From the NCBI GenBank assembly GCA_028291345.1, contig JAQGIF010000203.1:1-41813 (forward strand): a stretch of DNA of 41,813 nucleotides, written 5' to 3'. The stretch comes from Rhodospirillales bacterium (GTDB lineage Bacteria > Pseudomonadota > Alphaproteobacteria > BOG-932 > Roseiterribacteraceae). Numbering within the stretch: the first letter of the stretch is position 1; every line of letters starts with the position of its first letter. The notes beneath the pieces are model-generated. The model saw nothing but the letters and a program-made list of their open reading frames with translations. It had not been told where the DNA came from and ran no database searches. Position numbers and translations under genes: made by a program. Shown piece after piece: positions 1 to 41,813 of the stretch.

Positions 1-102
1 GAGGACCGCGCGGTGGGCGAGCCCGACGGCGCGGCGGACGCGCTGTTTCTTGTCGGCCAGCGGCTGACTCTTGCGCCGGTCCCGGGCTCGCGCCACCGCC
101 AT
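1..102 (-). CDS. Possible 5' end of an unidentified leftward gene, cut by the window edge
   Basis: A leftward open frame starts at an ATG at 102 and runs off the window. Nearly every codon ends in G or C, as in the real genes here, and the roughly 34 visible residues are rich in Arg, Lys and Ala. No family is recognisable. An alternative ATG at 130 is in another frame and gives a Gly/Arg/Pro-rich product that looks less natural. The reason to take it seriously is a LexA-type box (135-149) just upstream, which would make this a DNA-damage-inducible gene. It lies downstream of the acyl-CoA synthetase gene, on the same strand. Confidence 0.25.
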   Translation of the reverse strand, partial: MAVARARDRRKSQPLADKKQRVRRAVGLAHRAVL

Positions 103-134
103 GTCCCGCGCCGCCTGCTCGGCGGCACATCTAT

Positions 135-149
135 GAACGCGAAGAGAAC
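135..149 (-). promoter_or_regulatory. LexA (SOS) box, GAAC-N7-GAAC
   Basis: The plus strand reads GAAC, seven bases, GAAC, which is GTTC-N7-GTTC on the minus strand. This matches exactly the direct-repeat LexA site known for Alphaproteobacteria. It is intergenic, between the stop of the acyl-CoA synthetase gene and a putative leftward start at 102 or 130. Function is inferred from motif and position. Confidence 0.5.
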
Positions 150-255
150 ATTATCGGACACCATATCAAGTGGTTTCACAATTGCGGGTGAAAGTCGCCC
201 AGGCTCGCCCAAGCCGCGCCGTGCGCGGCGGCGGAAGGCGCTGCGCTCTTCCCCC

Positions 256-2205
256 CTACGGTGTGCGGTGAGCGACTGCGGCGAGGATCGCGTCCAACGA
301 TTCAGGATCGTCCAATCCGGTCGTGTCGCTCAGTATTTGCCCCTGTTGAACGGCTTCGCGAAGAAGGCGGCGCATGATCTTGCCGGCCCGCGTCTTGGGG
401 ATGGAGCGCGTGACATAGACGCGCTGCAGATGGGCAATCCCGCCGATCGCGGCATCGACAGCCGCCGTTACCGCCGTTTCCACCTGCATGCGATCCGCCC
501 CCGCCATCAACACTACGAATGCGACCGGCACGGTGCCCTTGACCCCATCATTGATGCCGACCACGGCCGCTTCCGCAACGCCTATCTGCGCCGTCACCGC
601 CGATTCGATTTCCATCGTACTGATCCGGTGCGCGGCGACGTTGATGACGTCGTCGCTTCGTCCAACGACCCATAGATGGCCGTCCGGATCCAGTATCGCC
701 CTGTCCGATGACTGGTAGCGGCCCGGGAATGTCGCGAAATAGCCCTTCACATAGCGCGGGTGATCGTCCCAGATCGTGCGGGCCAGGGTCGGGAACGGGT
801 GTGTCAGAACGAGGTTTCCGGGGGTTCCCGGTGTGACCGGCCCACCATTGTCGTCCAATATCTCATAGCCATGACCGGGTACGGTGCGTCCGCAAGAACC
901 GGCTTTGATGTCATCGACGCCGGCGATCGGATAGGTCCAGGTCGAGCCCGTTTCGCTCTGGCCATAGGCGTTTATGATTGGCACGCCGGACCCGATATGC
1001 CGCGCGGTCCAATGAAATGTGTCGATATCGAGCGGTTCGCCTTGCAGGCTGATCAACCTCAGGCACGGCAATGGATGGCGCGTGGCGAGCGCGTCGCCGG
1101 TGCCGCGCAGCATGCGGGCCAGGGTTGGCGCGGCCAGCAGCTTGGTCACGCCATGGCGTTCCATGATTTCGTAAAACCGGGAATGGCTGGGCGTATCGAG
1201 CGCGCCCTCATAGCAGAGCATCGTCATGCCATGGGCGAGGCCGCCAATGACGGCCTGGATCGGGAAGGTAAGCCAGCCAACATCGGCGGCGCACCAATAG
1301 ACGTCGTTCTCCTCCGGGTTGATCTGCCATTGCACATTGGCCCAGGTGCCGAGCAGAAATCCGGCAACGCTGTGCACCAGCCCCTTGGGTTTGGCCTCTG
1401 TGCCGCTGGTGAAGATTAGAAACGATGGCTCGTTGGCTTCGAGCGGCAGGCAGGGGCAGTCAGTCGATTGGGCCGCAACCAAAGTCTCGTAGGCAACCTC
1501 GCCATCCTGCAAGGCCGGGCGGACGCCGGTGCGATCGATTACCAGAACGCTTAGGACGCTCGGCGTGTTGAGGCGCGCCTGCCGTAGATTGCCGAGCAGC
1601 GGTATCACACGGCCGCGTCGCAGGCTGCCATCCGCGGTGATGACGAGTTTCGCGTGCGCGGTTTGCAGCCGGAGTGCGACCGCGTCGGGCGAAAATCCCG
1701 CGAACAGAACCGTGTAGATCGCCCCGATGCGATTGCAGGCATGGATTGCGGCAAAGGCCTCCGGGAGGTTGGGCAGATAGATGGCGACGACGTCGCCTTT
1801 GCCGATCCCCTGCGATTTGAGGCCGTTGGCCAGCTGCGCAACCGCATCCTGCAATTCAAGATAGGTCAACGTGCGGACCTCACCATCCTCACCCTCCCAA
1901 ATGATTGCGGTGCGGCCGGCGGTGACAGGATTTTCGGCATGGCGATCGACGCAATTGTCGGCGACGTTGATCGTGCCACCGCTGAAATAGCGGAGATCGC
2001 CGAAGCCACCCTCGCGCAGCCTGTCCCACGGTCGCGACCAGCGGAAATGTTTCGCCACCCAGGCCCAATAGGCGTCGGGACCGTCGGCCTCAATCTGCCG
2101 GGCCTCGGCCAGGCGGGCTTCCTGCGCCCGCGACCGGAATTCCGGTGCCAGCGGGATGACGGGTTCGCGCATCAGCGCGGCGAGGATATCGTCGGATATG
2201 GTCAA
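256..2205 (-). CDS. Acetyl-CoA-synthetase-like acyl-CoA synthetase (AMP-forming) with altered motifs
   Basis: This 649-residue protein aligns along its length with acetyl/propionyl-CoA synthetases, which activate a carboxylate through an acyl-adenylate. It has the adenylation P-loop (FTSGTEAKPKG), the hinge region (GRSDDVIN) and the C-terminal PKTRAGK motif with the catalytic, acetylation-prone Lys. Three signatures differ from true Acs. The usual SGSTGKPKG is SGTEAKPKG, VSGHR is VAAHR, and the acyl-pocket WWQTETG is AYGQSETG, so the Trp that restricts the pocket to acetate is Gly. A larger acyl substrate is therefore likely. The start is TTG, preceded by AGAGGA about ten bases upstream; the next in-frame ATG is residue 12. 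The gene follows rsmA by 16 bp and is probably co-transcribed with it. Confidence 0.8.
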   Translation of the reverse strand: MTISDDILAALMREPVIPLAPEFRSRAQEARLAEARQIEADGPDAYWAWVAKHFRWSRPWDRLREGGFGDLRYFSGGTINVADNCVDRHAENPVTAGRTAIIWEGEDGEVRTLTYLELQDAVAQLANGLKSQGIGKGDVVAIYLPNLPEAFAAIHACNRIGAIYTVLFAGFSPDAVALRLQTAHAKLVITADGSLRRGRVIPLLGNLRQARLNTPSVLSVLVIDRTGVRPALQDGEVAYETLVAAQSTDCPCLPLEANEPSFLIFTSGTEAKPKGLVHSVAGFLLGTWANVQWQINPEENDVYWCAADVGWLTFPIQAVIGGLAHGMTMLCYEGALDTPSHSRFYEIMERHGVTKLLAAPTLARMLRGTGDALATRHPLPCLRLISLQGEPLDIDTFHWTARHIGSGVPIINAYGQSETGSTWTYPIAGVDDIKAGSCGRTVPGHGYEILDDNGGPVTPGTPGNLVLTHPFPTLARTIWDDHPRYVKGYFATFPGRYQSSDRAILDPDGHLWVVGRSDDVINVAAHRISTMEIESAVTAQIGVAEAAVVGINDGVKGTVPVAFVVLMAGADRMQVETAVTAAVDAAIGGIAHLQRVYVTRSIPKTRAGKIMRRLLREAVQQGQILSDTTGLDDPESLDAILAAVAHRTP

Positions 2206-2221
2206 CCCCAGGCGTCCTCTG

Positions 2222-3082
2222 TTAGTGGGACATGCCTTCCCATATCACGGCGAGCCGCCTGAACGCATCGACGTTCAATTCCTCCGCCCGCGAGGTTTGA
2301 TCGATTCCGGCGGATTCGAGCAGGGCAATCGGATCCGGCGTGAATGCGCGCAACCCGGCGCGCAGCATCTTGCGGCGCTGGGCGAAAGCGGCGGCGACGA
2401 CGCGTTCCATCGCGGCGAAGCTTGGCTCGTCCGGCCCCATCGTGCGCGGCGTCAGCCGGACGATCGACGACACGACATTGGGCGGTGGGGTGAAAGCGGC
2501 GGCGGGGACGTCGAACACCAGTTCGACTTCGGTCAGCCATTGGGCCATCACCGATAGCCGGCCATAATCCTTGCTGCGTGGCGATGCGGCCAGCCGCAGC
2601 GCGACCTCGCGCTGGAACATCAACGTCATTCCGGTGAAGCTTGCCGCCTGTTTCAGCCAGCCGATCAGCAGCGGCGTCGCTACATTGTAGGGCAGATTGG
2701 CAATGATCGCCTTTGGGCCAGGTGCCAGTTCGGCCGGATCGATCTGGAGAGCGTCGGCATGGATCAGTGTCAGTCGGCCGTCGGCGCGCTCGACCAACGA
2801 CTGCAGAGCGGCGACGCAGCGCGGGTCGCGCTCGACGGCGATGACCCGCTCGGCGGCGCTGTCGAGCAGCGCGCGGGTCAGGCCGCCGGGGCCCGGTCCG
2901 ATTTCGATAGCCGTCACCCCGGTCAGATCTCCGGCTGCGCGGGCGATCTTCGCGGTCAGGTTGAGATCGAGCAGAAAATGCTGGCCCAGCCTTTTGTCGG
3001 CGTCGAGCTGCCAAGCCTTGATGACCTCACGCAGTGGCGGCAAGGCCGGGGGCGGAAGACCGGAGATGGAATCAGCCGCCAC
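2222..3082 (-). CDS. rsmA: 16S rRNA (adenine1518/1519-N6)-dimethyltransferase
   Basis: RsmA (KsgA) dimethylates two adjacent adenines in the 3' hairpin of 16S rRNA during late 30S assembly, using S-adenosylmethionine. The sequence has the family N-terminus KRLGQHFLLD, the SAM-binding motif EIGPGPGG (about residues 60-67) and the target-base motif NLPYN (about 129-133). The frame stays open upstream inside pdxA, so the start is uncertain. I chose the GTG at 3082, which overlaps the pdxA stop and gives 286 residues, close to the family norm. A surA-pdxA-rsmA order is common in proteobacteria, and the overlap suggests translational coupling. The acyl-CoA synthetase gene follows 16 bp downstream. 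Confidence 0.93.
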   Translation of the reverse strand: MAADSISGLPPPALPPLREVIKAWQLDADKRLGQHFLLDLNLTAKIARAAGDLTGVTAIEIGPGPGGLTRALLDSAAERVIAVERDPRCVAALQSLVERADGRLTLIHADALQIDPAELAPGPKAIIANLPYNVATPLLIGWLKQAASFTGMTLMFQREVALRLAASPRSKDYGRLSVMAQWLTEVELVFDVPAAAFTPPPNVVSSIVRLTPRTMGPDEPSFAAMERVVAAAFAQRRKMLRAGLRAFTPDPIALLESAGIDQTSRAEELNVDAFRRLAVIWEGMSH

Positions 3083-4064
3083 GGGCGAGCTTGGCGGCGA
3101 GATTGAGCGCGGCGATGAGACTGTCTGGATTGGCAGTTCCAGTACCGGCGATGTCGAGCGCGGTGCCGTGGTCCGGCGAGGTCCTGACGAAATCGAGCCC
3201 CAGCGTGACGTTGACGCCATGATCGTAATCGATGGTCTTAAGCGGAATCAGCGCCTGATCATGATAATGACAGATGGCGACGTCATAGGTTTCGCGCGCG
3301 CGGGCGTGGAACATGGTATCGGGCGATTTCGGGCCTTCGACGTTCCAGCCTTCGGCGCGCAGAGCGGCGATGGCGGGAATCACGATCTCGATCTCCTCAC
3401 GCCCCAAGGTCCCATCTTCGCCGGCATGCGGATTGACGCCGGCGATCGCAAGGCGCGGCTGTGCGACCCCGAACCGGTTGCGCAGCGCTTCGCCCGCTAT
3501 GCGGGCCTTGGTGACGATCGCCTCGATGCTGAGCGTGTCCAAGGCGGTGCGAAGCGATTCGTGCACCGTCACCGGCACCACCCGCAAACCGTCGATCACC
3601 AGCATCATCACTGGCGGAGAGCTGATTCCGGCGAGCGCGGCTAGGAATTCGGTGTGGCCGGGATAGGAAAATCCGGCGGCATAGAGTGTGCTTTTCTGGA
3701 TCGGATTGGTGACGATGGCCGAAGCCTGGCCGCCGGCAACCAAGGCATGGCCGCGGGTAATGCTCGCGATCACTGCAGCCGCGTTGCCGGTGTCGAGCCG
3801 TCCGGGTGTGGAGATGACGGGTTGGTCGAGCGACAGTACCGGCAGGCTTCCGGCGAAGCGCGCCCCCGTCGGTGATGCGATCGCCGCGATCGGAATATCG
3901 ACCCCGATCAGGCCGGCAAGTTTGCGCAGCCTGTCAGGGTCGTCGATGATAAAAAATGGCGCGACCGGCTGCGTATCGCGAGCCAGCCACGCCTTGATCG
4001 CGATTTCCCCGCCAATGCCGGCGGGTTCGCCCATCGTCAGGCAGAGCGGCGGTATGTCCGCCAT
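3072..4064 (-). CDS. pdxA: 4-hydroxythreonine-4-phosphate dehydrogenase
   Basis: PdxA oxidises 4-phosphohydroxy-L-threonine with NAD; the product decarboxylates to 3-amino-1-hydroxyacetone phosphate, which PdxJ uses to make pyridoxine phosphate. The 330-residue protein opens with the family signature TMGEPAGIG. It carries the metal-binding histidines in YPGHTEF and CHYHDQAL, and the late TSPDHGTALDIAG motif. Length and full motif set indicate an intact enzyme. It starts at an ATG 23 bp after surA, and its end overlaps the proposed rsmA start by about 11 bp, so it sits in the middle of the surA-pdxA-rsmA operon. Confidence 0.96.
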   Translation of the reverse strand: MADIPPLCLTMGEPAGIGGEIAIKAWLARDTQPVAPFFIIDDPDRLRKLAGLIGVDIPIAAIASPTGARFAGSLPVLSLDQPVISTPGRLDTGNAAAVIASITRGHALVAGGQASAIVTNPIQKSTLYAAGFSYPGHTEFLAALAGISSPPVMMLVIDGLRVVPVTVHESLRTALDTLSIEAIVTKARIAGEALRNRFGVAQPRLAIAGVNPHAGEDGTLGREEIEIVIPAIAALRAEGWNVEGPKSPDTMFHARARETYDVAICHYHDQALIPLKTIDYDHGVNVTLGLDFVRTSPDHGTALDIAGTGTANPDSLIAALNLAAKLARGG

Positions 4065-4087
4065 GCGTCGATCCTCTCAAGACGGCG

Positions 4088-5386
4088 TTAGACCCGAACG
4101 TCGACGAAGCCGGAGGAGCGCAGGTCGCTCAGATAGCGCTGCTGCTGCATGTCGAGCCGCTCGAGATATAGTTGGCTGCCAACCTGCTCCTTGGTCGGCG
4201 GCTCGCGCTTCGGCGGGTCCTTCCGTGCGCAGACCATGAACAGCATCATGCCGTCATTGGTCGGAACTGGCTGGCTTATCTGGTTGACCTGCAACGAGGC
4301 GACGGCGACGGCGATGCCCTGGGGCAGCTCCGACAGTTTCGTCATCTGTCCGGGTTTGCCCAGGTCGCCGCCCAGACCGTCACGCTTGCCCTTTTCGTCG
4401 ACCGCCTGGCAGTTGGGTAGGCCGGCTCCGACCTTTTGCGCCTCCTCGACGAGGCGCGGCAGATCTTCCTTGGTCGGTTGCTTGGTGAACGGGATCAATA
4501 CGTTTTTCAGGTGAACCTCCGAAAGGGCGGGGTCTCCCGCCAGCGCATCGCCCTTTGCTCGCACCAGGACAATATGATAGCCCGATTGTGTGCGTATTGG
4601 TGCGCTGACCTGGCCGACCGGCAAATCGCGGATCGTCTTGTCGATCTCGTCCGGCAGCTCGCCGTCCTGGACTGTGCCTAGATCGCCGCCTTGGGCGGCG
4701 CCGGCCGCCTGGCTGAATTGCTGCGCCAGCTTCGCGAAATTCGCGCCTTGCTGAAGCTGCTCCTCGAGATTGGCAGCAAAAGCCCTGACCCGCTCATCGT
4801 CCGACGGGGAGTCGACCGCGAGGAAAATTTCGAAGACGCGATATTGTTTCTTGTCGACATTGGCCATCATCTTGGAATAGGCCGCCTCGATCTCATCGTC
4901 CGTCACTTCGATCCGACGGCGGATTTCCTTCTGGATGACCTTCCGCCACGCGGCCTGAGCCATCGTCTGCTTCTCCAAAGTCGAGAAAGGTATGCCTTGC
5001 TTGGCTAGCAGTTCCTTCAACTGATCGAGCGTCTGATGATTGGACTCTGCAGTTTGCTTGAGTTCGTTCGCGACCTCCTCCTTATCGACCGTCAGCTTCA
5101 GGCGCTTGGCCTCCTGGATGCGCAGTTGATCGTCGATCAGCGACCGGAGCACCTGAGCTGATATCTTATCGCGCACTTCCGGCTTATCGGGATAATTGCC
5201 GGCCAGCATGGCCAGTTTGATCCGGCCATTCAGATCGCCCTCGGAAATCGCCTCGTCATTCACGACGGCGACGATCTTTTGCTCAGGCTCGGTAGCGCGT
5301 GCGCGCCCTGCCGGCAGGACGAGGACGATCGAGGCGATAACCGCACAGGCGGCAGTGCAGAACAGGGTCGGTCGAATATCGGTCAT
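4088..5386 (-). CDS. surA: Periplasmic chaperone / peptidyl-prolyl isomerase SurA
   Basis: SurA escorts unfolded outer-membrane beta-barrel proteins, including LptD, across the periplasm to the BAM complex. The 432-residue product starts at the ATG at 5386, which gives a clean signal peptide (hydrophobic residues about 9-26, cleavage near ARA-TE at 31/32). Next come the SurA N-terminal chaperone domain (about 35-160) and two parvulin domains (about 181-285 and 300-405), ending in a short C-terminal helix. An upstream extension would run into lptG and hide the signal peptide, so I rejected it. Only 34 bp separate it from lptG, where many relatives carry lptD. Confidence 0.93.
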   Translation of the reverse strand: MTDIRPTLFCTAACAVIASIVLVLPAGRARATEPEQKIVAVVNDEAISEGDLNGRIKLAMLAGNYPDKPEVRDKISAQVLRSLIDDQLRIQEAKRLKLTVDKEEVANELKQTAESNHQTLDQLKELLAKQGIPFSTLEKQTMAQAAWRKVIQKEIRRRIEVTDDEIEAAYSKMMANVDKKQYRVFEIFLAVDSPSDDERVRAFAANLEEQLQQGANFAKLAQQFSQAAGAAQGGDLGTVQDGELPDEIDKTIRDLPVGQVSAPIRTQSGYHIVLVRAKGDALAGDPALSEVHLKNVLIPFTKQPTKEDLPRLVEEAQKVGAGLPNCQAVDEKGKRDGLGGDLGKPGQMTKLSELPQGIAVAVASLQVNQISQPVPTNDGMMLFMVCARKDPPKREPPTKEQVGSQLYLERLDMQQQRYLSDLRSSGFVDVRV

Positions 5387-5420
5387 GGCACCAATTCTAG
5401 TAATTGCGTCCGGGAACGCG

Positions 5421-6521
5421 TCAGCCATCCTCCAGGTACAGCAACGCGCCGATCCCGCCAAGCAGGCTGAGTCCGGCGGGCGTCCAAGCCGCCAGTGTTA
5501 TCGGGATGGTTTCCGACTCCCCCAGCGCGCGAACGACGTTACCGAGGAAAAATAGCGCAAATGCGGCAACGATGCCGGTTGCAATGACAAAAAGCGTTCC
5601 TCCGCGGCGGGTTTGACGCAGAGCGGCAGCGGCGGCGATCAGCACCAGGCCGCCATACAGGAACGGTTCAGCCAGCAGTTCCAGATATTGCAGACGCAGC
5701 CTGATCGCCGAAATCCCAGTCGCTTCCATTGTCTGGATATAATGCAGGATGGTCCAGAAGGAGTGGCTTTTGGGTGACGCGAATATTTCTTGGATCTTGG
5801 TCGGTGTCATATCGGTCGCCACCGTGGTCTGGGGAACAAAGGTCGGCGGTTCATCCGGACGATTGGGATAGTTGAGGTTGCCGCCCTTGATGACCCAGCT
5901 CGTCCCAACCAGGGCCGCATCGGGCGCGTCTAGCCGTCCGGTCAGCTGATCGCTGTTAGTCAGGAAATAGATTGATACGTCCTTTAGCCTCCAGGTCGAC
6001 GAATCGACATTGCGCGCATGGATGATCGTATAGGAATCAGGGCCGCTCTGACGCAGCCAAAGGCCGCCGGCCGAAAGGTCGATCGTGCTGCTCTTACCTC
6101 TTAGCAGCGTATTGTCCATCTGCTCGAAGCGAGCGCTGAAGGCCGAACCAACCGGATTGATCACCGTCACCTTGATGACGCCGATCACGACTGCGACCAG
6201 TATTGCGGGCGCCAGGAAACCCCAGGCGGACACGCCGACGGCGCGCAGGACCACCAGCTCGCTGCTCCGGGTCAACCGCCAGAATGTGAATAATGCGCCG
6301 AATAATATCGCGAATTGAAAGAGCTGCTGGCCGACTTCCGGCAGCTGGAAGAACGACATTTTGGCGATTTGTGCGAACGTCACTTCCGGGTGGCTGGCTG
6401 CCCGGCGGATCAGTTCCAGCGTGTCGATCAAATAGATCACCATCAGCAAGACGGTGACGAAGATCATGAAGCTGACGAAAAACTGGCGGCTGAGATATTT
6501 CAGCAAAGTGAGGGAGTTCAT
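5421..6521 (-). CDS. lptG: LPS export ABC transporter permease LptG
   Basis: LptG is one of two inner-membrane permeases of the LptB2FG transporter, which extracts lipid A-based glycolipid and passes it to the LptC-LptA bridge. The 366-residue protein has the YjgP/YjgQ layout: N-terminal transmembrane helices (one at about residues 15-35 and two more by 120), a periplasmic beta-jellyroll (about 135-265) and three C-terminal helices. The SELVVLRAVGVS stretch is the conserved cytoplasmic coupling helix. The ATG at 6521 overlaps the lptF stop as ATGA, so the two are translationally coupled. An upstream extension inside lptF was rejected. No lptD follows in the 34 bp before surA. Confidence 0.92.
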   Translation of the reverse strand: MNSLTLLKYLSRQFFVSFMIFVTVLLMVIYLIDTLELIRRAASHPEVTFAQIAKMSFFQLPEVGQQLFQFAILFGALFTFWRLTRSSELVVLRAVGVSAWGFLAPAILVAVVIGVIKVTVINPVGSAFSARFEQMDNTLLRGKSSTIDLSAGGLWLRQSGPDSYTIIHARNVDSSTWRLKDVSIYFLTNSDQLTGRLDAPDAALVGTSWVIKGGNLNYPNRPDEPPTFVPQTTVATDMTPTKIQEIFASPKSHSFWTILHYIQTMEATGISAIRLRLQYLELLAEPFLYGGLVLIAAAAALRQTRRGGTLFVIATGIVAAFALFFLGNVVRALGESETIPITLAAWTPAGLSLLGGIGALLYLEDG

Positions 6522-7675
6522 GCGGCCTGCCAAAAAACTGCCCAGCGCGGCAGAACACGTAAGAGCCACAGGCGCCAGGGTTGGAACCCGTCATTGGCAT
6601 GGGCAAAAAGCAGGAGAACAACGACGATGGGTCCGAGCGCCGCCAGATAGAGCAGCGGAATGGCGGCCCAATTGTTGCGCGCGAAGTTGGCGAGGCTGAT
6701 CGAGGCGCCCTCGATCAGCAGGACCATGACCGCGCCGGCGATGATGCGGCGGCTTTGACCGCGCCGATCGAAATGTCCGCCCAGCAGTGTGTAAAGCCCG
6801 ACCAGGGTCAGCGCCAAAGCAAAAAACGGGCTGCCGATGCGGTTATGCGCCTCGGCCCGGAAGGCGCTGCCAAATCCTTTGTCGCTCTCGCCCTGCACGC
6901 CCGACAAAAGCTCGGGCAGCGTGCGTTCGCTGGGTTCCTTCCAGCGCGCGGTCAAGGCTTCGGCGACCTGCTGCAGATCGACGGTGCCGCGCTCGAATTC
7001 GGTGGTGCGCGGCCGACCGGTGACAGCGTCGACCTCCTGGCGGCTGACATTATAGACGACGATTTCGGGGCCGTGATCGCCATCGACGAGAACCCCGCGT
7101 TTGGCGACAGTGGTAGTTGGACGTCCGTTCGATTGTTCCTGATAGATCAATATGCCCAATAGGTCGCCGTTGGGTTCTCGCTCGCGGACATAGATCGTCA
7201 TCTTGTCGCCGATTGCGTTGAAGACTCCGGCATTGAGCGGCGCGCCGGCAAACTGGGTGCGGGTGATATCCTGCAGCGTCTTCAGCCGCTCATTGGCGAG
7301 CGGGGCGACGAATGCATTCAGAATGAAGACGATCGTCGCAACGATCGCGCCTAACGCCAGGGCCGGCATCGCTAGGCGCCACTGGCTGAGGCCCAGCGCG
7401 CGCAGCACGATCAATTCGCTTTCCGCAGTCAGCTTGTTATAGACGAAGAGGATCACAGTGAAGAAAATGATCGGCAGAACCACGGCGACGATCGGGGGCA
7501 TCGCCAGCATCACGAGGAACAGAAACAACCCCACCGGCGCGCCGCCATTGATCGCTAATTCGAAGAACTTCAGAGACTCGATCAGCCAGGCGACAAGGCT
7601 GACGATCACCGTCGCGATGAGAGTCGAAACCGCCAGATTTCGAAACAGATAGCGGGAGATCAGGCTGGCGTTCAT
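6518..7675 (-). CDS. lptF: LPS export ABC transporter permease LptF
   Basis: LptF pairs with LptG in the LptB2FG exporter. The 385-residue product shows the same fold: membrane helices near residues 12-35, 55-80 and 100-125, a periplasmic jellyroll in the middle, and C-terminal helices after about residue 285. The coupling-helix motif ESELIVLRALGLSQW is well conserved. I chose the ATG at 7675 because the start of a helix-bearing N-terminus follows directly and a longer frame would enter the promoter region. It is first in the leftward lptFG-surA-pdxA-rsmA operon and divergent from pepA. Confidence 0.92.
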   Translation of the reverse strand: MNASLISRYLFRNLAVSTLIATVIVSLVAWLIESLKFFELAINGGAPVGLFLFLVMLAMPPIVAVVLPIIFFTVILFVYNKLTAESELIVLRALGLSQWRLAMPALALGAIVATIVFILNAFVAPLANERLKTLQDITRTQFAGAPLNAGVFNAIGDKMTIYVREREPNGDLLGILIYQEQSNGRPTTTVAKRGVLVDGDHGPEIVVYNVSRQEVDAVTGRPRTTEFERGTVDLQQVAEALTARWKEPSERTLPELLSGVQGESDKGFGSAFRAEAHNRIGSPFFALALTLVGLYTLLGGHFDRRGQSRRIIAGAVMVLLIEGASISLANFARNNWAAIPLLYLAALGPIVVVLLLFAHANDGFQPWRLWLLRVLPRWAVFWQAA

Positions 7676-7714
7676 GCGATCGCTAGTTGTGGCGGGATGT
7701 TGTGGATAGGCCAG

Positions 7715-7764
7715 TCTATCGTTTCGCCACTGGCTTTGACAAATTTTTCCCGATAGCGTTCTGT
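7715..7764. promoter_or_regulatory. Divergent lptF / pepA promoters with overlapping -35 boxes
   Basis: On the plus strand a perfect -35 TTGACA lies at 7736-7741, with a weak -10 (TTCTGT) 17 bp further at 7759-7764, directed at pepA. On the minus strand a -35 TTGTCA occupies 7742-7737 and a -10 GATAGA lies at 7720-7715 after 16 bp, directed at lptF. The two -35 hexamers share five bases, so RNA polymerase should not be able to bind both at once. Confidence 0.45.
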
Positions 7765-7831
7765 CGCGCAATTAGAAATCAACCCCCCGTTCGGCTCGGG
7801 CGATTTTCAAATCTAAGGGAGCGGTTCCGCG

Positions 7832-9325
7832 ATGGAGATCAACTTCGTCAAACCCGCGCTGCCCGGCAGCGGCACTGTCGTCCTCGTCATATTCGAGTCT
7901 CAGGGGCTGGGCGAGCTGGGCCAGACCTTGGACAGAGCTGCGGGTGGACAGTTGACCCGCGCCATGACGGCGGCGGAATTCACCGGAAAGTCGGACGATA
8001 TGTTGATGATCCAGGCGCCGGCCTGGTTCGACCGCGTCCTGCTGGTCGGTTTTGGTCCCTTGGACAAGGCCAAACCAACTATCGCCGAGGCGGCCGGCGG
8101 AAGGATCTACGCACTTCTGGGTGCGGTGAAGGCGACCTCGGCGACGGTGGTCCTGGACATGCCGAAGGATGCGCCGGCCGGGCTGAACCTGGCCGCCGAT
8201 CTGGCGGTGGGCGCGTTGCTGCGGTCCTACCGGTTCGATAAGTACCGCACCGTGCAGAAGCCGGGCCAGAAACCGACCCTGGTCGAGCTTACCATTGCGA
8301 CGTTGCACCCGAACGCCGCGCGCAGCAGTTTCGGCCGGGCGAAAGCTGTCGCCGATGCCGTGTTTTTCACGCGCGACCTCGTCTCCGAACCCGCCAATAT
8401 GCTGTATCCTGAAAGCTTTGCCGAACGCGTGCGCGAGCGGCTGACCGCTCTCGGCGTTACCGTCGAAATATTGGGCGAGAGCAAGCTGGCTAAGCTCGGG
8501 ATGGGCGCACTCCTCGGGGTCGGCCAGGGCAGCGAACGCGAAACCCAGCTTGTAGTCATGAGCTATAACGGCGCGCCCAAAGTGAAGAACAAGCGGCCCA
8601 TCGCCTTCGTCGGCAAGGGGGTGACCTTCGATACCGGCGGCATCTCGCTGAAGCCCGGCGCGGGCATGGAAGACATGAAATGGGACATGGCCGGTGCCGG
8701 CGCGGTCGCCGGCCTGATCGCCGCGCTTGCCGGGCGCAAGGCCAAGGTCAACGCGGTCGGCGTGATCGCCCTGGTCGAAAATATGCCGGACGGTAAGGCG
8801 CAGCGCCCGGGCGACATCGTGAAGTCGATGTCCGGTCAGACGATCGAGGTGCTGAACACCGACGCGGAGGGCCGGCTCGCCCTCGCCGATGCGCTTTGGT
8901 ACACGGTCGACCGCTTCAAGCCGCAGGCGATGATCGATCTCGCGACACTCACCGGCGCGGTCATCATCGCGTTGGGCAGCGAATTCGCGGGGATGTTCGC
9001 CAATGACGACGTGTTGGCCGAACAATTGCTGGCTGCCGGCACCGAGAGCGGGGAAAAACTCTGGCGGCTTCCGATGGCCGACGCCTATGACAAGCAGATC
9101 GACACCGACGCCGCCGATATGAAGAATATCTCGGACGGCAGAGGAGCCGGCAGTGCGATCGGCGCGGTATTCCTGAAGCGCTTCGTCAAGGATACCCGCT
9201 GGGCTCATCTCGATATTGCCGGTGTCGCCTGGGCAAAGAAGGACACGGCTACTGTTCCCAAGGGAGCGACCGCTTTCGGCGTGCGTCTGCTCGACCGGTT
9301 CGTCGCCGACGTCTTCGAACATTGA
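7832..9325 (+). CDS. pepA: Leucyl aminopeptidase (M17 family, cytosolic)
   Basis: PepA is a hexameric dinuclear-metal aminopeptidase that removes N-terminal residues from peptides in the cytosol; some members also bind DNA. The 497-residue protein has the M17 signature NTDAEGRL at residues 342-349. It also has the catalytic-Lys/metal segment KGVTFDTGGISLKPG near residue 262 and the later DGRGAGSAIGAVFL segment. The N-terminal macro-like domain is full length. The ATG at 7832 follows a GGGAG ribosome-binding site. holC begins 26 bp after its stop, so the two are probably one transcript. Confidence 0.96.
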   Translation: MEINFVKPALPGSGTVVLVIFESQGLGELGQTLDRAAGGQLTRAMTAAEFTGKSDDMLMIQAPAWFDRVLLVGFGPLDKAKPTIAEAAGGRIYALLGAVKATSATVVLDMPKDAPAGLNLAADLAVGALLRSYRFDKYRTVQKPGQKPTLVELTIATLHPNAARSSFGRAKAVADAVFFTRDLVSEPANMLYPESFAERVRERLTALGVTVEILGESKLAKLGMGALLGVGQGSERETQLVVMSYNGAPKVKNKRPIAFVGKGVTFDTGGISLKPGAGMEDMKWDMAGAGAVAGLIAALAGRKAKVNAVGVIALVENMPDGKAQRPGDIVKSMSGQTIEVLNTDAEGRLALADALWYTVDRFKPQAMIDLATLTGAVIIALGSEFAGMFANDDVLAEQLLAAGTESGEKLWRLPMADAYDKQIDTDAADMKNISDGRGAGSAIGAVFLKRFVKDTRWAHLDIAGVAWAKKDTATVPKGATAFGVRLLDRFVADVFEH

Positions 9326-9350
9326 AGTTTGGCACTGATCGGGCCAGCGC

Positions 9351-9800
9351 GTGACCGAGGTCCGCTTTTATCATCTGCAGCGGCAGCGGCTGGAAGATGT
9401 GTTGCCCGCCTTGCTGGAAAAGGCGCGCGAGCGTGGACACCGCATCGTGGTGCAGGCCGGCTCGCCCGAGCGGGTGAAGGCGCTGGACGCGCTGCTCTGG
9501 ACCTATCGGCCGGAGAGCTTCCTACCGCATGGCAGCGGGCCGGCCGCAGCAACCGCGCCGGACCAGCCGATCTGGCTGACGGCGAATGAGGAAAATCCGA
9601 ACGCGGCCGATGTCCTGGTCCTGGTCGATGGCGCCACGGCCGAGCTGGCGCCCTATACTCTATGCTGCGAATTGTTCGATGGGTTGGACGATAGCGCGGT
9701 CGCCGCCGCCCGCAAGCGCTGGGCGGAGTATAAGGCTGCCGGCCATGGCATCACCTATTGGCAGCAAGGCGAGCGCGGCGGATGGGAGAAGCGGGTGTAA
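9351..9800 (+). CDS. holC: DNA polymerase III chi subunit
   Basis: The chi subunit links the clamp loader (through psi or tau) to single-stranded DNA-binding protein at the fork. The 149-residue product has the family opening VRFYHL-like TEVRFYHLQR, a central KALDALLWTYRPESFLPHG motif, and a C-terminal KRWAEYKAAGHGITYW segment, all typical of HolC. Translation begins at GTG, 26 bp downstream of pepA. The pepA-holC pairing is conserved widely in proteobacteria and supports the call. Confidence 0.9.
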   Translation: MTEVRFYHLQRQRLEDVLPALLEKARERGHRIVVQAGSPERVKALDALLWTYRPESFLPHGSGPAAATAPDQPIWLTANEENPNAADVLVLVDGATAELAPYTLCCELFDGLDDSAVAAARKRWAEYKAAGHGITYWQQGERGGWEKRV

Positions 9801-9818
9801 CGGCTAGCGCGGCCAGGG

Positions 9819-9847
9819 TGGACGGTGAGGGGAGCGCCCGCTATAAG
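9819..9847 (+). promoter_or_regulatory. Predicted sigma-70-type promoter of ndk
   Basis: TGGACG (9819-9824) and TATAAG (9842-9847) are separated by 17 bp, upstream of ndk in the gap after holC. The implied transcript start near 9854 leaves a leader of about 37 bases. Confidence 0.4.
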
Positions 9848-9890
9848 GCGCGCAATTCATCTCCCCCTTCCGAGAACGCAAGAGAGCCGC

Positions 9891-10313
9891 ATGTCTGTCG
9901 AACGCACTTTTTCGATCATTAAGCCCGACGCCACGCGGCGCAACCTCACCGGGGCCGTCAACCAGAAACTGGAATCCGCTGGTCTGCGGATTGTCGCTCA
10001 GAAGCGTCTGCAACTGACCGAGGCGCAGGCCAAGGCCTTCTACGCGGTCCACGCCGAGCGTCCGTTTTATGGCGAGCTGGTGTCCTTCATGATTTCCGGC
10101 CCGGTCGTCGTCCAGGTGCTGGAAGGCGAGAACGCGGTCCTGAAAAATCGCGAGGTTATGGGCGCGACCAACCCGGCCAACGCCGAGCCGGGCACGATCC
10201 GCAAGGAGTTCGCTGAATCGATCGAGGCCAATTCGGTCCATGGATCGGACAGCCTCGAAAATGCAAAGAACGAGATCGCGTTCTTCTTCTCGGAATCCGA
10301 AATCGTCGGCTGA
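9891..10313 (+). CDS. ndk: Nucleoside diphosphate kinase
   Basis: Ndk balances nucleoside triphosphate pools by moving the gamma phosphate from ATP to other diphosphates through a phosphohistidine. The 140-residue protein is standard length. It opens with [15 protein letters not shown], has [14 protein letters not shown], and carries the active-site His117 in NSVHGSDS. The ATG at 9891 is used rather than an upstream in-frame codon because family members begin right at this MSVERTF sequence. It probably has its own promoter at 9819-9847. Confidence 0.97.
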
Positions 10314-10335
10314 GCGACCGTCGTTGGCCTAGTTG

Positions 10336-10356
10336 CCGGGGTCTAAAGGACCCCGG
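10336..10356. terminator. Hairpin between ndk and the convergent small membrane gene
   Basis: A perfect 8-bp stem CCGGGGTC / GACCCCGG with a 5-base loop lies 22 bp after the ndk stop. It covers the last codons and stop of the convergent gene at 10343-10489. There is no clear T-tract on either side, so termination is inferred from the stem and its placement between converging genes. Confidence 0.45.
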
Positions 10357-10489
10357 TGATGAAGCCGATGAACAGCATCAGGACTACAAGGCCGATAATG
10401 CTGCGGACCAGCAGGTGGGTAAAACCGCTCCACATCCGCTTGTGGGACTCAAGGTCCGGGAATTCTTCTATGATAACCGGGCTGCTCAT
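10343..10489 (-). CDS. Small single-span membrane protein, aa3-type cytochrome oxidase subunit IV-like
   Basis: This 48-codon gene encodes a polar N-terminus (MSSPVIIEEFPDLESHKRMW) followed by one hydrophobic helix (about residues 26-46) and the end GVL. That layout, with a short acidic/aromatic head, TYxGF-like WSGFTHLL and a single span, matches the small subunit IV of bacterial aa3-type cytochrome c oxidase, a common alphaproteobacterial orphan gene. Two in-frame ATGs exist. The one at 10489 sits 7 bases from GAGGA, while the one at 10495 is only 2-3 bases away, so 10489 is preferred. It is convergent with ndk. The family call rests on pattern only. Confidence 0.65.
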   Translation of the reverse strand: MSSPVIIEEFPDLESHKRMWSGFTHLLVRSIIGLVVLMLFIGFITGVL

Positions 10490-10581
10490 TGTCATTTCCT
10501 CGTAAATCGTATCGATCTTTTAGACATGATGACATCGCGCCATCAAGTCGAATATAGGGTCTTTCCACTACCTGCGGCGCT

Positions 10582-11250
10582 TTACCCGATGGGATTAAGC
10601 AGCGGCGAATCGGCGAATTTACCGTTCGCGATGCGCACGATTTCACCTTCGATCGTAACGCGGCCTTCCGCAATCAACCTGATGGCCAGCGGATAGCAGC
10701 GATGCTCGGCCTCGAGGATACGCGCGGCCAGGATGTCTTCGTCGTCGCCGTCATGAACGGGTACGGCGGCCTGCAGGATGATCGGGCCGGCATCCATTTC
10801 GGGACGAACGAAATGCACGGTGCAGCCGGAAAAGCGGACGCCCGCGGTCAGAGCTTGGCCGTGTGAATCGAGCCCTTTGAACGACGGCAGCAGCGACGGA
10901 TGGATATTGATCAGCCGGTCGTGCCAACTGGTCGCGAATTTTGCGCTGAGCAGCCGCATGAAGCCCGCGAGACAGACGAGACCGACGCCCGCGGCGCGCA
11001 GCGTATCGTCGAGCGCGGTGTCGAACGCTTCGCGGCTCGAGAACTCCTTATGCGGGATGACCTTGGTCGCGACGCCGGCCGCCTGGGCACGCAGCAACCC
11101 GCCGGCATCCGCCTTGTTGGAAATCACCAGCACGATTTCCGCCGGAAAGGCCGGGTCGGCAGTGGCGTCGATCAGCGCCTGGAGATTGCTGCCACGTCCC
11201 GAGATCAGAACGCCCAGTTTCAGCTTCTCCAGGGGTTTCAGCTTTTCCAT
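10582..11250 (-). CDS. purN: Phosphoribosylglycinamide formyltransferase
   Basis: PurN transfers a formyl group from 10-formyl-tetrahydrofolate to glycinamide ribonucleotide, the third step of purine synthesis. The 222-residue product contains the phosphate-binding GRGSNLQAL near the N-terminus. The catalytic triad region is present as [12 protein letters not shown] (Asn, His) and [17 protein letters not shown] (Asp). The ATG at 11250 lies inside the end of purM, giving a 13-bp overlap; a GAGG sits 4 bases upstream in the purM reading frame. This implies coupled translation of the purM-purN pair. Confidence 0.95.
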
Positions 11251-12377
11251 GCCGCCTCGACACTGGCGATTATCACCCGATCTTCACCGGATGATTTTGT
11301 CACGACCCCGATTTCACGGGGGCCGACATCGCCAAGCAGGGCGAAAGCCTCGTCGCGCCGGTCGGCGGCAACGATGACGACCATGCCGATTCCGCAATTG
11401 AACGTGCGGGCCAGTTCCGCCGCCGGCAGCCCGCCGACTCGGGCCATCCAGCGGAAGACCGGAGACAGTTCCCAGTTGTTGGCATCGAGCGCCACGCCCA
11501 GTCCATCCGGCAGGACCCGCGGTATGTTTTCGGTCAGACCGCCGCCGGTGATATGGGCGAAGCCCTTAACCGCGCCGGCACGGACCAGCTTCAGGGCCGG
11601 CTGCACATAGATTTCGGTCGGCGTCAGTAGTGCTTCACCGAGCGTTTTAGATGGTTCGAACGGCGCGGTGTCGGTCCAGGCCAAACCCGATTGCTCGACC
11701 AGCTTGCGCACCAGCGAATAGCCGTTTGAATGGACGCCGCTGGAGGGCAGGCCGATGACGACATCGCCTTCGACGATATTGATGCCGTCCAAAGCCTGAC
11801 CGCGCTCGACCGCGCCGACCGCGAAGCCGGCCAGATCGTAATCGCCTTCGGCATAGAGGCCCGGCATCTCGGCCGTTTCGCCGCCGATCAGTGCGCAGCC
11901 GGCAATCCGGCAGCCTTCGGCGATGCCGGCAATAATCCGCTTCGCGGTATCGACTTCCAGCTTTCCCGTTGCGAAATAGTCCAGGAAGAACAGCGGCTCG
12001 GCGCCCTGGACGATCAAATCGTTGACACTCATGGCGACCAGGTCGATGCCGATCGTATCGTGCAAGCCGGTGGCGATGGCGATCTTTAGCTTGGTCCCCA
12101 CGCCGTCTGTGGTCGCGACCAGGATCGGGTCCTTGAAGCCGGCGGCCCGGGGATCGAACAATGCGCCGAAGCCGCCGAGCGACGCCGTGGTGCCCGAGCG
12201 GGCCGAGGCGCGCGCCAGCGGCGCAATCGCTTTCACTAGCGCTGCGCCGGCATCGATGTCGACGCCGGCAGCCTTATATGCGCCGATAGATTGGTTCTTT
12301 GGAGTCGTTATGGCGTCCTCGCGCTGGCTACGATATGGTCCGGGCACCCGATAAAGGCGATTGGCTTCGGCGGGCAT
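11238..12377 (-). CDS. purM: Phosphoribosylformylglycinamidine cyclo-ligase (AIR synthetase)
   Basis: PurM closes the imidazole ring of aminoimidazole ribotide using ATP, the fifth purine step. Family motifs include [11 protein letters not shown] near the N-terminus, [42 protein letters not shown] and the glycine-rich [13 protein letters not shown]. The frame remains open far upstream, antisense to the DUF2066 gene, so the start is ambiguous. ATG 12377 is the first conventional choice (379 residues) but lacks a ribosome-binding site and leaves only 12 bp to the divergent gene. A GAGGA sits four bases before an ATA codon at 12311, where family proteins would be expected to start; see findings. 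The body of the gene is certain. Confidence 0.93.
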
Positions 12378-12389
12378 AGATGAGCGAAC

Positions 12390-13619
12390 ATGGACTGCTT
12401 TGCAATGTTTAGAGGTCGCCGCACCTTCCAAATCTTGTTGATTGCCATTGCCGTTTCGGCAGTATTCGTCGCTTCGCCGCGCGTGCTGGCCGAAAGCTAT
12501 ATGACGGTCAGCGACGTGCCGGTTGATGTCACTGCGAAAAATTCGGCCGCGGCTCGGGATCAGGCGATCGCCGCCGCCCAGGCCAAGGCTTTCGACCGCC
12601 TGGTGAAGCGTTTGGTGCCCAAACCGGCGGACCAGGCCCGGCTGAAGCCCAGCCAGCAGGAAATCGAAGGATTCGTCCAGGACTTCGCGGTCGAAAGCGA
12701 GCGCGTCTCTTCCGTCCGCTATATTGCACAGTTCAACGTTCGTTTCCGGGCGGGCCGCGTCAATAAATATCTTGCCGATTCGGGCGTCAGCGCGGTCGGC
12801 GATCAGCAGCAGGCGCTGATCGTGCCGATCTACAAGACTTCGGCCGGTACTTTGCTGTGGGAAAACGGCAACCGGTGGCGGGCGGCCTGGGATCGGGGTG
12901 GATTCGGCGACGGACCGGTGACCTTGATCCTGCCGAACGGGGACGCCTTCGACACCGGGACGCTGTCGGCCGCCGCCGCGGGAAGCGGCGATATGGGCGC
13001 GATTGCCGCGCTGAGCCAGCGCTATCACGCGGCGGGCGTCGTCGTGGCCGTCGCTGAGCCGCGAGATTCGGCGCGCGGCGCGGTATCGGGCCTGGCGCTG
13101 ACCATCACAACCTACGACCAAGGCGGCACAAGAGGGACACAGACTTTGACGGTCGATCCCGTGGCCGGCGAACAGGCTGATAAGACGCTGCTGCGTGGAG
13201 TCGGGGCCGTCGCGTCGGAGCTGGAGAATGGTTGGCGTCAAACAATTGCCAGCAGTGGATCAACCGGCCTGCACCAGGCGACGCCGGTGCCGAGCGAAGC
13301 CGCCGACCAAACCCTTGGAGCCGGCTCAGCCACCGCTTATCCGATCGCCGTTTCCGTCGCCGGCATCGGCGACTGGATCAAGCTGCGCAACCAATTAATT
13401 GGAACGGCAGGCGTACAGCGCGTGGCGCTCGATGCGGTGACGCGTGACGGTGCCGCGGTGACGCTCGATTTCGCGGGCGATCCGCTGGCCCTGCAGGCGG
13501 CATTGGCTGGCAGCGGCTATGTGCTGGTCCAGACATCGCCCGGCAACGCAGCCGGACCAGGGATTTTCAAGTTGCGGCCGGCGGGGTCCGCGTCGGCCGG
13601 TTCGCTGCCCGCGCAATGA
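12390..13619 (+). CDS. DUF2066 domain-containing exported protein
   Basis: This 409-residue protein has an N-terminal signal sequence (hydrophobic residues about 14-31, cleavage near VLAES). It is then soluble, with a DUF2066-type first half: repeated Ala-rich [21 protein letters not shown], the [21 protein letters not shown] strand pair and [12 protein letters not shown]. The function of DUF2066 proteins is unknown. Here, as in many Alphaproteobacteria, it precedes a membrane AI-2E protein and hdaA. The stop overlaps the next start as ATGA. ATG 12405 is an alternative start five residues later. It diverges from purM. Confidence 0.75.
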
Positions 13620-14728
13620 AAACCAAGGCCGAACTCGCCCTTACTTGGCAGACGGCATTCTGGCTGATCGTAACGGCTGCCTTCATCGTTCTCTTCGTTC
13701 TGCTCCGCGGCGTGCTGCTGCCGTTCGTGCTGGGTATGGCCTTGGCCTATGTCTCCGACCCCGCGGCGGACCGTCTGGAGAAGCTCGGTTTACCCCGCTG
13801 GTTGGCGACGCTGCTGGTGCTGGGGCTGACCGTTGGTCTGGGTATTTTGGTGCTCATCCTGGTGGTCCCGATCATCGTTAATCAGATCGTTCAGTTAGCC
13901 GAGCAGGCGCCGGGCTATCTCGACTTCTTGCGGCAAAGGATTCTTCCAGAAGTCACCCAGTTCGTTGCCCGCTTCGGCGGGCCGCATGACGCGGCCGACT
14001 TCCAAAAGACCGCCGGCGCCTATGTGGGCAGCGTCAGCTCATGGATTTTCGGGATGTTGGGCCATGTCTGGTCCAGCGGTTTGGTGATCGCCGATCTCGG
14101 CGCGGTCATGTTGCTGACGCCGCTGGTCGCGTTCTACTTTCTGCGGGATTGGGACGTGATGATCGCCACTCTCGATTCCTGGATGCCGTTACGTCATCGG
14201 AGCACGTTGCGTACACTGGCGCGCGAAATCGACGGAATTCTCGCCGGCTTCATTCGTGGACAGGCGACCGTCTGCGTCATCTTCGCTATATATTATTCGA
14301 TCGCGTTGAGCCTGGCCGGGCTCGAGTTCGGTATTATTATCGGAATCGCGGCCGGCATGCTGACCTTCATCCCCTATCTCGGCGCGGCAACCGGCCTTGT
14401 CGCCAGCGTTACCGTGGCGTTTATCCAGTTCGACGACCATACGCGCGTAGCCATCGTCGCGGGCGTCTACATCATCGGCCATCTGATCGAGGGCAATCTG
14501 GTGACGCCCATGTTGGTCGGCGGCCAGGTGAAGCTACACCCTGTCTGGATCATTTTTTCCTTGATGGCGGGCGGGGCGCTGTTCGGGTTCACCGGCGTTT
14601 TGCTAGCGGTGCCGGTCGCCGCCGTGGTCGGTGTGCTGGTGCGTTTTGCACTCAGACAATATCTGAACAGCAATTTCTACGACAACCGCGTCGAGCCCCT
14701 CCCGCTGGTCGATCCAGGCGAGCTCTGA
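13616..14728 (+). CDS. AI-2E family transporter (PerM/YdiK-type membrane protein)
   Basis: The 370-residue protein is strongly hydrophobic. It has paired helices near residues 13-50 and 60-90, a soluble stretch about 95-150, then a block of helices from about 150 to 340. This is the topology of the AI-2E transporter (UPF0118/PerM) family. The motif PYLGAATGLVAS and the late GHLIEGNLVTPMLVGGQVKLHP segment are the family's most conserved features. Members include putative autoinducer-2 exporters and Na+/H+ antiporters, so the substrate cannot be assigned. It is coupled by ATGA to the DUF2066 gene and followed by hdaA. Confidence 0.88.
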   Translation: MKTKAELALTWQTAFWLIVTAAFIVLFVLLRGVLLPFVLGMALAYVSDPAADRLEKLGLPRWLATLLVLGLTVGLGILVLILVVPIIVNQIVQLAEQAPGYLDFLRQRILPEVTQFVARFGGPHDAADFQKTAGAYVGSVSSWIFGMLGHVWSSGLVIADLGAVMLLTPLVAFYFLRDWDVMIATLDSWMPLRHRSTLRTLAREIDGILAGFIRGQATVCVIFAIYYSIALSLAGLEFGIIIGIAAGMLTFIPYLGAATGLVASVTVAFIQFDDHTRVAIVAGVYIIGHLIEGNLVTPMLVGGQVKLHPVWIIFSLMAGGALFGFTGVLLAVPVAAVVGVLVRFALRQYLNSNFYDNRVEPLPLVDPGEL

Positions 14729-14763
14729 TCGTGGCGATGGAGCGGGGGCCGGGCGAGCTGGGA

Positions 14764-15453
14764 ATGCGGCAATTGACGCTCCCGTTCGAGCACCGCGTCG
14801 CGCATGGTGTCGACAGCTTTCTGGTCGGATCGGGCAATCGGCACGCGGTAGACTGGTTCGACCGCTGGCCGGACTGGCCGTTTACCGCCCTGGTTGTAAC
14901 CGGTCAGCCGGGCTGCGGGAAAACCCATCTCGCAAGCCTGTGGCGTGCCCGCACCGGAGCGAAGACGATCGACCTTGGTTTTGCGGAAATCGAGCAGGTC
15001 GTCGCGGCGGCCGAGGGTGGGCGGAGCGTCGTTGTCGACGATTGCGATCGGGCGATGGACGGCGGCAAGGCTGAGCGGGCTTTGCTTCAGCTCTATAATC
15101 TGGTGCGGACCGGCGGCGGCAGGCTGCTGCTGACGGCATGCCGATCGCCGTCCCAGTGGAATTTGAAATTGCCGGATCTGGCGTCTCGCCTCAATAGCGC
15201 GATGGTGGTGACGATCGATCCGCCCGACGACGTGCTGCTGGCGTCGATCGCGCTCAAACTTTTTGCCGATCGGCAAATTACGGTGAATGAGGGCGTAATC
15301 TCGTTTCTGCTCAATCGTGGCGAGCGCAGCGTCGTTGGTCTGGCCCAGGCGATCGAGGCTTTGGATCGGGCGGCGTTCGCCATGAAGCGTCCGATCACGG
15401 TTGCGCTGGCGCGGGATGTACTGGCGGGGCTGGACGACGCGGACGGGACCTAA
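14764..15453 (+). CDS. hdaA: DnaA-related regulatory inactivation protein HdaA
   Basis: HdaA, loaded on the sliding clamp, stimulates ATP hydrolysis by DnaA and so prevents re-initiation of replication. The N-terminus carries the clamp-binding peptide QLTLPF (residues 3-8). The single AAA+ domain has Walker A GQPGCGKT (47-54) and a Walker B ending VVVDDCD (about 89-95); the DnaA DNA-binding domain is absent, as expected. I used ATG 14764 because it places the clamp motif at the extreme N-terminus; ATG 14737 would add nine residues. The stop TAA overlaps the convergent sixA stop in the four bases CTAA. Confidence 0.87.
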   Translation: MRQLTLPFEHRVAHGVDSFLVGSGNRHAVDWFDRWPDWPFTALVVTGQPGCGKTHLASLWRARTGAKTIDLGFAEIEQVVAAAEGGRSVVVDDCDRAMDGGKAERALLQLYNLVRTGGGRLLLTACRSPSQWNLKLPDLASRLNSAMVVTIDPPDDVLLASIALKLFADRQITVNEGVISFLLNRGERSVVGLAQAIEALDRAAFAMKRPITVALARDVLAGLDDADGT

Positions 15454-15959
15454 CCGAGCGTCTTCGGGGTCATGAAACGCCTCAATATTGTCCGGTCCGG
15501 CGCCAATCGGTCCCACCCTCCGCCATCCAGATCGAAGATCGCCAGGGCGGCGGTCGGAAAATTGTCGCGGATTTGGGCCGCCAGCTGTTTTTCGGAATTG
15601 CGTGCCAGCCACAGCGCGACTTCTTGCATGCAGGGATTATGTCCGACCGCAATGACGGCTTGTATATTTGCTGGGGTTTGACGCAGGCGCATGATCATTT
15701 TGGCGGAGCTGCACAGATAGAGTTCCCGCTCGATCAACAGGGCTTGGGGAGGCGCGATTTCGCGGCCAACGATGTCCCAGGTTTCGCGGGTTCGACAGGC
15801 GGGGGAAACCAGGGCAAGATCGATGACTTGGCCGGCCAGGATTTTTCCCATGAACGCCGCGTCGTGACGCCCGCGTTGGGTCAGCGGCCGATCGAAATCC
15901 CGCTGGCCTGTCAACGGGTGAGCCGCCTTGGCGTGACGCAATATGAATAGAACTGGCAT
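15450..15959 (-). CDS. SixA-type phosphohistidine phosphatase (histidine phosphatase superfamily)
   Basis: The 169-residue protein begins with the phosphatase signature LRHAKA (Arg8, His9). It contains the second-half motif AVGHNPCMQE, with the other catalytic His, and the conserved VSPACRTRET. Size and single compact domain match SixA, which removes phosphate from phosphohistidine in phosphotransfer proteins. Its partner here is unknown. The gene lies between hdaA (convergent) and ppk (divergent), so it probably has its own promoter in the 144 bp before ppk. Confidence 0.85.
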   Translation of the reverse strand: MPVLFILRHAKAAHPLTGQRDFDRPLTQRGRHDAAFMGKILAGQVIDLALVSPACRTRETWDIVGREIAPPQALLIERELYLCSSAKMIMRLRQTPANIQAVIAVGHNPCMQEVALWLARNSEKQLAAQIRDNFPTAALAIFDLDGGGWDRLAPDRTILRRFMTPKTLG

Positions 15960-16103
15960 GTCAGAACTTTCAGTATTCTATGCGATTTGTAGGTCTGGTC
16001 TGAATCTCTTGGATGGCGCGCATGGCACCATTTTGCTATGTACGGGCTCCGACCGGTGTCCAACCATACAAACCTTTGCGAACCCCCATTTCTGCGAGGA
16101 TTC

Positions 16104-18278
16104 ATGGAATCGACCTTACCGGTAAACAGCGGCGAGTTCATCACGGTTGCGCCCGCTCGAGACCCCGATCGGTTCCTGAATCGCGAACTCTCCTGGCTTG
16201 CCTTCGATCAGCGCGTGCTCGAAGAGGCGCAGAATCCGCGGCAGCCGCTGCTTGAGCGTGTCCGCTTTCTGTCGATCATGTCGTCGAACCTCGACGAGTT
16301 CTTCATGGTCCGCGTCGCCGGTCTGAAGCAGCAGGTCATGGCCGGCGTCGTCACGCCGAGCGCTGATGGGCTAACCCCGGCGCAGCAACTCAGCGCCGTA
16401 CGCGACCGTATACAGGACATGATGCTGCACGCTCGCAACACCTGGCATGTACTGCGTCAGGAATTGCGCGAGAACGGGATCGCGGTGATCGATGCGCCTG
16501 AACTGACCGACGTGGAGCATGACTGGCTGCGCGCCAAGTTCCTGGCCGATATCTTCCCGATCCTGACGCCGCTGGCGATGGGGCCGACCCATTCCTTCCC
16601 GTTCATCCTCAATCGCGGCATCGCGCTCGCGGTGCAAATGTTCGACGATCGTGCGGGGCGCGACCTAGATGCACTGGTGCCGATTCCCTCACAGCTCGAC
16701 CGCTTCGTCGCGTTGCCGGGCGCCGATACGCGCTTCATCCCGCTCGAGCAGGTGATATTGCTGTTCCTCAATTACCTGTTCCCGCCCTTTGCGCTCCGCG
16801 CGTCGGGCGTGTTCCGGATCCTGCGTGACAGCGATCTCGAGGTTGATGACATCGACATCGAGGAAGATGCGCATCATCTGATGCAGAACATCGAAAGCGC
16901 GTTGAAGCGCCGGCGCCGCGGCAACGTCATCCGGCTGAATGCCAGTTCCGACATGTCGCCCGACCTGCTCGATTTCCTGACCGAAGAACTGGACGTCCAA
17001 CCCGAGGATCTGAGCATCTCAGAGGGGCTGATCGGCCTTGTCGATATCAAGCAGTTAATCATCGATACGCGACCCGACTTGCTGTTCACCCCCTATACGG
17101 CCCGCTTTCCTGAACGTATCCGGGATTTCGGCGGCGACTGTTTCGCGGCCATCCAGGCCAAGGACATCGTCGTTCATCATCCCTATGAAAGCTTCGATGT
17201 GGTGGTTCAGTTCCTGCGCCAGGCAGCGCACGATCCGGATGTGGTCGCCATCAAGCAGACGCTCTACCGCACGTCTAAGGACTCGCCGATCATCAAGGCG
17301 TTGATCGAGGCGGCGGAGGCCGGGAAATCGGTGACGGCGTCGGTCGAACTCAAGGCCCGTTTCGATGAAGAGGCCAATCTTCGCTGGGCGCGCGACCTGG
17401 AACGCGCCGGGGCGCAGGTCGTGTTCGGCTTCGTCGACCTCAAGATCCACGCGAAGACGTCGCTGGTCGTTCGGCGCGAGGGCGGTACCCTCAGGTCCTA
17501 TGTTCATTACGGGACTGGAAACTATCATCCGGTGACGGCGAAGATTTATACCGACCTGTCCTTCTTCACCTGCGACCCGGTGTTGACCAGCGATGCGCAG
17601 CGCATGTTCAATTTCATGACCGGCTACGCCCAACCCGACGCACTGGAAAAGCTGGCGATCTCGCCGATCAATCTGCGTAAGACGATCGTCGAATTAATCG
17701 AAGAGGAAATCCAGCACGCGGGAAAGGGTCGGCCGGCGCAGATCTGGGCAAAGGTGAACAGCCTGGTCGATCCGGAAATGATCGATCTGCTTTATCGCGC
17801 ATCCGGCGCAGGCGTGGAGATTGACTTGATCGTCCGCGGCATATGCTGCCTGCGACCCGGCGTGCCGGGACTATCGGAGCGCATTCGGGTGCGCAGCCTG
17901 GTGGGACGGTTCCTCGAGCATGCCCGAATCCTTTGCTTCGGCGCTGGGCATGCCTTACCTTCGAAACAGATGAAGCTCTATATTTCTTCGGCGGACTGGA
18001 TGCAGCGAAACCTCGATCATCGCATCGAAACCTTGGTCCCATTGGAGAACCCGACGGTTCGCCAACAGGTTTTCGACCAGATCATGGTCGCCAATCTGAA
18101 GGACGATACGCAGAGTTGGCTGATGCAATCCGACGGTACCTATCAGCGGGTCAAGCCTGGTCGCAATCCATTTTCGGCACATAATTATTTCATGACCAAC
18201 CCAAGCCTCTCCGGTCGCGGTAGCGCGACCCACGAAACGCGCAATCCGCCCCGTTTACTGCTCAAGTCTTCTCAATGA
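16104..18278 (+). CDS. ppk1: Polyphosphate kinase 1
   Basis: PPK1 reversibly polymerises the ATP gamma phosphate into inorganic polyphosphate through a phosphohistidine. The 724-residue product has the N-domain signature [14 protein letters not shown], then [10 protein letters not shown]. The two catalytic histidines are His449 in KIHAK and His606 in FLEHARI, separated by 157 residues as are E. coli His435 and His592. [11 protein letters not shown] and [15 protein letters not shown] complete the PLD-like domains. The ATG at 16104 follows GAGGA by four bases; an upstream extension lacks family similarity. Its stop overlaps the ppx start (ATGA), forming a synthesis/degradation pair. Confidence 0.96.
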
Positions 18279-19819
18279 CGGAGCCGGAGGGACGGCCCGG
18301 TACGCGCGGGGCAGTCCGGAGGCAGGCGGCGACACTGCCGGATCAGCGCGTCGCGGTTATCGATATCGGGTCGAACTCCGTCCGATTGGTGGTGTTCGAC
18401 GGTCTCACGCGCGCGCCGATTGCCCTGTTCAATGAAAAAGTCTTCGCGGCTCTTGGCAAGACTGTCGGTGAAACCGGCAAACTGAACCCCATCGGGGTCG
18501 GGCAGGCCTTCTCGACCCTGACCCGGTTCAGTTTGCTGCTGAAGGCGATGAAGGTCGGGTCCTGCCATGTGGTGGCCACCGCGGCTGTGCGCGATGCAGC
18601 CGATGGCCCCGCCTTCCTGCAGGAGGTGAAGGCCCGCTCCGAACTGGACGTGACCATCATCAGCGGCGAGGAGGAGGGGCGCCTGTCCGCCGAGGGCGTG
18701 CTGTCCGGCATCCCGGACGCCGACGGTGTGATGGGCGACATGGGCGGCGGCTCGGTTGAACTCGTCCGGATCAAAAACGGTGTCGTCGGCGAGCGGACAA
18801 CCATGCCCTTCGGTCCGTTTCGTCTGATCGCAATGGGCGGTTCGCGCAGCGCGCAAATCTCGCTGGTCGAGGGGCGCCTCGCCGCCCTGCCGTGGTTGCT
18901 CGATGTGCGCGGCGCGACGGTCTATGCCGTCGGCGGAATTTGGCGGGCCTTCGCCAAGGTGCATATGGAGCATGTCGGCCACCCGCTGCACATTATCCAT
19001 CACTATGCGATCGATGCGATGGCGGCGGTCGAGTTCGCCCAATTGCTGTCCAGGCAGAGTCGCGTGTCGCTGGAAGGGTCGGGTATCTCGCGCCGCCGGG
19101 TCGATGCTCTTCCATATGCGGCAATGTTCATGGAATGCCTGCTTAAGCGGGCGAGGCCGGCCAAGCTGGTCTTTTCCGCCTATGGGCTGCGCGAGGGCAT
19201 ACTGCACGACCTGCTGCCCCCGCAGACCCGAGCGCTCGACCCGCTACTGACCGCCTGCGACGACCTCGCCGGGCGGGTGGGACGGTTCGCCAATGCCCAG
19301 TCCCTGGTATCTTGGGTCAGGTCGGTTGGGCGGCCATTCGCAGTGCATCCCCGGCTCAGCACCGCGGTTTGCCTGCTCAGCGACATCGGCTGGCTGGAGC
19401 ATCCGGACTATCGCAGCGAACAGGCCTATCTGCGGACGTTGCGCGCCCCGCTCGGCGGGATCGACCATATGGGGCGCGCTTTCGTCGCGCTCGCGCTGCA
19501 TTTGCGCTATGGCGGCCGGGTGGACGATCCGGTCGCCTATGCGGCGCATGCCCTGCTGACGGAGGATGAGGTGGCAGATGCCGCCGCGCTCGGGCTGCTG
19601 CTCAGGCTCGCCTATACGCTGTGCGGCGGCGCGCTTTCGCTGCTGGATGTTACCGCAATTTCACGCGACCGGGACCGGCTCGTGCTGCGTATCGCGCCGG
19701 AATATGCGGACCTCAGGGTGGATGCGGTGGAACGGCGGCTGGATGCGGCTGCTAAGGCGCTCGGCCTGTCGGCGGAAGTCATGATCGCACCGCTGCCGAC
19801 GCGACTAAACGCCTGCTAA
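18275..19819 (+). CDS. ppx: Exopolyphosphatase (Ppx/GppA family)
   Basis: Ppx removes terminal phosphates from polyphosphate; close relatives hydrolyse pppGpp. The 514-residue protein carries the ASKHA-fold phosphate-1 motif DIGSNSVRL (about 30-38), the [11 protein letters not shown] segment and the phosphate-2 motif [12 protein letters not shown] long C-terminal HD-like helical region follows. It overlaps ppk1 by four bases, which implies coupled expression of polyphosphate kinase and phosphatase. Whether it prefers polyphosphate or pppGpp is not readable from sequence, but the ppk neighbour favours polyphosphate. Confidence 0.93.
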
Positions 19820-19842
19820 CGCCAGCGGATTGAGCGTCACGT

Positions 19843-20982
19843 CTAGGCGACCGGAAATATTTTTACGCGGCCGCGTTCAAGGCCCAAGGTCAGCTTGCCG
19901 TCGCGCAGCGCCTCGGCGTCGGCGCCGAACAGCTCATAACGCCAGCCGCTGAGTGCGGTTTGTCCGGCGGCGATGTTCTCCAACTCGTCGGTGGTGGACA
20001 GAAGGCGCGCGGCGACGCCGTTCTTTTCGGCCTTGTGCTTGAGCAGGACTTTGAGCAGTTCCACGGTCGAACCCAGATTGCCGGGCGTTTCGGCGACGAC
20101 GTCGGGCCTGGGCAAGGTGTCTTGCGGCATCGCCATGACGCGCTCGATCGCCTCGATCACCGCAGCGCCCCATTTTCCTTCGGCGAAGCCTCCCGGCAGG
20201 CCGCGCGTGCGGGCAAGCTGCGCGGCCGTCGTAGGGAGGTGCGACGCAAGCTCGATCAGCGCCTCGTCGCGCAAGATGCGCCCGCGCGGCATGTCGCGCT
20301 TCTGTGCTTCGATTTCGCGCCAAGTGGCCAATGCTTTCAGCGCGGCCAGGGTGCGTGGCTTGGGATTACGCAGCTTCAGCCGGCGCCAGGATTCGACCGG
20401 ATCCAGCCGGTAGATGCCGGGATCGCTCAAGATCGCCATGTCGGTCTCAAGCCAGTGCTCGCGCCCGGTATGCGCCAGTTGGTCGCGCAGTTTGACATAC
20501 ACGGTGCGCAGATGGATCACGTCGTCGAGCGCGTAGATCAGTTGCCGCTCGGTCAGCGGGCGATAGCCCCAATCGGTGAAGCGGCTGGATTTATCGACCG
20601 CGGCCTTGGCGAGCTTGGATACCAGCGATTCGTAGCTGGCGCTCTCGCCGAAGCCGCAGACCATGGCCGCGACCTGCGTGTCGAAGATCGGGGCGGGGAC
20701 CTGGCCCGTCGCGTGGAAGAAGATTTCCAGGTCCTGCCGGCCGGCATGAAAGACTTTCAACAGGTCGGGATCCTGCATCAGCTCGTAAAGCGGCGTCAGG
20801 TCGATGCCAGGCGCCAGCGGATCGATCGCGGCGACGGAGGCCGGCCCGGCGATCTGGACGAGGCAGAGTTTGGGCCAATAGGTCTGGTCGCGCAGGAACT
20901 CCGTATCGACCGCGATGAAGTCGGCTCCGGCCTGTTCGGCGCAAAACTTGGCGAGGGCGTCTGTGTCGGTAATCAAATTCAT
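19843..20982 (-). CDS. rnd: Ribonuclease D
   Basis: RNase D is a 3'-5' exoribonuclease acting on tRNA precursors and other structured RNAs. The 379-residue protein shows the DEDDy exonuclease motifs: VDTEFL (Asp26, Glu28), HAGRQDLEI (Asp84) and YALDD (Tyr150, Asp154). An HRDC domain follows at about residues 200-285. The ATG at 20982 matches the family N-terminus; the frame extends upstream but would cross the divergent aspS promoter region. It converges with ppx, 23 bp after its stop, and diverges from aspS. Confidence 0.94.
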   Translation of the reverse strand: MNLITDTDALAKFCAEQAGADFIAVDTEFLRDQTYWPKLCLVQIAGPASVAAIDPLAPGIDLTPLYELMQDPDLLKVFHAGRQDLEIFFHATGQVPAPIFDTQVAAMVCGFGESASYESLVSKLAKAAVDKSSRFTDWGYRPLTERQLIYALDDVIHLRTVYVKLRDQLAHTGREHWLETDMAILSDPGIYRLDPVESWRRLKLRNPKPRTLAALKALATWREIEAQKRDMPRGRILRDEALIELASHLPTTAAQLARTRGLPGGFAEGKWGAAVIEAIERVMAMPQDTLPRPDVVAETPGNLGSTVELLKVLLKHKAEKNGVAARLLSTTDELENIAAGQTALSGWRYELFGADAEALRDGKLTLGLERGRVKIFPVA

Positions 20983-21027
20983 TCTGCCAGTTATAGTCTC
21001 CGTTTGCGCTATGAATAGGGGCGGTTC

Positions 21028-21033
21028 TTGACA
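21028..21033 (+). promoter_or_regulatory. Candidate -35 element of aspS
   Basis: A perfect TTGACA lies in the rnd/aspS divergent gap, 52 bp before the aspS start. No good -10 is seen at the expected 17-bp distance (CTTCTT at 21051), so the promoter is only tentative. Confidence 0.25.
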
Positions 21034-21085
21034 TCCCACGCCAAACCGACCTTCTTCCCGCCGAATCCTTGTTGAGGCCATGACT

Positions 21086-22924
21086 ATGCATCCCTATCGC
21101 ACCCATACCAGCGGCGCGCTACGCGTCACCGATGTCGGCGCCACCGCGCGCATTTCCGGCTGGGTGCATCGCAAGCGTGACCACGGCAACCTGTTGTTCC
21201 TCGATCTGCGCGATCATTTCGGCATTACCCAATGCGTGGTCGATAGCGACAATCCGCATTTCGCCGCGCTGGAGGGCCTGCGCGTCGAATCGGTCTTGAC
21301 CATCACCGGCAAGGTCGTGGCGCGCAGCCCGGAGACGGTGAACCCAAAACTCGCCACCGGCGAGGTCGAGGTCGTCGTCAGCGATCTGACCGTTCAGTCG
21401 CGCGCCGACCTGCTGCCGCTGCAGGTGAACAGCGAAACCGATGCCGCGGAGGAGATTCGACTGCGGTATCGCTTCCTCGACCTTCGCCGCGACAAGATTC
21501 ACCGCAATATCCTGCTGCGCTCGGCCGTCATCTCATCCTTACGCAAGCGGATGCTTGACCAGGGCTTCACCGAGTTCCAGACGCCGATCCTGACGGCGTC
21601 CAGCCCGGAAGGTGCGCGCGACTTCCTGGTGCCCAGCCGCCTGCATCCCGGCACCTTTTATGCGCTGCCGCAGGCGCCGCAGCAGTTCAAGCAGCTGCTG
21701 ATGGTGGCGGGCTTCGACCGCTATTTCCAGATCGCCCCCTGCTTCCGCGACGAGGACAGCCGGGCCGACCGCAGCCCGGGCGAGTTCTACCAACTCGATT
21801 TCGAAATGTCGTTCGTCACCCAGGAAGACGTCTTCGCCGCGATCGAGCCCGTGCTCCACGGCGTCTTCGAGGAGTTCGCCGGCTGGACCGGTCCAGATAG
21901 TAATGGCAAGGGGCGGACAGTGTCCTCCCTGCCGTTCCCGCGCATCCCGTTCGAAGAATCGATGCTGAAATATGGCAGCGACAAGCCCGACCTGCGCAAC
22001 CCGCTGATCATCACCGACGTCACAGACGTGTTCGCCCGCGACGATGTCGAATTCCGCGCTTTCAAGGGCACGGTCGAAAAAGGCGGCGTGGTGCGCGCGC
22101 TACGCGTCCCCGGCGTCGGCTCCAGGCCGCGCAGCTTCTTCGACAAGCTGAACGATTGGGCGCGGGAACAGGGCGCGCCGGGCCTAGGCTATATCATCCT
22201 CGAGGGTGACGTGGGGAAGGGCCCGATCGCCAAATTCGTTCCCCCCGCGGCTTTGGCTGCGCTGGTCCAGGCGGCGGGCCTGGAATCGGGCGACGCCGTG
22301 TTCTTCGTCTGCGACCAGAAAGGCCCGGCGGCCAAGCTGGCCGGTCTGGCGCGCACGCGCATCGCCGACGAACTTGGGTTGATCGATAAGACCCGGTTCG
22401 AATTCTGCTGGATCGTCGACTTCCCGATGTATGAGATGAACGAGGAAACCGGCCAGATCGATTTCAGCCACAACCCGTTCTCGATGCCGCAGGGTGGGCT
22501 GGAGGCGCTGGAAACTCAGGACCCGCTGACCATCAAGGCCTATCAGTACGATATCGTCTGCAACGGCGTGGAACTGTCATCCGGCGCGATTCGGAATCAC
22601 CTGCCCGAGATCATGGTCAAGGCCTTCGCCATCGCCGGCTATAGCGAGGAAGTGCTGGAGGCCCGGTTCGGCGGCATGATGTCCGCCTTCCGCCTGGGCG
22701 CTCCGCCGCATGGCGGCTCCGCCCCCGGCGTTGATCGTATCGTCATGCTGCTGGCCGACGAACCCAATATCCGCGAGGTCATCGCCTTTCCGCTGAACCA
22801 GAAGGCGGAAGATCTTCTGATGGGCGCACCGGCACCGGTCGATCCGGCGCGGCTCAGGGAAATCCATATTAAGCTGGACCTGCCGAAGGCGAAGCTGGCG
22901 GCCGGGCCGAAGGTGTCGGAGTAG
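21086..22924 (+). CDS. aspS: Aspartate--tRNA ligase
   Basis: AspRS charges tRNA-Asp; in organisms with GatCAB it can be non-discriminating and also load tRNA-Asn. The 612-residue enzyme has the N-terminal OB-fold anticodon domain ([21 protein letters not shown]), class II motif 2 ([20 protein letters not shown]), the bacterial GAD insertion domain and motif 3 ([17 protein letters not shown]). Two ATGs are close together. GAGG is 8 bases from 21086 but only 2 from 21080, so 21086 (MHPYRTH) is preferred. It diverges from rnd and converges on the SulP gene with an 8-bp gap. The discriminating status is not determined. Confidence 0.96.
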
Positions 22925-22932
22925 AAATTCCT

Positions 22933-25095
22933 TCACCTCTGCAATGCCGCGACCTGTCTGCTTGAAAAGGCCAGGCGTTCCGCCTGTATTCGGACCGTGT
23001 AGGTCAGCAGCGCGGCGGTCAGGTCGGGATTGTCCCGATTCAGCCTTTCGTAAGCGGCGCGGCCCAGCGCCCACACGGTGGCAACGCCGTCGATGCGCAG
23101 ATCGGCAGTGCGCGGTACGTCTAGGAAAAAGCCGATCTCGCCCAGCAAGGTGTTCGCACCGAAAACTCGCTGGCGGATGGGGGTATGCCCGGGCCGTTCG
23201 ACCTCGACGCTGACCCGGCCGCGTTCGATGAACAACAACGAATCCGTGGGATCGCCGGCACGGCAGAGATGGCCTCCGTCGGCATAATGGGCGGGTTCCA
23301 GCGCCGCGATCAGCACGGCGGCTCGCTCTTCGCCGCCCAACGCGTCGGCGAGCCAGTCGTTCAGGGGCCGGTAATCCGCGGGCTGCAGACCATGCACCCC
23401 CAGCAGCGTGTTTTCGCCGAGTTCCAGGGCGACATCGAGACTGTCATGCCCGATCACGCCGCCGCAAAGCGCGCCGGTATCGGTCATTACATGCCGGATC
23501 TCCCCTGAGACGCCGACCACGACGTGAGTAACGCCATGGTTGCGCAACATCTCCTCGATACGCAGCAGACTGGAGCCGGCGGAGGAATCGATGCCGCTGA
23601 CGGCTGAGAAATCGAAGATCACCATGCGCGGGGACTTTTGCGACAGCAGCGTGCGTATCCGCTCCTGCAGGTGATAGGCCGAGCCGAAGAAGATGAAGCT
23701 AGCCAGTTGCAGTATATGGACCTCACTGCCATGAGCCGCGATCAGTTCCATTTCCTCCGATGACCGCACGAGCGATGATGGCCGCTCGTCGAGAGTGAAG
23801 CCGTGCCTGACGATATCGACCCGGCTGACGCTCAGCGCGAAGATGACGCAGCCGCCTAGCACGCCGACCAGGAATCCGATCAGAACGCCGAACCAGGCTG
23901 TGACCAGCAGGATGGCCGGCACCAGCAGCCATTCCAGTGTCGTCAGCCGTCCCCGGCTGGCGACGCTCCAGCGCCACATGAGCCGCACGCCGAGTTCCAG
24001 CAGCAGGCCGGCCAGAACGAAGCGCGGAACATATCCGACGAGGCTGAGTCCCTCGCTCAGCACGGCCAGTCCGACGAGTGCGACGACGACCCCGGTGATC
24101 CGGCCCGTGCCGCCGGCTTCGCGCGCCAGGATGGTGCGGTTCAGCGAGATGTGGCCGATCAGCCCGCCTGCTAAGCCCGAAGCGATATTCGCCAGGCCCT
24201 GGACCCTCAGTTCGTCATCCAGATCGACATCGGTCCGCCATGCCTGCTCGATGGCGGTTGCGGTGAACACGATCGTCAGCGCCGCCATCAAAATGGCGGC
24301 GGCGATCTCCCCCGATACCGGCAAAAGAGCCGCCCAGTGCGCATGCCAGAATCCGCGGGCCAGCATCGGGAGGGCGACATCCATTCCCTTGGTGGCGGTG
24401 AACATCCAATTGGCAGCATGCATGGGACGGCCTGACGATTCCAGCATCTTGAAGGTGAGATCGGCAGCGAACGCTGCGATCGCCAGCGCAACGGGCAGGG
24501 CCAGGAAATGCTTGATCCGAACGGTGATCTGCCAAAGCAGCCACGCCCAGGCGGCGGTCACCGCCAGCATCGCCGCGGCCTCCGTCCCCGAGAATGCGGC
24601 GATCGTCGAGAGCTTCACAGGCACGCCGGTCGACATCCGGATCGCGCCGGCCGCCATGACCCAGCCTGATGCCGCCTGAAAGCCGGCGACAACCGGATAG
24701 GGAATGAAGCGGGCGAGACGGCCCAGGCGGTTGCAGCCGAGTAGATAGAGCGCAATGCCGGTGGCCAATCCGGCGGCGGCCAGCGCTGCAAGTGCAAGAT
24801 AGAGCGCCCCGTCGTCCGTTTGCGCCGCGAGCGCGGGCGCCAGCGACGCCATCATCGCCGCCATCAGCGCGGCGGTATTCCCCTCCGGCCCCGAGATCGA
24901 CATCGGGAAACCGCTCTTGAGCGAGATGACGAGGCCGGTGACGGCGCTGCAGATCAGTGCCGCCGCGACGCCCTGGCCGAGAAAGCGCTGGAGCGGACCG
25001 GCGAAAATCAGCGCGCCGAACGAAAAGCAATAGGCCAGCGATACCGATGACGTCACCAGACCGGCGGCGAAATCCCGGGTGAGGTTTTTCTGCAT
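22933..25095 (-). CDS. SulP family anion transporter with C-terminal STAS and cyclic nucleotide-binding domains
   Basis: The 720-residue protein begins with a SulP/SLC26 membrane domain of many helices (about residues 10-420), starting LTRDFAAGLVTSSVSLAYCF and including SISGPEGNTAALMAA. A STAS domain follows (about 440-560, with VIFDFSAVSGIDSSAG). A CRP-like cyclic nucleotide-binding fold comes last (about 595-700, with GEIGFFLDVPRTADLR). Members import sulfate, bicarbonate or other anions. The third domain suggests control by cAMP or c-di-GMP-like ligands, but the cAMP-type phosphate cassette (GExALL...RAA) is only approximate. I chose ATG 25095 because it precedes the family-like N-terminus. 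It diverges from the exported amidohydrolase gene. Confidence 0.87.
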   Translation of the reverse strand: MQKNLTRDFAAGLVTSSVSLAYCFSFGALIFAGPLQRFLGQGVAAALICSAVTGLVISLKSGFPMSISGPEGNTAALMAAMMASLAPALAAQTDDGALYLALAALAAAGLATGIALYLLGCNRLGRLARFIPYPVVAGFQAASGWVMAAGAIRMSTGVPVKLSTIAAFSGTEAAAMLAVTAAWAWLLWQITVRIKHFLALPVALAIAAFAADLTFKMLESSGRPMHAANWMFTATKGMDVALPMLARGFWHAHWAALLPVSGEIAAAILMAALTIVFTATAIEQAWRTDVDLDDELRVQGLANIASGLAGGLIGHISLNRTILAREAGGTGRITGVVVALVGLAVLSEGLSLVGYVPRFVLAGLLLELGVRLMWRWSVASRGRLTTLEWLLVPAILLVTAWFGVLIGFLVGVLGGCVIFALSVSRVDIVRHGFTLDERPSSLVRSSEEMELIAAHGSEVHILQLASFIFFGSAYHLQERIRTLLSQKSPRMVIFDFSAVSGIDSSAGSSLLRIEEMLRNHGVTHVVVGVSGEIRHVMTDTGALCGGVIGHDSLDVALELGENTLLGVHGLQPADYRPLNDWLADALGGEERAAVLIAALEPAHYADGGHLCRAGDPTDSLLFIERGRVSVEVERPGHTPIRQRVFGANTLLGEIGFFLDVPRTADLRIDGVATVWALGRAAYERLNRDNPDLTAALLTYTVRIQAERLAFSSRQVAALQR

Positions 25096-25138
25096 TGTTG
25101 CGAGGCCGGTTCGGAGAGGGAAAAGACGAGGCAGGACA

Positions 25139-25184
25139 ATAAATTCCGCTATTACTAATGAATTCTTGGTGAATCGGAATTTAT
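25139..25184. promoter_or_regulatory. Inverted repeat in the SulP/amidohydrolase divergent promoter region
   Basis: Perfect 10-bp arms ATAAATTCCG (25139-25148) and CGGAATTTAT (25175-25184) flank a 26-bp spacer. The region is the most AT-rich of the neighbourhood and lies between two divergent starts (25095 and 25241). It could be a regulator site covering both promoters, or a hairpin in either leader. No regulator gene lies next to it. Confidence 0.4.
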
Positions 25185-25240
25185 AAAAACGATATGGGTG
25201 ACGGGTGGAAAATGCAACGCGGGCGAGCAGGGGATCGGTC

Positions 25241-26212
25241 ATGCTGATACGCCGCGATGCCTTGCGCATGGCGGGCGCCGCCCTGATCGTGGGTTCGCCA
25301 TTCGCACGTGCGTTCGCCGCTGCTTCGACGGTTAGTACGCCGGTCGATTTCGATGTGCCCCGCGGCGGCTGCGATTGCCATGTCCATGTCGTGGGCGACC
25401 CGTTGCGTTTTCCGATGGCTATCGGGCGTGTCTATACACCGCCGCCCGCCTCGGCCGACGCACTGTTGGATTTGCAGCGAGCCTTGCGCCTCGACCGGGT
25501 GATTATCGTCCAGCCGAGTTTCTATGGCACCGACAATGCCGCCATCCTCGACGCCATACGGCAGCTTGGACCCGGGCGGGCGCGGGGCGTAGCGGTGATC
25601 GACGAGACGATGCCGCCCGGATCGTTGGAGGCTATGCGGACGGCAGGCGTTCGCGGTATCCGGGTCAATCTGGAAACCGCGGGCGAAGTCGATCCCGCCC
25701 TGGCGGCCCGGCGATTAGGGACCGCTATCGGGCAAGCTCAGGCGCGAGGCTGGCATATTCAGCTCTATACCCGCCTGTCGGTGATCGCTTCGATGGCCGG
25801 CGAGTTTGCGGGGTCGCCGGTGCCGCTCGTCTTCGATCATTTCGCAGGGGCGCAGGGGGCCATGGGGCCTGCGCAACCTGGTTTCGATGCCTTGCTCACA
25901 CTGGTTCGCTCCGGCAAGGCCTATGTCAAAATCTCCGGCGCCTATCGTGCCTCGAAGGCCGCGCCGACCTATGACGATGTCGCCCCGCTGGCAAAGGCGC
26001 TCGTCGCCGCCAATCCGGACCGGGTCCTGTGGGGCAGCGACTGGCCGCATACGGACCCGACCCGCCTTCCCGACCGGGTGCCGACCGACGTGACCCCATT
26101 CCTACCCATCGACGACGGGATGATGCTGAATCAACTCTCACGGTGGGTGCCCGATGCGGCGCTCAGGCGGAAAATCCTGGTCGATAATCCGGGGCGCCTT
26201 TACGGATTTTGA
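25241..26212 (+). CDS. Amidohydrolase-2 family hydrolase with predicted Tat signal (lactonase-like)
   Basis: The 323-residue protein starts MLIRRDALRMAGAALIVG, which has a twin-arginine pair (Arg4-Arg5) before a hydrophobic stretch ending AFAA, so export by Tat is likely. The mature part is a TIM-barrel metal hydrolase: metal-binding CDCHVHV (His47, His49), a central FDHFAG and a C-terminal WGSDWPH (Asp267). This is the pattern of 2-pyrone-4,6-dicarboxylate lactonase and related amidohydrolase-2 enzymes. The substrate is unknown. The ATG at 25241 follows AGGGGA by about six bases. It diverges from the SulP transporter gene, and no aromatic-degradation genes are nearby. Confidence 0.78.
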   Translation: MLIRRDALRMAGAALIVGSPFARAFAAASTVSTPVDFDVPRGGCDCHVHVVGDPLRFPMAIGRVYTPPPASADALLDLQRALRLDRVIIVQPSFYGTDNAAILDAIRQLGPGRARGVAVIDETMPPGSLEAMRTAGVRGIRVNLETAGEVDPALAARRLGTAIGQAQARGWHIQLYTRLSVIASMAGEFAGSPVPLVFDHFAGAQGAMGPAQPGFDALLTLVRSGKAYVKISGAYRASKAAPTYDDVAPLAKALVAANPDRVLWGSDWPHTDPTRLPDRVPTDVTPFLPIDDGMMLNQLSRWVPDAALRRKILVDNPGRLYGF

Positions 26213-26439
26213 CGGCGCAAACTATCTCGCGTAAGGCCACGCCAGCTCCTTGGCGCTGTCGGGTTTGTACAATACCGAGACGGAATATTCGACCTCATCT
26301 GATTGAGCGGGCCACGCCATTTCCTATCTCGGACCTCGCAAAATCCCGGCATCGCGAGCATCGGCTGCGTTGGCTTTTGTGGAAGTGGCGGCTATGGACG
26401 CCGCTGGTCGGTCGTGGCCGACCCAGATTACGAATATGC

Positions 26440-26658
26440 TTACAGATGGGTGACGGAGAGCGTCCGCACTGCCTGTAAAACCAACGGATCGAGGCCTGCG
26501 CCGCCCTGATCTGCATACGCGGCGATGGTCCGGCGCATGCTCGGGTCCCAAAATTTCTTCAAATGGTTAGCAATTCCCGCGACCGGGTCTTGCCGGTGCT
26601 GGCTGGAAAAATATTTGCCGATCTGGTTGGCCATATAGATCAGCCGATCAGGCGACAC
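26440..26658 (-). CDS. fdsD: Formate dehydrogenase delta subunit
   Basis: This 72-residue protein ([16 protein letters not shown], then [15 protein letters not shown], ending [12 protein letters not shown]) matches the small delta subunit FdsD, which together with the FdhD/FdsC chaperone helps maturation and stability of NAD-dependent molybdenum formate dehydrogenases. The start is GTG at 26658, preceded by GGAGG six to seven bases upstream, and overlaps the fdhD stop by 11 bp. It is the last gene of the fds operon. It is short and would be easily missed, but operon position and sequence agree. Confidence 0.87.
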
Positions 26659-27496
26659 TGCGCACCTCCGCTTCCCTGATCCGGCCGGGATGGGTGAATA
26701 TCTCGAAATCCTCGCCGCGTGCGATGGCGATCAAGGTCATGCCGCAGGCTTCGGCGGTGCGGATGGCCAAGGCGGTCGGCGCCGATACGGCAACCAGGAC
26801 CGATGCACCCAGAATCGCAGTCTTCTGCACCATTTCGACTGATACTCTACTGGTCAGCAGTACGACGCCGCCGGATCCGACGATGGACCGGCGGGCAAGC
26901 GCGCCCGCAAGCTTATCCAGGGCGTTATGGCGGCCGACATCCTCGCGCAGCGCAACGATACCGTCGGCCGATGTCCAGAAGGCGGCGGCATGTACCGCGC
27001 GGGTCTCGCGGTTGAGCTTCTGCCCGGCCGGCATTGCCGCCATTGCGGCTGCGATCGCGTCGGGGGACAGCGTAAGGCCGGCATTAACATCCGGTGCGGG
27101 GCGCGCGGTCTCCTCCAGGCTTTCCATACCGCACAGCCCACATCCGGTCGGTCCAGCGAGATAGCGCCGGCGGTCGGAATAAGTCGATATCCGGTCCTCG
27201 CCGACCCACATACGCAGTTCGATGCCGATATCGCGCGTCACGACCTCGAGTTCGCGGACGTCCTCGGCTTTGTCGATCACCCGCTCGGCAAGGCTGAAGC
27301 CGATGGCGAAATCCTCGAGGTCAGCGGGCGTCGCCATCATGACGGCATGGGCGAGGCGGTTATAGGTGAAGGCGACCGGAACTTCCTCGGGCACCGCCCG
27401 CTCACCGGCGCGCAGGCGTCCGCCAGTCGACGAGATCTCGGGGACGCGCACCACAGGTTTGGGTGGCCGTCGCCCGGTCATCTGCCGCGCGGTCAT
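26648..27496 (-). CDS. fdhD: Formate dehydrogenase accessory sulfurtransferase FdhD (FdsC)
   Basis: FdhD/FdsC delivers sulfur to the molybdenum centre of formate dehydrogenase, and binds the bis-MGD cofactor. The 282-residue product has the catalytic C-x2-C pair at Cys119 and Cys122 (TGCGLCG). It also has the family motifs [18 protein letters not shown] and, later, [13 protein letters not shown] and [10 protein letters not shown]. It starts at an ATG overlapping the fdsA stop (ATGA) and overlaps fdsD downstream. Its place between fdsA and fdsD corresponds to fdsC of the classic fdsGBACD order. Confidence 0.95.
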
Positions 27497-30330
27497 TCGG
27501 CGGCTTCCGCAATATGGCGATTATGCTCGCTGAGCTCCTGATAGTGGCTCTGCCACTCGGTGGGCCCGTTGGACGGCGACACCTGTACCGCGGTGACCTT
27601 GTATTCCGGGCAGTTGGTCGCCCAGTCCGAGAATTCGGTCGTCACGACATTCGCTTGGGTCTCGGGATGGTGGAAGGTCGTGTAGACGACGCCCGGAGCG
27701 ACACGCTCGGTGATTTTGGCGCGGAGCGAGGTGCCGCCGGAGCGGCTCTGCAGCCGCACCCAGTCGCCCTCGCGGACGCCGCGTTGCTCGGCATCGTGCG
27801 GGTGGATTTCCAGCAGGTCCTCGGGGTGCCAGGCCACATTGCCGGTCCGCCGCGTCTGAGCGCCGACATTATAATGGCTGAGGATGCGTCCGGTGGTCAG
27901 CAGCAGCGGGAAGCGCGGACCGGTCCGCTCGTCGGTCGCCACATATTCGGTAAGGACGAAATGGCCCTTGCCGCGCACGAAATGATCGATATGCATGATC
28001 GGCGTACCTGTCGGTGCGGCATCGTTGCAGGGCCATTGAACCGAGCCCAAAGCATCCAAACTGTCATATGAAACGCCAGCAAAGGTCGGCGTCAGATGCG
28101 CGATCTCGTCCATGATTTCGGACGGATGGTTGTACTGCATCGGAAAACCCATGGCATTGGAGATCGCCATGGTGATCTCCCAGTCAGCCATGCCTGAGCG
28201 CGATGGCATGACCTTGCGCACCCTGCCGATGCGACGCTCGGCGTTGGTGAAGGTTCCATCCTTTTCGAGGAAAGTCGAACCCGGCAGGAAGACGTGGGCG
28301 AAATTCGCAGTCTCGTTCAGAAAGAGGTCCTGGACGACGACACATTCCATATTTTCCAGACCTGCCACGACATGCTGCGTGTCCGGATCGGACTGGGCGA
28401 TATCTTCGCCCTCGATATAGATTGCCTTGAAGCTTCCATCGACGGCCGCGTCCAGCATGTTGGGGATACGCAGGCCCGGCTCGGGGTCGAGCGGCACGTT
28501 CCAGAAAGCCTCGAACATCGTCCGCGTCGCGTCGTCAGAGATATGGCGATAGCCGGTGAATTCGTGTGGGAACGAGCCCATGTCGCAGGCTCCCTGGACA
28601 TTGTTCTGTCCGCGCAGCGGATTCACGCCGACGCCCCGCCGCCCGATATTACCGGTTGCCATCGCCAGATTGGCCATGGCCATCACCGTGGTCGTCCCTT
28701 GGCTGTGTTCGGTGACGCCCAGCCCGTAATAGATCGCGCTGTTTCCGCCGGTGGCGTAAAGGCGCGCGGCCGCACGGACGGTCTCGGCCGGCACGCCGGT
28801 GATCGTTGCCGTCGCCTCGGGGCTATGGTGTTGTTCGGCGACGAAAGCGGCCCAATCCTGAAACTCGTCCCAGTCGCAGCGTTCGCGGACGAAGGCCTCG
28901 TCGGCCAGGCCTTCGGTCACGATCACATGCGCCAGCGCGGTCAGCAGCGCGACATTGGTACCGGGCGTAAGCTGGAGATGATAGGACGCCTCAACATGCG
29001 GCATGCGCACCATGTCGATCCGGCGCGGATCGACAACGATCAGCCTGGCTCCGGAGCGCAACCGCTTTTTCATCTGCGAGGCGAAGACCGGATGCGCGTC
29101 GGTCGGGTTGGCGCCGATGATCAGAACCACATCCGCTTCGGTGACGGAATCGAAGTCCTGCGTTCCGGCCGAGGTGCCGAAGGTCTCCTTCAGCCCATAG
29201 CCGGTCGGTGAGTGACAGACCCGGGCACAGGTATCGACATTGTTGTTGCCGAACCCGGCGCGGATCAGCTTCTGAATCAGATAGGTCTCTTCATTGGTGC
29301 AGCGCGACGAGGTGATCCCGCCGACGGCGTTGCGGCCGTATTTCGCTTGGATGCGCTTGAATTCGGAGGCGACATAGGCGATCGCCTCGTCCCACGATAC
29401 CTCTCGCCATGGGTCGCTGATCTTTTCCCGGACCATCGGGTTCAAAATGCGGTCGCGGTGCGTGGTGTAACCCCAGGCGAAGCGGCCCTTGACACAGGAA
29501 TGGCCGTGATTTGCCTTGCCGTCCTTGTACGGCACCATGCGGACGACCTCGGTTCCCCGCATCTCTGCCTTGAAGCTGCAGCCGACGCCGCAATAGGCGC
29601 AGGTGGTGATGACCGAATGCTCCGGCTGGCCGATCTCGATGACCGACTTCTCGATCAAGGTCGCGGTCGGGCAGGCCTGGACGCAGGCGCCACACGAGAC
29701 GCATTCCGAGCCGATGAAGTCTTCATCCATGCCGGCCGAGACTTTTGAGTCGAAGCCGCGCCCGTCGATCGTAAGCGCGAACGTGCCCTGGACCTCCTCG
29801 CAGGCTCGCACGCAGCGCGAGCACACGATGCATTTGGATGGGTCGAAAGTGAAATAGGGATTGGATTCGTCCTTTGCGGCTTTGAGATGGTTGTCGCCGT
29901 CGAAACCATAACGTACTTCCCGCAGGCCGACTGCGCCGGCCATATCCTGTAATTCGCAATCGCCGTTGGCGGCGCAGGTCAGGCAATCCAGCGGATGGTC
30001 GGAGATATAGAGCTCCATGACGCCACGGCGAATCTGCTTCAGCCGCTCGGTCTGGGTCAGGACCTTGATCCCTTCGGCGACCGGCGTGGTGCATGATGCC
30101 GGTGTGCCATTGCGTCCCTCGATTTCGACCAGGCAGAGGCGGCAGGAGCCGAAGGCATTGACCGAATCGGTAGCGCAGAGCTTGGGCACCTGGATTCCGG
30201 CATCGACCGCCGCGCGCATCAGCGAGGTGCCTTCGGGGACTGTCACAGCGACGCCGTCGATGGTCAGCGTGACGTTCTTTTCGGCCTTCGAGGCGGGCGT
30301 GCCGTAATCGATTTCTTGGATCAAGGTCAT
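27493..30330 (-). CDS. fdsA: NAD-dependent formate dehydrogenase alpha (molybdenum) subunit
   Basis: FdsA oxidises formate to CO2 at a bis-MGD molybdenum centre. The 945-residue chain has, in order: a plant-type [2Fe-2S] domain (Cys52, 63, 66, 80); a His-Cys3 [4Fe-4S] site (His112, Cys116, 119, 125); two ferredoxin clusters (Cys167/170/173/177 and Cys210/213/216/220); a further [4Fe-4S] site at the catalytic domain (Cys244, 247, 251, 279); and the molybdenum ligand Cys372 followed by His373 in ARVCHSPTG. It uses Cys, not selenocysteine. All motifs are intact. The ATG at 30330 follows GGAGG by five bases, 10 bp after fdsB. It is soluble, with no Tat signal, so cytoplasmic. Confidence 0.97.
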
Positions 30331-30340
30331 TTGCGCCTCC

Positions 30341-31894
30341 TCACGCGGCTGCCAATGGCACGCGCGCTACGAAATCTTCCGGGAAGAAGCGCAGGGCGCT
30401 CATCACTGGATATGGGGTGAAGCCGCCGAGGGCGCAAAGCGATCCGAATTTGAGGGTCTGGCATAGATCTTCGATTAGATCGATGCCGGCAGCCACGCCT
30501 TGACCTCGCGCGATACGGTCGAGTACTTCGACCCCGCGGGTCGAGCCGATCCGGCAGGGCGTGCATTTCCCACAGGATTCGATCGAACAGAACTCCATGG
30601 CGAAACGCGCCTGCTTCAGCATATCCACCGTGTCGTCGAAGACCACGACTCCGCCATGGCCGATCAGCCCATCGCGAGCTGCGAAGGCCTCATAGTCAAA
30701 CGGCGTATCGAACAGATCGCGCGGGAAGTAAGCGCCAAGCGGGCCGCCGACCTGCGCCGCGCGCACCGGGCGTCCGCTGGCGGTTCCGCCGCCGATGTCA
30801 TCGACCAGCTCACCCAGCGTGACGCCGAACGCGGTCTCGAACAATCCGCTACGGCGGATATTGCCCGCCAGCTGGATCGGCATCGTGCCGCGCGACCGGC
30901 CCATTCCGAAGTCGCGATAGTAGGCTGCGCCTTCGGCGAGAATGGTCGGCACTGCTGCAAGCGACAGTACGTTGTTGATGACCGTCGGCTTACCGAATAG
31001 TCCCTGATGGGCAGGCAATGGCGGTTTGGCGCGAACCTGGCCGCGTTTGCCCTCGAGGCTTTCAAGCAGCGAGGTTTCTTCGCCGCAGACATAGGCGCCG
31101 GCGCCGACCTGCACCTGAATATCGAAGCCGTAGCTCGAACCTGAGACATGCGCGCCCAAATAGCCCGAGGACCGCGCAACCGCGATTGCCGCCTCCATCG
31201 CCGCCACCGCCGCGGGATATTCAGAACGGATATAGATGGTGCCTTCCGTCGCCCCGGTCGCGATTCCGGCGATGGTCATACCCTCGATCAGGATGAAGGG
31301 GTCGCCCTCCATGATCATACGGTCGGCGAACGTGCCGGAATCGCCTTCGTCGGCATTGCAGACGATATATTTCTGTGGCCCGGGCGTATCGAGCACGGTC
31401 TTCCATTTAATGCCGGTCGGAAAACCGGCGCCGCCACGGCCGCGCAGGCCGGACTGGGTTACTGCCTCGACGATTGCGGCTGGCTGCAGCGCTAAAGCCT
31501 GTTCCAATCCCCGGTAGCCGCCATGGGTGCGGTAATCGTCGAGTGACAGGGGATCGACAATGCCGCACCGGGCGAAGGTGAGCCGGTTTTGGCGTTTCAG
31601 GAACGGAATGTCCTCCGGCCTCCCCAGACGCAGCGTGTGGGAACCGCCGTTCAAGAAATCGGAATTCAGCAAGTCATCGAGCTCATCAGCCGAGACAGGG
31701 CCATAAGCGATCCGCCCTTCGGCGGTTTCGACCTCGACCATCGGTTCCAGCCAATACAGGCCACGTGAGCCGGTGCGTACGATCTGCACCGGCAGGCCGC
31801 GCTCGGCACACGCCTGGCCCAGCATCTGGGCCACCTCATCGGCGCCGACGGCGACGGCGGCTGAATCCCTTGGGATATAGATTTTGGTGGTCAT
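30341..31894 (-). CDS. fdsB: NAD-dependent formate dehydrogenase beta (FMN/NAD-binding) subunit
   Basis: FdsB takes electrons from FdsA and reduces NAD+. The 517-residue protein resembles NuoF of complex I, with an N-terminal thioredoxin-like region fused in front. The FMN/NADH-binding loop is RGRGGAGFPTGIKWKT and VCNADEGDSGTFADR follows. The C-terminal [4Fe-4S] cluster ligands are in ESCGKCTPCRIGS, with a final Cys in GSLCALGGFTPYP. The start overlaps the fdsG stop as ATGA. The gene sits between fdsG and fdsA as in other fds operons. Confidence 0.96.
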   Translation of the reverse strand: MTTKIYIPRDSAAVAVGADEVAQMLGQACAERGLPVQIVRTGSRGLYWLEPMVEVETAEGRIAYGPVSADELDDLLNSDFLNGGSHTLRLGRPEDIPFLKRQNRLTFARCGIVDPLSLDDYRTHGGYRGLEQALALQPAAIVEAVTQSGLRGRGGAGFPTGIKWKTVLDTPGPQKYIVCNADEGDSGTFADRMIMEGDPFILIEGMTIAGIATGATEGTIYIRSEYPAAVAAMEAAIAVARSSGYLGAHVSGSSYGFDIQVQVGAGAYVCGEETSLLESLEGKRGQVRAKPPLPAHQGLFGKPTVINNVLSLAAVPTILAEGAAYYRDFGMGRSRGTMPIQLAGNIRRSGLFETAFGVTLGELVDDIGGGTASGRPVRAAQVGGPLGAYFPRDLFDTPFDYEAFAARDGLIGHGGVVVFDDTVDMLKQARFAMEFCSIESCGKCTPCRIGSTRGVEVLDRIARGQGVAAGIDLIEDLCQTLKFGSLCALGGFTPYPVMSALRFFPEDFVARVPLAAA

Positions 31895-32358
31895 TGCGCC
31901 TGCTCGATCAGCGCGTCGAGGCGGGATTGGGTCAGGCGGCCGACTAACCTATTGTTAATCATGGCGGACGGTGCGGTGGCGCACAGGCCGAGGCAGAAGA
32001 CGGCGTCCAGCGTCACCCGACCGTCACGTGTCGTTTCACCCCAGTTCACGCCCAGTTTTGCCCGCGCACGCGCGCCGAGCGCATCCCCGCCCATCGACTG
32101 GCAGGCCTCGGCCCGGCAAAGCTTGAGCACATGGCGGCCAGGCAATTCGCGGCGGAAGTCGTGATAGAAGGTGACGACGCCGTGAATCTCGGCTCGCGAG
32201 AGGTTCAGCGCTTCGGCGATAAGCGGGATCGCGGCCTCGGGAATGAAGCCGAACGCTTCCTGCAATGCATGAAGGATGCGCAGCGTCGACCCGCTCTCAG
32301 TCGCGTGCGCGGCGATGATCTCCCGCGCCCGCGCCTCTTCCCAAATCTCGAACGGCAT
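31891..32358 (-). CDS. fdsG: NAD-dependent formate dehydrogenase gamma subunit
   Basis: FdsG is a NuoE-like thioredoxin-fold [2Fe-2S] protein that extends the electron path next to FdsB. With the start at 32358 it has 155 residues and cluster ligands Cys81, Cys86, Cys122 and Cys126. I prefer this ATG, which lies five bases after GAGG and gives a family-like N-terminus. A TTG at 32382 would add eight residues. It is the first gene of the fds operon, 84 bp after the LysR gene, and overlaps fdsB by four bases. Confidence 0.93.
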   Translation of the reverse strand: MPFEIWEEARAREIIAAHATESGSTLRILHALQEAFGFIPEAAIPLIAEALNLSRAEIHGVVTFYHDFRRELPGRHVLKLCRAEACQSMGGDALGARARAKLGVNWGETTRDGRVTLDAVFCLGLCATAPSAMINNRLVGRLTQSRLDALIEQAQ

Positions 32359-32442
32359 CCCGGCCTCGATAGAGTATGACAATCGCTCTGTTGTTTATTT
32401 GGGCTCGATTCCGGCGGTGATCAATGTGGAGGTTCCGTCGCG

Positions 32443-33366
32443 TCATAGAGAATATCTATCGGACTTTCCGCTTTTGAGGGTCAATGCGACCTCCAGCGCC
32501 TCGGCGATTAGGGCAGCAGCGAGCGGGGAGGTGACTTCGCGGTTGGGTACGACCAAGCCGATCGTATGGATCGCCGACGGCTCGACAATCGGTATCGCGC
32601 GGATGACGTCGGTAAGACCCAGCGTTTCGACCAGCTTGATGGGCATCACCGTCGCCCATTGCCGGGTCCGGATATGGGAGAAGAGGACGATCATGGAGTT
32701 GGATTCGAGCGTCGGCGGCAGGTTCTCATTGCCCGCCGCCGCCAACAGTCCATCGATGATCCTGCGATTTTGCATGTCGGGCGTCAGCAGGCACAGTGGA
32801 ATGCGCCCGACGTCGGCCCAGGTGACCTGCTTTCTATCGCCGAGCGGGCTTTCGGCCGCAATCAGCAGGCAATAGGATTCCGAGTAGAGCGGCACGGCGC
32901 GCACCCTGCCCAGCGGCTCATTATCGAGATAGGTAATGCCGGCATCGACCTCGAGATTTTCGAGTTGGCGCAGTGTTTCGCTCGAGGTGCGCGAGAGGAT
33001 GGTGAAGCGCACGCCGGGATGCTTGGCGCGATAGGGCGTGGTCAGGGCGGAAACCATGGCGAGCGCAGTCGGAACCACGGCGATCCGCAGATGGCCGGTC
33101 AATTCGCCGCGCTTCAGGGCGCGGACCTCGTCCCGCATCGCCCGCGTGTCGCCGACGATCCGCCGAGCCCAGTCCAGCACGCGCTCCCCCTCGGGCGTAA
33201 AGCCGAGGAAGCGCGAACCGCGATTGACCAGGAGCACGCCGAGCGTGTCTTCGATCTGTTTGACGCCGGCCGAGAGCGTCGGCTGCGTTACGCCGCAGCT
33301 GTCGGCCGCGCGTCCGAAATGCTTCTCGCGTGCCAGGGCCAGGAGGAATTCCAGCTTGTCGATCAT
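32443..33366 (-). CDS. LysR-family regulator, probable controller of the fds operon
   Basis: The 307-residue protein has an N-terminal winged helix (about residues 1-60, FLLALAREKHFGRAADSCGVTQPTLSAGVKQIE) and a type 2 periplasmic-binding effector domain (about 88-295). It lies directly upstream of fdsG on the same strand, the place taken by the formate-responsive regulator in other fds loci, so control of fds is inferred. The 84 bp between them must hold the operon promoter. The ATG at 33366 overlaps the stop of the preceding LysR gene as ATGA, so the two regulators are co-translated. Confidence 0.85.
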   Translation of the reverse strand: MIDKLEFLLALAREKHFGRAADSCGVTQPTLSAGVKQIEDTLGVLLVNRGSRFLGFTPEGERVLDWARRIVGDTRAMRDEVRALKRGELTGHLRIAVVPTALAMVSALTTPYRAKHPGVRFTILSRTSSETLRQLENLEVDAGITYLDNEPLGRVRAVPLYSESYCLLIAAESPLGDRKQVTWADVGRIPLCLLTPDMQNRRIIDGLLAAAGNENLPPTLESNSMIVLFSHIRTRQWATVMPIKLVETLGLTDVIRAIPIVEPSAIHTIGLVVPNREVTSPLAAALIAEALEVALTLKSGKSDRYSL

Positions 33367-34280
33367 TGGTCGGGTCCACTTACATCGGGGTTGCGGTCCC
33401 AAGGAGGCATCGGCGCTAGCAGCCGATCGAGAAAGGCGATAAAGGCCTGAACGTTGGGCGAAACCAGGTCGGCGCGGGGCCTGACGGCATAGATTCCCAC
33501 GTCGGGCGTTCCCTCAAGGTCGGGCAGAATCCGGACCAGACTGCCGGCCCGCAGCTGTTCGGCAATATCCCAAGACGAGCGAAGCGCGATGCCGGCGCCG
33601 GCAAGAACCAGTTCGCGCACGACTTCGCTCGAATTAGTGCGCACCAGGCTTTCGCCTTGGATGATCAGTGGTCCCCGGGGGCCCATCAATCGCCAGGGCA
33701 ACTGACCGGTCGCCGCCAGCAGGCCGTGGCGGTCGAGTTCGGCGGGGCTTTGCGGTTCGCCATGCACCTGGACATAGCCGGGCGAGGCGCAGAGCAGGCG
33801 GTGATTCGGCGCGAGGCGATGAGCGGCGAGACTATTGTCCGGCGGCGGGCCGATCCGAATTGCTACATCGACGCGCTCCGCCAGCAGATCGACAAAATGG
33901 TCCGTCAGGTCGATATCCAACTTGATTGCCGGATAAGCATCGACAAAGTCTTTCAGCCAGGGCGCGATATGCATGCGGCCGAAGGAGGTTGGGACCGAGA
34001 CGCGCAAGCGACCCGATGGCGTACCGGCGCGGCCCGCCACCATCGCTTCCGCCCGTTCGACCGCGGTCAGAATTGCGACGACCTGCTCGTGGAACGCTTG
34101 ACCGACATCGGTCAACGATAATCGCCGTGTCGTTCGCTGGATCAGGCGTGCGCCGAGGCGCTGCTCAAGCCCCGCCAATCGTTTCGACACCATCCCCGGG
34201 GACAGCTTGAGTATGCGTGCCGCCGCCGAAAGGCTGCCTGCCTCGATCACTGCGGCGAAAAGCGCGTAGTCATCTTGCAT
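33363..34280 (-). CDS. LysR-family regulator, divergent from glcG-glcB
   Basis: This 305-residue LysR protein has its helix-turn-helix at about residues 1-58 (SLSAAARILKLSPGMVSKRLAGLEQRLG) and an effector domain whose RLRVSVPTSFGRMHIAPWL opening matches the DmlR/CrgA branch of the family. The start at 34280 lies about seven bases from GGAAAG; ATG 34286 and GTG 34295 are alternatives. It is divergent from the GlcG-like gene and malate synthase G, hence a likely regulator of them. Its stop overlaps the next LysR start (ATGA), which links it to the formate dehydrogenase regulator. Confidence 0.85.
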   Translation of the reverse strand: MQDDYALFAAVIEAGSLSAAARILKLSPGMVSKRLAGLEQRLGARLIQRTTRRLSLTDVGQAFHEQVVAILTAVERAEAMVAGRAGTPSGRLRVSVPTSFGRMHIAPWLKDFVDAYPAIKLDIDLTDHFVDLLAERVDVAIRIGPPPDNSLAAHRLAPNHRLLCASPGYVQVHGEPQSPAELDRHGLLAATGQLPWRLMGPRGPLIIQGESLVRTNSSEVVRELVLAGAGIALRSSWDIAEQLRAGSLVRILPDLEGTPDVGIYAVRPRADLVSPNVQAFIAFLDRLLAPMPPWDRNPDVSGPDQ

Positions 34281-34319
34281 CCGCATTCTTTCCACTGAGG
34301 AAAAGGTGTTTCGAATTCT

Positions 34320-34381
34320 TTCTATCTAGTGCAGGGATCGGTGTGGCGCTAGTCTGATGCATCGCGATTTTATTGATAGAA
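34320..34381. promoter_or_regulatory. Nested inverted repeats between LysR and glcG-like genes
   Basis: An outer pair TTCTATC (34320-34326) / GATAGAA (34375-34381) surrounds an inner imperfect pair CTAGTGC (34326-34332) / GCGCTAG (34346-34352). They occupy the divergent promoter region, where a LysR dimer pair would bind. The inner pair has 6 of 7 matching positions. Function is inferred from position. Confidence 0.35.
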
Positions 34382-34391
34382 GGGGTGTTTC

Positions 34392-34820
34392 ATGACCCGC
34401 ATTACCCTCGAAAATGCCAACAGCATCATCGCCGCCGCCTTTTCCAAGGGGAATGCGCTCGGCCTGAAGCCGCTCAGCGTTTCGGTGCTCGACGCCGGCG
34501 GTCACATGATCGCATTTCAGCGGCAGGACGGCGCATCGACCCTGCGACCGCAGATCGCCACAGCGAAGGCATCCGGGGCGCTGGCGCTCGGCGTCTCGTC
34601 GCGCAAGATCGGCGAGATGGCCGCGGAACGCCCGACATTCGTAACCTCGCTCGGGACCATCGCCCCTCACGGAGTCGTGCCGGCAGCCGGCGGCGTGATC
34701 GTGGTCGGTGCGGACGGCGGGCCGATCGGCGCGGTCGGCGTCACCGGCGATCTGTCCGACAATGACGAAATTTGTGCGCTCGCCGGCATCGCCGCGGCTG
34801 GCCTGACGGCGCAGGGTTAA
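34392..34820 (+). CDS. GlcG/HbpS-like heme-binding family protein
   Basis: The 142-residue protein belongs to the GlcG/HbpS (DUF336) family: an N-terminal helix rich in Ala (IIAAAFSKGNALGL), the strand pair SVSVLDAGGHMIAFQR and the Gly-rich end GGVIVVGADGGPIGAVGVTG. In E. coli glcG lies just before glcB in the glycolate operon, and the same arrangement is seen here, 12 bp from malate synthase G. The molecular role of GlcG is not settled; related proteins bind heme. It is cytoplasmic, with no signal peptide. The upstream gap holds the promoter shared with the LysR gene. Confidence 0.85.
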   Translation: MTRITLENANSIIAAAFSKGNALGLKPLSVSVLDAGGHMIAFQRQDGASTLRPQIATAKASGALALGVSSRKIGEMAAERPTFVTSLGTIAPHGVVPAAGGVIVVGADGGPIGAVGVTGDLSDNDEICALAGIAAAGLTAQG

Positions 34821-34832
34821 GGAAAAACGAAG

Positions 34833-36977
34833 ATGACGAAGATGATTGATAAAGCCGGCCTGCGGGTCGCGGAGGCGCTGGTTCGTTTCCTGGAAGACCG
34901 GGCGCTTCCCGGCACCGGCATCGCGCCGGATGCGTTCTGGCGCGGCGTCGCTGATATCTTCAACCGCCTTACGCCGGAGAATAGGGGGCTGCTGGCGCAT
35001 CGTGAGGCGATTCAGGCGACCATCGATGCCTGGCATATCATGCATCGCGGCCAGGCCATCGATGGGGCGGAATACCAGGCCTTTCTGCGGTCGATCGGTT
35101 ATCTGGTGGGCGAGCCCGTACCCTTTACCGTCGCGCCCGAGAATGTCGATGACGAAGTCGCCCGGATGGCTGGGCCGCAGCTGGTCGTGCCGGTGCTCAA
35201 TGCTCGTTTCCTGCTCAACGCGGCCAATGCCCGCTGGGGCAGCCTGTATGATGCTTTCTACGGCACCGATGTCATTCCGCAGGAGGGCAACCCCGCGAAG
35301 GGATACGACCCGACGCGCGGGTCGCTTGTGATCGCCAAGGCAAAGAATTTCCTAGATCAGGTCGCGCCGCTCGCCGGCGGCAAGCATGACTCGGTGACCG
35401 GCTATTCCGTCGAAGGCGGGGCCTTGCGGCCCGCGCTGGCCGATCCATCGGCTTTCGTTGGCTATAATGGCGACTCGGCTGCGCCGTCCGCCATTCTGCT
35501 CAAGCATAACGGGCTGCATGTCGAACTCGTGATCGATCGCGCCCATCCGATCGGCCGCGACGATCCCGCCGGCCTATCGGACATCATCCTGGAAGCGGCG
35601 CTGACCACCATCGTCGATCTTGAGGATTCGGTCGCTGCGGTCGACGCCGACGACAAGGTCGAGGCCTATGCGAACTGGCTAGGACTGATGAAAGGCGACC
35701 TCGAAGCAAGTTTCGAGAAGGGCGGCAAGTCCATCACCCGCGCGCTGGAGCCCGACCGCACCTATGTCGCGCCGGGCGGTGGCGCGCTGACCCTGCCTGG
35801 CCGTAGCCTGCTGTTCGTCCGCAATGTCGGCCATCTGATGACCACGCCCGCCATCCTGCTGGGCGATGGCAGCGAGGCGCCCGAGGGCATACTCGACGGC
35901 ATCGTCACCAGCTTGATCGCGATTCACGATCTGGAGGGGCAGGGAAGGTTCCGTAACAGCCGCGCTGGGTCGATCTATATCGTGAAACCCAAGATGCATG
36001 GACCGGATGAGGCCGCCTTCGCCGACCGGCTGTTCGACGCGATCGAGGACCTGCTGGGCCTCAGCCGCCACACGATCAAGATCGGCGTGATGGATGAGGA
36101 GCGGCGGACCTCTGCCAATCTCGCGGCCTGCATTCATGCCGTGAAGGATCGTATCGTCTTCATCAATACCGGGTTCCTGGATCGCACCGGCGACGAGATA
36201 CACACCTCGATGCAGGCCGGCGGGATGGTGCGCAAAGGCGAGATGAAAGCATCAGACTGGATCAAGACCTACGAGGACCGCAACGTCCAGATCGGGCTGG
36301 CCTGCGGCCTGTCCGGCAAGGCGCAGATCGGCAAAGGCATGTGGGCGGCCCCCGATCGCATGGCGGAGATGCTGGAGGTGAAAATCGGCCACCCGAAATC
36401 GGGCGCCAACACCGCCTGGGTGCCGAGCCCGACCGCCGCGACCCTTCACGCCACCCATTACCATGCGGTGGATGTGTTCGCACGGCAGCGCGAACTGGCC
36501 GGCCAGCCAACGCCGGGGCTGGACAAGCTACTGACGATACCTCTCGCCTCCGGCCAGAATTGGTCGGAACAGGAAATCCGCGAGGAGCTGGACAATAACG
36601 CCCAGGGTATATTGGGTTACGTCGTGCGCTGGATCGATCAGGGCGTCGGCTGCTCGAAGGTGCCCGATATCCATGATATCGGCCTGATGGAGGACCGCGC
36701 GACGTTGCGCATCTCATCCCAGCATATCGCCAACTGGTTGCTGCACGGCGTGTGCACCGCGGCGGAGGTGGATGCGGCGTTGCTGCGCATGGCCGCCAAG
36801 GTGGACGGGCAGAATGCGGGCGACCCGCTCTATCAGCCGATGGCTCCCAATAGTGGGGCAAGCCTCGCCTTCGAGGCGGCGCGTGCACTGATCTTCAAGG
36901 GGGCCGAGCAGCCCAACGGCTATACCGAGCCGTTGCTGCACGGGTACCGCAGGCGGAAGAAGGCAGAGGCGGCCTGA
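34833..36977 (+). CDS. glcB: Malate synthase G
   Basis: Malate synthase G condenses glyoxylate with acetyl-CoA to malate, feeding C2 carbon into the TCA cycle. The 714-residue product is close to the E. coli length (723). It contains [40 protein letters not shown] (with the catalytic Asp/Glu region), [22 protein letters not shown] and the ending [11 protein letters not shown]. The ATG follows GGAAAAACGAAG. It is the second gene of a glcG-like/glcB pair. Isocitrate lyase and the glycolate oxidase genes glcDEF are not in the window. Confidence 0.96.
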
Positions 36978-37487
36978 CGGTTGAATTTTTAGCTATACTT
37001 GAGGAAATGGCGATGGGGTGCCTCCGTTCCGTGTCGGATGAAAAGCCGATCGAACGCTAGCGGACCCGATCCTCCTAGGACCAGGGCGACAAGCCCGCGA
37101 TGTGGAGGAGATCCGTCTCGCATGCTGGCTGTCCGAAAACGGGTGCCGTCAGTGGCCCATCCCTTGTAATTTGATCGAGCTGAAACTGTCCGGAAGGTGA
37201 ACGGTGAAGATGCGACAAGCAGAACGATAAAGCATCGGAACGCTCGCAAGCGGGATGAACCCGCCCACAAGGACAGCGCCCGAGCTGGGACGAGATCATC
37301 CCGTCGATCAATTTGAAGTGGTACGGTGGCTAGCGCCGGCGCCGCGCTCGTAACCACGAAGCTTTGCGCGAGAGACGAGATGCGCCGGTGTGAGGCCGCC
37401 GGCCGACACTACCGCGACGGGTGAGGCAGCGGGAATAGTCTCGGCCATAGGATCAAAAAGGCTCTTGGTGACCGCGCGACGCCCGCA
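36978..37487. other. 510-bp stretch with no convincing gene
   Basis: Several frames are open by chance on the minus strand (36989-37357 and 37075-37311), but none has a ribosome-binding site before its start, and the frames compete. A hairpin GCGGG-ATGAA-CCCGC lies at 37250-37264. The segment separates core metabolism from the accessory right end and may be decayed or regulatory DNA. I recognise no family. Confidence 0.4.
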
Positions 37488-37865
37488 TTACCTAACAGCG
37501 CCTAGCGCTACCGACTGCGAAGGTTTCTGCGATTGGAGGGGCGTGGCGGCTCTGCCGGCGGTTGCAGAGTGGCCGGTCGACAGGCGCGCGATGAAGTCAC
37601 GATCTGGATGGTCGTCGACCACGACGGTGCCCGACCGCGTCAGCGAGAAGGACGGGTTCTCAAACCGTGCAAGGAAATCCCGCGCGCCGTCGCTCCTTAA
37701 GGTGGTGGTGCCGGGCTGCGCTGACAAAATATTGGGAGTCTCGATCCGCGCGATCCAGGCTTGGGCCGGGTTCTCGGAGGCGGGATCCGCATAGACGCTG
37801 GCGGGAGCGGCGATTACGATCAGGGCGGTTGCGAGAAGGCCGGGGAAAATAGTTTTGCGTGCCAT
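37488..37865 (-). CDS. Small secreted protein with three 27-residue repeats, function unknown
   Basis: The 125-residue protein has a signal peptide (hydrophobic 8-22, cleavage near VYA-DP at 26/27). The mature part consists of three units with a period of exactly 27 residues, anchored by Trp37, Phe64 and Phe91, each followed by [IL]AR[IFL]. Units 1 and 2 share E-[TN]-P at the same offset and units 1 to 2 end with GT[TV][TV][LV]. A TTGGAG-type ribosome-binding site (GGAG) precedes the ATG by nine bases. It is divergent from a TetR gene and downstream of two matching operators. No known family is recognised. Confidence 0.7.
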   Translation of the reverse strand: MARKTIFPGLLATALIVIAAPASVYADPASENPAQAWIARIETPNILSAQPGTTTLRSDGARDFLARFENPSFSLTRSGTVVVDDHPDRDFIARLSTGHSATAGRAATPLQSQKPSQSVALGAVR

Positions 37866-37916
37866 GAGTTATCTCCAATGGGATGAACCGGTCGCGCTGC
37901 GCGAAAGTGCGTTTTC

Positions 37917-37952
37917 ATGACGACCGTCATGAATAGAAATGACGATCGTCAT
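37917..37952. promoter_or_regulatory. Paired TetR operators, centres 22 bp apart
   Basis: ATGACGACCGTCAT (37917-37930) and the perfect palindrome ATGACGATCGTCAT (37939-37952) lie 52 and 74 bp upstream of the secreted-protein start. The centres are 22 bp apart, about two DNA turns, so two repressor dimers would sit on one face. The same sequence recurs at 38047-38060. Confidence 0.7.
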
Positions 37953-38046
37953 ACTTGTTTCAAGACCCGTCTGCGAAACTTTGGCTTGTCGGAGTCGCCG
38001 CCCGGGGTTGCCAGCTTGGATTCTGCGGGCAAGCTACCAAATATAT

Positions 38047-38060
38047 CTGACGACCGTCAT
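38047..38060. promoter_or_regulatory. Third copy of the TetR operator, in front of the TetR gene
   Basis: CTGACGACCGTCAT matches the two upstream operators at all but one base and ends 14 bp before the TetR start, where bound repressor would block its own transcription. Autoregulation is inferred. Confidence 0.65.
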
Positions 38061-38074
38061 GAAAGAGCGGAAGC

Positions 38075-38671
38075 ATGCGACTTACCAAGGCCCAGCGGGC
38101 CGAAAATCACGATCGGATTGTGCGCGTTGCAGCCAAGCTTTTCCGTGAGAAGGGCGTGGACGGGGTAGGGATCGACGAGATCATGGTCGAGGCCTCCCTG
38201 ACTCATGGCGCATTCTATGGGCACTTCCCGTCGAAGACTGCGTTGATTGGCGAAGCAAGCGCTTACGCCATGGACGATTCAGGCTTGACGCGACTCGAAG
38301 ATGATACCCCGCCCGGCACACGAAAGAGCTTTCCCGAGCTTGCAAGGCGATATCTTTCGGTGGAGCATCGCGACGATCCCGGGCGAGGGTGTGCCATCGC
38401 GGCTCTGGCCGTCGATATCGGCCGCCAGGACGACGCTATGCAGGCGCTATTCGCCCAGAATCTTGAAGTGAGGTTAGGGGAGCTCGCCGAACGGTTGCCG
38501 GGCGACCGCGATGCGGCGCGCCACGACGCCATGCTGAAATATGCAACGATGGTCGGCGCTCTGGTGATGGCTCGCAGCGCCGGCAAGGGTGCGCTGTCGG
38601 AAGAAGTGCTCGACGTCGTTCGCGAGCGGCTTGAGGCCGAGCAGGCCGCAACAGAATCCGCGGTGGCCTGA
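38075..38671 (+). CDS. TetR/AcrR-family transcriptional regulator
   Basis: The 198-residue protein opens with a TetR DNA-binding domain (about residues 8-55). This contains the IVRVAAKLFREKGVDGVGIDEIM helices and the recognition segment SLTHGAFYGHFPSK. An all-helical ligand domain follows (about 60-185), which is Ala- and Leu-rich. The effector is unknown. Three copies of one palindrome in its divergent promoter region suggest autoregulation plus control of the repeat-bearing secreted protein. The molybdopterin hydroxylase gene downstream is on the same strand, 295 bp away, and could also be a target. Confidence 0.9.
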   Translation: MRLTKAQRAENHDRIVRVAAKLFREKGVDGVGIDEIMVEASLTHGAFYGHFPSKTALIGEASAYAMDDSGLTRLEDDTPPGTRKSFPELARRYLSVEHRDDPGRGCAIAALAVDIGRQDDAMQALFAQNLEVRLGELAERLPGDRDAARHDAMLKYATMVGALVMARSAGKGALSEEVLDVVRERLEAEQAATESAVA

Positions 38672-38966
38672 GTGTTGCGGCCGCAATCGTCGGCCTGTCC
38701 GCGCGAGAGCCCGAAGATCGTGCATGGAGAGGGTGCAAGACTCTTGAGCCTCTCGCGAAACTTTGCCGCGAGCACGCTCGGGCAATATCAGGGTTCTGAG
38801 GTAAAGCTCATGGTTGATGGCGCCATCGGTCGCAGCTTCGGCAAGCCAGCGATGCTGAACCCGATCAGGGCATAACGGTGTCATCGGTGAGTTGCCCCAA
38901 TAATATCAGTTACGCCGCCAGCGTTGATCGCGGCGGACGGCTTGAGCGACCATCGAGGGTTCGACT
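38672..38966. other. 295-bp gap between TetR and hydroxylase genes, no recognised gene
   Basis: A 67-codon plus-strand frame (38672-38875) and overlapping minus-strand frames exist, but none has a convincing ribosome-binding site or a recognisable family. The promoter of the hydroxylase gene presumably lies near 38900-38950. Confidence 0.4.
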
Positions 38967-41153
38967 ATGTCCGAGGCGACAAGACTACAGATAGCCACTA
39001 GGAATAAAACCAGGGGGCCGTCGCGGCGGGCGCTGTTGAAGGCGGCTGTCGCGGGAGGCGGCGTGCTTTTGCTGCCCTTTCATATGCCTTTCGGAAAGGC
39101 CGCTGGCACCGAGGCGGGAATCTTTGCCCCCAACGCATTTATCCGCGTGAACAACCAAGGCAAGATCACTCTTATCATGCCTCAGGTGGAAATGGGGCAG
39201 GGGGTTTATACAGCCGTCGCCATGATCCTGGCCGAAGAACTCGACGCCGCATTCGATAATGTGACCCTGGAGGCCGCGCCACCGAATGACGCGCTTTACG
39301 GCAATCCCACCTTCGGGATCCAGGTCACCGGCAATTCCAATTCCATCCGTGCCTTCTGGACTCCTTTGCGCAAGGCCGGCGCAGGCGCGCGGGCCATGCT
39401 CGTCCAAACAGCGGCACGGACCTGGAATGTCGATCCGGCGGCATGCCGCACAGAGAATGGCCAAGTGCTACACGATCCGAGCGGACGCAAGCTCTCCTAC
39501 GGTGCCCTGGTCGGCCCGGCCGCGGCGATGGCAGCACTCCCACCTAAGGACCCGCCGCTAAAGGCGGTCGCAGACTTCAAGTTGATCGGTAAACCGCTCA
39601 AGCGGCTGGATACTCCTGATAAGGTCAACGGTAAGGTGGTCTTCGGGATTGACGCCATGCCACCAGGCGTGAAGTTCGCTACCCTAGCTGCATGTCCAGT
39701 TTTCGGCGGCAGGGTCAAAAATGTCGATGACAGCGATGCCAAAGCCATTTCGGGCGTGCGCCAGGTCGTCGTGTTGGACGATCTGGTCGCCGTGGTTGGC
39801 GATCACATGTGGGCAGCCAAGCAGGGGCTCCGGGCGCTCCATATCGTCTGGAGCGAAGGGCCGAACGCAGAAATCTCGTCGGCTGACGTGTGGGAGCAAA
39901 TCCGGACCGCCAGCGCTAAGGAAGGTGCTGTAGCGAACGCCAAGGGCGACGCGGCAACGGCTCTGAGCGAAGGCGGCGCGATCGAAGCGGCCTATGAACT
40001 GCCCTTCCTGGCGCATGCGACGCTGGAGCCGTTGAACTGCACTGTGCATCTCACCGCCGATGCCTGCGAGATATGGGTGGGCTCACAAGTGCTGTCCCGG
40101 GCGCAGGCCATCGCGGCGAGGGCCAGCGGCCTGCCGCTGGATAAGGTCACTGTCCATAATCATCTCATCGGCGGTGGATTCGGCCGACGGCTTGAGGCGG
40201 ATTATGTCGAGACCTCTGTCCGCATCGCAAAGCACGTCGATGGTCCGGTCAAGGTAGTGTGGACCCGCGAGGAGGATATCCAGCACGATATTTACCGGCC
40301 GGTTTACCGCGACCGTTTGTCCGCGACCCTGTCCGACGGCAAGATCGTCGGCTGGAAGCACCGCATCACCGGCTCGTCGGTTTTGGCGCGCTGGCTGCCG
40401 CCGGCGTTCCAAAAGGGCATCGATATCGATGCCATCGATAGCGCGGCCGACATCCCTTACGACATTCCTCACCTTCGCGTGGAATATGTGCGCGATGAGC
40501 CACCAGCCGTGCCAACCGGCTTTTGGAGGGGCGTCGGCCCCAACAACAACATCTTCGCAATCGAAAGCTTTATCGATGAGCTGGCGAAAAAGGCGGGCAA
40601 AGACCCCGTCGCCTTCCGCCGCGACATGCTGGGAAAATCGCCGCGCCTCGCCGCCGCGGTCGATCTGGCGGCAAGCAAGGCAGGTTGGGGCAGTCCGTTG
40701 CCGGCCCGCACCGGTCGCGGTATCGCCGCGCAGACCTCGTTCGGCAGCTTTATCGCCACGGTTGCCGAAGTCGAGGTGGACGAGCACGGCGAGATCAGAG
40801 TTCGCCGCATCGTTTCGGCCGTCGATACGGGCATTATCGTCAATCCGGACACAGTAGTGGCGCAGCTGCAAGGCGGTCTCATCTTCGGGATGACGGCGGC
40901 ACTGTATGGCGAAATCACGATCGACAAGGGCCGGGTGCAGCAAAGCAATTTCCACGACTACCGTATGCTACGCATTGACCAGACACCGCTCATCGAAGTG
41001 GATCTGATCAAGAGTGGCGAGGCGCCCGGCGGCATCGGCGAGACCGGCACGACCGCCGCGCCACCGGCCATCTGCAACGCGATCTTCGCCGCGACGGGCG
41101 TCCGCCTGCGGCGCCTACCCATAGACCGCGGGCAACTGGCCATCTCCCTATAG
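38967..41153 (+). CDS. Tat-exported molybdopterin hydroxylase large subunit (isoquinoline 1-oxidoreductase beta type)
   Basis: The 728-residue protein belongs to the xanthine dehydrogenase/aldehyde oxidase superfamily, isoquinoline oxidoreductase-like branch, which hydroxylates N-heterocycles or oxidises aldehydes at a molybdenum-cytosine-dinucleotide centre. A twin-arginine signal (PSRRALLKAAVAGGG) is followed by a mature chain with the cofactor loops MPQVEMGQGVYTA, GGGFGRRLEADYVE and FWRGVGPNNN. The catalytic Glu692 is in GGIGETGTTAAPPA. The ATG at 38967 lies about eight bases from GAGGG. The usual small [2Fe-2S] subunit is not adjacent on either side. The substrate is unknown. Confidence 0.88.
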   Translation: MSEATRLQIATRNKTRGPSRRALLKAAVAGGGVLLLPFHMPFGKAAGTEAGIFAPNAFIRVNNQGKITLIMPQVEMGQGVYTAVAMILAEELDAAFDNVTLEAAPPNDALYGNPTFGIQVTGNSNSIRAFWTPLRKAGAGARAMLVQTAARTWNVDPAACRTENGQVLHDPSGRKLSYGALVGPAAAMAALPPKDPPLKAVADFKLIGKPLKRLDTPDKVNGKVVFGIDAMPPGVKFATLAACPVFGGRVKNVDDSDAKAISGVRQVVVLDDLVAVVGDHMWAAKQGLRALHIVWSEGPNAEISSADVWEQIRTASAKEGAVANAKGDAATALSEGGAIEAAYELPFLAHATLEPLNCTVHLTADACEIWVGSQVLSRAQAIAARASGLPLDKVTVHNHLIGGGFGRRLEADYVETSVRIAKHVDGPVKVVWTREEDIQHDIYRPVYRDRLSATLSDGKIVGWKHRITGSSVLARWLPPAFQKGIDIDAIDSAADIPYDIPHLRVEYVRDEPPAVPTGFWRGVGPNNNIFAIESFIDELAKKAGKDPVAFRRDMLGKSPRLAAAVDLAASKAGWGSPLPARTGRGIAAQTSFGSFIATVAEVEVDEHGEIRVRRIVSAVDTGIIVNPDTVVAQLQGGLIFGMTAALYGEITIDKGRVQQSNFHDYRMLRIDQTPLIEVDLIKSGEAPGGIGETGTTAAPPAICNAIFAATGVRLRRLPIDRGQLAISL

Positions 41154-41224
41154 CGGCTCCGTGCATCGGCATCGTGACTGCGAGCCGCCAACCGCTCCAT
41201 TTCAACAGCTTTAATCAGACACAC
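41154..41224 (-). pseudogene. Remnant of a small Ala/Arg-rich gene, truncated at the hydroxylase end
   Basis: Leftward, the frame reads AVEMERLAARSHDADARSRYREMA, split here to keep it short: EMERLAARSHD, then ADARSRYREMA. This looks like the helical core of short alphaproteobacterial hypothetical proteins of the 'YREMA' type. Its downstream end runs into the antisense of the hydroxylase gene, so the original C-terminus is lost or never existed. No usable start with a ribosome-binding site is visible. The family resemblance is from memory only. Confidence 0.3.
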
Positions 41225-41297
41225 TCGCTCGGTTAATGCCGCGCGAGGCTACCGGCATTCGGGCCGATTGGCTTGCTCGCCCCACGCCGGCCTTAAA

Positions 41298-41335
41298 ACG
41301 GAAAACCCCCCGCTACCCAAGCGGTGGGGCTTGAG
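41298..41335 (-). terminator. Leftward rho-independent terminator
   Basis: On the minus strand a GC-rich stem (GCCCCACCGCT / AGCGGGGGG, loop TGGGT, with a two-base bulge) is followed by TTTTCCGTTTT. This is a typical intrinsic terminator for transcription coming from the right. An alternative longer stem uses CCCCCGCT (41307-41314) with AGCGGGGG (41337-41344). Confidence 0.6.
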
Positions 41336-41813
41336 CAGCGGGGGAAGTCAGGACCTAGACCGCGAGGGATGAACTTACGGCCCAGTCGAATACTGGCGAC
41401 AGGTCGGGACTAAGGAAATTCCTCTCCTGTGGTACCGACGAATGGTCAGTGCCCGCAGCGCACGTTCTTCGTCCGCATGAAAGCCGCCGGATCGCCGTCT
41501 CATGGCCGGCCAGGTATTCGGCATCGCTGCTAGATCACTGCTTCCCGTTCTCCAATACCGCCGAGGCGTCCAGGCGGCCTCCTTACGGTATGGGAATAAA
41601 CTCACCGCGAAAGCGTTATCGATCGGGAAGTCTGGTCGCACATTGCAATTGGACGAACCGGGGCGGGGGCAGTGGAGGTGGAATAGGAGGTGGGAAAGGA
41701 TTATTGGAGCCGACGCGGCGAACAAGTCCGCATCACCGCAATCGAGGTGCTTGGATTTCGGCCCGTTCACTTTGTGGTCCTGACCGGCCCTTACAAAGGC
41801 GTCGGGGCAAAAG
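41336..41813. other. Window end with no intact gene recognised
   Basis: A minus-strand frame of 131 codons (41375-41770) and a plus-strand frame of 93 codons (41502-41783) overlap, and neither looks natural in composition. A strong AAGGAGG on the minus strand near 41582 is followed by no ATG, GTG or TTG in range, as in a decayed gene. A second minus-strand frame nearby reads SDAEYLAGHETAIRRL, interrupted upstream by a stop. Together with the leftward terminator at 41298-41335 this suggests a former leftward gene. Confidence 0.35.

Follow-up and report, generated by a model that had tools for sequence, protein, structure and literature searches.

A predicted exported protein of 27-residue units and its putative TetR-family repressor in a Rhodospirillales bacterium

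A short gene faces a TetR-family regulator gene in the window, by which we mean the whole stretch of 41,813 nucleotides that was analysed from a Rhodospirillales bacterium. What kind of protein does this gene encode, what controls it, and what could the protein do? A preliminary description, made from the letters alone, had proposed a secreted protein of three exact 27-residue repeats under TetR control. The features of the locus are collected in Table 1. The frame is a real ORF of 125 amino acids, with an ATG start and with the stop codon included in its coordinates. A second ORF of 134 codons runs antisense to it (window 37390-37794, plus strand), in our reading a mere by-product of coding DNA rich in GC.

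Table 1. Features of the repeat gene, the divergent tetR and the region between them (window coordinates)
Feature	Position	Strand	Basis
CDS of the 27-residue-repeat protein, predicted to be exported	37488..37865	-	ORF list; homologue L035:1129-1428
Predicted signal peptide, residues 1-26, predicted cleavage VYA/DPA	37788..37865	-	Sequence inspection; homologue has 26 residues with an AHA/D end
Repeat unit 1, residues 37-63 (WIARIETPNILSAQPGTTTLRSDGARD)	37677..37757	-	Lag-27 self-alignment
Repeat unit 2, residues 64-90 (FLARFENPSFSLTRSGTVVVDDHPDRD)	37596..37676	-	Lag-27 self-alignment
Closing part (unit 3), residues 91-100 (FIARLSTGHS)	37566..37595	-	Lag-27 self-alignment; homologue stops at this point
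C-terminal tail, residues 101-125	37491..37565	-	Missing from homologue L035:1129-1428
Shine-Dalgarno-like GGAGA, 6 nt 5' of the ATG	37872..37876	-	Sequence; AGGAGG at a like place in the homologue
Operator-like palindrome O1, ATGACGACCGTCAT	37917..37930		Position conserved in L035
Operator-like palindrome O2, ATGACGATCGTCAT, 22 bp from O1	37939..37952		Conserved in L035
Operator-like palindrome O3, CTGACGACCGTCAT, adjoining the tetR start (putative autoregulation)	38047..38060		Conserved in L035
TetR-family repressor, 198 aa, sole cysteine Cys106 (codon 38390-38392)	38075..38671	+	Pfam TetR_N; 75-78% identical to that of L035

The residues W37, F64 and F91 are spaced exactly 27 apart, and directly after each comes [IL]AR (WIAR, FLAR and FIAR), as had been stated. 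Units 1 and 2 also have in common E-x-P (ETP at 42-44, ENP at 69-71) and GT followed by an aliphatic stretch (GTTTL at 52-56, GTVVV at 79-83). Repeat detection, which the preliminary description had proposed as a check, gave a significant period. The self-alignment of the protein scored 57 at lag 27, whereas shuffled sequences averaged 9.4, and over all lags from 10 to 60 none of 5000 shuffles matched this score. Lag 54, that is, twice 27, came second, and the repeat score was the highest among the 176 ORFs of the window. The 27-residue period is not a product of chance. The number of repeats has to be revised: the period is exact and two units are full, and unit 3 keeps only about 10 residues, its helical start. 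Between units 1 and 2, 8 of the 27 residues are identical (counted by eye). Because the homologue described below ends at the helix of unit 3, the architecture is best read as two units plus a closing helix.

The homologue was reached through the divergent TetR gene. Among 80 loci, one TetR (locus L035, contig JAQGID010000016.1 of the MAG Rhodospirillales bacterium RYN_450) was 78% identical to that of the window, and all others were below 45%. A 99-residue ORF (L035:1129-1428) faces this regulator. It has a 26-residue signal peptide (by inspection), W36, F63 and F90, two units and the closing FVARLSAAHS; in contrast to the window protein, it has no C-terminal tail, and its mature form would have 73 residues. 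The two proteins are 35% identical, and BLASTP aligned 69 residues without a gap (E = 4e-15 for this pair). The lag-27 score of the homologue was 143, which none of 5000 shuffles reached. The W/F..R anchor thus occurs three times at a spacing of 27 in each protein. The preliminary description had tied its reading to the existence of a homologue with the 27-residue period; one was found (n = 1), and it keeps the period, together with the signal peptide, the orthologous divergent TetR gene and the operator-like palindromes. The window genome and RYN_450 appear to belong to different orders, since their sets of order genomes differ (5 for the window, 43 for RYN_450).

Units 1 and 2 of the homologue form two 81-nt direct repeats (L035:1144-1305) with 88% identical DNA, a further difference from the window protein. 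They differ by 12 codon changes, six silent and six replacing, and five of the six replacing changes fall in the helix start. These two units look recently duplicated or homogenised. The 27-residue period is thus characteristic of the family, and its units seem to undergo duplication or homogenisation. The pattern of silent and replacing changes also bears on whether the gene is functional at all. Malate synthase and tetR are separated by a gap of 1 kb, and an ORF there could be spurious or in decay. Such a reading would be consistent with the failure to find further members in about 1,220 additional genomes, with the unconserved C-terminal tail and with the overlapping antisense ORF. The second genome, however, has a homologue in an ungapped frame with a matching signal peptide, Shine-Dalgarno sequence and operator-like palindromes, and half of the codon changes between its units are silent. 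We see only a very slight chance that the ORF is non-functional.

The protein had been described as belonging to no familiar family, which agrees with our searches of Pfam, NCBIfam, PHROGs and the PDB, where no relative was found. Pfam and PHROGs had no match above cut-off for either homologue, and NCBIfam had none for the window protein. Direct searches with the protein found no relative in 84,980 species genomes or in plasmids and no paralogue in its own genome, viral contigs and phages yielded no member, and the literature that was searched had no paper on a 27-residue repeat. A match in a Sphingomonas plasmid was weak and without the repeat, and it was rejected. The first class-wide matches (E 0.001-0.1) were attributed to chance: a repeated [FW][ILV]A[RK] was present in no short ORF of the examined loci except that of the window. 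The profile search covered 385 genomes of the class, 43 of the order and two further sets of 397 and 401 (about 1,220). It returned only the two known members, whose match follows from the way the profile was built; the remaining matches were weak (E 8.6e-5 or worse), with stops in most. The effector diverges fast (35% identity, beside 75-78% for the regulator), so these searches may have overlooked distant members. The repeat protein represents a new orphan family, with a regulatory layout of a known kind, and the pair of tetR and repeat gene looks like a very rare, fast-changing stress-inducible module.

The divergent gene encodes a protein with an N-terminal TetR helix-turn-helix (PF00440, 1.5e-12, residues 15-60), and in both genomes it is divergent from the repeat gene. 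Three ATGACGNNCGTCAT-type palindromes lie in the 209 bp between the two genes of the window, at places conserved in both genomes. Only two perfect ATGACGNNCGTCAT copies exist in the whole 5.6-Mb genome, and both are between tetR and the repeat gene. The palindromes of L035 have aligned positions and similar flanks, with small changes in each, and the remaining spacer has diverged. In the window the pair is flanked by malate synthase G and by a molybdopterin dehydrogenase (Pfam), in L035 by an SDR and an MBL/ferredoxin-like ORF (the latter by eye). Because these outer flanks differ between the genomes, the two-gene pair is the conserved unit. The proposal of TetR control was strengthened by the divergent gene, the three operator-like palindromes kept in a second genome and the lack of a perfect copy elsewhere. 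Since the palindromes are at conserved places and the sole two perfect genomic copies are here, regulation of the repeat gene by the divergent TetR, taken alone, is highly probable.

Twelve one-mismatch operators elsewhere in the genome were inspected, and 11 of them are inside ORFs of at least 100 codons, so no wider regulon is claimed. No consensus sigma-70 promoter was found. None of the other TetR copies of this genome and its relatives faces a repeat ORF. A second TetR of the same subfamily in this genome (L130, G000:C71; 34% identical) faces an ORF that resembles an efflux membrane-fusion protein by eye. The malate synthase G gene is directly preceded by a small GlcG/HbpS-like ORF (by eye; window 34392-36977, plus strand), a pair of the glycolate-use type. 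Farther away, window 26651-31894 (minus strand) holds FdhD, an NADH-dehydrogenase-G/molybdopterin oxidoreductase and a Nuo51-type subunit, which make up an NAD-linked formate dehydrogenase cluster (Pfam). Rfam found no RNA in the window.

The signal peptide that had been noted is supported by the comparison: by inspection, both homologues have 26 residues with an A-x-A end, from which we infer export. The mature protein has no cysteine, anchor or recognised catalytic motif, and a binding rather than enzymatic role in the periplasm may be assumed. Release as an offensive or signalling product (bacteriocin-like, antimicrobial or a multi-copy peptide precursor) would suit a small, exported, repetitive and fast-evolving protein. 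We consider this very improbable: the mature part has no cysteine, there are no double-Gly or dibasic sites between the units, inspection found no transporter, peptidase, modification or immunity gene adjoining in either genome, and phage and NCBIfam peptide families gave no matches. A surface- or matrix-binding protein, adhesin-like or polymer-binding, that either leaves the cell through the outer membrane or is anchored in it is improbable as well. Multivalent binding is a frequent property of repeats, and both homologues space their units exactly, but the protein has little more than two units, it lacks an anchor and any signal for sorting or type I secretion, and it matches no known carbohydrate-binding family. 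The toxin, antimicrobial and surface-binding guesses of the preliminary description thus found no backing: neither genes nor motifs for processing, immunity, export or anchoring were seen.

Structure prediction, also suggested earlier, gave one helix per unit at low confidence. AlphaFold2 (AF2) placed helices at 33-42, 60-69 and 87-98 of the window protein; in the homologue it placed helices at 32-41, 59-68 and 86-97 and strands at 52-55 and 78-81. Both models rest on two-sequence alignments and are weak (pLDDT 49 and 58), but they agree on the position of a single helix per unit; the better model adds one strand per unit. The predicted helices have a moderate hydrophobic moment. Foldseek with the two low-confidence models matched no solved structure.

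What signal could release the repressor? Cys106 is the sole cysteine of the window TetR and was invariant in 81 of 81 homologues. By its numbering, it may stand at the position of Cys106 of NemR. Lys171 is common to the TetR proteins of the window and L035, and most other homologues have Asp. Many of the TetR homologues are divergent from SDR genes, and two that were checked are divergent from Old Yellow Enzyme genes. The earlier guess of a stress-induced protein gains indirect support from this subfamily, with its invariant lone cysteine and its relatives beside SDR and Old Yellow Enzyme genes. NemR, also a TetR protein, represses nemA (N-ethylmaleimide reductase) and gloA, and it responds to reactive chlorine species through a Cys106-Lys175 bond (PMC7464077). 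No NemR model was among the NCBIfam and Pfam matches of the window TetR, and other TetR equivalogs were far below cut-off (NCBIfam). Sensing of electrophiles or oxidants by the window TetR is a lead that comes from this analogy, and the conserved Cys106 may be structural. In several TetR relatives in Burkholderiales and Rhizobiales (loci L045-L114), palindromes like ATGATNNNNATCAT are retained, and the divergent gene encodes an SDR or an Old Yellow Enzyme; they represent a wide and apparently under-described NemR-like regulon.

Most TetR proteins are ligand-gated. The same module could accordingly answer to one particular small compound (an aromatic, a quinone, a drug or a fatty-acid-like ligand) bound in the usual pocket of TetR, and the repeat protein would bind the compound or a breakdown partner in the periplasm. 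A molybdopterin dehydrogenase of the aldehyde/isoquinoline type lies 3' of tetR in the window and might share the signal, and the TetR has weak similarity to Pfam TetR_C_13_2. In L035, however, the dehydrogenase is not beside the pair; no operator precedes the dehydrogenase, and the invariance of Cys106 also argues against a conventional ligand. We regard the small-molecule signal as possible but unlikely.

In this study, the reading we prefer, with a probability of about 45%, is a periplasmic repeat protein that a NemR-like TetR makes inducible by electrophiles or oxidants. The ORF, its period, the homologue, the divergent arrangement and the operator-like sites can be read from the DNA of the two loci. 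The gene product would be a small exported protein of 27-residue units, most likely periplasmic. In each unit, a short amphipathic helix (like [DN]P-x-x-x-[WF]-[ILV]-x-R-[LIF]) would be joined to a short strand by a linker that contains Pro, and the protein would be closed by a third helix. The repeat gene would be the main target of the divergent TetR, a member of a NemR-like set with one invariant cysteine, which on the three palindromes would repress both tetR and the repeat gene. A reactive electrophile or oxidant would modify Cys106 and take the repressor off the operators. The repeat protein would then be exported and would bind or shield something in the envelope, and such a periplasmic role is the simplest reading. 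The weak steps of this explanation are the oxidant or electrophile signal and the role in the envelope. A bolder version, which we hold to be rather doubtful, proposes an undescribed alpha/beta tandem-repeat fold in the periplasm, governed by a one-cysteine TetR switch, with a sacrificial or protein-shielding function and evolving by unit duplication and homogenisation.

Known systems resemble this arrangement in part. NemR-nemA-gloA of E. coli also has a TetR repressor with a cysteine numbered 106, and relatives of the window TetR adjoin Old Yellow Enzyme (NemA-type) genes. The predicted target in the window, in contrast, is a small exported repeat protein and not a reductase, NemR has six cysteines whereas the window TetR has one, and the best PDB relative of the latter is 2fd5. 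RclB is a small periplasmic protein of an oxidant regulon (RclR), and its role is unclear (PMC12096828). Small periplasmic stress proteins of the RclB/DUF1471 type are likewise without cysteine and induced by an oxidant sensor; for the window protein, such induction and the periplasmic location are predictions. DUF1471 proteins, however, are non-repeat and enterobacterial, the window protein has no Pfam match, and the regulator of the RclR regulon is AraC-type. RcrR-rcrA-rcrB of UPEC has a local redox-sensing repressor of adjacent stress genes (PMC9600549), as is predicted for the window TetR; there, however, the genes are in one operon with the regulator, and Cys54 and Cys95 of RcrR are both missing from the window TetR.

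If the proposed reading is true, a secreted helix-strand repeat protein would be a new output of a regulator class known for cytoplasmic detoxifying enzymes. The protein would have a very small repeat fold, with a 27-residue unit exact enough to be solved by itself. The conserved regulator beside a fast-changing effector would also offer a compact case of new secreted proteins arising beside an old switch.
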